Below are positions 1 to 64,000 of a DNA stretch of 64,000 nucleotides, piece after piece (the stretch's first letter is position 1; each line of letters opens with the position of its first letter). The notes under the pieces are model-generated. The model was not told where the DNA came from, made no database searches, and saw only the letters and a program-made list of their open reading frames with translations. A program made the translations under genes and the position numbers. Source of the DNA: Clostridiales bacterium (GTDB lineage Bacteria > Bacillota > Clostridia > Lachnospirales > Lachnospiraceae); assembly GCA_012519905.1 (NCBI GenBank), contig JAAYPG010000066.1, positions 1 through 64,000 on the forward strand, written 5' to 3'.

Positions 1-588
1 GCTACAATTGTATTCGAAACAAAATATCGTAATCCTGATGCCTTAAGAGGATTGGAAGGCTTCTCGCATATATGGCTTATATGGGGCTTTCATCATAATA
101 AACGTGAAAACTGGGCGCCCATGGTGAAGCCACCCCGTCTAGGGGGGAATATGAGAATGGGGGTCTTTGCAACCAGATCGCCTAATCGACCTAATCCACT
201 GGGCTTATCTTCTGTAAGGCTTGATGATATTGAATATCACAGGGAATATGGCCCGATAATTCATGTGTCTGGTGTCGACCTGGTAGATCAGACACCAATA
301 TACGATATTAAGCCATATCTTGCTTATACTGACAGCCATCCAGAGGCCCTAGGGAGTTACCTAGATAAGATAGAAGATAGTAGGCTTAAGGTAGAATTTA
401 GGGAGGAGTTACTTAATCAGTTACCTAAGAAGTATCATGAAGCTGTCATGGGAGTTCTTTCGCAGGACCCAAGACCATCATATCATGATGATCCAGAGAG
501 AATATATGGTTTCTATTTTGCAGGGTATAATATTAGGTTTAAGGTGAATGATAACTACTTATCAGTATATGAGGTAACGAAACTCTGA
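1..588 (+). CDS. trmO: tRNA (N6-threonylcarbamoyladenosine-37-N6)-methyltransferase TrmO (TsaA/YaeB family), 5' end missing
   Basis: The reading frame is open from base 1, so the N-terminus lies outside the window; 195 codons remain. The visible part carries TrmO hallmarks: FSHIWLIWGFH followed by GVFATRSPNRPNPLGLS, the conserved Arg-Ser-Pro-x-Arg-Pro-Asn-Pro-x-Gly motif of the SAM-binding beta-barrel. Known members methylate the t6A base at position 37 of certain tRNAs, using SAM, in the cytoplasm. The C-terminal part (YHDDPERIYGFYFAGYNIRF) matches the usual domain end and the length fits a protein of about 230 residues missing its first few dozen. The gene converges on a lipoprotein gene across a long palindrome. 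Confidence 0.88.
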   Translation, partial: ATIVFETKYRNPDALRGLEGFSHIWLIWGFHHNKRENWAPMVKPPRLGGNMRMGVFATRSPNRPNPLGLSSVRLDDIEYHREYGPIIHVSGVDLVDQTPIYDIKPYLAYTDSHPEALGSYLDKIEDSRLKVEFREELLNQLPKKYHEAVMGVLSQDPRPSYHDDPERIYGFYFAGYNIRFKVNDNYLSVYEVTKL

Positions 589-597
589 TATTAATGA

Positions 598-787
598 GGC
601 TGCCGCTGAAATGTAAGAGGGAGCTGTATATGTTCCAATCATGCACATTTAGGAGAACGGTTTGCCATGATTTGTTTAATCATAAGCGGACTTTAGTCCG
701 ATTAAGATTTACAAATCGCAGCAAACTGTACTAATAATCAGTGTGTGATGGAATATATACACTCCCTTAATTACTTCAGCGGCAGCC
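598..787. repeat. 190-bp imperfect palindrome between convergent genes
   Basis: GGCTGCCGCTGAA at 598-610 is the exact inverse of 775-787, and pairing continues inward with interruptions (GGGAG...GTATATRTTCCA on each side, then a TTTGCNNNGATTTGT arm) to the centre CGGACTTTAGTCCG at 687-700. The whole gap between the two stop codons can fold into one hairpin of about 90 bp. The GC-rich tip followed by TTTTCATTTT at 787-797 could end transcription of trmO, and the mirror image could serve the lipoprotein gene. It is far longer than a usual terminator, so a MITE-like origin is possible. Confidence 0.75.
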
Positions 788-795
788 TTTTCATT

Positions 796-1659
796 TTACT
801 GCTTTTTCATATTAAAGAGTGCATATGAGGATATGTTGACCATTTGATATCCACCATTTTCTTCAGGGTCTAATGAAATGAGATAATCCACTTTGTATTG
901 CAATGATGTTTCGGTCACCCCATCTATGACTAAGGCTTCAGGGAATAGTACCAGATAGAGTCCCTCTCCCTCAACCATACTCATATTTGCATTTTCTACA
1001 TCACATCCATAGCTACCATAATGCTTATTATTTTCATCCTTGCTAGCGTCGCGATACCATTCATAGCTACTATCCTTGGATAGAACAAGATAGCCTTTTC
1101 CATCTAAATCCCATTCGCCTACCAGGAATTCCTTAGCCTTTTCTTCATTAACTTTATTACTTACATCCTCAACCTCGATACTGGACATAAATTTTAGGGC
1201 CTGGTCATAGCCGCTATCATATAGGTCAGGTGTAGAGGTGTAGGTTATTGATGCCGCATTATAGTATTTTCCATAATACCTTTGATAAACCTTATAAGTA
1301 GAAGCGCCATCCTCGTAGATATATCCATATTCATACCATTTGGTACCATTCACCGTTATTTCATTAGGTTGGAGAAATACTTGAAATCCATCATTTTCTG
1401 ATATTAAACTCTCTATAAATGAAATCATTGCCATAGGATGTTGATATGTACTTTCCTGAGATACATTAAGGCTTATTTTGTTTTCAAATTCATCCTCAAA
1501 TTCGAGAGGTTCATTGGCAATGTTCTTTACAATAGTCCAAACCTTATCATCAAATTTAATGGACATATTACCTATAGTAAGAGGAACAGTGTTTTTGCTA
1601 CAGGCTGTAAGGAGGAATACCATTGATAGTAATAATAAAGCTTGCAGATTTTTCTTCAT
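796..1659 (-). CDS. predicted lipoprotein of unknown function
   Basis: The 287-residue product begins with a lipoprotein signal (MKKNLQALLLLSMVFLLTAC) in which LTAC is the lipobox, so Cys20 should be acylated and the protein anchored on the outside of the membrane. Residues 25-165 resemble the surface domains of Clostridia lipoproteins that follow a bare Ser/Asn linker; residues 175-280 contain EFLVGEWDLDGKGYLVLSKDSSYEWY, which resembles the strand pattern of small lipocalin-like lipoprotein domains. I recognise no named family and no catalytic motif. It is a single gene, convergent with trmO and divergent from the hemerythrin pair. Confidence 0.8.
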   Translation of the reverse strand: MKKNLQALLLLSMVFLLTACSKNTVPLTIGNMSIKFDDKVWTIVKNIANEPLEFEDEFENKISLNVSQESTYQHPMAMISFIESLISENDGFQVFLQPNEITVNGTKWYEYGYIYEDGASTYKVYQRYYGKYYNAASITYTSTPDLYDSGYDQALKFMSSIEVEDVSNKVNEEKAKEFLVGEWDLDGKGYLVLSKDSSYEWYRDASKDENNKHYGSYGCDVENANMSMVEGEGLYLVLFPEALVIDGVTETSLQYKVDYLISLDPEENGGYQMVNISSYALFNMKKQ

Positions 1660-1871
1660 TGTAGACTACCTTCTCTTTCATATTATAAGTGCTTTAGTAC
1701 CCATGTTACACCGAAAAGAGATAAATTTCAATTTATTTATAATATTAAGAATAATTCTCATTAAAGAGGTTGTATATATGATAAAAATATGCTAAATTAA
1801 AATATATTAAGCAATTCTACTTATTGATACTTTTATTGACACTTGTTTACTAAAGAAAAGGAGATATTAAT

Positions 1872-2267
1872 ATGGCCATGTATGAGATGAAACCAGAATA
1901 TTATACTGGAATTAGTTTTGTTGATGAAGAACATAAAAAGCTATTTGAAATTGCAAATACTGTTTATGATCTACTGACTGATGAGTTCATACCTGATAAG
2001 TATGACTATATTATGGAAGTGGTAAATGAACTGAAAAGCTATGCAAAATATCATTTTGACCATGAGGAAGAATATATGAGCAGTATAAAGTATCGAAAAT
2101 TTTTATCTCATAAGGTTGCACATGATGGTTTTATAGAGGAAATAGAAAAATATGATGCAGAAATAATTGATGAGAACCAAAAGGAGTCTTTGTTGGAATT
2201 GCTAGAGTTTTTGACAACATGGCTAGTTGAGCATATTCTTAAGCAGGACAAGCAATTTGCAGAATAA
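1872..2267 (+). CDS. bacteriohemerythrin, copy 1 (all iron ligands present)
   Basis: This 131-residue single-domain protein has the seven ligands of the hemerythrin di-iron site in the expected spacing: H21 (DEEHKKLF), H61 and E65 (YHFDHEEEYM), H80 and H84 (SHKVAHDGF), H121 and D126 (VEHILKQD). Known bacteriohemerythrins bind O2 reversibly in the cytoplasm and may carry or scavenge it. The start is set by AAAGGAG about 8 bases before the ATG. A second, roughly three-quarters identical copy follows 122 bp downstream in the same direction, which indicates a tandem duplication. Function as an O2 binder is inferred from the family. Confidence 0.93.
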   Translation: MAMYEMKPEYYTGISFVDEEHKKLFEIANTVYDLLTDEFIPDKYDYIMEVVNELKSYAKYHFDHEEEYMSSIKYRKFLSHKVAHDGFIEEIEKYDAEIIDENQKESLLELLEFLTTWLVEHILKQDKQFAE

Positions 2268-2389
2268 GATAATATATTTAGACATTGCATAATTTGGACA
2301 GTTTAGAATAACCATAAAACAAGCTATTATATTGAACAAGTAAGGTTTAAATATATATATAAAACACACAAAGAAAAGGAGATGCTACT

Positions 2390-2785
2390 ATGGCTATGTA
2401 TGAGATGAAGCCGGAATATTATACCGGTATTAACTTTATTGATGAGGAACATAAAAAGCTATTTGAAATTGCTAATAGGGCATATGAATTATTGATGAAT
2501 GAGTTCATCCCAGATAAATACGATTACATTATGGAAGTTATTGATGAGCTTAAAGATTATACTAAATATCATTTCGACCATGAAGAGACCTATATGAATA
2601 ACATAAAATATAAAAGATTCCTATCACAAAAGGTTTCCCATGATGACTTTATTGAAAAGATTAATAGTTATAGCTCGGAAATTGTGGATGAACAACAGAG
2701 AGAATCCTTATTGGAATTACTTGAGTTTCTAACAACCTGGCTTGTAGAGCATATCTATAAGCAGGACAAGCTTATAGCTGAGTAA
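2390..2785 (+). CDS. bacteriohemerythrin, copy 2 (one His ligand replaced by Gln)
   Basis: Same length and start sequence (MAMYEMKPEYYTG) as the preceding gene. It keeps H21, H61, E65, H84, H121 and D126, but the first His of the H-x3-H ligand pair is Gln80 (FLSQKVSHDDF; codon caa at about 2627). Loss of a terminal iron ligand should change or weaken O2 binding, so this copy may have a different role from its neighbour. It has its own AAAGGAGATG-type ribosome binding site and is followed by a clear terminator. The 122-bp gap between the copies is AT-rich and could hold a promoter. Confidence 0.92.
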   Translation: MAMYEMKPEYYTGINFIDEEHKKLFEIANRAYELLMNEFIPDKYDYIMEVIDELKDYTKYHFDHEETYMNNIKYKRFLSQKVSHDDFIEKINSYSSEIVDEQQRESLLELLEFLTTWLVEHIYKQDKLIAE

Positions 2786-2824
2786 GATATAAGTCATTTT
2801 CAAGTATTGTTAACATACTTGCAT

Positions 2825-2855
2825 AAAACCGCTATGGATAATCCCATGCGGTTTT
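2825..2855 (+). terminator. intrinsic terminator after the hemerythrin pair
   Basis: AAAACCGC and GCGGTTTT form a stem, extended by ATGG/CCAT, with the right arm ending in four T. It lies 40 bases after the second hemerythrin stop and before udk. Confidence 0.8.
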
Positions 2856-2895
2856 ACTATTAAGAGCTATTATGGTTAGATGTTAAGGAGAGAAG

Positions 2896-3516
2896 ATGGG
2901 AAAAACTGTAGTAATCGGCGTATCAGGTGGTTCTGCATCAGGAAAAACCACTGTAGCAAATCGAATTAAGGAGGCATTTGAGGATAGGGTTGAGCTATTG
3001 AGTCAGGATTTTTATTATCTTCCCTATGATGATTTATCTTTTGAGGAAAGGGTTAAGCTTAATTATGACCATCCAAATGCCTTTGATACAGAGAGATTAA
3101 TTCAAGATATTAGAGAGCTTAAGGAGGGTAAGGCCATCGAGCGGCCGGTTTACTCCTATACAGAATATACAAGGCTGTCAGAAACAGTAACTGTCATGCC
3201 TGCCAAGGTTATTGTTGTTGAGGGATTTATGATATTCGAGAATACATCCCTAAGAGAGCTTATGGATATAAAGATTTTCGTTGATACTGACGCAGATGAA
3301 AGACTTATTAGACGGATCATCCGGGACGTAAGTGAAAGAGGAAGGACACTGGAGTCTGTGATTAATCAGTATATTGATTCCGTTAAACCCATGCATGAGC
3401 AATTTGTGGAGCCCTATAAAAAGTATGCTGATATCATTATACCTAGAGGTGGAATGAATGATGTGGCAATTGATGTACTAATCCATAGAATTAGGGCTAT
3501 TGTAGATGAGATATAG
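2896..3516 (+). CDS. udk: uridine kinase
   Basis: The 206-residue protein starts with a P-loop, GVSGGSASGKTT at residues 8-19, followed by DFYYLP (the uridine-binding Asp/Tyr region), NYDHPNAFDTERL, PVYSYTEYTR and the RIIRDVSERGR arginine-rich lid. These are the diagnostic segments of uridine kinase, which phosphorylates uridine or cytidine in pyrimidine salvage. The length matches the family (about 205-215). Start: AAGGAGAGAAG just before ATG. It stands alone between a terminator and the DtxR-type regulator gene 64 bp downstream, with which it may be cotranscribed. Confidence 0.93.
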   Translation: MGKTVVIGVSGGSASGKTTVANRIKEAFEDRVELLSQDFYYLPYDDLSFEERVKLNYDHPNAFDTERLIQDIRELKEGKAIERPVYSYTEYTRLSETVTVMPAKVIVVEGFMIFENTSLRELMDIKIFVDTDADERLIRRIIRDVSERGRTLESVINQYIDSVKPMHEQFVEPYKKYADIIIPRGGMNDVAIDVLIHRIRAIVDEI

Positions 3517-3580
3517 ATACTATCATTATTTGACCTAATACAGGCATATAATTAAATAAGGACCACATAAGGAAAATATA

Positions 3581-4060
3581 ATGCCTGATAGAGAGTTTTA
3601 TACTTTTAGTGAATATATCCGTAAAGACCAGGATGCCCTATCGCCCTCAGCAGAGGATTATATGGAAATGATATATAGACTTACAAAGGAGCAAGGGTTT
3701 ACCAGAGTAAATGACCTTGCAGGAGCCCTAAATGTACAACCTCCTTCTGTAACTAAAATGATACAAAAGCTGTCTGAAATGAAGCTTATTAAGTATGAAA
3801 AGTACGGTGTTATTATGCTAGAGAGGGAGGGCATTGCCTTAGGAAAAGCCCTTCTTTACAGACATAACCTAATCGAAGAGTTTTTGCGACTGCTTAATAT
3901 TACAGAAGGGCTCTTGGCAGAGACTGAAAAAATGGAGCACACGATTAATGATGAGATTCTAAAGGGAATAAAGGACCTTTTGGAATTTTTTCAGATGAAT
4001 CCTGAGCTTAGAGATAGATGGAATCAATATCGCCGCAAGAATATTGATAAAGAAGAATAA
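3581..4060 (+). CDS. DtxR/MntR-family metal-dependent transcriptional regulator
   Basis: The 159-residue product has the family layout: winged HTH (SAEDYMEMIYRLTKEQG...VNDLAGALNVQPPSVTKMIQKL, about residues 22-72), then the metal-binding/dimerisation region beginning RHNLIEEFL and a second helix with E-x-MEHTINDEI. There is no SH3-like third domain, as in MntR. Known members repress metal uptake genes when Fe2+ or Mn2+ is bound. The gene converges on feoB with a 17-bp gap, and a palindrome resembling DtxR boxes lies upstream of feoA, so iron control of feoAB is a reasonable inference. Confidence 0.9.
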   Translation: MPDREFYTFSEYIRKDQDALSPSAEDYMEMIYRLTKEQGFTRVNDLAGALNVQPPSVTKMIQKLSEMKLIKYEKYGVIMLEREGIALGKALLYRHNLIEEFLRLLNITEGLLAETEKMEHTINDEILKGIKDLLEFFQMNPELRDRWNQYRRKNIDKEE

Positions 4061-4077
4061 ATAAGATGGATGGGATT

Positions 4078-6195
4078 TTAGCCCCATCCAAATAATCTAA
4101 ATATTAGAGTGGTTATAGAACAAATTATTATAGCTATTCCCGTAGGTATAAAAGCGGCTAAGGCGGTCCATTTCATACTGCCAGTCTCTTTTTTTATGGT
4201 TATAAGTGTCGTAGCACAGGGCCAATGTAGTAAGCTAAATAGCATTGTGTTTAAAGCGGTAAGGTAGGTCCATCCATTATCAAGAAGAATTTGCTTAAGG
4301 GAGTCAAGACTATCAATTTCTATCATAGAACCTGTAGATAGGTAGGACATTAAAAGTATCGGTAGTACGATTTCATTTGCTGGCAGACCAAGTATAAAGG
4401 CCATTAGTATAAACCCGTCAAGGCCAATCAATCTGGCAAATGGATTTAGGAAGTTGGCTGTATGCCCTATCAAACTCAAATCACCTATATATATATTTCC
4501 CAAAATCCAAGTGATTGCTCCCGCCGGGGCCGCAACTATAATAGCTCTCCATAATACGAACATGGTCCGATCGATGATAGAGCTGTATAAGACTCTACCT
4601 ACTCTTGGGACTCGGTAAGGCGGTAACTCAAGAGTAAATGTAGAAGGGACCCCCTTAAGTATAGTCTTTGATAGGAGATAGGAGACTAATAAGGTAATTA
4701 CTATTCCAATTACCACCAGACCTGTTACAGAAAGTACAGGTAAAATTCCGTATCCAAAGCCTTCCCTTGACACTAAAAACACAGTAGATATGGCGATTAA
4801 AGTTGGAAATCTGCCATTACAGGGGACAAAATTATTGGTAAGGGTGGCTATAAGTCTTTCTCTGGGAGATTCTATAATTCTACAGGCAATGATTCCAGCT
4901 GCATTGCAGCCAAATCCCATGCACATTGTTAAGCATTGCTTACCATGGGCGCAGGCCTTCTTAAATAAATGATCCATATTAAAGGCAACCCGAGGAAGAT
5001 AGCCTAGATCCTCCAATATCGTAAAAAGAGGAAAGAAGATGGCCATGGGAGGTAGCATAACAGCTACCACCCAGGAAAGAGTCCTATAAAGCCCTAATAC
5101 CAATACCCCGTGAAGCCACTGAGGAGCATTTACATAATGAAAAAACATAGTTATCTTTTCTTCAATTATGAAGAAAAAATTGGATAGAAGAGATGAAGGA
5201 TAATTTGCCCCTGATATTGTAATCCAAAAGATTAATGCAAGAGTTAGCAGCATTAAGGGTATACCAAACCTTTTTGAGGTGATATAATTATCTATAATCC
5301 TATCCCTATTCATCTTCTTGCTATTATTAGAGACATAGCTTTGGGTAAGTTCCTCAATCCTATAATAGATACTTGTGGCAATTGAATCCCTAATAGCTTG
5401 TTTATCCATATCTATATTAGAATCATTAAGTATATTTTCTATCTCATTTAGTAGATTCTCTGGTATAAGTTCGTGTAAGTTTTTAACAAACTTATCATCA
5501 CTGTCAATCAATCTAAGAGCAATCCATCTAGGATTAATATCACCGGACTGATCTTCTAATAAAGGAACAATCCTATCAATAATTTCTTCATACTTTTCCT
5601 CATACCAGACAGGTTGTGGGGTGGGTTTAATATCACCACTTGCAATCTTGTATACTGCCTGCTTAAGATCATTCATACCTATGCCACTTCGTGCAGCGCA
5701 TAGCACCACAGGGATTCCCAGCTCTTTCTCTAGTCCATATGAATCTATCTCGATTTTCTTCTTTTTCGCCTCATCTATAAGATTAATACAAAGGATAAGG
5801 TTATCAGTTAATTCTAGCACCTGATAGACCAGGTTAAGGTTTCTTTCAAGACAGGTTGCATCTGCCACTACGATGACAGCATCCGCATTTCCAAAGCATA
5901 TGAAATCTCTAGCAACTTCTTCTTCGGCAGATGAGGAGAACAAGGAATAAGTTCCTGGAAGATCAACTATAATAAAATCCCTATCCTCATATTTATATTC
6001 ACCCTTGGCATTTACAACGGTTTTACCTGGCCAATTTCCGGTGTGCTGATGTAGGCCGGTAAGTGAATTAAATACAGTGCTTTTCCCTGTATTAGGATTA
6101 CCTGCTAGTGCAATGACGAATTGATTTTCGTCCTTATTAATATGGAATATATCTGTTAATGCAGAATTTTTAGTGGATTGAAAAGTTAAACCCAT
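4078..6195 (-). CDS. feoB: ferrous iron transport protein B
   Basis: A 705-residue FeoB. The N-terminal GTPase domain has G1 GNPNTGKST (residues 32-40, with the Asn linked to potassium activation in FeoB proteins), G3 DLPGTYSL and G4 NLID. After a GDI helical region the membrane part has the repeated gate motifs, including CMGFGCNAAGI and LPPYRVPR, and about eight to ten membrane segments. FeoB carries Fe2+ into the cell and is the main iron importer of many anaerobes. It ends LFRLFGWG without a C-terminal FeoC-like extension. It lies 46 bp downstream of feoA and is likely cotranscribed. Confidence 0.95.
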   Translation of the reverse strand: MGLTFQSTKNSALTDIFHINKDENQFVIALAGNPNTGKSTVFNSLTGLHQHTGNWPGKTVVNAKGEYKYEDRDFIIVDLPGTYSLFSSSAEEEVARDFICFGNADAVIVVADATCLERNLNLVYQVLELTDNLILCINLIDEAKKKKIEIDSYGLEKELGIPVVLCAARSGIGMNDLKQAVYKIASGDIKPTPQPVWYEEKYEEIIDRIVPLLEDQSGDINPRWIALRLIDSDDKFVKNLHELIPENLLNEIENILNDSNIDMDKQAIRDSIATSIYYRIEELTQSYVSNNSKKMNRDRIIDNYITSKRFGIPLMLLTLALIFWITISGANYPSSLLSNFFFIIEEKITMFFHYVNAPQWLHGVLVLGLYRTLSWVVAVMLPPMAIFFPLFTILEDLGYLPRVAFNMDHLFKKACAHGKQCLTMCMGFGCNAAGIIACRIIESPRERLIATLTNNFVPCNGRFPTLIAISTVFLVSREGFGYGILPVLSVTGLVVIGIVITLLVSYLLSKTILKGVPSTFTLELPPYRVPRVGRVLYSSIIDRTMFVLWRAIIVAAPAGAITWILGNIYIGDLSLIGHTANFLNPFARLIGLDGFILMAFILGLPANEIVLPILLMSYLSTGSMIEIDSLDSLKQILLDNGWTYLTALNTMLFSLLHWPCATTLITIKKETGSMKWTALAAFIPTGIAIIICSITTLIFRLFGWG

Positions 6196-6241
6196 GATTC
6201 CTCCAATTTATATATTGATTCATTATAAAGATAAAAAGCCT

Positions 6242-6463
6242 TTATGAAATAGTGACTAAGGATGCTTCTTCCTTTCTAAGTGCAATCATAGCACCACGTA
6301 TATTGAATACCGTAGGGTCACCGGAAGGACCTCGTCTAATAACCTCGACTCTTGCACCCTTAGTTAAGCCAAGAGCTAACATTCTTTCTCTTAGGTAACC
6401 TGTTGAAGTAAGATCATCTACTTTGACAACGCTTCCTATTGAAGCGTTATGAAGCTTTAACAT
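6242..6463 (-). CDS. feoA: ferrous iron transport protein A
   Basis: This small 73-residue SH3-like protein has the FeoA pattern: short N-terminal strand, GYLRERMLALGLTKGARVEVIRRGPSGDPTVFNIRG and ALRKEEASLV. FeoA proteins are cytoplasmic partners needed for full FeoB activity. It is the first gene of the feoAB unit, preceded by GGAGG 9 bases before the ATG, with a candidate DtxR-type operator 47-60 bases upstream. Confidence 0.93.
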   Translation of the reverse strand: MLKLHNASIGSVVKVDDLTSTGYLRERMLALGLTKGARVEVIRRGPSGDPTVFNIRGAMIALRKEEASLVTIS

Positions 6464-6509
6464 ATTATATAACCTCCAAATAAATAATACTTAGCCTAGA
6501 ATAAAAGAT

Positions 6510-6523
6510 TTAGCGTAAGCTAA
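6510..6523 (-). promoter_or_regulatory. candidate DtxR-type iron operator upstream of feoAB
   Basis: TTAGCGTAAGCTAA is an inverted repeat (TTAGC-NNNN-GCTAA) resembling known DtxR/IdeR boxes, which contain TTAG...CTAA half-sites. A related TTAGCCTAGA stands beside it at 6491-6500. The position, 47 bp before the feoA start, suits repression by the DtxR-type protein encoded at 3581-4060. Binding is inferred. Confidence 0.55.
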
Positions 6524-6604
6524 TATCATAATATGAAAAAGAATGTATGAGGTTCATAATAATAAAAGAAAATAAGTATTGATAAATGTCATAAAGCAAA
6601 TGAA

Positions 6605-6648
6605 TAAGCCCCATAAGTTGGTTTTTTATCTCCAACTTATGGGGCTTA
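6605..6648 (-). terminator. terminator hairpin after the P-loop ATPase gene
   Basis: A perfect 17-bp stem (TAAGCCCCATAAGTTGG and its inverse) with a 10-base loop. Read on the minus strand it lies 30 bases after the stop of the gene at 6678-7742 and separates it from feoA. Confidence 0.75.
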
Positions 6649-6677
6649 AATCATTCAAATCCTAATGAACTTATCAC

Positions 6678-7742
6678 TTATAATTTATTCTCGCTAATAA
6701 TTCTATTAAATATTGGGTCAACCTTAGAAAAATCCATAGCCTTTATATAGAAGGCTTCTAGATCATCATGCATAAGCTTAGCATCTTTGATATGATCGGT
6801 AGCCAGATCTATTAGCTCCTTTGATATATTAAGATGCAATGACATACGGTCTATATAGGTATCTGGAATTTCTTCCATAAGGTTGGTAACAAGATAATGT
6901 TTATTGTCTTTAATTGAATGAAAGGAATTACTGGTTGTAACAGCTATAGCTGCAGATGGAAATATAATATGATCTATCTTATGGGGGGTACGTATGGAAC
7001 AGTAGCATATAATATGCTCTAACCCCAATAAAGAAGCCTCATGGGCAAGGGCTGACAATAAGGCCTTAGAAGCGGCCCCCCACATATCAGGTATTACATA
7101 AATCTTATCAGCATAGGCTGCGATAGTCTCATTAAAGAATACTGTTTCGCCTACAGATACTGCGCTAAGAAGCCTTTTTTTAACTTTGCCCTTATTAGTG
7201 CCCTTTATATCATTTATTAGTTTTCTGACAAAGTCATTAACTACATTTAATTTCACATAGGGCTTAGCCATAGTCATATTATTATTAAGAAAATCAGCGG
7301 CAGATGCAATAGAGGCTGTAGCCATCTGATGACAACTGGATATGGTATCGCTCAGTTGTATTATCTCATCCTTATAAGCCATAAGAGAGCTTTCGTCCCA
7401 GCAGTCTCCCATATTGATTATAGTATCGTAAGCGCCCGGATATCTGGGATCCATTGTATGTGGTGCTGTACCATCCACCATAGCGATACCTGAATCATAA
7501 TCTATATAGGCATCTAGAGAACCAGGATCACTGGCACAATGAAAATACTCTATAGAATGCTCCTTAGCTTCCAAAACTTTTAGAACTCTTTTCATCAATG
7601 AACTTTTACCACTTCCAGGCCCTCCCTTAATTATATATAGTCTTTTGCCTTCAAGGGGGTTCCTGAGCTCATCAAATAAGGAGACAAAGCCTATTTTTGT
7701 ATTACTACCCAAAAGAAATTTTATTTTATTATTATCAGACAT
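6678..7742 (-). CDS. two-domain P-loop ATPase-like protein (PRK06851-type)
   Basis: The 354-residue protein has a good Walker A, GGPGSGKSS at residues 40-48, followed by IEYFHCASDPGSLDAYID and a GTAPHTMDP segment. The second half repeats the plan: IYVIPDMWGAASKALL sits where a second Walker A is expected, followed by HIICYCSIRTPHKIDHIIFPSAAIAVTTSN. I recognise this as the tandem ATPase family often annotated PRK06851 in Clostridia, for which no function is known to me. The second nucleotide site looks degenerate. It is a single gene, flanked downstream by a terminator and divergent from uppP. Confidence 0.75.
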   Translation of the reverse strand: MSDNNKIKFLLGSNTKIGFVSLFDELRNPLEGKRLYIIKGGPGSGKSSLMKRVLKVLEAKEHSIEYFHCASDPGSLDAYIDYDSGIAMVDGTAPHTMDPRYPGAYDTIINMGDCWDESSLMAYKDEIIQLSDTISSCHQMATASIASAADFLNNNMTMAKPYVKLNVVNDFVRKLINDIKGTNKGKVKKRLLSAVSVGETVFFNETIAAYADKIYVIPDMWGAASKALLSALAHEASLLGLEHIICYCSIRTPHKIDHIIFPSAAIAVTTSNSFHSIKDNKHYLVTNLMEEIPDTYIDRMSLHLNISKELIDLATDHIKDAKLMHDDLEAFYIKAMDFSKVDPIFNRIISENKL

Positions 7743-7872
7743 ATGCTTACCTCACTATTTTAATATTTTGCTAAGTTTCTAATGTTATTATTACTATACA
7801 GTATAAAAATAATTATCAAAGTTAATATATGTTAAATTATATGCATATAGCTTATAATGTGGGTAGATTTTC

Positions 7873-7901
7873 TTGCAAACTCTCAAAAAAAATGATATGC
7901 T
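7873..7901 (+). promoter_or_regulatory. possible sigma-A promoter for uppP
   Basis: TTGCAA at 7873-7878 and TATGCT at 7896-7901 are separated by 17 bases, giving four of six matches in each hexamer. It lies about 80 bp before the uppP start. A TATAAT at 7853-7858 without a matching -35 is an alternative. Confidence 0.35.
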
Positions 7902-7984
7902 CATAGATATTTATTATTAGAATAATAGCAAGGTAATTTGTGCTAGATTACATATTATTTATGTTAATAGAAGGGAGAACTATA

Positions 7985-8809
7985 GTGTTCGAAATACTTA
8001 AAGCTATCTTACTTGGTATTGTAGAAGGTATAACAGAATGGCTTCCAATTAGTAGTACAGGGCATATGATTCTAGTGGAAGAATTCGTTGAATTTAAGGC
8101 TAGTGCTGAGTTTATGGAGATGTTTCGTGTGGTAATACAGTTGGGGGCAATTCTAGCTGTTGTCTTGTTATATTTTAATAAATTAAATCCGTTTTCATTT
8201 AAAAAATCAAAAGAAGAAAAAATGGATACCATGGCTATCTGGTATAAGGTCATAATAGGAGTAATACCTGCAGGAATATTGGGAGTTCTCTTTGATGATT
8301 GGTTTGACCAGCATTTTTATAATTATATAATGGTAGCAGTCATGCTGATTGTATACGGTGTTTTGTTTATAATGATTGAAAATCGTAATAAAGATAGAGA
8401 TACTAAGATTAACAGCTTTAATGATTTGACCTATAAGACTGCATTTTTAATAGGTATTATACAGGTCTTGTCCTTGATGCCAGGAACCTCCCGTTCAGGA
8501 GTAACCATACTGGGGGCAATATTACTTGGGTGCTCCCGTAGTATAGCTGCTGAATATTCATTCTTTCTATCGATACCTATTATGTTTGGAGCCAGTGCTC
8601 TAAAGCTATTAAAGTTTGGTTTAGACTTTACAAGTATGGAGCTTGCAGTATTATTAACAGGTATGGCAGTGGCTTTTATCGTATCTATAGTTGCTATAAA
8701 ATTCCTTATGAGCTATATTAAGCGTAATGACTTTAAGGCCTTTGGCTGGTATAGGATTGCGCTGGGAATATTGGTGGTAGGATATTTTATAACTAATAGA
8801 ACATTTTAA
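7985..8809 (+). CDS. uppP: undecaprenyl-diphosphatase UppP (BacA)
   Basis: The 274-residue membrane protein has both UppP signatures: [20 protein letters not shown] near the N-terminus and [11 protein letters not shown] in the middle, with about eight membrane segments. It removes a phosphate from undecaprenyl pyrophosphate to recycle the lipid carrier for peptidoglycan synthesis and confers bacitracin tolerance. I place the start at GTG 7985 (protein begins [10 protein letters not shown], the normal family start), 6-7 bases after GAAGGGAG; an upstream in-frame GTG at 7940 would add 15 unusual residues without a binding site. A muramidase gene follows 62 bp downstream, keeping the cell-wall theme. 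Confidence 0.95.
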
Positions 8810-8871
8810 ATTATATTAGTTGGTAAATCTTGATACTAAGGCATATCGGCTATATATGAAAGAGGAAGGTT

Positions 8872-10503
8872 ATGGATAAGAAAAAATTAATATTTTACGG
8901 AGTTTCCATAGTTGTATCTGCTGTAGTTCTTGTGTATATAATCGTATTTGCTAGTAGAATCTTTAAAACAGAAGAAAATAATAATAATGAGATTGAAGCT
9001 AATATTCAGACTAATGACCATGATAATAATGATGAATCTGCTCCAGATAATTCTATTGATTTAGAAGATGAGGAGCCAGATCTAAGCATGCTAAAGGGTA
9101 ATGGTCACTCAAATAATGAAGATATAGATTTAGGTGATGAGGAGGATACTGAAAATATTGATAATGAAGAAGCAGATAAAGAAAGCGTATATGATGATGA
9201 GCTAGATAATGAAGCTGTTAGTCCCAAGCCTGAACAGCTTGTTGATGCAGAGGATCCCCAAGAAGAGGGTAGTTCAGGGGTTAGTATGGATGTAAGGGAT
9301 ATAAAGAATTCAAAGAATGAAACAGATGATATCACCTATGGTATAGATGTGGCAAAATGGCAAGGGGTTATAGACTGGGCTAAGGTTAAGGAGGCCGGTG
9401 TGGAATTTGCCATGATACGGGTGGGATATAGAACTCAGATTAGTGGAGAAATTACAGAGGACCCATATGCTAAATACAACTTACAGCAGGCGGGTAAGCA
9501 AGGTATCAAGCTTGGTGCCTATTTCTTTTCAACGGCTATTAATGAAAAGGAAGCCGAGGAAGAGGCTAGATGGGTTACTGATTTTATTGCACCCTATAAG
9601 ATTACCTATCCTGTAGCCTATAACTGTGAGGGCTTTACGGATCCAAATAATAGACAGTATAAGCTGACCAAGGAGGAAAGATCAAATCTAGCTACAGTAT
9701 TTCTTGATTTTGTTAAGGATAAGGGTTATTTGCCTATGTTCTATGCTTCAAAAAATGAGCTTGAGGACAACAGGGATTGGGATAAGGATCTATTAACAAA
9801 AAAATATAGGATATGGGTTGCACAATATCCTGATCAACTAGCGCTTAACTCCAAATCCTCGTATACCGACCTACATGAAATGTGGCAATATACCAATAAT
9901 GGAAAGGTACCTGGTATTAAGGGTTCGGTTGACCTAAATATTGCTTATTTTGGATTTGAAAAGGCTGCAGCTCCTAAGGATGATACTCCAGTAGACGAGG
10001 TTAGTGCTGATCCTTTAGCACTTATTAGTTTTAAGGAGGTAAATGAGACTGTGACTGCTAAGGAACTAACAAATCTTCGCGACATTCCTGGTACAGATAC
10101 GGGTAGCAAGGTGATTGAGGTTCTATATTATGGTGATCAGGCAAGGCGGACTGGGATAGGAGATAACGGATGGTCAAGAGTGGAATATAAGGGAAAAACC
10201 TTATATGCTGTAACTGATTATCTTACAACAAATCTAAACTACCAAGAGCAATTAAAGCCCAGTTTAGAGAATCCAGAAGCAGGAATAACATTTACAGAGG
10301 TGAATGAGAAAGTAACAGCCAAGATTGTAACTAATCTAAGATTGGTCCCTAGTACCGATAGTGACGATACCATTGTAGTAGCCTTAGAAAATGGACAGGT
10401 CGCACTAAGGACAGGTATAGGTAGTAATGGTTGGTCAAGAATAGAATATGAGGGTCAGCTTCTATATGCTGTAACTAATTATCTTGAGTTAATAGAAGAA
10501 TAG
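8872..10503 (+). CDS. membrane-anchored GH25 muramidase with two SH3-like domains
   Basis: The 543-residue protein has an N-terminal membrane anchor (residues about 6-28), a long acidic Asp/Glu/Asn-rich linker to about residue 150, a GH25 lysozyme domain (GIDVAKWQGVIDWAKVKEAG to YFGFEKAA, about 158-365) and two SH3b repeats beginning VNETVTAKELTNLR and VNEKVTAKIVTNLR. GH25 enzymes cut the MurNAc-GlcNAc bond of peptidoglycan. The catalytic Asp-x-Glu of the family reads Asn-Cys-Glu here (PVAYNCEGF), so Glu is kept but the Asp is not. The linker suggests that the enzyme reaches across the cell surface. Located after uppP, probably in one unit. Confidence 0.88.
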   Translation: MDKKKLIFYGVSIVVSAVVLVYIIVFASRIFKTEENNNNEIEANIQTNDHDNNDESAPDNSIDLEDEEPDLSMLKGNGHSNNEDIDLGDEEDTENIDNEEADKESVYDDELDNEAVSPKPEQLVDAEDPQEEGSSGVSMDVRDIKNSKNETDDITYGIDVAKWQGVIDWAKVKEAGVEFAMIRVGYRTQISGEITEDPYAKYNLQQAGKQGIKLGAYFFSTAINEKEAEEEARWVTDFIAPYKITYPVAYNCEGFTDPNNRQYKLTKEERSNLATVFLDFVKDKGYLPMFYASKNELEDNRDWDKDLLTKKYRIWVAQYPDQLALNSKSSYTDLHEMWQYTNNGKVPGIKGSVDLNIAYFGFEKAAAPKDDTPVDEVSADPLALISFKEVNETVTAKELTNLRDIPGTDTGSKVIEVLYYGDQARRTGIGDNGWSRVEYKGKTLYAVTDYLTTNLNYQEQLKPSLENPEAGITFTEVNEKVTAKIVTNLRLVPSTDSDDTIVVALENGQVALRTGIGSNGWSRIEYEGQLLYAVTNYLELIEE

Positions 10504-10565
10504 GAAGGTTAGAAGGACAGTTCTTTACAATAAGCAGTTTATTTTAGTGACTAGGGAGGATATAT

Positions 10566-12296
10566 ATGGGACAGAAGATACAAAAAAGTACCCCTGAGAG
10601 AGAGCTTTGGGCACAATATGATGCACTGCAGCTGGGTTCCGGTTGGGATGAAAAGGATATTACTAAGCCACAGATACTTATAGAGGATGTATACGGTGAC
10701 AGCCATCCGGGAAGTGTGCATCTTAATCAATTGACTGAGCAGGCAAAATACGGTGTCTTTGAATGCGGAGCTTATCCAGCACATTTTCATGCTACAGATA
10801 TATGTGACGGTTGTGCCCAAGGGCATGATGGAATGAATTATATACTAGCTTCTAGGGAAGCTATATGCGATATGGTAGAGATACATGGATCTGCTACTCC
10901 TTGGGATGGACTGATACTTACCTCCTCCTGTGATAAATCAGTGCCAGCTCATCTGAAAGCAGCGGCAAGGCTTGATATTCCCACCATATTTATTCCTGGT
11001 GGAAGTATGAGACCCAGCCCCTATATGGCTACCTCTATGAAGGCAGGAGATATTTCCTTAAGACAAAAGAGAGAGGGGCAGATATCTGAGCAAGAGGTAA
11101 GAGATTATAAGATAACGGGCTGTCCTTCCTATGGTGCCTGTGCATTCTTAGGAACAGCCAGTACTATGCAATGTATGGCTGAAGCCTTGGGTTTAGCTCT
11201 ACCGGGTAGTGCTCTTGTACCTGCAACTATGAGAGATATCCTTCAGTATTCTAGAGATGCAGGAAGAAGGATTATGGATTTGGTAAATCGGGGCATAAAA
11301 GCAAGCATGATTATGACTAAAGAGGCCTTCTACAATGCATTTGTTATTCACAGTGCAATTGGTGGATCAACTAATGCTATGATACATATGCCTTCTATAG
11401 CTAGAGAGCTGGGAATTATATTAGATCCAGAAGAAATTGATGAAATTAATCATAAGATTCCTCATATGGTTAATGTAACACCTAGCGGTGAGTTTCCTAC
11501 GGAAGCCTTTTGGTTTGCTGGGGCTATACCGATGGTTCAGCTATATCTTAAGGACTATCTTAATCTAGATGTAATGACTGTAACAGGTAAGAGTCTGGGA
11601 GAAAACCTAGAGGATTTACAAAGGGAGAATTTCTTTGCCCGTAATTTGGGCTATCTAGCCAATTATGGCCTTACTAGAGAAGATTTAATAATACCCCCTG
11701 ATAAAGCCGATGAGATGGGTTCAATTGCTGTATTGAAGGGTAATATAGCTCCAGAGGGTTCTGTTGTAAAGTACTCAGCCTGTGATAAAAAACTATATAA
11801 GCATAGGGGGCCTGCCAGAGTATTTGATTCTGAGGAGGAGGCCCATAGGGCAGTAGTTAAAGGGGAAATTAATCCAGGTGATATGATAGTTATACGCTAT
11901 GAAGGACCAAGAGGTTCTGGTATGCCTGAGATGTTTATGACTACAGAGGCTATAGTGTGTGATCCGAGGCTAAATGGTACTGTGTCACTAATAACAGACG
12001 GAAGATTCTCTGGAGCAACCAGGGGGGCTGCCATCGGCCATATATCACCGGAGGCAGCAGTAGGTGGACCCTTAGCATATATTAGAGAAGGTGATATCAT
12101 TGAATATGATATCCAGGCCAGACAAATCAATTGTGTAGGTATTAAAGGTAGCTTAAAAGAGCCTGTAGAGATTGAAAAGATACTAAAAGAACGGGCCAAT
12201 AGGGAAGGAATTGCTCCTAGACCTGTAAGAAAAGGACTTTTAAAGCGTTATACATCCCTTGCTTTATCAGCCATGGAAGGTGCAGGTTACGAATAA
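10566..12296 (+). CDS. IlvD/Edd-family dehydratase, probably a sugar-acid (aldonate) dehydratase
   Basis: The 576-residue protein belongs to the Fe-S dehydratase superfamily that includes dihydroxy-acid and 6-phosphogluconate dehydratase. Visible cluster-region cysteines lie in [31 protein letters not shown] and [18 protein letters not shown]; further family motifs are [27 protein letters not shown] and [21 protein letters not shown]. The first motifs differ from true IlvD and the partner gene is a DapA-type aldolase, as in the YjhG/YjhH and YagF/YagE pairs for pentonate breakdown. I infer an aldonate such as xylonate or arabinonate as substrate; the exact acid cannot be read from the sequence. 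Start has GGGAGG 6 bases upstream. Confidence 0.85.
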
Positions 12297-12303
12297 GAGA
12301 ACT

Positions 12304-12393
12304 GTACCAGGTACAAAGACAGAGATGATCTGTACCAGGTACCAAAGTCAGTACCTGGTACAGACGAAAGGTACAAAAACCGGCACCCGGTAC
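12304..12393. repeat. GTACC-N-GGTAC palindrome cluster A
   Basis: Four copies of the 11-bp palindrome GTACCNGGTAC stand at 12304-12314, 12332-12342, 12351-12361 and (one mismatch, GCACCCGGTAC) 12383-12393, with an extra half site GGTAC at 12370. CTGTACCAGGTAC at 12330-12342 and its perfect inverse at 12351-12363 form a 13-bp stem with an 8-base loop. The cluster fills the gap between the dehydratase and aldolase genes. The same element recurs at 52802-52915 and 55115-55202. Confidence 0.9.
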
Positions 12394-12425
12394 AGAAGAA
12401 TTGAAGAAGTTGAAAGGAGAAAGTG

Positions 12426-13325
12426 ATGAAGGCTAGATTTATTACGCCGGTTGTTACGGCTTTTGATAATAATTATAATCTTGATATTGAAGCGAATCAT
12501 AGAATATGGGATTTTGTTATAGAGGGTGGTATAGACGGTATTATTCTAATGGGTAGTACAGGTGAATTCTTTGCCATGACAATGGAGCAGAAGAAGGAGC
12601 TTATTGTTGAGGCGGTTAAACATATAGATCACAGGGTTCCCCTTATCGTTGGTACTGGATGTATGAGGCAGGATGATACTATTGAATTAACCAAATTTGC
12701 CAAGGATAAAGGGGCTGATGGGGTAATCATCGTACCTCCCTACTATTTTTCCTTGTCTGAATCTAGTGTAGAAGACTATTTTGATGCAATTGCTGGTGCG
12801 GTGGACACTAATATATATATCTATAATTACCCAGAACGAACAGGTTATGACTTGACGCCTGAGCTGATGCTTAGGCTTCGAAGAAAGCATGATAATATAG
12901 TTGGCTGTAAGGATACAGTAGTGGATTTTGCTCATACCCGTAGGCTTATAGACACCATACTTCCTGAGTTTACTGATTTTGAAATATATTCAGGTTATGA
13001 TGATAATTTCGCTCATAATGTCTTGAGCGGGGGGAGTGGAGTTATAGGCGGACTTACTAATGTGGCTCCTGAGGTTGGCTCAGGCTGGGTAAAAGCCTTC
13101 CATGAAAATGATATAGAAAAGATATCATTCTATCAAAAACAAATGGACATTTTGGCGCAGCTTTTTGAATTCGGAATACCCTTCGTACCCTTAGTTAAGA
13201 AGGCTATGGTGCTCCGAGGAATATCTATGGAGGATGTAGTCACGCCACCACTAGAAAAGCCTAGCAAAGATCACATCTTACGAATAAAGGAAATCTTAAG
13301 AAGAGTAAATATCTTATCCGAATAA
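12426..13325 (+). CDS. DapA-family class I aldolase, probably a 2-keto-3-deoxy-sugar-acid aldolase
   Basis: The 299-residue TIM-barrel protein carries the dihydrodipicolinate synthase/N-acetylneuraminate lyase motifs: GSTGEFFAMT, the Tyr of YNYPERTGYDL, and the Schiff-base Lys in NIVGCKDTVVDF. Such enzymes make or split a C-C bond with pyruvate. Because it follows a sugar-acid dehydratase, cleavage of a 2-keto-3-deoxy acid to pyruvate plus an aldehyde is more likely than lysine synthesis. Start at ATG 12426 (MKARFITPV), 5 bases after AAGGAGA; the GTG three bases earlier is too close to that site. A hairpin terminator follows. Confidence 0.85.
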   Translation: MKARFITPVVTAFDNNYNLDIEANHRIWDFVIEGGIDGIILMGSTGEFFAMTMEQKKELIVEAVKHIDHRVPLIVGTGCMRQDDTIELTKFAKDKGADGVIIVPPYYFSLSESSVEDYFDAIAGAVDTNIYIYNYPERTGYDLTPELMLRLRRKHDNIVGCKDTVVDFAHTRRLIDTILPEFTDFEIYSGYDDNFAHNVLSGGSGVIGGLTNVAPEVGSGWVKAFHENDIEKISFYQKQMDILAQLFEFGIPFVPLVKKAMVLRGISMEDVVTPPLEKPSKDHILRIKEILRRVNILSE

Positions 13326-13331
13326 GAACAA

Positions 13332-13391
13332 GCCCTGATATGTATAGTCGTTACAGACTTTTTAGTCCTTTAAAGACATACATATCAGGGC
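13332..13391. terminator. bidirectional terminator between aldolase and CofE-like gene
   Basis: GCCCTGATATGTAT at 13332-13345 pairs perfectly with 13378-13391, with partly paired AGTC/GACT segments inside, followed by ATTTTAT. It sits between two convergent genes. Confidence 0.75.
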
Positions 13392-13409
13392 ATTTTATAT
13401 GGTTTTCTC

Positions 13410-14600
13410 TTACTTAGTATAATTATCAAAATATCCCTGAACCAGCACGATAGGTGTTCCCTTATCACCGCTTCCGGAGGTGAGATCACATAGGGAGCCT
13501 ATTAAATCAGTTAAACGCCTTGGTGTAGTACCTTGGGATGCCATATCTCCCACAAGATTATCCCCTTTGTGACGTATATATTCAGAGATGGCTTCCTTTA
13601 ACTCATCGCCCTTTAGATGGGCAAAATCATTATCAGCAAGGTATTTTAGTTTGACTTCATTAGGCTGTCCTTCTAAACCACTGGTGTAAGCAGGAGATAC
13701 GACAGGATCTGCTAGTTCCCATATCTTACCGATGGGGTCTTTGAAGGCTCCATCGCCATATACCATGGCTTCTACATGTTTACCTGTAAGTTTATAAAAT
13801 GCTTTACTGATTCCGTCCACAATTGGTTGGCATTCACGGGGAAAGAGCTTGACTGTATCCTCTGTTGCTCTATTGCAGCCTAAAAGTCCATAGGCTTCAT
13901 TATAGCCGCTACCATCTATAGATGAGGTAAGGATATCATCAAGACTATAGATAGTTATTGCCCCGGCCTCCTTAAGAAGTCTTTTGGTTCTTTCTCTAGA
14001 GTGGACATCACAAGATAGGACATGCTTGGTGTTCTTTAGAATTGCACGACAATCATTTGCTAGTAGTATATCAACTTCACAGTCCTCGTCTTTAATAATG
14101 TTTTTATAATATTCAATATAATCTACACCTGTAAAAGGATGTTTATAGCAACCAAAAAGTTGACGATAATTCTCTTCGGTTAATACATCAGTCCATGGAT
14201 TAACGCCCTTTTCATCCAGTGTATCTAAATCTACAAGATGGTTCCCCACCTCATCTGAGGGATAGCTAAGTAGTAGGGTGATTTTTTTTGCCCCTCTAGC
14301 AATTCCCTTAAGGCAGGTGGCGAATCTATTTCTACTTAGGATAGGAAAAATCACACCAATATTTTCATTGCCGAACTTGCTTCTGATATCCGATGCTATA
14401 TGGTCGACGGAGGCATAGTTTCCTTGTGCTCTAGCAACTACAGCTTCAGTCACAGCTACGATATCTCTATCGCCTATCTGAAAACCTTCATTTTCTGCTG
14501 CATCTAGCACACTTTTTACAACGATATCTACTATATCGTCACCTTCTCTTATTATCGGTGCACGAACACCTCTTGATATAGTTCCTATATATCTTTCCAT
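13410..14600 (-). CDS. CofE-like protein (coenzyme F420-0:gamma-glutamyl ligase family)
   Basis: The 396-residue protein has the CofE-family layout: an N-terminal ISRGVRAPIIREGDDI segment, IGDRDIVAVTEAVVARAQGNYASV, and the central TGKHVEAMVYGDGAFKDPIGKIWELADP with acidic metal/nucleotide-binding residues. CofE adds glutamate to coenzyme F420 in archaea and actinobacteria; Clostridia of this type are not known to make F420 and I see no other cof gene here, so the true acceptor is unknown. I place the start at 14600 (MERYIGTIS), 8 bases after GAGGGAG; the longer frame adds nine residues but lacks a binding site. It is a single gene. Confidence 0.72.
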   Translation of the reverse strand: MERYIGTISRGVRAPIIREGDDIVDIVVKSVLDAAENEGFQIGDRDIVAVTEAVVARAQGNYASVDHIASDIRSKFGNENIGVIFPILSRNRFATCLKGIARGAKKITLLLSYPSDEVGNHLVDLDTLDEKGVNPWTDVLTEENYRQLFGCYKHPFTGVDYIEYYKNIIKDEDCEVDILLANDCRAILKNTKHVLSCDVHSRERTKRLLKEAGAITIYSLDDILTSSIDGSGYNEAYGLLGCNRATEDTVKLFPRECQPIVDGISKAFYKLTGKHVEAMVYGDGAFKDPIGKIWELADPVVSPAYTSGLEGQPNEVKLKYLADNDFAHLKGDELKEAISEYIRHKGDNLVGDMASQGTTPRRLTDLIGSLCDLTSGSGDKGTPIVLVQGYFDNYTK

Positions 14601-14788
14601 TTTACACACTCCCTCATTTACCTTCATACTTTATTTATTATCATATCGAAGTTGATTTAATCACCATATTATTATAGCATTGGTTATCACTTTAGTAAAA
14701 CTAATAGTTATTATACATACCATAAGTCTGACTTATACTTGCGGAGTGTTTTTAAATAATAGGACGCAATTTCTTATTACAATGAAAT

Positions 14789-14822
14789 AAGGGATACATA
14801 GCCAATGGCTATATATCCCTTT
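14789..14822 (-). terminator. terminator after the GH43 gene
   Basis: AAGGGATA...TATCCCTT with TAGCCA/TGGCTA as inner pairs forms a hairpin 43 bases beyond the GH43 stop on the minus strand. Confidence 0.65.
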
Positions 14823-14864
14823 TGTTTAACTATTATTATGTTCTTAACTAGCTTAGTTATTAGT

Positions 14865-15845
14865 TTAGTTATAAGGATGAATTGTCTGGATAGTTCCATC
14901 CTCGTTATACTTTAATTCTGTAAATTTAATAGAACGTCTTGAATCAATGCCACCGGATAATGATGCATCATGGTAGAAGAGATACCATTTACCCTTAAAC
15001 TCAACTACAGAATGATGGGTAGTCCAACCAATAACAGGCTCTAATATTCTTCCTCTGTATACAAAGGGGCCTGTAGGACTATCACTAGTAGCATATACGA
15101 TGTAGTGGCTTGTTCCTGTTGAATAGGTTAGATAATATGTTCCATTATACTTGTGTACCCATGGTGCCTCAAAGAAACGTCTGTCCTCATCGCCTGCCAA
15201 TAATGGCTTGTTATTCTCATCAAGAATTTTGGATTCTTTAAGTGGCTCCTTTAAGGAAATCATATCTTCATTTAACTCAGCTATATATACACTAAGAGCT
15301 TCTTCTTCTGGCTTCTGAGGTCCAGCGTCTGCAACAAATTCACCTGTTTGCCATTTTTCCAATTGTCCGCCCCAAATACCGCCTACATACATGTATGCCT
15401 TGCCATCGTCATCAATGAAGACAGCAGGATCGATACTAAAGGTACCTTCTATGTAGTTTGGTTCAGGTTTAAAAGGACCAGCAGGGCTTTTTGATGTTGC
15501 TACACCAATACGGAAGATTCCATCCTTGTCCTTAGCTGGAAAATAAAAATAATAGGTGCCATTCTTGTATGCTGCATCTGGAGCCCACATCTGTTGGCTG
15601 GCCCAAGGTACATCCTTAACATGAAGTACTTCACCATGATCTACAACGGGAGCATCAATATCATCCATAGAAAATACATGATAATCCTCCATTGCATATT
15701 GGTCTCCGCTGTCGTCTGACACGGCGTCGTGCTCTAAATCGTGAGAAGGATATATATATATCTTATCTTCGAACACGTGAGCAGATGGATCAGCAGTATA
15801 GAGATGTGTTACTAATGGTTCGTTCTGTTTAGCGTGTTTATTCAT
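14865..15845 (-). CDS. glycoside hydrolase family 43, cytoplasmic
   Basis: The 326-residue protein shows a five-bladed propeller GH43 pattern with its three acidic residues: Asp in LYTADPSAHVFEDKIYIYPS (base), Asp in SIDPAVFIDDDGKAYMY (pKa modulator) and Glu in RRFFEAPWVHKYNGTYYLTY (acid). Family members are beta-xylosidases and alpha-arabinofuranosidases acting on hemicellulose fragments. There is no signal peptide, so it likely acts on oligosaccharides already taken up. Start at 15845 (MNKHAKQN), after GAGGAGA; the frame could begin six codons earlier but no binding site precedes that. It is a single gene, divergent from the ftsEX group. Confidence 0.9.
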   Translation of the reverse strand: MNKHAKQNEPLVTHLYTADPSAHVFEDKIYIYPSHDLEHDAVSDDSGDQYAMEDYHVFSMDDIDAPVVDHGEVLHVKDVPWASQQMWAPDAAYKNGTYYFYFPAKDKDGIFRIGVATSKSPAGPFKPEPNYIEGTFSIDPAVFIDDDGKAYMYVGGIWGGQLEKWQTGEFVADAGPQKPEEEALSVYIAELNEDMISLKEPLKESKILDENNKPLLAGDEDRRFFEAPWVHKYNGTYYLTYSTGTSHYIVYATSDSPTGPFVYRGRILEPVIGWTTHHSVVEFKGKWYLFYHDASLSGGIDSRRSIKFTELKYNEDGTIQTIHPYN

Positions 15846-16080
15846 CTGTATTCTCCTCGTCATAAATTATATTATTACATACTAATTATAACAAGGATTT
15901 ACAGACAAGCAAGGGGTAAGATGCTATTAATAATGAAATGTTTATAAAATATGTATTTTAAACCAGATATTTGAGAAATTGCTTTAATCATTTAGGATAA
16001 TAATGTATTATATAAACAGATATTCAACTAAAACTTGTAGGTAAATTAATGGAAAATATATAGGGAGGGTTCGTATAACA

Positions 16081-17208
16081 ATGAAAAAATGGAAATACTC
16101 ACTTATATTTATTCTTATAATTAGTCTAAGTATATGGGTAGAGCCCTACAAGGCTACAGGTGAGGTAAAACCTATTGAGGAGGTTAACCGACAGCTGCAG
16201 GGAATAAGCCAAGAGGAGCAAGAGACCTTGGAGAAACTCTTTATACTTACTCAGGAAATAGAGGAGATGGAGAGAGAGGAAGCAAGGATTACCGAGGAAA
16301 TAAATGATCTTATTGTAGAGATAGATGAACTAGATAAATCTATAACTAAGGAAGAGGAAAGTTATAATAGTAATCTAAAGATTATGGAGCAACTATTAAT
16401 AAGCTATCAGCGTGGTGGTCCAGCATCTTATCTAGATATACTTTTAAAGGCTGAGAACCTTACTAGCTTTATCAAAAGTTTGAATTTAATAAAGGATATT
16501 TCAAGAAATACTGGGGAGCTTTTAGCCACTATAGAAGAGAGCAAGCTAATACTTGAGGAAAGAAAGCAGAGTTTAGCAGATAGCGTAGCTAAGTTAGAGC
16601 TTAAAAGGGAAGAACTTCAAGAGCCTATAGCCGAAAGAAAGAGACTAGTAAAAGAGCAGGAGAATTACCTTGATTCCTTGTCTGAGGAAAAGGAATTATA
16701 TCAGCAACATCTTGATAATGTAAAGCTGATGTGGGACAATTTGAAGAAGCTCTTCTCTGAAATAGTAGATGAATATGCTCGGATAATAAATGAAGGGCAT
16801 TTTACTATGGAAGATCTGAATCTACAATTTTCATTCTTTAGCTTAAAAGGTTCCATACATGAGGATACATTTAATAGAATTATGAATGATAATTCTACAC
16901 TTTCAAGGATGGTATTCAGCTTTGGACAGGGTAGGGTAAGGCTTGAAGTACCTGATAATAGTTTGGTGCTTTATGGGTATTTTGAGTTGGGGGATACAAG
17001 CTCACTTTTATTTATTCCAGAAGAAGGAACATTCTACGGAATGGCTTTAGAGACAGAGTCTATCAATGAATTGTTTAAGGATGGACCACTTTTATTAGAT
17101 TTTGAACAAGTAGCTGGTGACCTGGTAACCATAGATATTAAGCTTAAGGATGTAGAGGTCGCAGATGGTTTTATTAGCTTTAGTATAGGCATCGGTTCTT
17201 TATTCTAG
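16081..17208 (+). CDS. exported coiled-coil protein, probable FtsEX partner (PcsB/CwlO/EnvC-like N-domain, no peptidase)
   Basis: The 375-residue protein has a signal peptide or N-terminal anchor (residues about 5-24) and a long charged coiled coil from about 35 to 245 (for example EIEEMEREEARITEEINDL), with QRGGPASYLDILLKAENLTSFIKSLN, a segment typical of the PcsB/EnvC-type coiled coil. The remaining 130 residues are strand-rich (RVRLEVPDNSLVLYGYF ... ISFSIGIGSLF) and show no CHAP, NlpC/P60 or M23 catalytic motif. It ends 18 bp before ftsE. FtsEX partners normally activate or are peptidoglycan hydrolases. I infer that this is a partner acting as scaffold or activator. Confidence 0.7.
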   Translation: MKKWKYSLIFILIISLSIWVEPYKATGEVKPIEEVNRQLQGISQEEQETLEKLFILTQEIEEMEREEARITEEINDLIVEIDELDKSITKEEESYNSNLKIMEQLLISYQRGGPASYLDILLKAENLTSFIKSLNLIKDISRNTGELLATIEESKLILEERKQSLADSVAKLELKREELQEPIAERKRLVKEQENYLDSLSEEKELYQQHLDNVKLMWDNLKKLFSEIVDEYARIINEGHFTMEDLNLQFSFFSLKGSIHEDTFNRIMNDNSTLSRMVFSFGQGRVRLEVPDNSLVLYGYFELGDTSSLLFIPEEGTFYGMALETESINELFKDGPLLLDFEQVAGDLVTIDIKLKDVEVADGFISFSIGIGSLF

Positions 17209-17226
17209 TTCAAAGGAGGAAAAACA

Positions 17227-17895
17227 TTGATTATAGCGAACAATCTATCATTAGTATATCCTGATAAGACCCAAGCTCTTATTGATGTAGATCTAAATAT
17301 AAAGGCAGGAGAATTGGTATACATAACAGGCCCTAGCGGTTCAGGAAAGACGAGTCTACTTAAGCTTTTTATGGGTATAGAATATCCATCGACAGGTAGT
17401 CTTAGTGTTATGGGTAAGCCTATAAAAAACAATTCTAAAGGTAATATTAGAAAAATTAGAAGGAACATTGGACCGGTCTTTCAGGAGTTTAAATTAATCA
17501 AGGGCAGAACTTCCCTTGAAAATGTCATGATTGGAATGAGATTTTTAGGTTTAACGCCCAAATGTATAAAAAAAGAGGCAAATGAAGCCTTAGAAAAGGT
17601 AGGTCTTGGTCATAAGAAGTTATCCAAGGTTGAACATCTGTCCTGGGGAGAAACTCAAAGAGTGGCTATTGCTAGAGCAGTTGCCCGAAAGCCTTCTCTG
17701 ATATTGGCAGATGAGCCGACAGGCAATCTTGATTATGACAATGCAATAAATATCCTTGGGCTATTAAAATCCTTTAGGAATGAGAATACCACCGTTATTA
17801 TTACCACCCATGCCACACATCTTATTATGGAGGAGCAGAATGCGACCTTTATAAGTGTTGATGGTGGTAGGATTAGGATAGAACGGAAGGGGTAA
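17227..17895 (+). CDS. ftsE: cell-division ABC transporter ATP-binding protein FtsE
   Basis: The 222-residue ATPase has Walker A GPSGSGKTS, Q-loop VFQEFKLIKGRTSLENV (close to the FtsE VFQDFKLL), Walker B LILADEPTGNLD and switch His TTHAT. The signature reads LSWGETQRVAIARA where LSGGE is expected, so a conserved Gly is Trp. FtsE with FtsX forms a type VII ABC complex that transmits ATP-driven movement across the membrane to peptidoglycan hydrolysis factors. Translation starts at TTG 17227 after a strong CAAAGGAGG. It is followed 25 bp later by ftsX and preceded by the coiled-coil exported gene. Confidence 0.88.
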   Translation: MIIANNLSLVYPDKTQALIDVDLNIKAGELVYITGPSGSGKTSLLKLFMGIEYPSTGSLSVMGKPIKNNSKGNIRKIRRNIGPVFQEFKLIKGRTSLENVMIGMRFLGLTPKCIKKEANEALEKVGLGHKKLSKVEHLSWGETQRVAIARAVARKPSLILADEPTGNLDYDNAINILGLLKSFRNENTTVIITTHATHLIMEEQNATFISVDGGRIRIERKG

Positions 17896-17920
17896 TAAGA
17901 AAGAAAGGTAGGTTGTTTGT

Positions 17921-18811
17921 ATGAGAAGCTTTCTGTTCAATATGGGCTATTTTATAAAGGAATCTGGAAGGATTATCAGGCTGAATTTATTGTCAAATAT
18001 ATTTTCAGTTATAGGAACGGGCTTAATTCTTCTTCTGCTTGGTATAATTGTTACCGGGACCAGTGTTGGAAATCGTCTGGTTGTTATGTTAAATGAAGAA
18101 GCAGAGGTTAATGCTTATTTTTCAAAAGAACTTACATCTGAGGAAGTAGAGCAATTAATAGAAAAAATTACTAATCTTGATGGGGTCAGAGCTCTTAGGA
18201 TTGTGGATGAAGATGAGGCCAAGGCTAGTATGCAGGAGATACTGGGAGAAGAGGCAAAAATCCTTGAGCTCTTTGATGATAATCCCTTTGAAGCATTTAT
18301 AGAAATCCGCATTGACATAGAGGTAATGAACTCTGTTATAGAGGAACTAAGAGGGGTTGATGGGATAGAATATGTTCGAGACAACCAAGAGATACTAGAG
18401 AAGATAAAGGATATTACATATGCTCTTGAGATATTGGGCTATCTTATGATAGCTGCTGTTGGTATAACAACAGTAATTATCCTTTCCCATATGATACGTC
18501 AGGGTATATATAACAATAAGGAGCAGATCAACACATTAAAGCTTCTTGGTTCCCCAGGAATTTTCATAGGATTTCCATATATTTTGACTGGTGTTTTTCT
18601 GACTTTATTAGGAGGTATAATAGCTGTAATAGCTATGGTGCTTTTAATCAATGGAGCATATAACAGCCTGGGGGCGACTATTCCTTTTATACCCTTGCCT
18701 CCAAAAGATGAATTAATTACTAATATGGTTTTATGGCTTCCTGTCTTAAGTCTAATACTAGGTTTTTTTGGAAGTCTGTTTGGACTTTCCTCTATAGGAG
18801 AGAAGTCATAA
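17921..18811 (+). CDS. ftsX: cell-division ABC transporter permease FtsX
   Basis: The 296-residue protein has the FtsX topology: cytoplasmic N-terminus, first membrane segment at about residues 25-47, an outside domain of about 120 residues (EVNAYFSKELTSEEVEQL ... DGVRALRIVDEDEAKASM) and three further membrane segments in the C-terminal half. GIYNNKEQINTLKLLGSPGIFIGFPYI matches the FtsX core (normally R-x-EI-x-IMKLVGATxxFIR-PF) in place but with divergent residues. It is the membrane partner of FtsE and the docking site for extracytoplasmic partners. The gene ends 22 bp before the aldolase-like gene, probably in the same unit. Confidence 0.88.
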   Translation: MRSFLFNMGYFIKESGRIIRLNLLSNIFSVIGTGLILLLLGIIVTGTSVGNRLVVMLNEEAEVNAYFSKELTSEEVEQLIEKITNLDGVRALRIVDEDEAKASMQEILGEEAKILELFDDNPFEAFIEIRIDIEVMNSVIEELRGVDGIEYVRDNQEILEKIKDITYALEILGYLMIAAVGITTVIILSHMIRQGIYNNKEQINTLKLLGSPGIFIGFPYILTGVFLTLLGGIIAVIAMVLLINGAYNSLGATIPFIPLPPKDELITNMVLWLPVLSLILGFFGSLFGLSSIGEKS

Positions 18812-18833
18812 AAGGTATATATTGGAGGTTATC

Positions 18834-19859
18834 ATGTACAGCTTTATCAATGATTATAGTGAGGGAGCTCATCCTAGAATTCTAGATGCTTTCTATAAGT
18901 TAAACTTGGAGCAGAATATTGGTTATGGAGAGGATGCTTACTCCTTAAGGGCTAAGGAAGCTATAAAAGCACATATTAAGAATAATGAGGTGGATATACA
19001 TTTTATAGCAGGAGGAACACAGACTAATTTATTGGTTGTATCATCTTTTCTAAGACCTCATGAATGTGTTATCTCTGTGGAGACAGGACATATCAATACC
19101 CATGAAACGGGTGCAATTGAAGCTACTGGCCATAAGGTAGTGGTAGTAGCAGATAGGGAAGGTAAGCTTACACCAGAACATTTAGAGAAAGCTATAAAGC
19201 AGCATACCGATGAGCATATGGTGAAGCCAGGTATGGTCTATATATCAAATTCAACCGAGCTTGGAACAATTTACACTAGATCTGAGCTTATGGCCATTCG
19301 TAACATGTGTAATAGCCATGGATTAATTTTGTTCTTGGATGGTGCTAGGCTAGGCTCTGCCCTTACTTGCAATAGTAATGATTTATGGCTTTTAGACCTT
19401 GCCCAGCTCACAGATGTATTCACTATAGGAGGGACAAAGAATGGGGCGCTTCTGGGCGAGGCCCTGGTTATAGTGAAAGATGAGCTGAAGGAGGATTTTC
19501 GCTACCTTATAAAGCAAAGGGGAGCCATGATGGCCAAGGGCTTTGTCCTGGGCTTACAATTCGAAGAGCTATTCAGAGACAATCTTTATTTTGAATTAGC
19601 CAGCCATGCAAATAAAATGGCAAAAGTTATAGCTACTACTATAATAGAATGTGGTTATGATTTTTATGCAAGACCCAGTACTAACCAGCTGTTTCCGATA
19701 TTGCCCAATAAACTTCTTAAGGAGCTTTCAAAAGAGTTTGGTTTTATAGTCATAGATAAGTTAGATGATAATAATAGTGTGGTAAGACTTGTCACATCCT
19801 GGGCTACTTCTACAGAAAGTGTAGAACAGCTTTGCAGATTTATCAAAGAACATAAATAA
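18834..19859 (+). CDS. threonine aldolase-like PLP enzyme
   Basis: The 341-residue protein is an aspartate-aminotransferase-fold enzyme of the beta-eliminating lyase/threonine aldolase group. It has FINDYSEGAHPRILDAF at the start, HINTHETGAIEATGHKV (His stacking on PLP), LFLDGARLGSAL (Asp binding the pyridine N) and the PLP lysine in FTIGGTKNGALLGEALV. Family members cleave threonine or allo-threonine to glycine and acetaldehyde. Start at ATG 18834, 5 bases after GGAGG; an in-frame TTG at 18822 overlaps that binding site and is rejected. It follows ftsX by 22 bp and ends at a large hairpin. Confidence 0.88.
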   Translation: MYSFINDYSEGAHPRILDAFYKLNLEQNIGYGEDAYSLRAKEAIKAHIKNNEVDIHFIAGGTQTNLLVVSSFLRPHECVISVETGHINTHETGAIEATGHKVVVVADREGKLTPEHLEKAIKQHTDEHMVKPGMVYISNSTELGTIYTRSELMAIRNMCNSHGLILFLDGARLGSALTCNSNDLWLLDLAQLTDVFTIGGTKNGALLGEALVIVKDELKEDFRYLIKQRGAMMAKGFVLGLQFEELFRDNLYFELASHANKMAKVIATTIIECGYDFYARPSTNQLFPILPNKLLKELSKEFGFIVIDKLDDNNSVVRLVTSWATSTESVEQLCRFIKEHK

Positions 19860-19906
19860 TGAGAGAATGAACTTATCCTTATGGAAGTCCATTGTACCTA
19901 TAAAAG

Positions 19907-19975
19907 ATATTAGAGCGCAGGCTTTTTTATATAATAGGAAAGTTCGTCCTATTAAAAAATGCTGCGCTCTAATAT
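19907..19975. terminator. long bidirectional terminator hairpin
   Basis: ATATTAGAGCGCAG pairs with CTGCGCTCTAATAT, continues through TTTTTTA/TAAAAAA and closes on ATAGGAAAGTTCGTCCTAT. It lies between the convergent aldolase-like and esterase genes, and T runs within the arms would serve both directions. Confidence 0.75.
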
Positions 19976-20003
19976 AATCACCGTTTAAGGTATTAGTAGG
20001 GGT

Positions 20004-21598
<1,595 letters not shown>

Positions 21599-21621
21599 TA
21601 TCTCATCTCCTTAGTAAGCTA

Positions 21622-21649
21622 ATTAGAAATCTAATCTATTTTAAAATAG
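21622..21649 (-). promoter_or_regulatory. paired palindromes, candidate MarR operator
   Basis: ATTAGAAATCTAAT (21622-21635) and CTATTTTAAAATAG (21636-21649) are perfect or near-perfect 14-bp palindromes placed back to back, 24-51 bp before the MarR start. The second covers the predicted -10 of the minus-strand promoter, a typical place for autorepression. Confidence 0.5.
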
Positions 21650-21671
21650 TATAATAAACAGATATTGTCAA
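21643..21671 (-). promoter_or_regulatory. predicted promoter of the marR-esterase operon
   Basis: On the minus strand a perfect -35 TTGACA (21671-21666) is followed after 17 bases by TATTTT (21648-21643), four of six matches. Confidence 0.5.
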
Positions 21672-21943
21672 CTGTAACTTCATTAATGGCTTGAAATTTG
21701 CTATCAATATAAGAAAATACATGATTAATCTTGGTTATTTCAATTAAAAAAATTGATATAAATATAACAAAGACTAAAAAAACATCAATAAATACAAAGC
21801 TAAGATAGGCAAATATATAAAAATTGCACAAATAAAGCAATATATGATATCAAGATAGCAATAAGTGAGAAGCTTGTCATAAAAAGATTTGTTATAATAC
21901 ATTTGTATTTTTTTGAATACATAAATTATGAGGAGGGTATAAC
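21650..21943. other. AT-rich divergent intergenic region with promoter of the ABC operon
   Basis: No gene is convincing here; the minus-strand open frames are low-complexity Phe/Ile/Tyr strings. The rightward promoter of the ABC operon is probably the extended -10 at 21890-21898 (TG-T-TATAAT), with no good -35 at 17 bases. A GAGGAGG ribosome binding site precedes the solute-binding gene. Confidence 0.55.
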
Positions 21944-23371
21944 ATGAAACGATTTTTAGCACTGTTTCTTGCATGCTTAATGTTAATGTCATTAGCATTA
22001 ACAGGCTGCGGAAAAAAAGACGATTCAAAACCGACTAGCGATGAGGGGAAGAAGACAGAATCTAAGGAAGACAAGAAAGACACAGGCAGTGAAGTTAAGG
22101 AAGTAAAGGATGATCCAAGCGTTAAAACACTTAATATTTATGCTTTTACCGATGAGGTTCCTAAGATGTTACATAAATATAAAGAGTTAAATCCTGATTT
22201 TCCTTACGAAATCAAAGAAACAATTATAGCTACTACAGATGGACTTTATCAACCAGCTCTTGACCAGGCTCTTGCAGGCGGTGGTGCAGATGCACCTGAT
22301 ATTTATGTAGCTGAAGCTGCATTTATACTTAAGTATGCTCAGGGTGATGCTTATGAGTATGCTGCTCCTTACAAGGATCTTGGAATTGACGTAGATAAGC
22401 TCCTTAAGGAATCTGAGATTGCTCCTTACACATCCGAAATTGGAACAAATCCAGATGGAGAACTTGTAGCTCTTGGATATCAGGCAACTGGTGGCGCATT
22501 TATTTATCGTCGTTCACTTGCTAAGGATACTTGGGGTACTGATGATCCTGAAACTATTAAGGGTAAGATTGGTCCTGGCTGGGATAAATTCTTCCAAGCA
22601 GCTGAGGAATTAAAGGCTAAGGGTTATGCTATAGTATCCGGTGATGGTGATATCTGGCACGCAGTTGAGAATAGCTCAGACCAAGGTTGGGTAGTAGATG
22701 GTAAACTTACCATTGATCCTAAGCGTGAGGAATTCTTAGACTTATCCATGAAGCTTAAAGAAAACAATTATCATAATGATACTCAGGACTGGACAGACGC
22801 TTGGTATGCAGATATGAAGGGCGTTGGTGAGAAGCCTGTATTTGGTTTCTTCGGACCTGCTTGGTTAATTAACTATGTTATGGCTGGTAACTCCGGTGGT
22901 GAGAAGATCGGCGAAGGAACATACGGTGATTGGGCAGTATGTGAGCCTCCAGTTGGTTTCTTCTGGGGTGGTTCATGGTTACTTGCTAACAAGGACACCA
23001 AGATTCCTAATGCTGTAGGTGAAATTATTGAGTGGGTTACACTTAATGCTACTAAAGATGGCTTACAGTATATGTGGGCTAACGGAACATTTTCAGGTGA
23101 AGGCGGTACCAAGGATACAGTTGCATCTGGTGCTGTTATGAAGATTTCCAATGGTGAAATTGACTTCTTAAATGGACAGAACATGTTTGATGCATTCGTA
23201 CCAGCTGGTGAGTTTGCTAATGGTAAGAACTTAACACAGTACGATGAGACTATAAATAGTCACTTCCGTTCACAGGTACGTGAGTACACTGCAGGAAATA
23301 AAACACGTGAACAAGCTATTGCTGACTTTAAACAACTTGTTGCTGATAACCTTGATGTTATCGTAAACTAA
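21944..23371 (+). CDS. ABC transporter solute-binding lipoprotein (family 1, sugar type)
   Basis: The 475-residue protein has a lipoprotein signal (MKRFLALFLACLMLMSLALTGC, with LTGC lipobox), a Lys/Asp/Ser-rich linker, and a mature domain with the features of extracellular sugar-binding proteins, e.g. NIYAFTDEVPKMLHKYKEL, ALDQALAGGGADAPDIYV, an aromatic stretch GFFWGGSWLLANKDTK and C-terminal IADFKQLVADN. It captures an oligosaccharide and delivers it to the two permeases downstream. The sugar cannot be told from sequence. The gene is more GC-rich and codon-biased than its neighbours, which suggests high expression. Confidence 0.9.
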   Translation: MKRFLALFLACLMLMSLALTGCGKKDDSKPTSDEGKKTESKEDKKDTGSEVKEVKDDPSVKTLNIYAFTDEVPKMLHKYKELNPDFPYEIKETIIATTDGLYQPALDQALAGGGADAPDIYVAEAAFILKYAQGDAYEYAAPYKDLGIDVDKLLKESEIAPYTSEIGTNPDGELVALGYQATGGAFIYRRSLAKDTWGTDDPETIKGKIGPGWDKFFQAAEELKAKGYAIVSGDGDIWHAVENSSDQGWVVDGKLTIDPKREEFLDLSMKLKENNYHNDTQDWTDAWYADMKGVGEKPVFGFFGPAWLINYVMAGNSGGEKIGEGTYGDWAVCEPPVGFFWGGSWLLANKDTKIPNAVGEIIEWVTLNATKDGLQYMWANGTFSGEGGTKDTVASGAVMKISNGEIDFLNGQNMFDAFVPAGEFANGKNLTQYDETINSHFRSQVREYTAGNKTREQAIADFKQLVADNLDVIVN

Positions 23372-23387
23372 TCTAGACTCTTACATG

Positions 23388-23412
23388 GGGCGGCGAAGCC
23401 TTTCGACCGCCC
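23388..23412 (+). terminator. GC-rich hairpin between binding protein and permease
   Basis: GGGCGG and CCGCCC flank a loop that includes CGAA/TTCG. No T run follows, and the permease gene starts 40 bases on, so it probably protects the upstream mRNA end or causes partial termination. That is a usual way to make more binding protein than permease. Confidence 0.6.
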
Positions 23413-23453
23413 TATACTTATATAAAAGAGTTGGCATACCGGAGGTGGAGCTT

Positions 23454-24434
23454 ATGCGACGTAAGGGCGTTAGTTACGCTAAATATGGATATATATTTTC
23501 TATACCCTTTGTTTTAGCTTATATTATTTTTCACCTATATCCTTTGGTTTTTACTACTGTAATCGGTTTTACTGATTATAAAGGAATAGGAAAAACAAAT
23601 TTTAAATTTTTAGAGGATATATTTGCTAATTTTAAATTGATATTAAACAATCCATCATTTCAGGTATCCTTAAAAAACACTTTTGGAATGTGGCTTGTTA
23701 ACTTTATTCCACAGATTCTATTGGCACTATTACTTACTGCATGGTTTACTAATAACCGTCGTAAGATTAAGGGTCAGGGATTTTTTAAAGTGGTTCTATA
23801 TATGCCTAATATTATTACTCAGGCGACAATAGCTATATTATTTAGTCAATTGTTCGCATATCCAACAGGACCTATAAATTCACTATTACAGAATATGGGC
23901 CTAATTGATTCGCCATCATTTTTTCTTATGAATAAGACACTTTCTAGGGGAATCATATCATTTATACAATTTTGGATGTGGTATGGTTATACCATGATTA
24001 TCCTAGTATCAGGTGTACTTGGTATAAATCCTGAATTATTCGAGGCTGCTGAGATAGATGGAGCCACCAGTAGGCAGACCTTTTTTAAGATTACTATACC
24101 TAACCTAAGGACGATTTTACTCTTTACCTTAGTAACTAGCTTAGTTGGTGGATTGAATATGTTTGATATTCCTAAGTTATTTAATAATGGGCTTCCAGAT
24201 AATGCTACACTTACTTCATCAGTATTTATATATAATCAAGCGTTTTCAGGAAGCTATCTCTATAACAGAGCCGCTGCTGCAAGTTTAATAATGTTCTTTA
24301 TTATTGCCATATGTTCGGCCGCACTATTTTTAATAATGTATGATAGAGATGCCGCTCAGATTAGAAAGCTTGAGAAGAAACAGTATAAAGCACTTAGAAA
24401 ATTAGATAAAGAAGCAAGGAGGGTGGCAAAATGA
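23454..24434 (+). CDS. sugar ABC transporter permease 1
   Basis: The 326-residue membrane protein of the MalF/UgpA type has six membrane segments (first one SIPFVLAYIIFHLYPLVFT) and the ATPase-contact EAA loop EAAEIDGATSRQTFFKITIP. Start at ATG 23454 (MRRKGVSYAKYG) after GGAGGTGGAG; the frame stays open upstream through the intergenic hairpin, but that stretch has no binding site. It overlaps the second permease gene by four bases (ATGA), so the two are translationally coupled. No ATP-binding subunit gene follows; a shared MsmK-type ATPase elsewhere is expected. Confidence 0.9.
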   Translation: MRRKGVSYAKYGYIFSIPFVLAYIIFHLYPLVFTTVIGFTDYKGIGKTNFKFLEDIFANFKLILNNPSFQVSLKNTFGMWLVNFIPQILLALLLTAWFTNNRRKIKGQGFFKVVLYMPNIITQATIAILFSQLFAYPTGPINSLLQNMGLIDSPSFFLMNKTLSRGIISFIQFWMWYGYTMIILVSGVLGINPELFEAAEIDGATSRQTFFKITIPNLRTILLFTLVTSLVGGLNMFDIPKLFNNGLPDNATLTSSVFIYNQAFSGSYLYNRAAAASLIMFFIIAICSAALFLIMYDRDAAQIRKLEKKQYKALRKLDKEARRVAK

Positions 24435-25279
24435 GACACGAAGTAACCATACCTCAAAAGCTATATAAAATATTTATTTATGTGATTTGCATACTTTTGG
24501 CAATACTAAGCATCTTACCTTTTTATATAATGTTTGTGAATGCTACCCGTGGTACATACGAAATTCAATCGAATGCCTTATCCCTAATACCATCAAAATA
24601 TTTACTAAGCAACTATAAAGTTTTTGAAGGAAAAAGCTTTAGTCCTATTGTAGGATTTATCAACTCGATGATAATATCTACAGGAGTAACAGCACTAACA
24701 GCATATTTTTCTTCAATGACAGCATATGCTTTAGTAGCTTATAATTGGAAGTTGCGTCAGCCTTTCTTCGCATTTATATTGGCTGTTATGATGGTTCCCG
24801 GTCAGTTAACCAGTATTGGTTTTTATCAGTTTATGTATCGGATAGGATGGACTAACAGCTATTTGCCACTTATTCTTCCGGCTATAGCTGCCCCTACGGT
24901 GGTGTTCTTTATGCGTCAATATCTAATTGGTACATTATCGCTTGATATTGTAAATTCTGGTAGAATTGATGGAGCTGGAGAATTCCATATATTTAACAGA
25001 ATTATTATACCTATTATGAAGCCTGCTATAGCTACACAAGCAATATTTGCTTTTGTGGGAAGCTGGAACAATTACTTTATGCCATCTATACTACTTACCA
25101 GTAAGGAAAAATACACCATGCCAATTATGATAAGTCAGCTTAAGGGTGACATCTATAAGACAGAGTATGGTTCAGTATACCTTGGTCTTGCACTTACTGT
25201 TTTACCACTATTTATAGTATATTTTGCCTTATCTAAATATATTATTGCTGGAGTAGCATTGGGAGGCGTAAAGGAATAA
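24431..25279 (+). CDS. sugar ABC transporter permease 2
   Basis: The 282-residue MalG/UgpE-type permease has six membrane segments, the N-terminal ILSILPFYIMFVNATRGTYEI typical of this group, and an EAA-like loop, NSGRIDGAGEFHIFNRIIIPIMKPA. It pairs with permease 1 to form the channel. It is the last gene of the operon and is followed by a terminator at 25326. The contact loop reads NSGRIDGAGE where EAAxIDGA is usual; this is within the range of the family. Confidence 0.9.
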   Translation: MRHEVTIPQKLYKIFIYVICILLAILSILPFYIMFVNATRGTYEIQSNALSLIPSKYLLSNYKVFEGKSFSPIVGFINSMIISTGVTALTAYFSSMTAYALVAYNWKLRQPFFAFILAVMMVPGQLTSIGFYQFMYRIGWTNSYLPLILPAIAAPTVVFFMRQYLIGTLSLDIVNSGRIDGAGEFHIFNRIIIPIMKPAIATQAIFAFVGSWNNYFMPSILLTSKEKYTMPIMISQLKGDIYKTEYGSVYLGLALTVLPLFIVYFALSKYIIAGVALGGVKE

Positions 25280-25325
25280 GATAATACTTAAGGAAATAAA
25301 GCAATTATAAATAAATGATTATTGA

Positions 25326-25354
25326 GGAGATGGTATTCATTGCCATCTCCTTTC
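25326..25354 (+). terminator. intrinsic terminator of the ABC operon
   Basis: GGAGATGG pairs with CCATCTCC, followed by TTTCTT, 46 bases after the permease stop. Confidence 0.8.
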
Positions 25355-25638
25355 TTGTATGATCCTCTAAGGAAGATTTACTTCCCATTAACAGGCTTTT
25401 TGTGTCATAAAAGTATAAATTGAATATTAAATGGGCCAAAAACTTGACATTTGTATATATTTATATAAAATATTATTATATGCTTATTTGCTATTTTATT
25501 TTACATCAAATAATTGCATACACAAATGGCATATAAGTGAATTATCTTATCGCAGATATATTTAAATGGATTATAAATTTTAATCTAGGAGCAAAAAGCA
25601 AGATAATATATTTGATTCATATTAAGGAGGAATAAATT
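25355..25638 (+). promoter_or_regulatory. leader region of the L25/Ctc gene with promoter
   Basis: TTGACA at 25444-25449 and TAAAAT at 25466-25471 with a 16-base spacer form a good promoter. This would give an AT-rich untranslated leader of about 160 bases before the AAGGAGG site. I see no recognised riboswitch or small gene in it. Confidence 0.5.
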
Positions 25639-26268
25639 ATGGCACAAGCTGCGACTTTAAAAGTTGAAGTTCGAAAGGAAGTTAGTAAGAAGGAAAATAA
25701 AAAACTTCTTAATAACGGTTTTATTATTGGAGTAATTAATCAGAAAGGATTGGAATCTATACCAGTAGCTGTTAAAAAAGATGAGTTTAGAAGAGCATTA
25801 AAGGATAATGGTAGAAATGCTATATTCAAGCTTGAGGATTCAGATAAGAACAGTTATGATGTTATGGTTAAGACTATAGATCTAACACCGATGAAATATG
25901 AATATCACCATGTGGATTTTCAGAAGGTTTCACTTACTGAGGAGATAAAGGTTGATGTTGCGCTTAGATTTATCGGCAGCGATTTATTAAAGCAAAAGCG
26001 CTTGATTTTAAACAGACAGATGGATACAATCCTAATAGCTGGATTACCCCAGAACATACCAGATGCAATCGAAATTGATGTGACTGATAGTGGAAACGGT
26101 GACAGTATATATGTGAGTGATTTAAAACTGGCCGAGGGATTATCTACCGATATAGATCCTACCCAGCTTATTGCTTCTATCAGCGAGGCTAAGGCCGCAG
26201 CTGTTGAGACAGAGGAAGATAGCGAAGATGCTGTTGTAAGTGAAGCACAGGCAAGCACAGAAGAATAG
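25639..26268 (+). CDS. rplY: ribosomal protein L25, Ctc (TL5) form
   Basis: The 209-residue protein has the L25 domain (LKVEVRKEVSKKENKKLLNNGFIIGVI ... YEYHHVDFQKV, residues about 5-95) and the C-terminal TL5/Ctc extension (VDVALRFIGSD ... LPQNIPDAIEIDVTDSGNGDSIYVSDL). It ends in an acidic tail. L25 binds 5S rRNA in the large subunit; in Bacillus Ctc is a general stress protein. The N-terminal strand differs somewhat from the usual RxxGxxPAVxYG (here NNGFIIGVI). It is a single gene with its own promoter and a terminator after it. Confidence 0.85.
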   Translation: MAQAATLKVEVRKEVSKKENKKLLNNGFIIGVINQKGLESIPVAVKKDEFRRALKDNGRNAIFKLEDSDKNSYDVMVKTIDLTPMKYEYHHVDFQKVSLTEEIKVDVALRFIGSDLLKQKRLILNRQMDTILIAGLPQNIPDAIEIDVTDSGNGDSIYVSDLKLAEGLSTDIDPTQLIASISEAKAAAVETEEDSEDAVVSEAQASTEE

Positions 26269-26349
26269 GTTTTAATGTTCGAAATGGTTAATCCTAAATA
26301 GTTGTAAATCTATATTCTAAAAAAGATATCAAATGATGGACTTAATTCA

Positions 26350-26392
26350 AGTAGTATGTTATTATGAAGCAATAAATAACATACTACTTTTT
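26350..26392 (+). terminator. intrinsic terminator after the L25 gene
   Basis: AGTAGTATGTTATT pairs with AATAACATACTACT and is followed directly by a run of T. It ends 17 bases before the next start codon. Confidence 0.85.
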
Positions 26393-26408
26393 ACATCAGA
26401 GGTCTATC

Positions 26409-28016
26409 ATGTTACATAATACTAAGGATAAATATAAGAATTCTACTGACAATAATAATAACAATAGTAATAATAATGCAGAATTGTCTAGAAAATTATT
26501 TTGCAAACCAATTCATAGGATTGGTTTGTTTGTATGTATAGCAATATTTTTGATTAGCCTGGCTGCCATTGTTCTTTTGCTTGATGATAATAAGAGATGG
26601 CTTGTAATATTCCCACTAAGCTCGATTATTATCCTATTAGCCGTATACTATTATACTAAAATTATCAGAAGGTATTTAAAGGATATTTATTACCATACAT
26701 ATATTAGTAAGGAAAACAGTAAGATACTTAATAAACTTGTGTATTATGATAGTCTTACAGGACTTCCTAATAGAAAAACGATTTTGGATGAAGTGGAGAA
26801 TTTAATAAGTAAGGGCAATAAGCAAAGGTTTTATCTGATATATTTTGATATGGATGATTTTAAAAAGATTAATGAAATAGGGGGATACAGTGTTGGCGAT
26901 GAGGTCCTTCGCTATGTTTCCCGTAGATGGAATGACTTGATTAAGGAAGGTGATCTTCTCGGACATCTTGATGGTGATGAATTCTCTTTATTAATTAAGA
27001 GAGATATGGATAGAGAGAGTCTTATGAACTATATCGATAAATTCCGAAAGGTTTTAGACGAGCCAGTAAGCCTATTTGGTAGGGAGTATTTTGTAAGTGC
27101 TAGCTTTGGTATATCTGAATATCCCAATGATGGAAAGGATGGAATTGAGTTACTAAGAAGTTCTTTTATTGCTATGAATACTGCCAAGGAATCAGGCAAG
27201 GATTATATTCAGTTCTATACCCATGAGATGCAAGAGGAGATACTAGAACGAATTCAATTGGAGAATGGCTTAATATATTCTGTTAGAAATAATGAATTAT
27301 ATATGGTTTATCAACCTATGTATAATTGTAAAAACGGTTCTCTCCGTGGGTTTGAGGCCTTGGCCAGATGGGAATATCCTGCTTTTGGATTTGTCAGCCC
27401 GGATCAATTTATACCCATAGCTGAAGAAACAGGGATAATAATAGATATGGGGAAATGGATAATAAATAATGTTTTAACTAAGTTTAAGGAGTTTCACAGA
27501 AAATACAATGTAAGACCCATTGTTTCAATAAATATCTCTGTAGTTCAGATGATTGAGCCTTCATTTGTTCAAATGATTAAGGATGCTCTTGATGAAACTG
27601 GATTCGATGGCAAATATCTTGAACTGGAGATTACTGAATCCGTATTAATATCATACCCTGAGTATATAGTGGAGATAATAGGTCAGTTAAGAGAACTGGG
27701 AATAAGAATAGCCCTAGACGATTTTGGAACTGGCTATGCATCCTTGAATTATCTTCAAATGCTACCGATTAATGTACTTAAAATAGATAAATCATTTATT
27801 GATAAAATAAATAAAGAAAATGCGATGAACCAGATTATATTACATCTCATTAATCTGGCCCATCAGCTTGGTATAGAAGTAGTGGCTGAAGGAGTGGAAA
27901 ATGAGGAACAGCTAAAATTCTTAAGCTCAAATTGCTGTGACTATATACAGGGTTTTCTTTTGAGTAAACCATTAGAGGAAGAATATATAGCTAAGCAGTT
28001 ATTATCATATAAATAA
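26409..28016 (+). CDS. membrane GGDEF-EAL protein, probably a c-di-GMP phosphodiesterase
   Basis: The 535-residue protein has an Asn-rich N-terminus, two membrane segments (about 38-60 and 65-85), a GGDEF domain (about 110-275) and an EAL domain (about 285-530). The GGDEF signature reads HLDGDEF, with the first Gly changed to Asp, so cyclase activity is doubtful. The EAL domain keeps its catalytic set: FEALARW, the Asn of SINISVVQM, the Glu of LELEITESVL, DDFGTGYASL, the Lys of LKIDKSFI, VAEGVE and QGFLLSKPL. It therefore should break down c-di-GMP, with the GGDEF part possibly acting as a GTP sensor. It is a single gene. Confidence 0.9.
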   Translation: MLHNTKDKYKNSTDNNNNNSNNNAELSRKLFCKPIHRIGLFVCIAIFLISLAAIVLLLDDNKRWLVIFPLSSIIILLAVYYYTKIIRRYLKDIYYHTYISKENSKILNKLVYYDSLTGLPNRKTILDEVENLISKGNKQRFYLIYFDMDDFKKINEIGGYSVGDEVLRYVSRRWNDLIKEGDLLGHLDGDEFSLLIKRDMDRESLMNYIDKFRKVLDEPVSLFGREYFVSASFGISEYPNDGKDGIELLRSSFIAMNTAKESGKDYIQFYTHEMQEEILERIQLENGLIYSVRNNELYMVYQPMYNCKNGSLRGFEALARWEYPAFGFVSPDQFIPIAEETGIIIDMGKWIINNVLTKFKEFHRKYNVRPIVSINISVVQMIEPSFVQMIKDALDETGFDGKYLELEITESVLISYPEYIVEIIGQLRELGIRIALDDFGTGYASLNYLQMLPINVLKIDKSFIDKINKENAMNQIILHLINLAHQLGIEVVAEGVENEEQLKFLSSNCCDYIQGFLLSKPLEEEYIAKQLLSYK

Positions 28017-28037
28017 ATTTGTAACTTATAAGAAAAC

Positions 28038-28688
28038 TTATAAATATGTAAAATCCATGATTACTGAACTTTCAATCTCGGTTGTTCCATCTTCTATAGG
28101 GGTTGCAAATTGTCCTTCTCCTAGGAAGGACCGTGCAATGGGAGTGGGTTGATTACTGTTTTCAACAATTCTTATTGGAAGTGGATTTAGCATGGCTCCA
28201 AGTTCATTGGACATGGATATGGCTTTATCAGTGGCGTTTGATAAAGCCATATTCAAGGCTTCAAGATAATATTGATCTATAGCTGATACCTCAAAGCTAA
28301 TTAATTCTACAAGATTGGCCCCTAAAGATACTGCCGTATCAATAATAGCACCTGTCATATTAAGCATATCTGTTCTTATTTCAAATATATTACGTACAAA
28401 ATAGCCTCGATCAATTCGTGTACCGTTCTCAAATTCATATAATCTATCAATATTATATTGGTGAGTTTTTATGTCACTAACACCTATCTGTCGAAGTCCT
28501 TCTAGAATCATTTGACTTATTCTTGCATTATCTTCTTGAACCCTAGTTAGGTTGTCACCTGTGGTCATAACACCTAGTCTAATTACTGCTATGTCTGGTA
28601 TGGCTGTTACGCTAGCTCTTCCTGAGACGGTCATTATGTTATTAGCCATGGAGTTGATATTTCTTTGTCTTTCATTATTCTCATACAT
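28038..28688 (-). CDS. SIMPL (DUF541) domain protein
   Basis: The 216-residue protein has the SIMPL pattern: MTVSGRASVTAIPDIAVIRLGVMTTGDNLTRVQEDNA, then ILEGLRQIGVSDIKTHQYNIDRLYEF, YFVRNIFEIRTDMLNMTGAIIDTAVSLGAN in short blocks, and a C-terminal pair of strands. The family forms oligomers; no enzymatic role is established. There is no signal peptide, unlike many members, so it appears cytoplasmic. Start at 28688 (MYENNERQ) just after GGGGGGCG; a TTG five codons earlier overlaps that site. It converges on the GGDEF-EAL gene. Confidence 0.8.
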   Translation of the reverse strand: MYENNERQRNINSMANNIMTVSGRASVTAIPDIAVIRLGVMTTGDNLTRVQEDNARISQMILEGLRQIGVSDIKTHQYNIDRLYEFENGTRIDRGYFVRNIFEIRTDMLNMTGAIIDTAVSLGANLVELISFEVSAIDQYYLEALNMALSNATDKAISMSNELGAMLNPLPIRIVENSNQPTPIARSFLGEGQFATPIEDGTTEIESSVIMDFTYL

Positions 28689-28772
28689 TATAGCGCCCCC
28701 CAATTAATTTATACAATAATATATGATATTTAATTTAAGATATGTTAGAAAGCAAATTGATGAAAATAATTG

Positions 28773-29132
28773 TTATGCCATATTATATAAAAATGGAAGG
28801 AGCAGAACCCATAATATGTGTGAAAGATTAACTAGTGAGTATAAAGTTAATGATATTAGAAGCCCAATATTAGCTGCTCGTAGTTGTTTGGCGTCTGTAA
28901 GGCGTATTCTTTTATAGAGATAGTTAAGTGTCCCTGCTGGGAGTATAATCTTAAGAATTATGCTAATTAATGGGCTTTCAACTACGCTGACCATAAATAT
29001 GTTTATTTCCTGAAAGAGGCCTGTTCGCAATAAGGCAAGTGTAAATAATATGTCTGAAACATTAAGTATATATAGAAGAATTAACTTTTTGCGAATATTT
29101 ATTATATTATAGGTCTTTATAAATGAAATCAA
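28773..29132 (-). CDS. small membrane protein, DUF5658-like
   Basis: The 119-residue product has three to four membrane segments and the stretch LNVSDILFTLALLRTGLFQEINIFM, resembling the LN-x2-D-x3-T ... G-x2-E-x-NP pattern of DUF5658 proteins, whose function is unknown. I choose the TTG at 29132 as start because a perfect AAGGAGGTG stands 7 bases before it; the longer frame with ATG at 29171 would place that site inside the coding region. It is a single gene, divergent from the multicopper-oxidase-like gene. Confidence 0.6.
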   Translation of the reverse strand: MISFIKTYNIINIRKKLILLYILNVSDILFTLALLRTGLFQEINIFMVSVVESPLISIILKIILPAGTLNYLYKRIRLTDAKQLRAANIGLLISLTLYSLVNLSHILWVLLLPFLYNMA

Positions 29133-29371
29133 ATATTCACCTCCTTGACAGGAGTATTGACAACTAGCCATGTTTTAATCGTTTTATATAATTTATTAGA
29201 GTGTCTGATTATATGTATGTTTGACTGCTTGTGTACTTACATATAATTTTTGGATATATTTTTCTTTGAACAATAATGAGTTTGATCTGTTAGTAGCGAT
29301 TGTCGAAATATGAACATTTTTGTAAGAGACACATAGAATAATATAGTCACTTATAAGAAACGAGGTGTCGT

Positions 29372-30943
29372 ATGTTACAAAACTGTTCAAAAATAATTAT
29401 TTATTATGTTATTAATAATTTTAAGAATATTGTTAAATATAGGAAACGTAAATATATTTATATTGGAGAAAAAGAAAAACTTGATCCCAAAATTATACCA
29501 AAATATAAAAATCAATTATATAAGCCCCATATCTTTCACCCAATCTTAATTAAAACTCGAAAGAATGATTATAAAGAAGCTAGGGTAGAAGAGTACTTAT
29601 ATTTTATAGATATATGCAGTTTTAAAGAGCAGATCTTACCCCATGGATTTCCTAAAACAACAGTTATTGGTGCCGCTGGTCTTATTAAGACTTCAAAGGG
29701 AACTGTTAGATATATTAGGGCTTTTCCTGGGGCTAGCTTTGAGGTAAGTAGATATGCTCCAATTCATGTAAGGTGGAGAAATAAGACGGATAGGTTGATT
29801 CGAATATATATTCACGGACTTAAAAGTAATAAGACAGATATTTCATATGAATTAGATAAGCTTTATAAAAGAGTAAGCGACCATCAATATGAAAATAATC
29901 AAGAAACGGCTTTGTATTGGTATCAGGATAAGAACAATCTTATGAGCACAATAGGGCTATATATTATAAAAGAAGATAAGAAGGACTATAGGTATAACTT
30001 TAAAAGTATGGATTTGCCCGTATCTAAATATAAATACCCACTTATTATACAGGATTGTTCCTTCTATAAGGATGGGTCAGTTGTCTATCCCAGTGGAAAA
30101 GTAAGCGATAAATCAAATACAGCTGTATCTTGGCTACCATACTATGGGGATGTTATCCTGGTAAATGGCAGGGCATGGCCAAATCTAGAAGTGGAAAGAA
30201 GGCAATATAGATTCTATATCTTAAATGCTTCTAGATCAAGATTTTATAATTTATATCTATCAAATGGAGTAGACTTTTTAGTAATTGGGGGAGACAAGGG
30301 GCTGCTTCCTTCGGCCGTAAGGCAAAAAAACATATTACTAGCACCGGGAGAGAGAGTTGATCTTCTAATAGATTTCTCCCGACTAGCTAAGGGTTCAAGA
30401 ATTATATTAAGGAATGATGCCAAGACGCCATATCCCCATGGGGAGCTAGTAAATCCAGAAACAGTGGGACAAATCATGAGTTTTCATATCCCTGACCATG
30501 AAGCCTTATCTATATCACCCAGCAAACTACCTAATAAGCTATATGACGCAGCTATAATACCAAAGAATTTACCAGTGATAGTTAACCTTATCTCTAAGGA
30601 CGTGGAAGTTAAGGAAGGTTCTGTACTATTGAATGGTAATAGATGCACCTTGCCTATTACTATAAAGGGTCAGATTGAATCACCCCAGGAATGGTGCTTT
30701 ATAAATATTACTGAATTATCTTATCCAGTCTATTTTAAAGAAAGCAAGTTCAGAATAATAAGTCGTCAGGAAATTGATACAAGATCCTTCAGTAGACAGT
30801 GGAATGATAGTAAGGATTATCAAACCATTGGTCCTCATTTGCTTGGAGACCCTAAAGAATCAGAGGAATATGAGAGGGGCTGGAAGGATACCTTAAGAAT
30901 CGATCCGGGTGTGGTAACTCGGGTATTAGTGCAATCAAATTAA
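29372..30943 (+). CDS. CotA-like multicopper-oxidase homologue lacking copper ligands
   Basis: The 523-residue protein can be followed along the spore-coat laccase/bilirubin oxidase CotA: FPGASFEVSRYAPIHVRWRN, PLIIQDCSFYKDGSVVYPSG, GDVILVNGRAWPNLEVE, QYRFYILNASRSRFYNL, GLLPSAVRQKNILLAPGERVD and GWKDTLRIDPGVVTRVLV. The copper sites are gone: the HLHG motif reads YIHG, WYHDHA reads WYQDKN, HPIHLH reads YPVYFK, and the protein stops where HCHILEHE should follow. It cannot be a normal laccase. The frame is intact, so a structural role, perhaps in the spore coat, is my inference. A basic, unmatched N-terminus of about 45 residues precedes the fold. Confidence 0.75.
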   Translation: MLQNCSKIIIYYVINNFKNIVKYRKRKYIYIGEKEKLDPKIIPKYKNQLYKPHIFHPILIKTRKNDYKEARVEEYLYFIDICSFKEQILPHGFPKTTVIGAAGLIKTSKGTVRYIRAFPGASFEVSRYAPIHVRWRNKTDRLIRIYIHGLKSNKTDISYELDKLYKRVSDHQYENNQETALYWYQDKNNLMSTIGLYIIKEDKKDYRYNFKSMDLPVSKYKYPLIIQDCSFYKDGSVVYPSGKVSDKSNTAVSWLPYYGDVILVNGRAWPNLEVERRQYRFYILNASRSRFYNLYLSNGVDFLVIGGDKGLLPSAVRQKNILLAPGERVDLLIDFSRLAKGSRIILRNDAKTPYPHGELVNPETVGQIMSFHIPDHEALSISPSKLPNKLYDAAIIPKNLPVIVNLISKDVEVKEGSVLLNGNRCTLPITIKGQIESPQEWCFINITELSYPVYFKESKFRIISRQEIDTRSFSRQWNDSKDYQTIGPHLLGDPKESEEYERGWKDTLRIDPGVVTRVLVQSN

Positions 30944-30946
30944 AAA

Positions 30947-30990
30947 AATGAGCTGTCTATAAGGATATAACCTTTAAAGACAGTCTCATT
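30947..30990. terminator. bidirectional terminator between the MCO-like gene and purE
   Basis: AATGAG-CTGTCT pairs with AGACAG-(T)-CTCATT around an 19-base loop. A run of A precedes and ATATAT follows; both genes end within 10 bases of it. Confidence 0.75.
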
Positions 30991-30995
30991 ATATA

Positions 30996-31487
30996 TTATA
31001 TTTCAGTCTGAAGTTTCTTGTCTTTTTCTAACACTTCCCTAGCCATGTCTTCCTTCATTTTAAGAAGCTTTTCTGTTAATAAGTCATCATTAACCGCAAG
31101 AATCTGAACTGCCAGCAAGGCGGCATTTTCTGCTCCATCTATGGCAACTGTTGCTACGGGTACTCCCTTAGGCATCTGAACAGTAGATAATAGTGCATCA
31201 AGGCCATCAAGTGTAGAGGATTTCATAGGAATTCCTATAACGGGTAATGTAGTATGAGCAGCAACAACTCCGGCCAAATGTGCTGCTTTTCCTGCTGCGC
31301 ATATTATAACACCAAAACCATTAGATTTTGCATTTGATGCAAATTCCATAGCCTGCTTTGGAGTACGGTGTGCGCTCATTATATGAGCTTCAGTTGTGAT
31401 GCCATAATCTTTGAGGGTCTTAATTGTACCTTTTACAACAGGTAAATCAGAATCGCTACCCATTATTACTGCTACTTTTTTATTCAT
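30996..31487 (-). CDS. purE: N5-carboxyaminoimidazole ribonucleotide mutase
   Basis: The 163-residue protein has the class I PurE signature VAVIMGSDSDLPVVK, the catalytic-loop SAHRTPKQAMEFA and GVIICAAGKAAHLAGVVAAHTTLPVIGIPMKS. It converts N5-CAIR to CAIR in purine synthesis. It is a lone gene here, outside a pur operon, with its own strong promoter (31521-31549) and GGAGG binding site. The last 35 residues are charged, which is common in short PurE proteins. Confidence 0.95.
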   Translation of the reverse strand: MNKKVAVIMGSDSDLPVVKGTIKTLKDYGITTEAHIMSAHRTPKQAMEFASNAKSNGFGVIICAAGKAAHLAGVVAAHTTLPVIGIPMKSSTLDGLDALLSTVQMPKGVPVATVAIDGAENAALLAVQILAVNDDLLTEKLLKMKEDMAREVLEKDKKLQTEI

Positions 31488-31520
31488 CTTAACCTCCTAA
31501 AAACAAGCTTTTGTTCCTAT

Positions 31521-31549
31521 AATATATCTTATAACATTATGGGTGTCAA
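31521..31549 (-). promoter_or_regulatory. predicted sigma-A promoter of purE
   Basis: On the minus strand TTGACA (31549-31544) and TATATT (31526-31521) are separated by 17 bases: six of six and five of six matches. Confidence 0.7.
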
Positions 31550-31657
31550 TAATTAATATAGTTGATTATTAGATGAAAATGTAATATAATATGTCCAGAT
31601 ATAAAAAAACTATAAAGAATATTAAAATAAAATAACTTTTATAAAGTAGGTTTTGTA

Positions 31658-32263
31658 ATGACTAGATATAAAGAACATGATAATTGTAATCTAAATAAAA
31701 ATGAAAAATCATATAAAAATGTGTACATAGTATTATCTCAGACGAGAACCTATCCTGCAAGGGTAATTAAATTATATACCCATGAGCCTTATGCTCACGC
31801 ATCAATAGCCTTTGACGAGGATTTAGAGGAAATGTACAGTTTTGCCAGGCGTGGACTATATAATCCTTTTAATGCTGGATTTATTAGAGAGCATATTGAT
31901 AAGGGAGTGTTTGGACGATTTACAACTACTGAATGTAGTATTTATCGCCTAAGGATTACCAATCAACAGTATATTTCCTTAAGAAGAGAAATAGATAGGT
32001 TCAACCAGAATAAAAATTCTTATTCTTATAATTACTTAGGTCTAATAGGAGCAGCCTTCAATATTCCCATACGTTCGAAGCAAAGGTATTTCTGCTCCCA
32101 GTTTGTTGCCTATGTTCTTGAGCAAAGCGGTATATATTTGTTTGAAAAAACCTATGCTTTAGTTAAACCAAGAGATATAAGGGTTAATCCCAATCTTGAA
32201 ACTATTTATCAGGGTAGGCTATCCCAATATAGGATTCATAAGAAGAAGTATCATATAGCGTAA
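31658..32263 (+). CDS. permuted papain-fold (YiiX/NlpC-P60-like) protein
   Basis: The 201-residue protein has a His in PYAHASIAFD before the Cys in YFCSQFVAYVLEQSG, the reversed order that marks circularly permuted NlpC/P60 (papain-like) enzymes such as YiiX/YebB. The early segment YIVLSQTRTYPARVIKLYT and the following YSYNYLGLIGAAF support this. Members are thought to be thiol amidases or peptidases acting on peptides or lipids; the substrate here is unknown. There is no signal peptide. It is a single gene followed by two hairpins. Confidence 0.75.
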   Translation: MTRYKEHDNCNLNKNEKSYKNVYIVLSQTRTYPARVIKLYTHEPYAHASIAFDEDLEEMYSFARRGLYNPFNAGFIREHIDKGVFGRFTTTECSIYRLRITNQQYISLRREIDRFNQNKNSYSYNYLGLIGAAFNIPIRSKQRYFCSQFVAYVLEQSGIYLFEKTYALVKPRDIRVNPNLETIYQGRLSQYRIHKKKYHIA

Positions 32264-32282
32264 AGCTAGTATTGTATCACAT

Positions 32283-32310
32283 CCCAATGCGAACAAAGTT
32301 CGCAATGTGG
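32283..32310. terminator. short hairpin after the papain-fold gene
   Basis: CCCAATGCGAAC and GTTCGCAATGTGG pair with a one-base bulge around AAA. No T run follows, so it may protect the mRNA end rather than terminate. Confidence 0.4.
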
Positions 32311-32347
32311 ACTACTATTATCTAATAAAAGGAAATGTTTTATATAA

Positions 32348-32386
32348 AAATCGGAAGAAATACACTATGAGTGTTTCTTCCGATTT
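32348..32386. terminator. bidirectional terminator
   Basis: AAATCGGAAGAAATACAC pairs with GTGTTTCTTCCGATTT (one bulge), with A before and T after the stem, between the papain-fold gene and msrA, which converge. Confidence 0.85.
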
Positions 32387-32428
32387 AATTTATATATACT
32401 AAAAAGTCTTATAATTTGGTTAGAATAC

Positions 32429-32962
32429 CTAGCTATCTGCTGGATTTAATATAGGGTCCTTAGCTAACCTTGCAGCGATGAATTTATCTTGTCCGATATG
32501 ACAATAGCCCTGAATATTCTTGTCTAGATATTTCTGGTGATAATCCTCTGCAAGATAGTAATTATTTAGCGGTAGTATCTCTATAACTATGGGGTCCTTA
32601 TATGAACTTTGGAGTTCCTTTATAGACTTTCTAATTATAACTTCATCAGAACTATCAATATAATAAACTCCGGTTCTGTATTGTGTCCCCGTATCCCCAC
32701 CTTGGCGATTTAAAGATGTAGGATCAATTACATTATAAAACAGCTTTAGCAAATACTCCAATCTTATCTTTGCAGGGTCATATACTACACGAACAGTTTC
32801 TGCATGGCCAGTATTATCCTGACATACTTCTTCATAGCTGGGATTTATGCTGCTACCATTGGCATAGCCCACGTCTGTTTCTATTACACCAGGTATAAGT
32901 GATAGATACTTCTCTGTACCCCAGAAGCATCCTCCTGCTAGGTAGATAACTTTTCTTTCCAT
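32429..32962 (-). CDS. msrA: peptide-methionine (S)-S-oxide reductase
   Basis: The 177-residue protein has the catalytic GGCFWGTEKYL motif at its N-terminus, then VGYANGSSINPSYEEVC, TGHAETVRVVYDP and YHQKYLDKN. MsrA repairs oxidised methionine with thioredoxin; the first Cys is the nucleophile. Start at 32962 (MERKVIYLAGG), 7-9 bases after GGGAGG; an ATG nine bases earlier abuts the binding site and is unlikely. No MsrB domain is attached. It is consistent with the other oxidative-damage genes in the window. Confidence 0.95.
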   Translation of the reverse strand: MERKVIYLAGGCFWGTEKYLSLIPGVIETDVGYANGSSINPSYEEVCQDNTGHAETVRVVYDPAKIRLEYLLKLFYNVIDPTSLNRQGGDTGTQYRTGVYYIDSSDEVIIRKSIKELQSSYKDPIVIEILPLNNYYLAEDYHQKYLDKNIQGYCHIGQDKFIAARLAKDPILNPADS

Positions 32963-33026
32963 GATTGACATCCTCCCTTAATTAAGACTTGCTATCATTA
33001 GTTAGTCTGAATATGGATTACTCATG

Positions 33027-35702
33027 CTATTTCTTCTGGGAAGCCCGCATGAATATCTTAATAATCTCATTTACCAATAAAGGTACTAAGGCAAATAGGA
33101 AAACTAACCCCCAATCCTGTAAGGATAAATTCTGGACCTGAAATGCCTTGGCAAGAGGAGGAACGGATATAACAATAAATTGAAGGAAAAAACCTGTAAC
33201 AATGGCACCAACTAGATATTTATTTTTAAAGAGACCCACTTGAAAGATTGATTTTGTAGCACTTCGCATCGACAAAGAGTAGAAGAGCTGAGAGGCTGCC
33301 AATACTACAAATGCCATAGTTCTAGCATAAGTTAATGCATTTAGATATTCTAGATTTTCTAAATCAGTGATTATTTCACCGAGAGGATAATTGTGCTCCC
33401 ACAAGCCATAAGCGAATGCAGCTAGGGTCAATAGGCCGATCAATACCCCGCCTATTATAGCACGAACACCTGCCCCTCCAGCAAAGAAGCTATCTTTGGG
33501 ATTCCTGGGCTTTTGCTTCATAACATCATGATCTCCTGGATCCACACCTAATGAGATGGCAGGAAGTGAGTCTGTAATTAGGTTGATCCATAGAAGATGG
33601 GTGGCTAGTAGAGGTATCGGCCAATTAAGAAGTATCGATATAAATATACTTATAACTTCACCCAAATTACAGGAAAGGAGGAAAATCACAGCCTTTTTGA
33701 TGTTGTTATATATATTTCTGCCCTCTTCAATAGCATGGACAATGGTTGTGAAATTATCGTCAGTTAATATCATATCACTAGCACCCTTAGCTACATCAGT
33801 ACCAGTAATACCCATAGCAACACCAATATCAGCAAATTTTAGAGAGGGAGCATCATTAACGCCGTCTCCAGTCATAGATACGATATTGCCCTGAGCCTTA
33901 AAGGCCTTAACTATTTTTACTTTATGCTCAGGAGAAACTCTGGCAAACACTCTATAATCATTGATACGTCTAGCAAAGACTTCATCGGTCATATTATCTA
34001 TTTCGGCCCCAGTTATACTTTGCTCCAGGCTTTCTGCGATCTCTAGCTCTTTTGCTATGGCTACAGCAGTGTTTTTATGGTCACCGGTTATCATAATTGG
34101 AATGATACCAGCATTCTTTGCTTCTCGAATAGAATCCTTGACCTCTAGTCTTGGAGGATCAATCATGCCAACCAAGCCAATAATAGTTAGATCCTTCTCC
34201 ATTTCTTCAGGAGTAATAAGAGAGGAGGTCTCCTTATAAGCGGCGCCAAGAACTCTAAGAGCGGAATTTGACATTTCCTCGGTCACCCTTAGATAGTCTT
34301 CCTTCATGTCATCTGTTAATGGTACAATAACGCCATCTACCAATGCGCTAGTACATATCTTTAACAGGTTGTCAATTGCACCCTTGGTATTAACTCGATA
34401 TCCCTTACCCGCTTGGTTAAGAGTTGACATAAGCTTTCTATCTGAATCAAAGGGGAATTCGGAGACTCTTTTGTGCTCGTTGTTAATTGAGTTCTTAGTA
34501 ATATTATATTTGTTACCAAGAACAATAAGGGCAACCTCAGTAGGATCACCGGTACCCTGTTCATTCTCATAGGTTGCATCTGAGCAGAGAACAAGAGTCT
34601 TTATTAGTTCCATCTCATCTTGACTACCTACCAGGTTAGTTGCTGTTTGACCAACATCTGTAAGCGTTTTATGGGTATAGTGCTTAACGACAGTCATTTT
34701 ATTTTGAGTTAGGGTACCTGTTTTGTCCGAGCAGATAATATTGACTGAACCTAAGGTTTCTACTGCGGGAAGTTTTTTTACAATTGCATTAATCTTAGAC
34801 ATTCTAGTTACACCTAGGGCTAAGACTATTGCGACTATAGCTGCTAGACCTTCGGGAATAGCCGCTACAGCAAGACTTATGGCTGTTAGGAACATTTCCA
34901 TAATGTCTCTTTTTTGGAATAAAGCTATTACAAAGATTAGTCCACAGATTCCAATGGCAAGAATACCAAGTATACGTCCTAGTTCATCAAGCTTTTTCTG
35001 AAGAGGAGTCATTTCATAGGTATGGTCATCCAGTATTTTTGCTATCTTACCTATCTCAGTGTCCATTGCTGTAGCAACTACAACTCCTTCGCCTCTTCCA
35101 TAGGTAACTAAAGTAGACATATATGCCATGTTAACCTTGTCACCCAATGAGGTCTTAGGGTCTGTAAGAATAGTCGAAGCATTCTTGTTAGTAGGTACTG
35201 ATTCACCTGTTAGGGCGGATTCCTCAATTTGAAGATTTGCCGTATCTGTGAGTCTTATGTCCGCTGGAATAAAACGGCCAGCATCCAGAATTATAATGTC
35301 TCCTGGAACTACCTCTTCTGAATTAATCTCTAAAATCTCGCCGCCTCTACGGACCAGTGATTTTGGGGTTGTTAATTTCTGTAGGGCTTCTACTGCCTTT
35401 TCTGCCTTGGATTCTTGGGCAACACCAATAATTGCATTTAAGGCTACAACCAGTAGAATGATGATTGCATCTGAATATTCACCAATAGCTATGGTTATAG
35501 CTGCCGCTCCCAATAGAACATATATAAGCATATCCTTTAATTGGGATAAAAATAGAGCTAATACACTTTTCTTAGGTTTTCCCTTTAGCTTGTTTCTACC
35601 ATACTGCTCAAGTCTATTTGCGGCTTCTTCCTTAGAAAGTCCTATTTCAGGATCCACATTTAGCTCTTTAAGAATTTCTTCCTGTGATTTAATAAACCAC
35701 AT
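33027..35702 (-). CDS. P-type (P2A) calcium-transporting ATPase
   Basis: The 891-residue ATPase has the A-domain TGES (EESALTGESVPTNK), the phosphorylated Asp in ICSDKTGTLTQNK (about residue 325) and hinge GDGVNDAPSLK. The ion site matches sarcoplasmic Ca pumps: AIPEGL in M4, NLGEVISIF in M5, and NLITDSLPAISLG in M6. Ten membrane segments are expected, and the length is normal for bacterial Ca2+ pumps such as LMCA1 or YloB. It should export Ca2+ with ATP. A GGTGT-type binding site precedes ATG. It is a single gene, divergent from the MscS-like channel. Confidence 0.93.
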   Translation of the reverse strand: MWFIKSQEEILKELNVDPEIGLSKEEAANRLEQYGRNKLKGKPKKSVLALFLSQLKDMLIYVLLGAAAITIAIGEYSDAIIILLVVALNAIIGVAQESKAEKAVEALQKLTTPKSLVRRGGEILEINSEEVVPGDIIILDAGRFIPADIRLTDTANLQIEESALTGESVPTNKNASTILTDPKTSLGDKVNMAYMSTLVTYGRGEGVVVATAMDTEIGKIAKILDDHTYEMTPLQKKLDELGRILGILAIGICGLIFVIALFQKRDIMEMFLTAISLAVAAIPEGLAAIVAIVLALGVTRMSKINAIVKKLPAVETLGSVNIICSDKTGTLTQNKMTVVKHYTHKTLTDVGQTATNLVGSQDEMELIKTLVLCSDATYENEQGTGDPTEVALIVLGNKYNITKNSINNEHKRVSEFPFDSDRKLMSTLNQAGKGYRVNTKGAIDNLLKICTSALVDGVIVPLTDDMKEDYLRVTEEMSNSALRVLGAAYKETSSLITPEEMEKDLTIIGLVGMIDPPRLEVKDSIREAKNAGIIPIMITGDHKNTAVAIAKELEIAESLEQSITGAEIDNMTDEVFARRINDYRVFARVSPEHKVKIVKAFKAQGNIVSMTGDGVNDAPSLKFADIGVAMGITGTDVAKGASDMILTDDNFTTIVHAIEEGRNIYNNIKKAVIFLLSCNLGEVISIFISILLNWPIPLLATHLLWINLITDSLPAISLGVDPGDHDVMKQKPRNPKDSFFAGGAGVRAIIGGVLIGLLTLAAFAYGLWEHNYPLGEIITDLENLEYLNALTYARTMAFVVLAASQLFYSLSMRSATKSIFQVGLFKNKYLVGAIVTGFFLQFIVISVPPLAKAFQVQNLSLQDWGLVFLFALVPLLVNEIIKIFMRASQKK

Positions 35703-35923
35703 AATAACACCTCTTTTTTAGTATTTTCATTATGTTGCCTTAATGCTTAGCTTATTATACAGATTTGGAGCTTAGATGCCACCCCTTCATCTGTTAATTA
35801 ATTGATTATATCAAACATAAATTATTATTTCATTAAAAATTAATAAGAATTTATGATATTGCACTTGAAAAATTTAATTATAACAGAGAGAATATATAGT
35901 GAACAGATAAAAGGAAAATATGT

Positions 35924-37207
35924 ATGAGGATTATTTCGTGGGAGGATTCAAAAGATATGAAGGATTTATTTAGTAACTACTTTGAGAACAGAGGGGCTAA
36001 GGATGGGGTGGCGGAGCTACTTGCGGCTCTAGCAATTACTCTTGCTATATTAATTGTTTGTATTTTGGTTCATATTATACTTAAAAAGGTGATATTGCGA
36101 ATTATAACCAAAGTAATAAAGAAAAATAAACTTGAATGGGATGATATTCTTTTAGAACGCAAGGTTATTCATAGGGCGATTCTTATAGTTCCGGGTATTC
36201 TTTTCTACACCTTAGCAGCTATATACGAGAATGCTGAATTGACAGAGATTCTACAGCGCTTTTCATCAATATTTGTTATGATTGTATTTGCCTTTGTAAT
36301 CAGCTCTATTTTGGATGCTATAGATGACATATATCGTACAAAGCCTATATCAAAAATAAGGCCTATTAAAGGATTGCTACAGATAGTAAAGATTCTAATG
36401 TTTATAGTTATTGCAATAATTATTATAGCAATATTATTAGATAAGAGTCCTTTAGTTCTTCTTAGCGGTGTAGGTGCCGCAGCAGCCCTATTTTCATTTG
36501 TTTTTAAGGATTCTATTCTAGGCTTTATTGCTGGTATTATGCTTACTTCAAATGACATGCTTAGAATTGGAGATTGGATTGAAATGCCTAAGTATGGAGC
36601 AGATGGTGACGTTATAGACATAACTCTAAATACTGTTAAGGTGCAAAATTGGGATAAAACTTTTGTTACCATACCTGCCTATGCACTAATTTCTGATTCA
36701 TTTAAAAACTGGAGAGGAATGTTTCAATTCGGTGGCAGGAGAATAAAAAGATCAATATATATTGATGTAAATAGTATCAAATTTTGTACTGATGATATGA
36801 TTGAAAAATATAAAAAGATACATTATCTTAAGGATTATATTAATAAGAAAGAGAAGGAACTAGAAGAATATAATATTGCAAATAATATTGATACAGAGCA
36901 GAAAATCAATGGAAGGCGTATGACCAATATTGGAACCTTTCGGGCCTATTTACAAAGTTATATAGAGAATCATCCTGGAATAAACCAAGACAAGATAAAA
37001 ATGATTAGACAACTTGCTGCAGGTGATAATGGAGTTCCCATGGAAATATATGCTTTTACCCGTGATACGGCTTGGGTTAATTATGAAGGAGTGCAATCTG
37101 ATATATTTGATCATGTATATGCTATAGCGGGAGAGTTTGATTTGAGAGTATTTCAGAGTCCTTCTGGATATGATATCAACACATTCAAAGAAAAGTCAAG
37201 GTCATAA
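35924..37207 (+). CDS. MscS-family mechanosensitive channel, YbdG-like
   Basis: The 427-residue protein has several N-terminal membrane segments (from about residue 32), the pore-lining helix GVGAAAALFSFVFKDSILGFIAGIML in place of MscS TM3, and the beta domain with DWIEMPKYGADGDVIDITLNTVKVQNWDKTFVTIP. An insertion rich in charged residues (EKYKKIHYLKDYINKKEKELEEYN, here given in parts: about residues 285-310) resembles E. coli YbdG. Members open under membrane tension on osmotic downshock. It ends at a perfect 18-bp terminator stem. Confidence 0.88.
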   Translation: MRIISWEDSKDMKDLFSNYFENRGAKDGVAELLAALAITLAILIVCILVHIILKKVILRIITKVIKKNKLEWDDILLERKVIHRAILIVPGILFYTLAAIYENAELTEILQRFSSIFVMIVFAFVISSILDAIDDIYRTKPISKIRPIKGLLQIVKILMFIVIAIIIIAILLDKSPLVLLSGVGAAAALFSFVFKDSILGFIAGIMLTSNDMLRIGDWIEMPKYGADGDVIDITLNTVKVQNWDKTFVTIPAYALISDSFKNWRGMFQFGGRRIKRSIYIDVNSIKFCTDDMIEKYKKIHYLKDYINKKEKELEEYNIANNIDTEQKINGRRMTNIGTFRAYLQSYIENHPGINQDKIKMIRQLAAGDNGVPMEIYAFTRDTAWVNYEGVQSDIFDHVYAIAGEFDLRVFQSPSGYDINTFKEKSRS

Positions 37208-37238
37208 TCTAATATAATAAAATATAAAAAACAAAAGC

Positions 37239-37282
37239 AAATGACAGAAAGCAGGGAAATATTACCCTGCTTTCTGTCATTT
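37239..37282 (+). terminator. perfect-stem terminator after the MscS-like gene
   Basis: AAATGACAGAAAGCAGGG and its exact inverse surround an 8-base loop, 32 bases after the stop. Only a short T stretch follows. Confidence 0.8.
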
Positions 37283-37661
37283 GGTGTCTCAAATATTCAA
37301 TTGTCTGGTATAACCTCGATTATGAGTTTACAAGAACTTATACCAATTTAGGTTAGTATTCCTGCATAAATGATTGAAAACTTAATGCCTCGTTTGTAAA
37401 AACTAGACTGTCCAACGCAACCACCTCATTTTCTTAGCTAAACCCTTGTCTGTAATTCTGAGACTAAATTACAAACTTTTCTCTCTATTTTCAGATACAG
37501 ATGAGCTCTTTAGATCTAGTTATTCGCATGATGCTTATGAGTTCTTGTCTGTATCTAATAATTATTATGTCTAATAAAATTTTAATTATACAATAAATTA
37601 ATATAATTTTTTTCTTTTTTTATAAATAAGTAAGTTAAAGTATATCTTTATATTTATAAAC

Positions 37662-37678
37662 GAAAACGATTAAGTAAA
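37662..37678 (+). promoter_or_regulatory. LacI-type operator, upstream copy
   Basis: GAAAACGATTAAGTAAA has the central CG and GAAAAC/GATTAA half-sites of LacI-family operators and recurs, base for base, at 37813-37829. It lies 15 bp before a weak -35. Confidence 0.55.
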
Positions 37679-37812
37679 AAATAAAAAAAGACTTGCCAAA
37701 AGGATAAAAAAGAGTTAATATATGGTTATGACCAGTAGCAATTTAGTCATTAAAATAAATATAGTATAGAAAAATTACAATTAATTATACAAATTGCCTA
37801 ACTTGGTATAAA

Positions 37813-37829
37813 GAAAACGATTAAGTAAA
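37813..37829 (+). promoter_or_regulatory. LacI-type operator, downstream copy
   Basis: Second exact copy of the 17-bp GAAAACGATTAAGTAAA, 31 bp before the LacI start codon. A pair 151 bp apart is suited to looping and autoregulation by the LacI protein. Confidence 0.55.
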
Positions 37830-37859
37830 CATAGATTTTATTAGGAATAGGGGATTTAA

Positions 37860-38867
37860 ATGGTTTCGATTAAGGATATATCTATAAGATGTGGCGTATC
37901 AGTAGCCACAGTTAGTAAGGCTTTGAATAACCACAGTGATATTTCCGAAGCTACCAAAAGTAACATTATAAATGTAGCAAATGAGATGGGCTATTATCCA
38001 AATTCCTTTGCAAGAGCCTTAAAAACAAATAGAACCTATAATATTGGTGTTCTTTTTGTAGATGAAGCGCAGAGTGGATTAACACATGAGTATTTTGCTA
38101 ACGTTTTGGACAGCTTCAAGGTGGAAGCAGAAAGTAATGGTTATGATATTACATTTATTAATAAGCATATGGGAGTTAGGAAGATGTCTTACTATGAACA
38201 TAGTAAGTACAGGGGTGTTGATGGTGTAGTAATAGCATGTATTAATTTCTCTGATCCTGAAGTCCTAGAGCTAATTAATAGTGATTTACCAGTGGTAACT
38301 ATCGATCATGTTTTTAACAATCGTACTGCTATAGTATCTGACAATATTAAGGGCATGAGAGATTTAATTACATATATTCATGATATGGGACACAGAAATA
38401 TAGCCTATATTCATGGAGCTGATTCTTCAGTTACACAAAATCGTGTGGGAAGCTTTTACAAGTCGCTTAGTGAATTAAATATCAAAATTCCTGATGAATA
38501 TGTAAGGAGTGGTGTTTATCATGATGCTGATACTACATATCACATTACAAAGGAATTATTAGCATTAAAGAACCGTCCCACATGCATTATATTTCCAGAC
38601 GATTTCTCCTGCATCGGAGGAATCAATGCCATAAAGGACTTTGGATTATCTATTCCTGATGATATATCAATTGCAGGTTATGATGGAGTATTATTATCAC
38701 AGGTTCTTAATCCGAAGCTTACTACACTAAAGCAGGATACTAAAGCTTTGGGGAAATTCGCTGCAGAAAAGCTTATAGCATTAATTGATAATCCCAAGGC
38801 TAATATAGTAGAAAAAGTAGTTGTAGAAGGCCAGCTTCTTTATGGTGAATCCGTAAAAAGGATTTAA
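37860..38867 (+). CDS. LacI-family transcriptional regulator
   Basis: The 335-residue protein has the LacI HTH (SIKDISIRCGVSVATVSKAL with NNHSDISEATKSNI), the hinge helix MGYYPNSFARALKTNRT and a periplasmic-binding-protein-like domain (GDDFSC-like PDDFSCIGGINAIKDFGLSIPDD, IAGYDGVLLSQVLNPKLTTL). It probably senses a sugar and represses transport or breakdown genes. No sugar gene is adjacent, so its only visible target is its own promoter region with two operator copies. The start ATG has a weak AGGGGAT binding site. Confidence 0.92.
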   Translation: MVSIKDISIRCGVSVATVSKALNNHSDISEATKSNIINVANEMGYYPNSFARALKTNRTYNIGVLFVDEAQSGLTHEYFANVLDSFKVEAESNGYDITFINKHMGVRKMSYYEHSKYRGVDGVVIACINFSDPEVLELINSDLPVVTIDHVFNNRTAIVSDNIKGMRDLITYIHDMGHRNIAYIHGADSSVTQNRVGSFYKSLSELNIKIPDEYVRSGVYHDADTTYHITKELLALKNRPTCIIFPDDFSCIGGINAIKDFGLSIPDDISIAGYDGVLLSQVLNPKLTTLKQDTKALGKFAAEKLIALIDNPKANIVEKVVVEGQLLYGESVKRI

Positions 38868-39060
38868 AGTGAGATTTTCCAGTCATTTTATGATATGAAT
38901 ACATATGTAAGACGATGTAGGGGAGTTTTAACATATAAAAAATTCAAATCATAAAATGAAGGGTGTCTATATTTTTCCTCCTAGCAAAATACCAAGGCCT
39001 TCAAATAACCTGGGGAGAGTTAGATGAATGGCTGTGGTTACATTGCATCATATTATTGTG

Positions 39061-39099
39061 AAAAAAGCTATCCGTGATAAGTTTATGGATAGCTTTTTT
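39061..39099 (+). terminator. strong intrinsic terminator
   Basis: AAAAAAGCTATCC pairs perfectly with GGATAGCTTTTTT around a 13-base loop. It isolates the V-ATPase promoter from upstream transcription. Confidence 0.85.
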
Positions 39100-39234
39100 C
39101 ATAAATATCTTTATATATTTTATTTATATAAAGATTGTTATATTTTTGTCATTATTGTTGAATGATATTGTTATATTTAGCGTAGTATTTAGTAAAAATA
39201 AATAAAAACATATAAAAATAAAAGCCATAATCTG

Positions 39235-39263
39235 TTGAATAAAAATGATATATGGGATATAAT
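39235..39263 (+). promoter_or_regulatory. predicted promoter of the V-ATPase operon
   Basis: TTGAAT and a perfect TATAAT are separated by 17 bases. The start of ntpF lies 47 bases beyond the -10, after AGAGGTGAG. Confidence 0.7.
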
Positions 39264-39309
39264 ACTAAAGGCGTTAATTTTGCCAAAAATCAAATAAAGA
39301 GGTGAGTTA

Positions 39310-39618
39310 ATGGCAAAAGAAACAGTACAAGCTGTCCGAAAAGCAGAGATTGCTGCAGAGAATATTATTAAGGATGCGCAAAGTCAAAAGGAAGCAATAA
39401 TATCTGAGGCTGAACAAAAAGCTAAAGAGTTATCGACTTCTATGTTAAGTGAAGCGCAAATGAATGCAGAAAAGGATGTTCAGGAAGCTGTACACCGTAG
39501 TAATCAAATATTGGAGGAAGCAAAACAGGATGCTGAAAAGGAAGTACAGCTTCTTATAGCTATGGCTAAAACTAAGGAGCAAGCTGCAATAGACCTGGTT
39601 ATCTCCAATGTCATATGA
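39310..39618 (+). CDS. ntpF: V-type ATP synthase/ATPase peripheral stalk subunit (G/H type)
   Basis: The 102-residue protein is a single charged coiled coil (ETVQAVRKAEIAAENIIKDA ... ILEEAKQDAEKEVQLLI), as expected for the small peripheral-stalk subunit that pairs with subunit E. It is the first gene of a nine-gene operon in the order F-I-K-E-C-G-A-B-D, the same as the Enterococcus hirae ntp operon, and its length matches NtpF. The stalk holds the catalytic head still while the rotor turns. The assignment relies mostly on position and coiled-coil character because such subunits diverge fast. Confidence 0.85.
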   Translation: MAKETVQAVRKAEIAAENIIKDAQSQKEAIISEAEQKAKELSTSMLSEAQMNAEKDVQEAVHRSNQILEEAKQDAEKEVQLLIAMAKTKEQAAIDLVISNVI

Positions 39619-39663
39619 CACATGACTAACAAGTTTTAATGAGGCAAAGGAGGTGTATTAGAT

Positions 39664-42169
<2,506 letters not shown>

Positions 42170-42191
42170 CAGTTAACAGATGGAGGTTGAA

Positions 42192-42788
42192 ATGACTGGA
42201 TTAGAAAAGATTATTAAGGCAATTGAAGCAGAAGCTCATTCTAGCGCCAATAGAATTCTTACTGAGGCAAAGGAGGAGGCAGATAAGATTCTGTCTCTAG
42301 CTAAGGAGGAAGCAAAGCAGGCGGTAGCAAATATTGCCGAAAAGCCCGTATCTGAGGTCAAAGCCATTATAAATCGAGCGGAATCTGGTGCTAGGCTTAT
42401 AAAAAGGCAGATGATTTTAGATGCAAAGCAACAAATGATAAATGATATAATCCTTAAAGCAAAAGAAAAGCTTACCAGTCTTCCGGATACTGACTATTTT
42501 GATACAATCCTTCAAATCCTTAAGAAGCATGCTCATAAGATGCCAGGTGTAATTAAGTTCTCTCAAGCAGATTTAGAACGATTACCTAAGCAGTTTGAGA
42601 AGAGCATAAATACCGCCATAAAGGGAATTGAAAATGCATCCCTTACTATTTCACAAGATAGTGCACAGCTTGATGGTGGCTTTATACTGGTTTATGGAGA
42701 TATAGAGGAAAATTGTTCCTTTGATGCCTTATTAGATGAAGCGAAGGAAGAACTACAGGATAAAGTAAATGCATTTTTATTTGAATAG
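42192..42788 (+). CDS. ntpE: V-type ATPase peripheral stalk subunit E
   Basis: The 198-residue protein has a coiled-coil N-terminal half (AEAHSSANRILTEAKEEADK) and a globular C-terminal part (LTISQDSAQLDGGFILVYGDIEENCSFDALL), where DGGF-x-L is typical of subunit E. It forms the peripheral stalk with NtpF. Start at ATG 42192, after TGGAGGTTGA; the in-frame ATG at 42180 overlaps this site. It lies 22 bp after ntpK. Confidence 0.92.
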   Translation: MTGLEKIIKAIEAEAHSSANRILTEAKEEADKILSLAKEEAKQAVANIAEKPVSEVKAIINRAESGARLIKRQMILDAKQQMINDIILKAKEKLTSLPDTDYFDTILQILKKHAHKMPGVIKFSQADLERLPKQFEKSINTAIKGIENASLTISQDSAQLDGGFILVYGDIEENCSFDALLDEAKEELQDKVNAFLFE

Positions 42789-42814
42789 AAGGACCGGAAA
42801 GAGGGTGAAGCGGT

Positions 42815-43807
42815 TTGCGTAAGGAAAATAAAAGTGAAATAACTGATAAGCAATATATTTATGCTGTAGCACGCATACGTTCAAAGGAGCTTTCATTAAT
42901 AAGTAAGTCTGATATCGAACAGCTTATGAGTTGTAAGACTGAGATAGAATGTCTTCGCTATCTGGCTGATAAGGGATGGGGTAAGGAAGGTACACATACC
43001 TCAGATCAGATATTAGCGTCAGAAAGAGAGAAAACATGGGAGCTTCTTAAAGAGCTGGTAGAGGATATTTCTGTATTTAATACATTTCTTTATGGAAACG
43101 ATTACCACAACCTTAAGGCGGCAATAAAGCAGATATATAAGGGTACAAATAATCCGAATATTTATCTATCTAATAGCACTATCGACCCTAATATTATTAT
43201 CAAGGCAGTTACAGAAAGAGATTTTTCTTTACTTCCCGAGCATATGAGGGAGGTGGCCGAGGAGGCCTATCAGATACAGCTTCATACTGGTGACAGCCAG
43301 TTATGTGATCTTGTCTTAGATAAGGCAGCTCTTGATAGTATATATTCTCATGGAAAGGCTTCTGGCAATGAACTTATCTCACAATATGTAGAGCTAAAGG
43401 TAGCCGCTGCCAACATAAATATAGCTATCAGAAGTGTAAAAACAGGTAAGGATGAGGAATTTCTCCAGCGTTCACTTGCTGAATGTGAAAGCCTTAATAA
43501 AAGCAAGTTGATTCAAAGTGCCTTAGAAGGTATGGAGGCAATATATGAGTATCTACTTACAACTGATTATTCAGATGCCCTACCTGCCCTTAAGGAATCC
43601 TCGCAAGCCTTTGAGCGTTGGTGTGATAATAGGATAGTAGAATATATACGTCCACAAAAGTATAATCCATTTACCCTGTCACCTCTGGCAGCCTATCTCT
43701 TAGCCCGAGAAAATGAAATCAAGACAGTAAGGATTCTACTTTCAGGTAAAAGAAATGATATATCGGATGATATAATCCGGGAAAGATTGAGGGAAATGTA
43801 TGTATAG
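42815..43807 (+). CDS. ntpC: V-type ATPase subunit C (subunit d)
   Basis: The 330-residue helical protein matches subunit C/d: YIYAVARIRSKELSLISKSDIEQLM at the start, FNTFLYGNDYHNLKAAIK, and the C-terminal NPFTLSPLAAYLLARENEIKTVRILLSGKRN. It couples the central shaft to the membrane ring. Translation begins at TTG 42815, 8 bases after AGAGGGTG. Its last codons overlap the start of ntpG by 8 bases, so translation is coupled. Confidence 0.93.
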   Translation: MRKENKSEITDKQYIYAVARIRSKELSLISKSDIEQLMSCKTEIECLRYLADKGWGKEGTHTSDQILASEREKTWELLKELVEDISVFNTFLYGNDYHNLKAAIKQIYKGTNNPNIYLSNSTIDPNIIIKAVTERDFSLLPEHMREVAEEAYQIQLHTGDSQLCDLVLDKAALDSIYSHGKASGNELISQYVELKVAAANINIAIRSVKTGKDEEFLQRSLAECESLNKSKLIQSALEGMEAIYEYLLTTDYSDALPALKESSQAFERWCDNRIVEYIRPQKYNPFTLSPLAAYLLARENEIKTVRILLSGKRNDISDDIIRERLREMYV

Positions 43808-44120
43808 GGTTGCAGTTTTGGGTGATCGTGACAGTATATATGGATTTGCCGCGATCGGCCTGGATACCTTCCCGGTGGAAGATGCTACAGAAGCCGCAAA
43901 GAAATTAAAAAAACTGGCTGATGGAAGATATGCAGTAATATATATTACAGAGAGTCTTCAAGCACAGCTGGAGACTGAGATATATAATTATGTATCATTA
44001 CAGTTACCAGCGATTATACCGATACCGGGTGTATCTGATAATACCGGAATGGGAATGAGAAATGTAAAGAAATCAGTTGAGCGTGCAGTAGGCTCTGATA
44101 TTATATTTAATAATGATTAG
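43800..44120 (+). CDS. ntpG: V-type ATPase subunit F (NtpG)
   Basis: The 106-residue protein has the subunit F fold: [71 protein letters not shown]. It binds the D shaft in the central stalk and modulates ATPase activity. It overlaps ntpC by 8 bases and ends 17 bases before ntpA. Confidence 0.93.
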
Positions 44121-44137
44121 TAAAGCAGGTGAAAAAT

Positions 44138-45898
44138 ATGAGCAATGGCACCATAAAAAAAGTAGCCGGTCCTTTGGTTATTGCAGAGGGTATGCGCAAT
44201 GCCAATATGTTTGACGTGGTAAGAGTTAGTAAACAACGTCTTATCGGTGAAATAATTGAAATACATGGCGACCAGGCCTCCATTCAGGTTTATGAAGAAA
44301 CTTCGGGACTTGGTCCCGGCGAGCCTGTGGAATCTACCGGCCAACCTTTAAGCGTAGAATTGGGCCCTGGTCTTATCGGAAGTATATTTGATGGAATACA
44401 ACGTCCTTTGGTAGACATCATGGAGGCTACAGGAACAAATCTGAAGCGTGGTGTTGAGATACCTTCCTTAAACAGAGAGAAAAAGTGGCATTTTGTACCT
44501 AGTGTTTCTGTTGGTACTGAGGTTGAGGCAGGAGATATCATTGGAACTGTTAATGAAACAGATATAGTTGTTCAGAAGATAATGGTTCCTGTCGGAATGA
44601 AGGGAAGGATTACATCCATTACCGAAGGAGATTATACTGTAGTTGATACTGTCGCTATACTTGAAAAAGATGATAATACTACAGAAAATCTTACATTAAT
44701 GCAGAAGTGGCCAGTGCGTCAGGGCAGACCCTATAAGCAGAAGCTTTCTCCGGATAAGCCTATGGTTACTGGACAAAGAGTTATTGATACCCTTTTCCCA
44801 ATCGCTAAGGGCGGAGTTGCAGCTATACCTGGTCCTTTCGGAAGCGGTAAAACAGTTGTACAGCATCAGCTAGCAAAATGGGCAGAGGCAGATATCGTAG
44901 TATATATCGGATGCGGTGAGCGTGGTAATGAGATGACAGACGTTCTTAATGAGTTCCCAGAGCTTAAGGATCCTAAGACAGGAAAATCACTGATGGAACG
45001 TACTGTTCTTATAGCTAATACCTCAGACATGCCGGTTGCAGCCCGTGAGGCTTCAATCTATGTTGGTATAACCATAGCGGAGTATTTCCGTGATATGGGC
45101 TATTCAGTTGCTCTGATGGCTGATTCTACATCCCGTTGGGCTGAAGCCCTTCGTGAGATGTCAGGTCGTCTTGAGGAGATGCCTGGTGAAGAGGGTTATC
45201 CCGCCTACCTGGCCAGCCGTTTAGCTCAGTTCTATGAGAGGGCTGGAAGGGTAATTAGCCTAGGTAAGGATGGAAGAGAGGGAGCCTTATCAGCTATAGG
45301 AGCTGTATCACCTCCTGGTGGTGATATTTCCGAGCCGGTATCTCAGGCAACTCTTAGAATTGTTAAGGTCTTCTGGGGCTTGGATGCCAATTTGGCCTAT
45401 AGAAGACATTTTCCAGCTATCAACTGGCTGACCAGTTACTCACTTTATGATATGGGAAAATGGTTTAATTCCAATGTAAATAGCAAATGGAATGATATGA
45501 AGGCCCGTATAATGAAGCTATTGAATGATGAGGCAGAGCTGGACGAGATAGTAAAGCTGGTTGGTATGGATGCTTTATCTGCACCAGACCGCTTAAAGTT
45601 AGAGGCGGCAAGGTCCATAAGAGAGGACTATCTACATCAGGATGCCTTCCATGAGGATGATACCTATACCAGCCTCGAGAAGCAATATTACATGATGGAG
45701 CTTGTTCTACAGTTTTATGATATATCCCTGGAGAACCTGGCAAATCTCTCTATTGATGATCTAGTTAAGTTACCCGTAAGAGAGAGAATAGGTCGTTTCA
45801 AATATATTAAGAATAATAAGATAAAGCAGGAATATGAAGAAGTCCTGATGCAATTAAAAACAGAGATTAATAATCTGGTACAGAAGGAGGATGCCTAA
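44138..45898 (+). CDS. ntpA: V-type ATPase catalytic subunit A
   Basis: The 586-residue catalytic subunit has the P-loop [17 protein letters not shown] (about residues 231-247), the bulge region between residues 110 and 190 that marks A subunits, [15 protein letters not shown] with the catalytic Glu, [28 protein letters not shown] given here in parts ([20 protein letters not shown]) and PPGGDISEP. It hydrolyses ATP in alternating A3B3 heads. Start at ATG 44138 after GCAGGTG; a GTG nine bases earlier is less likely. The stop overlaps the start of ntpB by one base. Confidence 0.97.
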
Positions 45899-47274
45899 TG
45901 CCAAAGGAATATAGAACCATAAGGGAGGTAGCGGGTCCTCTTATGCTGGTACAGGGAGTTGAAGGGGTTGCCTTTGATGAGCTGGCCGAGATAGAATTGA
46001 TCAGCGGGGAAAAACGCCGTTGTAGAGTTCTTGAGATCGATGGGGGAAATGCCCTTGTTCAATTATTTGAAAGCTCTACAGGAATTAATCTAGCCAGTAG
46101 TAAGGTACGTTTTTTAGGTAGAAGCATGGAGCTTGGTGTATCTGAAGATATGCTAAGCCGCGTGTTTGACGGTTTGGGACGTCCTATTGATAATGGGCCT
46201 GATATATTACCAGAGCAAAGACTTGATATCAATGGCCTTCCCATGAATCCTGCAGCTAGAAACTATCCGCAGGAATTTATTCAGACAGGTGTATCTGCCA
46301 TAGACGGATTAAATACATTGGTTCGTGGACAAAAGTTACCTATATTTTCAGCCAGTGGTCTACCCCATGCAAATCTGGCGGCTCAGATAGCCCGTCAAGC
46401 CAAGGTTCGTGGTACATCAGAACCCTTTGCGGTTGTATTTGCTGCTATGGGTATTACCTTTGAGGAAGCTCACTTCTTTACTGAGTCCTTCCGTGAAACT
46501 GGTGCAATAGATAGAACAGTTATGTTCGTCAATCTAGCCAATGACCCGGCTATAGAACGTATATCTACACCTCGAATGGCGCTTACGGCCGCAGAATACC
46601 TAGCCTTTGAAAAGGATATGCATGTGCTTGTAATCCTTACTGATATTACAAACTATGCTGATTCACTTAGAGAAGTATCTGCAGCCAGAAAAGAAGTTCC
46701 CGGTAGGCGTGGATACCCAGGTTATATGTATACTGACCTGGCTTCTCTTTATGAGAGAGCAGGACGTAAGAAGGGCAAGGCTGGAAGTATCACTATGATT
46801 CCCATACTTACCATGCCTGAGGATGACAAGACGCATCCTATACCTGACCTTACAGGATATATTACAGAGGGCCAGATTATACTTAGCCGTGAGCTCCACC
46901 GTCAAGGTATTGAGCCCCCTGTGGATGTATTGCCATCTCTTTCACGTCTAAAGGACAAGGGAATCGGTGAAGGTAAGACCCGAAAGGATCATGCAAATAC
47001 CATGAATCAGATATTTGCAGCTTATGCAAGGGGTAAGGAAGCAAAAGAATTGATGGTAGTTCTTGGTGAAGCTGCCCTGACTGATATTGATAAGCTCTAT
47101 GCAGATTTCGCCGATGCCTTTGAGAAGGAATATGTTTCCCAAGGTTATAATACCAACCGTGATATTGAAGATACTTTGAATCTAGGCTGGAAGCTCCTCA
47201 ATATGCTTCCTAGGGCTGAGCTTAAGAGAATAAAGGATGAGCTACTGGACGAATACTACGGCAAAGGAGACTGA
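45898..47274 (+). CDS. ntpB: V-type ATPase regulatory subunit B
   Basis: The 458-residue subunit has [46 protein letters not shown] (given in parts: [28 protein letters not shown]-like [12 protein letters not shown]), in which the P-loop is replaced as in all B subunits, and [20 protein letters not shown]. It alternates with A in the head and supplies the arginine at the catalytic interface (SLSRL). Start ATG overlaps the ntpA stop; the length is identical to E. hirae NtpB. Confidence 0.96.
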
Positions 47275-47275
47275 T

Positions 47276-47947
47276 ATGGCTACAACACAAGTAAATCCAA
47301 CCCGTATGGAATTAACCAGACTTAAGAAGAAACTTGCCACTGCGACTAGGGGGCATAAGCTTCTTAAGGATAAAAGAGACGAGCTTATGAGAAGGTTTCT
47401 TGATATGGTTAAGGAGAATAAAGCTTTACGTGAAAAGGTTGAAGCAGGAATACACGCTGCCAATAAGAATTTTGTCTTAGCCAGATCAGTTATGGTAGAT
47501 GAGATACTTAATGTATCCTTGATGGCCCCCAGACAGGAGGTTTATCTAGACACCCATACTAAAAATGTCATGAGTGTTAATATTCCTGAATTTGAGTATA
47601 AGACAAAGACCCCGGATGAAAATGATATTTATCCTTATGGTTATGCATTTACATCCAGTGACTTGGATGATGCTGTTAAAAGTCTTGCCAATATACTACC
47701 TGATATGCTAAAGTTGGCTGAGGTGGAAAAGTCCTGTCAGCTAATGGCTGCAGAGATTGAGAAGACCAGACGTAGAGTTAATGCCCTTGAGCATGTTATG
47801 ATACCAGATATGCAAGAAAAGATAAAATATATTGTGATGAAACTTGATGAGAATGAGCGAAGTACGCAGATCCGCCTAATGAAGGTTAAGGATATGATGC
47901 TTGAAGCAGCTCACAACTATTCACAACGTTATGAGATCAATCAATAG
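47276..47947 (+). CDS. ntpD: V-type ATPase central shaft subunit D
   Basis: The 223-residue protein has the long antiparallel coiled coil of subunit D: NPTRMELTRLKKKLATATRGHKLLKDKRDEL in its N-terminal helix (conserved PTR and GHKLLKDKRDEL) and RRRVNALEHVMIP-like TRRRVNALEHVMIPDM in the C-terminal helix. It is the rotating shaft. Start at ATG 47276 after AAAGGAGA, one base beyond the ntpB stop; an upstream in-frame start lies within ntpB and is rejected. It is the last gene before a terminator. Confidence 0.95.
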   Translation: MATTQVNPTRMELTRLKKKLATATRGHKLLKDKRDELMRRFLDMVKENKALREKVEAGIHAANKNFVLARSVMVDEILNVSLMAPRQEVYLDTHTKNVMSVNIPEFEYKTKTPDENDIYPYGYAFTSSDLDDAVKSLANILPDMLKLAEVEKSCQLMAAEIEKTRRRVNALEHVMIPDMQEKIKYIVMKLDENERSTQIRLMKVKDMMLEAAHNYSQRYEINQ

Positions 47948-47973
47948 AACAAAATAATTATTCTAACAACAAA

Positions 47974-48024
47974 TAGTGGCATATAGGTAGACCTAAGTGG
48001 TGTGTAGGTATTCCTATATGCCAT
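47974..48024 (+). terminator. terminator of the V-ATPase operon
   Basis: TGGCATATAGG at 47976-47986 pairs perfectly with CCTATATGCCA at 48012-48022, then TTTAAT. It is 29 bases after the ntpD stop. Confidence 0.8.
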
Positions 48025-48095
48025 TTAATATCTTAAGCAAAGAAGAAAATTTCTTTTTATTATTTACTGAAACTAGTGTGTTTAATTGCTATATA

Positions 48096-48104
48096 TGATA
48101 CAAT
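48096..48104 (+). promoter_or_regulatory. possible extended -10 promoter of the crp/fnr gene
   Basis: TG-A-TACAAT, five of six in the -10 with the extended TGN; no convincing -35. It lies 50 bp before the TTG start. Confidence 0.4.
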
Positions 48105-48153
48105 CTGGATATAAATATTTGACCTTAGAGGAAAAGGGGAGGGAAGATTACAA

Positions 48154-48870
48154 TTGACTGTTCGGTATAACTGTGCGAAATGTAATGATAGTTTGTGCAT
48201 GCATAAGGTTCCAATCTTTTCATCATTAGATAAGGAAGATCTTAAGAAGATAATGGGTTTAATTAGACATCATGAATATAAAAAAGGCGATATCCTGGTC
48301 TTTGATGGAGATCCAATGGATTCAGTAGTAATAATTAATGAGGGTAGTGTTAAGGCCTATAAGAATACTGCAGATGGCCGTGAGCAGATTCTATATGTAT
48401 TTTCTGCAGGTGATTTTTTTGGAGAACAGAATTTGTTCAGTGGGCAAGCATCAACATTTTCTGTAGAAGCCCTTGGTACTGTTAAAACCTGCAACTTATC
48501 CAGAAAGCAGTTTCAAGAACTCCTTTATCGTTTTCCTGATATAGCAGTAAAGATTATAGATGAATTAGGTAATCGTATGACTAGGCTGGAGAATACGCTT
48601 CAAAGTATCGGAGTAAGAAATGTTGATAATAGAATAGGCAGTATTTTAATTGAATTTGCTGAAAAATACGGGTCCAATAATGATAAGGGTACTATTATTC
48701 ATCTACCCTTAAGTAGAGAAGGTATAGCAAATTATCTTGGAATTGCTAGAGAAACAGTAAGTAGAAAGTTTAGTCAGCTTGAAAATGATGGAATTATTCA
48801 TTCACTTAATAATAGGGAAATATTGATTCTGGATATGGATAGAATAGAGGCTCTTGCCGGAATTAATTAA
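48154..48870 (+). CDS. Crp/Fnr-family regulator with N-terminal cysteine cluster
   Basis: The 238-residue protein has an N-terminal CAKCNDSLC (C7, C10, C15) and an internal Cys113 (VKTCNLS), together resembling the four Fe-S cysteines of FNR. The cyclic-nucleotide-binding-like barrel covers about 20-135 and the HTH is GIANYLGIARETVSRKFSQL, with the E-x2-SR pattern of FNR recognition helices. It may sense oxygen or redox state through a cluster. Translation begins at TTG 48154 after GGGAGGGAAG. Its position before rubrerythrin and near oxygen-handling genes supports a redox role; a matching site lies at 50973. Confidence 0.88.
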   Translation: MTVRYNCAKCNDSLCMHKVPIFSSLDKEDLKKIMGLIRHHEYKKGDILVFDGDPMDSVVIINEGSVKAYKNTADGREQILYVFSAGDFFGEQNLFSGQASTFSVEALGTVKTCNLSRKQFQELLYRFPDIAVKIIDELGNRMTRLENTLQSIGVRNVDNRIGSILIEFAEKYGSNNDKGTIIHLPLSREGIANYLGIARETVSRKFSQLENDGIIHSLNNREILILDMDRIEALAGIN

Positions 48871-48945
48871 AATTATGAATATGACTGAAGGGAAGGGGAA
48901 TACTTCTTTATAGCGAAAAATTTATTAAAGCTAAGGAGGCCCTAT

Positions 48946-49560
48946 ATGTCAGTTGATTTTAAGAACAGTCAGACAAAAGATAATCTGATGAGAGCTTTTG
49001 CTGGTGAAAGCCAGGCTAGAAATCGTTATACCTTTGCTGCATCACAAGCTAAAAAAGAGCATCATCATGTAATTGAAGCTATTTTTAGATTTACTGCAGA
49101 TCAGGAAAAGGAGCATGCTGAGATTTTCTATGAACATCTAAAGGAGCTGGCGGGAGAGAATATTCAAGTTGATGGAGCATATCCAGTAGATATAGCAGAT
49201 GATGTATCTAAGCTATTACGTATGGCTCAGCATAATGAATATGAAGAGTATGATCCTGTCTATAAGAAATTTGGAGATATAGCTAAAGAAGAGGGCTTTA
49301 ATAAAGTCGCAGCATCATTTCACATGATTGCAAAGATAGAGAAGATTCATGGTGATCGTTTTGGTAAATTTGCCGAGCTACTTGAGGAGAACAAACTCTA
49401 TGTATCCGATGTGGAGATAGGGTGGATGTGCCTAAACTGTGGCCATGTGCATTGGGGTAAAGAAGCTCCAAAAGAATGTCCAGTCTGTCACCATGATAGA
49501 GGATACTTTATTAGGCTTGAGCTGGCACCATTTCATAACCTAAAATTAGATAAGGAATAA
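48946..49560 (+). CDS. rbr: rubrerythrin
   Basis: The 204-residue protein has a four-helix di-iron domain (AFAGESQARNRYTFAA with Glu, ADQEKEHAEIFYEHL, and a second E-x2-H in AKIEKIHGDRF) and a C-terminal rubredoxin-like domain with MCLNCGHVHWGKEAPKECPVCHH, two C-x2-C pairs binding one iron. It reduces hydrogen peroxide to water in anaerobes. AAGGAGG precedes the ATG. It is 75 bp after the crp/fnr gene and ends before a multi-stem hairpin. Confidence 0.95.
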   Translation: MSVDFKNSQTKDNLMRAFAGESQARNRYTFAASQAKKEHHHVIEAIFRFTADQEKEHAEIFYEHLKELAGENIQVDGAYPVDIADDVSKLLRMAQHNEYEEYDPVYKKFGDIAKEEGFNKVAASFHMIAKIEKIHGDRFGKFAELLEENKLYVSDVEIGWMCLNCGHVHWGKEAPKECPVCHHDRGYFIRLELAPFHNLKLDKE

Positions 49561-49568
49561 GAAAAATA

Positions 49569-49684
49569 ACACACTAGGAGTAAATGATTATTTCTCGCTT
49601 TCTTCCATAAGATATCGGTGGTCACACCCCTGGAGGACTTGATCTTAAGTGAGGAAATTGATCTTATATCTCTTAGTGTTTTTA
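49569..49684 (+). terminator. large branched hairpin with terminal T run
   Basis: ACACTAGGAG at 49571-49580 pairs with CTCTTAGTGT at 49670-49679 (one G-U), and ATAAGAT with ATCTTAT inside; TTTTTATTT follows. It probably ends rubrerythrin transcription, but at over 110 bases it is larger than needed. The rest of the gap to 49840 holds the promoter and operator of the next gene. Confidence 0.55.
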
Positions 49685-49744
49685 TTTATGGCTTTACACA
49701 TAGTAATCCATACTACATAACAAGGAAAAGAATACTGCAAGATG

Positions 49745-49773
49745 TTGACAAGAAACCTTTGTGTGGTTATAAT
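49745..49773 (+). promoter_or_regulatory. consensus sigma-A promoter of the NMO/FabK-like gene
   Basis: TTGACA and TATAAT, both perfect, with a 17-base spacer: the strongest promoter match I found in the window. Confidence 0.85.
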
Positions 49774-49786
49774 TGCAATATAATAG

Positions 49787-49799
49787 TTTGATTATCAAA
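49787..49799 (+). promoter_or_regulatory. TTTGATTATCAAA operator, FabT-like
   Basis: A perfect 13-bp palindrome starting about 14 bases after the -10, i.e. over the first transcribed bases. It looks like sites bound by FabT-type MarR regulators of fatty acid synthesis in Firmicutes. Regulator identity is inferred. Confidence 0.5.
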
Positions 49800-49840
49800 G
49801 TAAATTCATAGAAGATATGATTGATTTGGAGGAATAATAT

Positions 49841-50896
49841 ATGAATATGAAGCCCTTAATTATAGGTAATATAAAAGCAAAATATCCAATTATTCAAGGG
49901 GGAATGGGTGTAGGTGTCAGTAGGTGGCGCTTAGCAGGAACGGTTGCTAGAGAAGGAGGAATTGGGATAATCTCCACAGCTCAGATTGGATATGATGATC
50001 CTGAATTTGAGCAAGAGCAGATTCCTACAAATCTAAAAGCTATTAAGAAACATATAGATAAGGCAAGGGAAATAGCGAATGGAGGTATTATCGGTGTAAA
50101 TATTATGGTGGCCACTAAGCAGTATGAAAGCTATGTTAGGGCTGCCTGTGAGGCAAAGGCGGATGTCATTATATCAGGAGCAGGCCTTCCTATTAATCTT
50201 CCAGAGCTAACCAAGGGTTTTGATATAAAGATAGCCCCTATAGTATCCAGTTTAAAAGCGGCTTCGGTTATACTAAAAATGTGGGATAGAAAATACAAGC
50301 AAACAGCGGATTTTATAGTTATAGAGGGTCCAAGGGCAGGAGGACATCTGGGATTTACAAGAGAAGAGATTGTAAGTATGAGTGATTCTGATTTTGATAA
50401 GATTATTAAAGATATAGTGGAATACCTAAAGGAGTTTGAGGAGAAATACGAAAAAGATATTCCCGTGATAGTAGCAGGTGGTATATATGATCGGGAGGAT
50501 ATTAAGCATGTCATGTCCTTAGGAGCTGATGGTGTACAGATGGCCACAAGGTTTGTCGTAACTGAAGAATGTGATGCTAGTCTTGAATTTAAGCAGGCTT
50601 ATATTAAGGCAAAAAAAGAAGATATCGATGTGGTTATTAGTCCTGTTGGTATGCCAGGACGTGCTATTATTACTCCATTTATAAAAAGAACAAAAAAGGG
50701 CAGGATACCTGTCGATAAGTGTTACAAGTGTATACAGCGCTGTAATCCGAAGGATACACCATATTGTATAACAAGGTCCTTAGTCAATGCTGTTAAAGGT
50801 AATATTAGTGAGGGACTCGTCTTTTGCGGTGAAACTGCATATCGCTTAGATAAAATAACAACGGTAAAGGAAATATTCGAAGAACTAATATACTAA
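49841..50896 (+). CDS. nitronate monooxygenase / enoyl-ACP reductase II-like flavoprotein
   Basis: The 351-residue TIM-barrel FMN protein has YPIIQGGMGVGVSRWRLAGTV near the start, IIGVNIMVATKQYE, IIEGP-like VIEGPRAGGHLGF with the His of the active site, PVIVAGGIYD and GADGVQMATRFVVTEEC (FMN phosphate site). These features are shared by nitronate monooxygenase and FabK. The C-terminal CYKCIQRCNPKDTPYC has four cysteines not normal for FabK and could bind a metal or cluster. The FabT-like operator favours a link with fatty acid synthesis, but the reaction is unresolved. Confidence 0.8.
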   Translation: MNMKPLIIGNIKAKYPIIQGGMGVGVSRWRLAGTVAREGGIGIISTAQIGYDDPEFEQEQIPTNLKAIKKHIDKAREIANGGIIGVNIMVATKQYESYVRAACEAKADVIISGAGLPINLPELTKGFDIKIAPIVSSLKAASVILKMWDRKYKQTADFIVIEGPRAGGHLGFTREEIVSMSDSDFDKIIKDIVEYLKEFEEKYEKDIPVIVAGGIYDREDIKHVMSLGADGVQMATRFVVTEECDASLEFKQAYIKAKKEDIDVVISPVGMPGRAIITPFIKRTKKGRIPVDKCYKCIQRCNPKDTPYCITRSLVNAVKGNISEGLVFCGETAYRLDKITTVKEIFEELIY

Positions 50897-50972
50897 TAAT
50901 ATAGTTAGTTTAAAAACTATAGTTGCCTTCAATTAAGAGCTTATGTATAATAAGTTTACAATTATTATCATA

Positions 50973-51015
50973 TGTGATTTAGGTCACAGAATATATTTCC
51001 ATAACATTCTATACT
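50973..51015 (+). promoter_or_regulatory. Crp/Fnr-type site and -10 element upstream of DUF1858 gene
   Basis: TGTGATTTAGGTCACA (50973-50988) is a perfect TGTGA-N6-TCACA palindrome. TATACT at 51010-51015 gives a predicted start near 51022, which puts the site centre at -41.5, the classic class II activator position; no -35 hexamer is present. Confidence 0.65.
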
Positions 51016-51087
51016 TTTAAATACTATAAATAATATATATGAACATATTATTATGGTTCAATCTATTGATATAGAAGGAGTATTTTT

Positions 51088-51318
51088 ATGGAAGATAAGA
51101 CAGTTGATTTAAATAAAAGTGTTTATGAAATATGTAATGAATATAAGGATTTACCTGAAATATTACATGACTTGGGTTTTGTGGATATTATAAAGCCAGG
51201 AATGCTTCATACGGCAGGTAGATTCATGACATTAAAAAAGGGAGCAGCTTTAAAGAAGATAAGCATAGATAGTATTAAGGAAAGGCTCTCCCTACATGGA
51301 TATAATACTATAGACTAG
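51088..51318 (+). CDS. DUF1858 domain protein
   Basis: The 76-residue protein consists of the DUF1858 domain: VDLNKSVYEICNEYKDLPEILHDLGFVDIIKP followed by MLHTAGRFMTLKKGAALKKI. The domain is small and helical; it is often found beside or fused to DUF438/hemerythrin or hybrid-cluster proteins. No activity is known. AGAAGGAG precedes the ATG. A Crp/Fnr-type site upstream suggests induction by anoxia or redox state. A terminator follows at 51340, so it is monocistronic. The DUF438 partner gene is 3.9 kb downstream. Confidence 0.85.
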   Translation: MEDKTVDLNKSVYEICNEYKDLPEILHDLGFVDIIKPGMLHTAGRFMTLKKGAALKKISIDSIKERLSLHGYNTID

Positions 51319-51339
51319 AATATAATATCATCTAATAAC

Positions 51340-51366
51340 GAAACCTTGATGTAATATCAGGGTTTC
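51340..51366 (+). terminator. terminator after DUF1858 gene
   Basis: GAAACCTTGAT pairs with ATCAGGGTTTC around GTAAT (one G-U pair), followed by TTAT. It ends 21 bases before the 6PGDH start. Confidence 0.7.
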
Positions 51367-51387
51367 TTATGAATAGGAGGGAATATA

Positions 51388-52797
51388 ATGTCAAAGCAGA
51401 CAGTTGGATTAATAGGATTAGCAGTTATGGGAAAAAACCTGGCACTAAATATTGCCGACCATGGATATTCTGTGGCGGTATATAACCGCTCTAGAGAAAA
51501 GACCGATAGCTTACTAGATGAGGCAAAGCATGAAAATATTATAGGTACTTATTCATTGGAGGAGTTGGTAAATTCTCTTGAAAAGCCTAGAAAGATAATA
51601 TTAATGGTTAAGGCAGGTAAAGCAGTGGATGACATGATAGAGCAGCTTATCCCCTTGATATCACCAGGTGACTTATTAGTGGATGGTGGGAACTCAAACT
51701 ATCTAGATACCATGGAAAGAGCGGCAAGACTTGAAGAAAAGAATATTCATTATCTTGGCTCAGGAATATCAGGTGGTGAGGAAGGAGCCCGTAGAGGCCC
51801 AGCTATAATGCCTGGGGGAAGCAAAGAAGCTTACAGGATGATGGAAAAAATTCTTACAGATATTTCTGCCAAGGTTGGAAGTGATGCTTGTAGTACTTAT
51901 ATCGGAAAAAACGGTGCTGGGCATTTTGTGAAAATGGTTCATAATGGGATCGAATATGCAGATATGCAGCTTATTGTAGAAGCGTATTCAATATTAAAGC
52001 AGGTACTCGGTCTTACAGCTCCTGATTTTCATGAAATCTTTACTAAATGGAATGAGGGAGAGCTTAACAGCTACTTGATAGAGATAACAGCAGATATATT
52101 CAAGAAAAAAGATCCTGAAACAGGCAACTATCTAGTCGACATGATTCTTGATGTAGCTGGCCAAAAGGGTACTGGCAAATGGACAGGACAGGTATCACTG
52201 GAACTTGGCGTACCTACACCAACCATTACCACAGCAGTATATGAGCGTTATATTTCATCCATGAAGGAGGAAAGAGTAATAGCACATAAGGTTCTTAGTG
52301 GTCCAGAGAGCGAAACAAAGCTTTCAAAGGAAGAGGCTGATAAATTCATAGAGGCAGTACGAAAGGGATTATATGCTAGTAAGATATGTGCATACGCCCA
52401 GGGATTTAGCCTTATGCGCGTGGCTTCATTGAAGTATGACTGGGATTTAAACCTAGGAGATATCGCAAAAATATTCCGTGGTGGATGTATAATTCGTGCC
52501 CAATTTTTGAATAGAATAATGGAAGCATATGATCAGAAAAAAGATCTTATTAATCTATTGTTAGCAGATTATTTTAAGGATATAGTCAGCGAATATCAGG
52601 CTGATTGGAGAACTGTTATAACTACAGCCATAGCTAATGGGATTCCTAGCCCGGCATTTTCCAGTGCCCTAGCCTATTACGACAGCTACCGTTCTGTAGA
52701 ATTACCCATGAACCTTCTCCAAGCCCAAAGAGATTACTTCGGTGCCCATACCTATATGCGTACTGATAAGGAAGGCATCTTCCATACCCAGTGGTAA
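51388..52797 (+). CDS. gnd: 6-phosphogluconate dehydrogenase, decarboxylating
   Basis: The 469-residue enzyme has the NADP fold GLIGLAVMGKNLALNIADHG, VDGGNSNYLDT, GSGISGGEEGARRGPAIMPGG (given in parts: GISGGEEGARRGPAIMPGG) and the catalytic Lys in GAGHFVKMVHNGIEYADMQ. It oxidises 6-phosphogluconate to ribulose 5-phosphate, CO2 and NADPH. Length is normal for the GndA/long class. It is followed by a GTACC-N-GGTAC repeat cluster and zwf, its pathway partner. Confidence 0.97.
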   Translation: MSKQTVGLIGLAVMGKNLALNIADHGYSVAVYNRSREKTDSLLDEAKHENIIGTYSLEELVNSLEKPRKIILMVKAGKAVDDMIEQLIPLISPGDLLVDGGNSNYLDTMERAARLEEKNIHYLGSGISGGEEGARRGPAIMPGGSKEAYRMMEKILTDISAKVGSDACSTYIGKNGAGHFVKMVHNGIEYADMQLIVEAYSILKQVLGLTAPDFHEIFTKWNEGELNSYLIEITADIFKKKDPETGNYLVDMILDVAGQKGTGKWTGQVSLELGVPTPTITTAVYERYISSMKEERVIAHKVLSGPESETKLSKEEADKFIEAVRKGLYASKICAYAQGFSLMRVASLKYDWDLNLGDIAKIFRGGCIIRAQFLNRIMEAYDQKKDLINLLLADYFKDIVSEYQADWRTVITTAIANGIPSPAFSSALAYYDSYRSVELPMNLLQAQRDYFGAHTYMRTDKEGIFHTQW

Positions 52798-52801
52798 AAC
52801 T

Positions 52802-52915
52802 GTACCGGGTACGGTACCAGAAGTAACAGTAATCAATACGGTACCAGGTACCAAAACTATCGGTACCTGAAAGTATAGATAAAAGGTACCTGGTACCGTT
52901 AACACACCTGGTACC
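52802..52915. repeat. GTACC-N-GGTAC palindrome cluster B
   Basis: Full palindromes stand at 52802-52812 (N=G), 52841-52851 (N=A) and 52886-52896 (N=T), with partial copies at 52814, 52863 and 52905-52914. ACGGTACCAGGTACC at 52838-52852 has a perfect 15-bp inverse at 52885-52899. The cluster fills the 6PGDH-G6PDH gap almost completely. Same element as at 12304-12393 and 55115-55202. Confidence 0.9.
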
Positions 52916-52957
52916 GGAATGACTGAAGCAACAGTACGCAGAAGGAGGAGAGTACTT

Positions 52958-54466
52958 ATGATGGACTATAATAATATGTTTGGTGGAGATAAGGATTTGT
53001 CTGCAATTCTTGTGATTTTTGGTGGTACTGGTGACTTAACTCATAGAAAACTGATGCCAGCCTTATATAATATGCTTCTAGATGGCTTAGTGCCAGAGCA
53101 TTTTAAGGTGGTGTCTATCGGTAGGAGAGATAAGACTGACGATGAATATAAGAATGAAATACGAGCATCCATAGATAGACACTCAAGAAATAAGGTGGAC
53201 GAGGATATATGGACTAGGCTTAAGGATATGATTAAATACTATCGTTTTGATTTTAGAGATAATGATGGTTATCCTAAACTAAAAGAATATCTAGAAGAGA
53301 TTGATAAAACGGCTAATACTAGGGGAAATAGGATATATTATATGGCTGTTGCTCCTGAGTATTTTGAGACTATAGTCCATGGATTGCATAGCGCTAAAAT
53401 GGCAAAAGTAGAGGGATCATGGAGTCGCCTTGTGATAGAAAAACCCTTTGGCAAGGATTTGATAACAGCTAGACAGCTAAACCAGAAACTCCTGGAGGTT
53501 TTCGAGGAAAAGAACATATATCGAATCGACCACTATCTTGGTAAGGAAATGATACAGAACATAATGGTACTTAGATTTAGCAACTCAATCTTTGAATCCA
53601 TTTGGAATAATAAATTTATTGATAATATACAGATATCCTTGACTGAAAAGTTGGGAGTTGGAACCCGTGGAGGTTATTACGAGCATTCAGGAGCTATGCG
53701 GGATATGATTCAAAACCATATTATGCAGATATTATCGCTTGTAGCCATGGAACCCCCTGTAAACCTTAAGACTGATTCAATTCGTACGGAGAAGCTTAAG
53801 GTTATCGAAGCCATAGAGGATATATCGCCTGAATTTCTCAAAAACAATGTTGTATTTGGGCAATATGATAGGGGAGTAATAGATGGAAAGCCTGTGGTCG
53901 GCTATAGAGAGGAAGTTAATGTTCCTAAGGATTCAGGTACAGAGACTTTTGTGGCATTAAAACTTCATGTCAATAATTTTAGATGGGCAAATACACCCTT
54001 CTATATCAGAACAGGCAAAAGACTAGGTAACTACGGAGCTGAGATAGTTATTCAATTTAAGGACTTACCCAATATTTTGTATTTTGAGGATAGCAATATC
54101 CAAGAGCCCAATCTCTTGGTTATAAGGATACAACCAAATGTCGGTGTCTTCTTTCAATTTAATACAAAGGATTTTTCTAGCCATCATGGTATCATTCCTA
54201 CCAAAATGGATACCAGCTATGTAAGTCCTACACAAGGAAACACTCCAGAGGCCTATGAAAGATTGATTTATGATATTTTAAGAGGAGATTCTACTCTTTT
54301 CTCTAGGTGGGATGAGGTAGAGGCAGCTTGGACTGTAGCGGATAAAATAATTAGTTATAGAGAGCAAAGCAATGTAAGATTTCCGAATTATGATGCAGGC
54401 TCTATGGGACCAATAAGAGCTTTTGAGCTCTTGGCAAAGGAAGGAAGGAAATGGTGGAACATATGA
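52958..54466 (+). CDS. zwf: glucose-6-phosphate 1-dehydrogenase
   Basis: The 502-residue enzyme has the dinucleotide motif VIFGGTGDLTHRKLMPALYN, RLVIEKPFGKDL, and the substrate/catalytic motif RIDHYLGKEMIQN. It makes 6-phosphogluconolactone and NADPH, the first step of the oxidative pentose phosphate branch, feeding 6PGDH just upstream. I start it at ATG 52958 (MMDYNNMFGG) after AGGAGGAG; the frame is open 13 codons further into the repeat cluster, without a binding site. No lactonase gene is seen beside it. It overlaps the cyclase-family gene by 16 bases. Confidence 0.96.
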   Translation: MMDYNNMFGGDKDLSAILVIFGGTGDLTHRKLMPALYNMLLDGLVPEHFKVVSIGRRDKTDDEYKNEIRASIDRHSRNKVDEDIWTRLKDMIKYYRFDFRDNDGYPKLKEYLEEIDKTANTRGNRIYYMAVAPEYFETIVHGLHSAKMAKVEGSWSRLVIEKPFGKDLITARQLNQKLLEVFEEKNIYRIDHYLGKEMIQNIMVLRFSNSIFESIWNNKFIDNIQISLTEKLGVGTRGGYYEHSGAMRDMIQNHIMQILSLVAMEPPVNLKTDSIRTEKLKVIEAIEDISPEFLKNNVVFGQYDRGVIDGKPVVGYREEVNVPKDSGTETFVALKLHVNNFRWANTPFYIRTGKRLGNYGAEIVIQFKDLPNILYFEDSNIQEPNLLVIRIQPNVGVFFQFNTKDFSSHHGIIPTKMDTSYVSPTQGNTPEAYERLIYDILRGDSTLFSRWDEVEAAWTVADKIISYREQSNVRFPNYDAGSMGPIRAFELLAKEGRKWWNI

Positions 54467-55101
54467 TAATAAATACAAAGGATTTTAAGATATTCGATAT
54501 ATCAATGCCGATTTCATATAATATGCCTGTGTATAAGGGATTGGAATACAAAAGACCAATTATAAGTATTGATGGAGATTTCTCCACAGGCTCCTCCTAT
54601 GAGACCAGACTAGAGATGAATCTTCATACAGGAACCCACCTTGATACCCCAAAGCATATGATAGCAGAGGGCTATACTCTAGAGGAGCTAGAGCTGAATC
54701 GGGTGGTAACCCATTGTAGGGTATATGACCTTACAGATCTAAAGGATAAAATCACAGATAAAGACCTTATGAAATTAGATATCAAGGAAGGGGATTTTAT
54801 AGTCTTAAAAACAAGAAATTCATTTGAGGAAATTCTTGAGAAGGATTTTATATATCTCGATAAAAGCGGAGCTGAATACTTAACCAAGTTGAATATAAAA
54901 GGTGTTGGAATAGATGCCCTAGGCATAGAGAGAGCTCAACCAGACCATGAGACTCATATTAACTTGTTTAACTCTAACATCATGATTCTTGAGGGTTTAA
55001 GACTAAAGGATATTGTAGAAGGGGAATATATGCTGAGTGCCGCTCCCATATATATTCCGGGAGCAGAGGCGGCTCCTGTAAGAGCTTATTTGATAAAGTA
55101 A
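54451..55101 (+). CDS. cyclase-family (kynurenine formamidase-like) metal hydrolase
   Basis: The 216-residue protein has the metal-binding H-x-GTH-x-D-x-P-x-H motif (LHTGTHLDTPKHM, about residues 53-65), IFDISMPISYNMPVY near the start and GIDALGIERAQPDHETH with late His residues. The family includes KynB-type formamidases and other cyclic-amide hydrolases; the substrate here is unknown, and 6-phosphogluconolactone cleavage is only a guess from its place after zwf. The start at 54451 overlaps zwf by 16 bases and follows AAAGGAAGGA; ATG 54463 is an alternative giving four fewer residues. Confidence 0.82.
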   Translation: MVEHMIINTKDFKIFDISMPISYNMPVYKGLEYKRPIISIDGDFSTGSSYETRLEMNLHTGTHLDTPKHMIAEGYTLEELELNRVVTHCRVYDLTDLKDKITDKDLMKLDIKEGDFIVLKTRNSFEEILEKDFIYLDKSGAEYLTKLNIKGVGIDALGIERAQPDHETHINLFNSNIMILEGLRLKDIVEGEYMLSAAPIYIPGAEAAPVRAYLIK

Positions 55102-55114
55102 ATTGTGTACTGCA

Positions 55115-55202
55115 GGGTTCGGTACCAGGTACAGAAACCAGTACCTGGTACCTGAACCCCTTGGTACCCGAACCCACAGAAACGAAGTTGTGTACCCGGT
55201 AC
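55115..55202. repeat. GTACC-N-GGTAC palindrome cluster C
   Basis: Palindromes at 55122-55132 (N=A), 55141-55151 (N=T) and 55192-55202 (N=C), with a half site at 55164. GGGTTCGGTACCAGGTAC (55115-55132) pairs with GTACCTGGTACCTGAACCC (55141-55159) with a single bulge, giving an 18-bp stem and an 8-base loop. The cluster lies between the cyclase and DUF438 genes. Confidence 0.9.
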
Positions 55203-55225
55203 AAGAAAATAAAAAGGAGGAATAT

Positions 55226-56473
55226 ATGAGCGAACATATTAATAACAGAGAATATAGGCAGAAGGTTTTAAAAGAGCTTATTATGGAGCTTCATGATGGT
55301 AAGACTGTTGATGAAGTTAAGGAGAGATTCGAAAAATTAATCGAAGGTATATCTGCATCTGAAATTTCTATGATGGAAAATCAATTAATTATGGAAGGCT
55401 TACCGATTACTGAGGTTCAGAGACTCTGTGATGTCCATGCTGCTGTCTTTAAGGGCTCAATTGAGGAGATTCATATGCCTGATAATCCAGCTGATATACC
55501 AGGCCATCCTATACACACATTTAAGATGGAAAACCGTGCCCTTGAACGTTTAATGGACAAAACTATAAAGCCCTTACTTAATGAGCTGATAGAAAATGAT
55601 AATCAAAAGCTACGTGAAAATATTCTGACTGAATTTACTAAGCTATACGAGCTAGATAAGCATTATTTAAGAAAGGAAAATCTTTTGTTTCCATTCCTTG
55701 AAAAGTATGAGATAACTGGTCCGCCTCAGGTTATGTGGGGAGTGGATGATGAAATAAGAGAAGATATAAAGGATCTAATGGCTTCTTTAAGCAATTCAGA
55801 CCTTGATGCCAAGGAACTTTCAACTAAGGCACATGCTGCTATAGATCGTGTACATGAAATGATTTTTAAAGAAGAGAACATCTTGCTTCCTATGGCACAG
55901 GAGACTTTAAATGAAGATGAATGGCTTAAGATTGCTAAAGAAAGCCATGAGCTGGGTTATTGCCTCTATGAGCCGAAGAAAGAATGGAAACCAGCCCGAG
56001 TAAATGTTGAGGAAAAGAGTAAGAAATCACAATCTGCGAATACAGCTGATAGTAAAGAAGCACCAGCTGGCTATATCAAGTTTGAGACCGGGGTTCTTAC
56101 TCAAAAGGAAATAGAAGCAATGCTTAATGCTATGCCTGTAGATATAACCTTTGTAGATAAGGATGGAATCGTTAAGTACTTTTCAGAGGGTAGAGAGCGT
56201 ATCTTCCCAAGAACAAAGGCGGTTATTGGAAGAACAGTTGCCAACTGTCATCCACCGGGCAGTGTTCATATAGTAGAGAAAATAGTAGAGGATTTAATGT
56301 CCGGCAAGAAGGATAATGAGGATTTCTGGATTAAGATGGGTGACAAATATACTCTTATCCGTTATTTTGCTGTAAGAGATAAGGACGGTAGTTATTTAGG
56401 AACCCTAGAGTTTACACAAAATATTGCACCAATCAAGGCGATTGAGGGTGAAAAAAGACTATTATCTGAATAA
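55226..56473 (+). CDS. DUF438-hemerythrin-PAS domain protein
   Basis: The 415-residue protein has three parts: DUF438 (about 8-75; VLKELIMELHDGKTVDEVKERF), a hemerythrin-like HHE domain (about 85-235; HPIHTFKMENRALERLM, LDKHYLRKENLLFPFLEKY, HAAIDRVHEMIFKEENILLPM) and a C-terminal PAS domain (about 285-400; MLNAMPVDITFVDKDGIVKYFSEG, TVANCHPPGSVHIV). It may sense O2, NO or a haem/flavin ligand; no output domain is present. Start at ATG 55226 (MSEHINNREY) after AAAGGAGG. The upstream open frame runs through the GTACC repeat and is not coding. Confidence 0.88.
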   Translation: MSEHINNREYRQKVLKELIMELHDGKTVDEVKERFEKLIEGISASEISMMENQLIMEGLPITEVQRLCDVHAAVFKGSIEEIHMPDNPADIPGHPIHTFKMENRALERLMDKTIKPLLNELIENDNQKLRENILTEFTKLYELDKHYLRKENLLFPFLEKYEITGPPQVMWGVDDEIREDIKDLMASLSNSDLDAKELSTKAHAAIDRVHEMIFKEENILLPMAQETLNEDEWLKIAKESHELGYCLYEPKKEWKPARVNVEEKSKKSQSANTADSKEAPAGYIKFETGVLTQKEIEAMLNAMPVDITFVDKDGIVKYFSEGRERIFPRTKAVIGRTVANCHPPGSVHIVEKIVEDLMSGKKDNEDFWIKMGDKYTLIRYFAVRDKDGSYLGTLEFTQNIAPIKAIEGEKRLLSE

Positions 56474-56654
56474 TCTTTATAATTACATTATTCAAGGGTA
56501 ATCAGCTACTATATTTTACATGATCTTAATTTTTTGATTATGTTGACAATAAATACTTTTCGCTCTATGATTAAATAATAGATAAAATATATTCTTTTGC
56601 TGTTCATATAATAGCAAGGGAACTTTATATGATAGAGGATAAGGAGAATAGCTG

Positions 56655-57506
56655 ATGAGTTGTATTAAGATTGTTGCAGATAGTACTTGTGATTTATCCA
56701 ATGATTTATTGGAGGAATACGATATTAGTGTACTTCCATTAATGATTTCAATGGGGGATATTACGAAAAAAGATGGTATAGAGGTCACTCCTGATGAGAT
56801 TTATAAGTGGTCAGATGAGACTGGTCAGACACCTAAGACAGCCGCTCCAACCATAGGAGATGCCATAGCATTTCTAGAGCCCTATATGAAAAAAGAGATG
56901 GATATTATATTTTTTGGTATATCCGAGTCTATGTCAGCCACTTGTAATGTTATAAGACTTGCTGGTCAAAATATGAACTATGATAGACTTTTTGTAGTGG
57001 ATTCTAAGAGTCTTTCAACAGGAATTGGTCTACAGGTGCTTCGTGCAGCGGAATTGGCCAAGAATGGTGCCTCTGCAGAAGATATAATAAAAGATAATAA
57101 CCAAATCAATTCAAAGGTAAGGGCCAGCTTTGTTATAGATACCTTGACTTTTTTACACCGTGGTGGAAGATGTTCTGGTGTAGCAGCCCTGCTTGCAAAT
57201 ACCCTTCGACTTAAGCCTGAGATTGTTGTAAAGGATGGCAAAATGGTTGTGGGGAAGAAATACAGAGGTAATATCAAATCTGCTCTTCTAAAATATGTTC
57301 AAGATAGAAATGATCAACTATTAGCTGCTGATTCAAAAAGAATATTTATAACTCATTCAGGCTGTAGCCCTGAACTAATTGATGAAATAAAGCAGTATCT
57401 TAAAGACTTGAATATATTTGAAGAAATATGTGTAACCCGTGCAGGAGGGGTTATTTCTAGTCATTGTGGTCCTAATACTCTGGGAGTATTATATATAATT
57501 AAATAA
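56655..57506 (+). CDS. DegV family fatty-acid-binding protein
   Basis: The 283-residue protein has the DegV pattern: IVADSTCDLSNDLLEEYDISVLPLMI, KTAAPTIGDAI, ISESMSATCNVIRLAGQN, SKVRASFVIDTLTFLHRGGRCSG in short blocks and C-terminal THSGCSPEL, SSHCGPNTLGVLYI. These proteins bind a fatty acid and, as FakB, present it to the kinase FakA for phosphorylation. No FakA gene is in the window. AAGGAGAATAGCTG precedes the ATG. It is a single gene with a terminator after it. Confidence 0.93.
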   Translation: MSCIKIVADSTCDLSNDLLEEYDISVLPLMISMGDITKKDGIEVTPDEIYKWSDETGQTPKTAAPTIGDAIAFLEPYMKKEMDIIFFGISESMSATCNVIRLAGQNMNYDRLFVVDSKSLSTGIGLQVLRAAELAKNGASAEDIIKDNNQINSKVRASFVIDTLTFLHRGGRCSGVAALLANTLRLKPEIVVKDGKMVVGKKYRGNIKSALLKYVQDRNDQLLAADSKRIFITHSGCSPELIDEIKQYLKDLNIFEEICVTRAGGVISSHCGPNTLGVLYIIK

Positions 57507-57523
57507 ACTATTAATAAACTATA

Positions 57524-57602
57524 AAAGAAGACTGTTTATATTAGCAAGAGAACCGGTAGATAAATTCCGTTTCTTATTATGCTATTATGAACAGTCTTTT
57601 TT
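57524..57602 (+). terminator. long imperfect terminator hairpin after degV
   Basis: AAGACTGTT and AACAGTCTT close a stem that continues imperfectly inward (TTAGCA...TGCTA, AAGAGAA...TTTCTT), followed by six T. The gap to 57729 otherwise holds only an AT-rich stretch with TATAAT at about 57709. Confidence 0.7.
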
Positions 57603-57729
57603 GTTATAGGAAAGTTTGTCCTTTTATATAAAAAATAATATCAATTAATAATTCCAGTAATAGAAATTTATGAATAAGGAAACAATGACTATAGCAAAAT
57701 AGAATAAATATAATAGAAGGAGGTTTCTT

Positions 57730-57924
57730 ATGAAGATTAATGATGGTTATAATTTAAAAAATAAGAATAATAAGAGATTGGACAAGATTCAACCAACCAA
57801 CAAGGAGGGAACAGCCGCTTGGCAGAATTTCGAGGGCTTTTATAAGGTTGATCAAGTGGGTAAACCCTCTGAAGAAGATGTTATTGAGGCCAAGGAATGG
57901 GTCGATAACGGTAGTAGATTATAA
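57730..57924 (+). CDS. small protein, DUF3787-like
   Basis: The 64-residue protein is hydrophilic and ends EGTAAWQNFEGFYKVDQVGK then PSEEDVIEAKEWVDNGSRL. The TAAW ... P-S-x-x-x-V-x-x-A-K-E-W-V-D pattern matches my memory of DUF3787, a small Clostridia family without known function. A strong AGAAGGAGG precedes the ATG. It ends 14 bp before the PFOR gene and is almost surely cotranscribed with it. Confidence 0.65.
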   Translation: MKINDGYNLKNKNNKRLDKIQPTNKEGTAAWQNFEGFYKVDQVGKPSEEDVIEAKEWVDNGSRL

Positions 57925-57938
57925 AAGGAGCGAGTAAA

Positions 57939-60900
57939 ATGGCAAAACTTTCGATGACATTGGATGGAAATACTGCTGCAGCTTATGCAGCCTATGCTTT
58001 TACTGAGGTAGCATCTATTTATCCCATAACACCTTCTTCAGGAATGGCAGAATCAACTGATGAATGGGCTGCAAATGGAAGGAAGAATATTTTTGGTCAA
58101 ACAGTAAATGTAGTAGAGATGCAATCAGAGGCAGGAGCCAGTGGTGCTTTTCATGGCTCACTACAAGCCGGAGCCCTGTCAACAACCTTTACAGCCTCAC
58201 AGGGCCTTCTATTAATGACACCTAATCTATATAAGACTGCAGGAGAGTTGCTACCGGGAGTATTCCATGTCAGTGCAAGGGCTATAGCAACTCATGCACT
58301 TAGTATTTTTGGAGATCATCAGGATGTTATGGCTGTTAGGCAGACAGGCTGCGCCCTCCTGGCTTCGGGGTCGGTTCAAGAGGTTGCTGACTTGGCTCCT
58401 ATAGCACATCTTTCGGCCATTAAGGGAAGAGTTCCCTTCGTACATTTTTTTGATGGATTTAGAACATCCCATGAGGTTCAAAAGGTCGAGCTTTTAGAGT
58501 ATAAGGATTATGCCGAGTTACTTGATATGGATGCTGTGAAAATGTTCAAGGACCGAGCATTATCACCAAACAAACCATGTTTTAGGGGAACAGCCCAGAA
58601 TTCTGATATATATTTTCAAGGACGGGAAGCGTCAAACCAATTTTATATGGATTTAATACCCATAGTAGAAGATTACATGAAGAAGATGGCTGAAAGAACA
58701 GGCAGGTCATATAATTTATTTGATTACTATGGGGCCAAGGATGCAGAATATATTATTATCGCTATGGGTTCTGTAACTGAAGCTATTATGCAGACTGTTG
58801 ATTATTATAATAATAGAGGTGAGAAATACGGTCTTGTAAAAGTAAGATTATATAGACCTTTCTCTGTAAGTCACTTTTTAGATGCGCTACCTTCTTCAGT
58901 TAAGAAAATAGCTGTACTTGATCGTACTAAGGAACCAGGAGCAGTCGGTGAGCCCCTATATGTGGATGTCTGCTCAGCCTATAAGGATCATCCTAATCCT
59001 CCTATTATTGTAGGAGGAAGATATGGACTGGCATCTAAGGATACAACTCCTAATCAAATTGCAGCTGTCTACGAGAATTTAAAACAAGACCAGCCTAAGA
59101 ACTCATTTACAATAGGCATAATTGATGATGTAACCAAGACATCCTTGCAAAGTATTGAAGACATAGATGCAGAGCCTGAAGATGTAAGGGCCTGTCAGAT
59201 ATGGGGTTTAGGTTCAGATGGTACTGTTGGTGCGAATAGGCAGGCTATAAGGATTATAGGTGATCATTCAGATATGAATGTTCAGGCCTATTTTGATTAT
59301 GATTCTAAGAAATCTGGTGGCATAACGGTATCACACCTACGTTTCTCAGAACAACCTATACGTTCGACTTATCTTGTTAATAATGCAGATTACGTTGCCT
59401 GTCATAACCCCTCTTATGTAAATAAGTATGATTTGGTGGAAAGCTTAAAGCCTGGAGGTATATTTGTTCTTAACACTCAATGGACTGATGAGGAGCTTGA
59501 AGAACATCTTCCTGCTAAAATGAAGCAAAAGTTAGCCAAGAAGAAGGCAAGAATTTATACTGTAAATGCAATAAAGATAGCAAATGAAATTGGTCTTGGT
59601 AATAGAATAAATATGGTTATGCAGGGAGCCTTCTTTAAGCTGACCAAGCTATTACCTGAAGAGGTATATGTTAAGGAACTTAAAGATGTAATAGCAAAGA
59701 TGTATGGTAAAAAAGGTGAAAAGATCGTCAAGATGAATCATGATGCTGTAGATCAAGGCATCAAAGCCATACATGAGGTAAAGATACCAGAAGCCTGGAT
59801 GAATTGTAGCGATGATAAAGCATCTACGACTAAAGAACCTGATTTTATTAGAAATATTATGCGCCCTATGTCAGAGCTTAAGGGAGGCGAACTTCCTGTT
59901 AGTGCATTCTCTGGTATTGAGGATGGAACATTCCCATCAGGTACTACAGCCTATGAAAAAAGAGGTATTGCAGTAAATGTTCCCGAATGGATTTTGGAGA
60001 ATTGTATTCAATGTAATCAATGTTCTTATGTATGTCCTCATGCTGTTATAAGACCATTCTTATTAAATGATGAGGAGCTTTCAAAGGCACCTGATACTTT
60101 TGTTACAAAGAAGGCCAATGGAAGAGCCTTTGAAGGACTTAGTTATAAAATCCAAATTTCTCCTATGGACTGTACAGGCTGTGGCAATTGCGCCGATGTA
60201 TGTCCGGCCAAGGATAAGGCTTTGGTTATGAAGCCAATAGAAACTCAACTTCCTGTACAAGTAGAAAACTGGAACTTTGCCATAAACAATGTGCATTTTA
60301 AGAAGGAACTGTCCTATGGTCAATCATTCAAGGATAGCCAATTCAAACAGCCATTGATGGAGTTTTCAGGGGCATGTGCAGGATGTGGAGAGACACCATA
60401 TATTAAGCTGGTTACACAGCTTTTTGGTGAGAGAATGATGATTGCCAATGCTACGGGCTGCTCTTCAATCTGGGCTTCATCAGCACCGAGTACCTCATAT
60501 ACAGTTAATAGAGAGGGAAAAGGACCATCTTGGGCAAATTCTTTATTTGAGGATAATGCTGAGTTCGGCTTTGGTATGTATCTTGGTGTAAAGCAGATAA
60601 GGGATAAGCTAGAGCAATCCATGAGAAAATTAAACGGAATGAAGGTAGAAGAAAAAGTTAAGGAAGCACTTCATGATTGGATACACTATAAGGATGATGG
60701 AAATGCATCGGAAGAAGCAGGAAGAAGGGTCTTAGAAGTGCTTGAGAACTTCAGTTCAACAGATGTTGAGATCGTTCAGCTTGTAAATGATATAAAAGAG
60801 AATAAGGATTACCTAACAAAAAGATCTATTTGGCTTGTAGGTGGTGATGGATGGGCTTATGATATTGGCTATGGCGGGCTTGACCATGTGCTTGCTTCAG

Positions 60901-61478
60901 GAGAGGATATAAATGTATTGGTATTTGATACAGAGGTTTATTCAAATACTGGTGGTCAAGCATCAAAGGCTACTCCAACAGCAGCTATTGCAAAATTTGC
61001 CGCATCAGGAAAGAAACAGGGCAAGAAGGATCTGGGTAGGATGATGATGACCTATGGAAATGTATACGTGGCTCAGGTTGGTATACACGCTGACAATGCA
61101 CAGCTAATAAAGGCCCTAAGAGAAGCAGAAGAATATAAAGGTCCTTCCCTTATAATATGTTATTCTCCATGTATAAATCATGGACTGATGGAGGGAATGG
61201 GCCGTAGTATGGCAAATATAAAAAAGGCTGTAGCAGCAGGCTATTGGCATCTATACAGATATAACCCTAATTTAAAGAAGGAAGGTAAAAATCCATTTAT
61301 TCTGGATTCCAAAGAGCCAACAGAAAGTTTTCGCGATTATATTTTAAACCAGGTACGCTATAGCTCATTGGTAAAGGCATTTCCTGATATGGCCGAGCAA
61401 TTATTTAAACAGGCAGAACAGCAAGCAAAGGAAAGATATGCTATATATAAACAGATGGCTTCAGTATACCCTAATTAA
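57939..61478 (+). CDS. nifJ: pyruvate:ferredoxin (flavodoxin) oxidoreductase
   Basis: The 1179-residue single-chain enzyme contains all domains of clostridial PFOR: N-terminal pyrimidine-binding part (YAFTEVASIYPITPSSGMAE), gamma-like domain, two 4Fe-4S motifs CIQCNQCSYVCPHAV and CTGCGNCADVCPA at about residues 690-760, the proximal-cluster CAGCGETPY and the ThDP-binding GDGWAYDIGYGGLDHVLASG region (GGDGWAYDIGYGG) with VFDTEVYSNTGGQASKATP. It converts pyruvate and CoA to acetyl-CoA, CO2 and reduced ferredoxin, central to fermentation. AAAAGGAG precedes ATG. A terminator follows at 61496. Confidence 0.97.
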   Translation: MAKLSMTLDGNTAAAYAAYAFTEVASIYPITPSSGMAESTDEWAANGRKNIFGQTVNVVEMQSEAGASGAFHGSLQAGALSTTFTASQGLLLMTPNLYKTAGELLPGVFHVSARAIATHALSIFGDHQDVMAVRQTGCALLASGSVQEVADLAPIAHLSAIKGRVPFVHFFDGFRTSHEVQKVELLEYKDYAELLDMDAVKMFKDRALSPNKPCFRGTAQNSDIYFQGREASNQFYMDLIPIVEDYMKKMAERTGRSYNLFDYYGAKDAEYIIIAMGSVTEAIMQTVDYYNNRGEKYGLVKVRLYRPFSVSHFLDALPSSVKKIAVLDRTKEPGAVGEPLYVDVCSAYKDHPNPPIIVGGRYGLASKDTTPNQIAAVYENLKQDQPKNSFTIGIIDDVTKTSLQSIEDIDAEPEDVRACQIWGLGSDGTVGANRQAIRIIGDHSDMNVQAYFDYDSKKSGGITVSHLRFSEQPIRSTYLVNNADYVACHNPSYVNKYDLVESLKPGGIFVLNTQWTDEELEEHLPAKMKQKLAKKKARIYTVNAIKIANEIGLGNRINMVMQGAFFKLTKLLPEEVYVKELKDVIAKMYGKKGEKIVKMNHDAVDQGIKAIHEVKIPEAWMNCSDDKASTTKEPDFIRNIMRPMSELKGGELPVSAFSGIEDGTFPSGTTAYEKRGIAVNVPEWILENCIQCNQCSYVCPHAVIRPFLLNDEELSKAPDTFVTKKANGRAFEGLSYKIQISPMDCTGCGNCADVCPAKDKALVMKPIETQLPVQVENWNFAINNVHFKKELSYGQSFKDSQFKQPLMEFSGACAGCGETPYIKLVTQLFGERMMIANATGCSSIWASSAPSTSYTVNREGKGPSWANSLFEDNAEFGFGMYLGVKQIRDKLEQSMRKLNGMKVEEKVKEALHDWIHYKDDGNASEEAGRRVLEVLENFSSTDVEIVQLVNDIKENKDYLTKRSIWLVGGDGWAYDIGYGGLDHVLASGEDINVLVFDTEVYSNTGGQASKATPTAAIAKFAASGKKQGKKDLGRMMMTYGNVYVAQVGIHADNAQLIKALREAEEYKGPSLIICYSPCINHGLMEGMGRSMANIKKAVAAGYWHLYRYNPNLKKEGKNPFILDSKEPTESFRDYILNQVRYSSLVKAFPDMAEQLFKQAEQQAKERYAIYKQMASVYPN

Positions 61479-61495
61479 ATAAAAGTAAAAAGATT

Positions 61496-61537
61496 TAGGA
61501 CAGGATTGGAATCAAAAAGCAAAGCCTGTCCTATAAT
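61496..61537 (+). terminator. terminator after PFOR
   Basis: TAGGACAGG pairs with CCTGTCCTA around a 20-base loop, 18 bases after the stop, with an AATTTT tail. Confidence 0.75.
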
Positions 61538-61745
61538 TTTATCCTTATATTGTGTTAATTGGATACTAGTTCATATAAATGTAACTTATGTGCCTAGATA
61601 TGGTAGTATGTGGTTTCAAATGCAGTAATTACATGTGAAAAATCAATAATCCATATATGATTATTATAATTTTACTGATATAATTATTATGTCTAGTAAG
61701 GTATGACTATAGACCTAAAATAATATACATAAAGGGGTGGCCGTA

Positions 61746-62012
61746 TTGCATATAATGCAGTCTTTACGAACCATAACTACTTCTGCAAAAGAAAAGGAAA
61801 TTGAAATTATTTACAACCTGATTTTCAAGAATGCACTCTATAGTATAGAATGTATTAGACTTGGAGGCAATGATGAAGAGCATAACAATTATTGCTTTGT
61901 AGAGAACATTACTGAGGATGAGGGTGATGCAGAGATATTTATGCAAGAATTGACTAAGGGAAAGGTATTTCCGGTACATATTAGGGATTTAGTAGAGGAT
62001 TATTTTTATTAA
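61746..62012 (+). CDS. small conserved-looking protein of unknown function
   Basis: The 88-residue product runs from a basic N-terminus (SLRTITTSAKEKEIEIIYNL) through IECIRLGGND and NITEDEGDAEIFMQELTKGKVF to PVHIRDLVEDYFY. The last segment recalls small Clostridia proteins of the DUF6514 type, but I am not certain. Translation likely begins at TTG 61746, 5 bases after AAAGGGGTGG; a GTG at 61737 lies within that site. It is a single gene with a strong terminator after it, which supports it being real. Confidence 0.6.
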   Translation: MHIMQSLRTITTSAKEKEIEIIYNLIFKNALYSIECIRLGGNDEEHNNYCFVENITEDEGDAEIFMQELTKGKVFPVHIRDLVEDYFY

Positions 62013-62038
62013 TTTATTGTTTAACAAAGGAAAAGCTG

Positions 62039-62080
62039 GTAGGAAGCTAATCAGATAATGGTTAGCCTCCTACTTTTTTT
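62039..62080 (+). terminator. strong terminator before gerA
   Basis: GTAGGAAGCTAATC pairs with GTTAGCCTCCTAC (minor bulge) and is followed by seven T. Confidence 0.85.
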
Positions 62081-62190
62081 GAAGCTAAGATTTTTGTATA
62101 TTTTCGGCATCAGTAGGAAAATATAGATATATGAATTATTTAATATTCGATAGATATTCAGATGAATTTTAACATATAAGGAGGCTGGAC

Positions 62191-63669
62191 TTGGAAAATA
62201 GAATAAATTCATCATGGATTACAAGCTTATTTGAAAAAAGCCAGGATGTAGTCGTTAGACAAATTAAAATAAATCAAAATAATATAACAGTCTATCTCTT
62301 TTGTGTAGATGGCTTAATTAATCAAGCTTTATTTGATGAAGCAGTATTTAGGTCCTTGAAGTTCGATCCATATTTGTCACATTGTGTAACTGAGAGAGCT
62401 ATGATGGACTATCTGTTAGAAGGTGGAGCATATCATGTCTTTACAAGTGAAGAAGCTGATTATCAGAAGCTATTAAAGTCTGTACTTAGCGGTATGGTGG
62501 CTTTAATCTTTGATTCAGAGGAAAAAGCTATTGTATATGACATAAGGATGTTTGAGAAAAGATCCATACAAGAACCCTCAGAAGAAAACGTTATGAAGGG
62601 CTCAAAAGAGTCCTTTATTGAAGTCATGCGCATGAATACTGCTTTGATACGAAGAAGAATTAGATCAGAGCATCTAGTTGTAGAGAGTTTGACAGCGGGA
62701 AGGGTTTCCAAAACAGACATGTCTTTGGTCTATATAAGCAATATAGCAGATATGAATACAGTGAATAAGATACGAGAGAAAATTAATAGCATTGAAATTG
62801 ATAATGTATCTACTCCAGCCTTCATAGAGGAGTTTTTAATAGAGAATAAGCATAGCATATTTCCCCAGATAATGTATACCCAGAGACCAGATCGGGTATC
62901 TGCTAATTTATCAGATGGAAGAGTAGCGCTAGTTGTGGATGGAATCCCATTTGTATATATTCTTCCCTGTCAGCTTCCCATGCTCATGCAGTCTCCAGAT
63001 GATTATGCCAATCATTTTTTTATCGGATCATCATTAAGGATTATAAGATATTTGTCTATGATAGTTACCCTATTTTTACCTGCCTTTTATATAGCTGCTA
63101 CAACTTATCAGAGTCAAATGCTACCTGTTCAGCTGGCCTTATCAACTCAAGCAGCCAAGCAAAATGTACCCTTTTCTTCAGCGTCTGAGGTCTTAGGGCT
63201 CCTTATATCCTTTGAGATTCTCATAGAAGCAGGGTTACGGCTTCCCAAGGCTGTAGGAACAGCCATGTCGATTTTAGGAGGTTTAGTCGTAGGACAATCA
63301 GCAGTTGCGGCGAATCTAGTGTCTCCTGCGGTTGTAGTGATAGTATCCTTGGCTGGAATATCGGGGTTTATTATGCCTAACCAGGATTTAAGTAGTGGTA
63401 TTAGACTAACAAGATTTCTTTTGGCAGTTTTAGCCGCTCTAGCAGGCTTCTTTGGTCTAGCCATAGGGCTTATATTGATAATCACCCATTTATGCAGTCT
63501 TAATAACTATAATACAGCATATATTTGGCCCTTTGTTGATGTGGAAGAGAGAAATATAAAGGATACCTTATTTAGGTTTCCAATTAGATATTTTAAGAAA
63601 AGACCGGATGAGGTGGCAGCTCAAAATAAGATTAAGCAAGGAACCAAGAAGGATGGGCAGGAGGGTTAA
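62191..63669 (+). CDS. spore germination protein GerA/GerKA family
   Basis: The 492-residue protein has the GerA-type N-terminal domain (SWITSLFEKSQDVVVRQIK; ESLTAGRVSKTDMSLVYISNIAD, shown in parts: KTDMSLVYISNIAD) and a C-terminal membrane domain with about five segments, including FLPAFYIAATTYQSQMLP and SPAVVVIVSLAGISGFIMP. GerA subunits form the inner-membrane germinant receptor or channel in spores. Start at TTG 62191 after AAGGAGG. It is the first gene of a germination operon that runs off the window, with a GerC-type lipoprotein gene two bases later. Confidence 0.93.
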   Translation: MENRINSSWITSLFEKSQDVVVRQIKINQNNITVYLFCVDGLINQALFDEAVFRSLKFDPYLSHCVTERAMMDYLLEGGAYHVFTSEEADYQKLLKSVLSGMVALIFDSEEKAIVYDIRMFEKRSIQEPSEENVMKGSKESFIEVMRMNTALIRRRIRSEHLVVESLTAGRVSKTDMSLVYISNIADMNTVNKIREKINSIEIDNVSTPAFIEEFLIENKHSIFPQIMYTQRPDRVSANLSDGRVALVVDGIPFVYILPCQLPMLMQSPDDYANHFFIGSSLRIIRYLSMIVTLFLPAFYIAATTYQSQMLPVQLALSTQAAKQNVPFSSASEVLGLLISFEILIEAGLRLPKAVGTAMSILGGLVVGQSAVAANLVSPAVVVIVSLAGISGFIMPNQDLSSGIRLTRFLLAVLAALAGFFGLAIGLILIITHLCSLNNYNTAYIWPFVDVEERNIKDTLFRFPIRYFKKRPDEVAAQNKIKQGTKKDGQEG

Positions 63670-63670
63670 T

Positions 63671-64000
63671 ATGAAGAAGCTAATTATTTTTTTATTTTCC
63701 CTTATACTATGCGGATGCAGCCATGATATGAATCGAAGAGAGATTGATGAAATAAATTTTATACATGTAATGGGTATTGATTATTCAGAGGGAGAATATG
63801 TCTTATCAGCTATATATAGCTCAAGTCAAGGGGCTGACCCTGAGAAGGGCTTAGCTGGTGATGAAGAAAGCTCAGAGGGAAGAGGGGCAACACCTTTTGA
63901 GGCTTTTCAAAACCTAAAACTAAAGAATAAAAAAACTGTATCTATTGCCAATACCGGCTATTTTCTTATAGGTGATAGGGCAGCCAGTAAAGGAATTGAT
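63671..64000 (+). CDS. GerC-type spore germination lipoprotein, 3' end missing
   Basis: The frame opens at ATG 63671, one base after the gerA stop, with AGGAGGG inside the gerA end as binding site, and stays open to the window edge (110 codons). It starts with a lipoprotein signal (KLIIFLFSLILCGCS, lipobox Cys) and continues REIDEINFIHVMGIDYSEG, the typical Ger(x)C opening, then VLSAIYSSSQGA and TPFEAFQNLKLKNKKTVSIAN. GerC subunits are outer-face lipoproteins of the germinant receptor. The rest, and any gerB gene, lies beyond the window. Confidence 0.88.
   Translation, partial: MKKLIIFLFSLILCGCSHDMNRREIDEINFIHVMGIDYSEGEYVLSAIYSSSQGADPEKGLAGDEESSEGRGATPFEAFQNLKLKNKKTVSIANTGYFLIGDRAASKGID

Follow-up and report, generated by a model that had tools for sequence, protein, structure and literature searches.

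The closest described systems to the repeats analysed here are the REP/REPIN (BIME) elements of Escherichia coli and Pseudomonas with their RAYT (TnpA-REP) proteins, in which short intergenic palindromes occur in hundreds of copies as inverted pairs and arrays, the single-copy RAYT gene is flanked by its own repeats, and the repeat type is specific to the RAYT. Textbook REPs carry a GTAG or GTGG tag 5' of the hairpin. Untagged terminal repeats surround RAYT-related genes in the TIRYT/TIRtron elements, in which certain TIR families are self-complementary and occur in clusters at moderate abundance, and the accessible part of that account names no Bacillota case (Di Nocera 2013, PMC3733652). Among TnpA-Y1 proteins, subclass 2.1 is untagged, shows altered residues in the GTAG-reading region and has a C-terminal helix-turn-helix, and no REP-like sequences were reported near subclass 2.1 or 2.3 genes (Quentin 2018, PMC6006769). 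IS200/IS605 elements share the HUH-Y1 fold and hairpin recognition with RAYTs.

Here we compare with these systems a palindrome family from a 64-kb stretch of DNA (the window) of a Clostridiales bacterium genome, G000. We conclude that its clusters are very probably members of a REP family, often paired as REPINs, that is, non-autonomous mobile elements for whose spread the only RAYT of this genome, an IS200/IS605-like HUH-Y1 protein, is responsible.

Results

Three palindrome clusters in the window

A pattern search of the window recovered 9 exact and 2 one-mismatch copies of the 11-letter palindrome GTACC-N-GGTAC (GTACCNGGTAC), 10 of these 11 sites lying in three clusters (A, B and C; Table 1). 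Shuffling the window gives an expectation of 0.5 sites at up to one mismatch, and a count of 11 was not attained in any of 100 shuffles. The remaining site, a one-mismatch copy within a coding gene (9907-9917), is probably a chance match. A preliminary description of this DNA had reported at least ten full or near-full copies in three clusters, each with a larger inverted repeat built from two copies and each directly behind a stop codon between same-strand genes, and our search bears out all of these points. The longer inverted repeats, which consist of two palindrome copies in every cluster, are 100% identical over 14 bp in cluster A (12329-12342/12351-12364), 15 bp in cluster B (52838-52852/52885-52899) and 12 bp in cluster C (55121-55132/55141-55152), and at all three clusters the flanking genes are co-oriented. 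From the preceding stop codons at 12296, 52797 and 55101 to the cluster starts the distance is 7, 4 and 20 nt, respectively. Elsewhere in the window (1872-2785), two hemerythrin-like genes stand in tandem and encode 131-aa products that are highly alike.

CRISPR arrays consist of direct repeats 24-48 bp long that are separated by unique spacers of regular size. We rejected this class on anatomy, as the preliminary description had, the present repeats being 11-bp palindromes with spacers of 1 or 11 nt or of variable length.

Table 1. Palindrome copies in clusters A, B and C (window coordinates)
Feature	Position	Evidence
Palindrome GTACCAGGTAC, cluster A copy 1, 7 nt past ilvD-like stop codon	12304-12314	pattern search
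Palindrome GTACCAGGTAC, left arm of cluster A inverted pair	12332-12342	folds: 14-bp stem, 8-nt loop
Palindrome GTACCTGGTAC, right arm of cluster A inverted pair	12351-12361	pattern search, repeat analysis, folding
Near copy GCACCCGGTAC, 1 mismatch, end of cluster A	12383-12393	pattern search
Palindrome GTACCGGGTAC, cluster B copy 1, 4 nt past gnd-like stop codon	52802-52812	pattern search
Partial copy CGGTACCAG, cluster B	52812-52820	repeat family D2, inverted pair I4
Palindrome GTACCAGGTAC, left arm of 15-bp inverted pair, cluster B	52841-52851	pattern search, repeat analysis
Partial copy CGGTACCTGAA, cluster B	52861-52871	repeat analysis
Palindrome GTACCTGGTAC, right arm of 15-bp inverted pair, cluster B	52886-52896	pattern search, repeat analysis
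Degenerate copy ACCTGGTACCG, end of cluster B	52906-52916	repeat analysis
Palindrome GTACCAGGTAC, left arm of cluster C inverted pair, 20 nt past cyclase-like stop codon	55122-55132	pattern search, repeat analysis
Palindrome GTACCTGGTAC, right arm of cluster C inverted pair	55141-55151	pattern search, repeat analysis, relative G032
Partial copy TGGTACCCGAACCC, cluster C	55162-55175	repeat analysis
Palindrome GTACCCGGTAC, end of cluster C, 5' of hemerythrin-domain gene ATG at 55226	55192-55202	pattern search

A family dispersed over the genome

Genome G000 (2.59 Mb, 197 contigs) holds 192 GTACC-N-GGTAC sites, against 2 for the reversed pattern that served as control and about 1 predicted from base composition, so that the genome-wide count proposed in the preliminary description came out far above chance. 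The sites, 150 with C or G and 42 with A or T at the middle position, are scattered over dozens of contigs. Three contigs (C43, C44 and C194) end in or beside palindromes, so that these repeats seem to be where the assembly breaks.

We examined 147 of the 192 sites in context, corresponding to 61 clusters on 41 stretches. The commonest spacings among them were 12 nt (30 times), which leaves one base between boxes, and 22 nt (22 times), which leaves an 11-nt spacer whose sequences are weakly similar. Adjacent A/T-centred inverted pairs, 17-51 nt apart (mostly at least 19), had the A-centre ahead of the T-centre in 11 of 11 cases, and C/G-centred boxes were typically bordered by CT on the left (positions -2,-1) and by AG on the right. 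Folded as single-stranded DNA, the clusters form stems of 10-15 bp, with z-scores of -4 to -9 relative to shuffled sequences.

As for strand and operon position, which the preliminary description had also proposed to check, an automatic ORF call placed 46 of the 61 sampled clusters clearly between ORFs, in 31 co-directional, 10 convergent and 5 divergent gaps. The others fell at contig ends (5) or inside ORFs (10), the latter class including ORF-start artefacts, at least cluster C, where the ATG at 55226 is the likely true start. Many sampled clusters start 2-15 nt past a stop codon. A published account describes the same preference of REPs for gaps 3' of genes, unidirectional or convergent (PMC3733652).

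This geometry and placement bear on the proposal that the clusters are binding-site arrays for a regulator of double-stranded DNA or a nucleoid protein, with KpnI-like GGTACC/GTACCNGGTAC operators. The dyads are indeed perfect, and the preferred spacings correspond to roughly one and two helical turns; however, the arrays lie mainly past stop codons and not at promoters (divergent gaps account for 5 of 61), the genes beside them are unrelated, the palindrome sequence changes with the RAYT and flanks the RAYT gene, and relatives have the same junction without arrays (see below). We therefore regard such arrays as highly improbable and as not needed to explain the data.

Presence and absence at conserved gene junctions

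In the relatives examined, the genes gnd-zwf-cyclase-hemerythrin-degV follow one another in this order, except that G006 yielded no match for the hemerythrin gene. Downstream of gnd, the gap holds three GTACC boxes in G000, two in G032, one each of GTACC and GTGCC in G013, and a GTGTC/GTACC mixture in G018; in G004 the gap comprises 14 nt only, and at this place no recognisable palindrome boxes were found in the more distant genus members. The cyclase-hemerythrin gap contains boxes in G000, G013 and G032, the last with an A..T pair at the same 19-nt spacing as in cluster C of the window, and it is bare in G008 and G004 (16 and 34 nt). The comparison with relatives envisaged in the preliminary description thus revealed arrays that are present, absent or of another variant at both junctions.

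Since arrays are absent in relatives with the same gene order, they are not required for operon structure, and their gain or loss without operon reordering argues against an essential operon-processing role. The preliminary description would have settled for a local expansion if the motif were no more frequent than chance and the clusters were absent from close relatives without effect on operon structure. The second part was found, with gene order undisturbed, but the first was not, the motif being hugely over-represented genome-wide, and this combination fits mobile repeats and not local expansion.

The same junctions weigh on the suggestion that the arrays act as RNA hairpins and were selected for the termination, stabilisation or processing of polycistronic mRNA. 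Strong predicted RNA folds, a position just past stop codons between co-directional genes, and the reported effect of E. coli REPs on mRNA stability and transcription termination (PMC6006769) speak for it. However, a terminator scan of gnd-zwf-cyclase-hemerythrin on the coding strand identified no REP hairpin with a T-run, an Rfam search gave no match, and most relatives lack arrays in the same operon with gene order intact. Selected operon-processing hairpins are thus very unlikely and are unnecessary as an explanation of the data; an effect on mRNA is possible, at most as a side effect of insertion.

A single RAYT gene flanked by the palindrome

Exactly one Y1_Tnp protein is encoded in G000, on another contig than the window (C43, locus L046, 5.2 kb), so that the earlier statement that no transposase is seen holds for the window and not for the genome. 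With 87.9 bits this protein exceeds the cut-off (80) of the NCBIfam REP-associated tyrosine transposase model NF047646, and PF01797 (Y1_Tnp) is its only Pfam domain. The best structural match of its predicted structure, a model of modest confidence (pLDDT 64), is the E. coli RAYT with its REP hairpin (4er8, E 1.5e-8); a phmmer search of PDB with the single protein gave no match, and a profile of 8 RAYT sequences matched 4er8. The HUH (NHVHLQ) and Y (YIHLNP) residues are invariant among 8 RAYT orthologs, so that the protein has the HUH and single catalytic Y...NP core of RAYTs.

GTACC palindromes lie on both sides of the RAYT gene (L016 1199-1232 and 2032-2065), as an inverted pair upstream and as two boxes downstream, one of which overlaps the RAYT stop codon; the gene is thus flanked by its own genome-wide repeat. 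RAYT orthologs adjoin purC in G000, G004, G013, G032, G016 and G022, and this shared place shows that the gene was inherited in place and does not hop. Unlike IS200/IS605 elements, the G000 RAYT gene is single-copy, fixed behind purC and itself not mobile, with a housekeeping-like vertical inheritance.

The expected start site is occupied by an Ile codon in all 8 RAYTs of this clade (ATT in 3, ATA in 4, ATC in 1), behind a GGAGG-like ribosome site (L046 about 1498-1500; equivalent place in L047-L053), which sets the G000 RAYT apart from textbook REP systems; no in-frame ATG, GTG or TTG was found ahead of the conserved core in G000, G018 and G001. Similar Ile-codon start sites were seen in the RAYTs of Anaerocolumna (ATA) and Priestia koreensis (ATC), and most other RAYT relatives examined start with ATG, TTG or GTG. 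The same genus also carries a second, longer RAYT-like family (L054, L055, L058, L059 and L060, in G012, G028 and G004), 261 aa where complete, with a TTG start in L054, L055 and L058, and bordered by repeats around GTGTCAAGGGGACGG / CCGTCCCCTTGTCAC.

Comparison with tagged and untagged systems

High copy number, intergenic position, palindromic sequence and inverted pairs are all shared with REPs and REPINs, so that the REP-like nature considered in the preliminary description is well supported, now with a cognate transposase. In contrast to textbook REPs, the G000 palindromes lack the GTAG/GTGG tag, the left flank being mostly CT at -2,-1 and not GTRG, and the box, at only 11 bp (13 bp with GG..CC), is very short. 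In the alignment to 4er8, the G000 RAYT keeps Q95 of the E. coli GTAG-contact residues and has other residues in place of W94, E100, H101 and R104 (residue numbers of the GTAG-reading region from PMC6006769). The CT border recalls the dinucleotide CT at which E. coli TnpA-REP cleaves (PMC8266576), a resemblance only.

With TnpA-Y1 subclass 2.1 the G000 system shares the missing tag and the altered GTAG-reading region; in contrast to that subclass, it has plain REP-like arrays, and a Pfam search of the G000 RAYT found Y1_Tnp alone and no C-terminal helix-turn-helix. As in TIRYT/TIRtron elements, a RAYT-like gene is flanked by untagged repeats, and the palindromes recall the self-complementary TIR families. 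However, GTACC-N-GGTAC does not match the TIRYT consensus GGGGWSAS (PMC3733652); repeats of this consensus do not flank the RAYT in G000, and within the genus only relative G001 has a matching sequence, GGGGTCAG. The G000-type family also follows its RAYT across a genus, unlike TIRYT/TIRtron elements as described there. By most criteria the system is REP-RAYT, hence of a known kind, but with a palindrome that lacks the usual GTAG tag.

Palindrome variants follow the RAYT across the genus

The variants that flank the RAYT orthologs differ between genomes: GTACC-N-GGTAC in G000 and G004, a GTACC/GTGCC mixture in G013, GTGCC-N-GGCAC in G032 and G016, a GTGTCAGGCAC-like form (GTGTC/GGCAC) in G018 and G022, and GGGGTCAGGCAC (GGGGTC) in G001. 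Genome counts follow a related pattern. GTACC occurs 192 times in G000, 182 in G004, 100 in G008, 84 in G013 and 68 in G032, and at most 8 times elsewhere in the genus; GTGCC counts are 66 in G013, 48 in G032, 16 in G016 and 13 in G019; GTGTCAGGCAC reaches 46 in G018 and 13-27 in five others; and 33 copies of GGGGTCAGGCAC are present in G001, where this form flanks the RAYT, as opposed to no more than 1 in every other genome. The RAYTs of GTACC type group as one clade in the RAYT tree (SH-aLRT 97). Because G032 holds 68 GTACC copies and its own RAYT is flanked by GTGCC copies, the match between variant and RAYT is not one-to-one. With the scored variants summed, 8 of 8 genomes with an ortholog have at least 17 palindromes, as opposed to 3 of 26 RAYT-negative genomes with at least 15 (Fisher p 9e-6, without phylogeny correction, the RAYT-positive genomes being mostly close relatives). 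The palindrome design evolves together with its transposase.

Palindromes without a detected ortholog of this RAYT were found in G008 (100 copies, in a genome that is 78% complete), G014 and G019 (25 each), which may reflect genome incompleteness or relics after transposase loss. Such copies, together with the tandem arrays of period 12 or 22, could also be attributed to passive repeat expansion by slippage or gene conversion, or to mobilisation in trans by some unrelated element, the RAYT playing no part. Yet the spread over dozens of contigs, the presence or absence at a conserved junction among relatives and the variant-RAYT match are all unexpected from local slippage, and we find this explanation barely credible compared with REPs spread by their RAYT.

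Related palindromes in other Bacillota

The degenerate 13-mer GGKRYCNGRYMCC exceeds its reversed control in many, but not all, Bacillota genomes with related RAYTs, for example in Alkalihalobacterium elongatum (189 vs 3), Salipaludibacillus aurantiacus (108 vs 5), Anaerocolumna sp. (91 vs 3), Pontibacillus chungwhensis (76 vs 2) and Sutcliffiella deserti (64 vs 0). The Pontibacillus chungwhensis genome (that of L126) also contains regular GGTGTCTGRCACC-like boxes with a 37-nt period (G075:C31:88653-88850). No published RAYT-REP family of Bacillota or Clostridia was found in the open-access literature, subscription papers being outside the scope of this search, and absence is therefore unproven.

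Discussion

How a RAYT might spread such untagged palindromes can be pictured by analogy with the systems described above. Where the DNA is single-stranded, for instance on the lagging-strand template, a pair of neighbouring GTACC-N-GGTAC boxes would form a hairpin of 10-15 bp, which the RAYT would recognise, cutting and rejoining the strand beside it. New copies, made by this protein, would land mostly at tolerated sites just past stop codons. What the sequences establish directly is the genome-wide family with its array geometry and hairpin potential, the palindromes on either side of the RAYT gene, the variant match across the genus and the presence or absence of arrays at conserved junctions; movement of the palindromes is what we infer.

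We see evenly balanced chances for a broader proposal, namely that untagged micro-REPs (GG-KRY-C-N-G-RYM-CC) form a large and largely undescribed class across Bacillota, spread by a RAYT branch whose relatives reportedly have no REPs; that the repeat alphabet shifts stepwise with the vertically inherited transposase; and that in one lineage AUU, AUA or AUC start codons hold the transposase level down. Our data suggest that untagged REPs were overlooked in Bacillota because automatic searches demanded a GTRG tag, and the work on RAYT/REP systems that we surveyed concerns mainly GTAG-tagged repeats, chiefly of Proteobacteria.

Few bacterial examples illustrate as clearly as the RAYT/REP systems how a domesticated transposase can be linked to a population of tiny repeats. 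Here, an orthologous single-copy RAYT, mostly at the same chromosomal place, meets a different palindrome in related species, and REP recognition is therefore directly testable by swaps of one or two bases.
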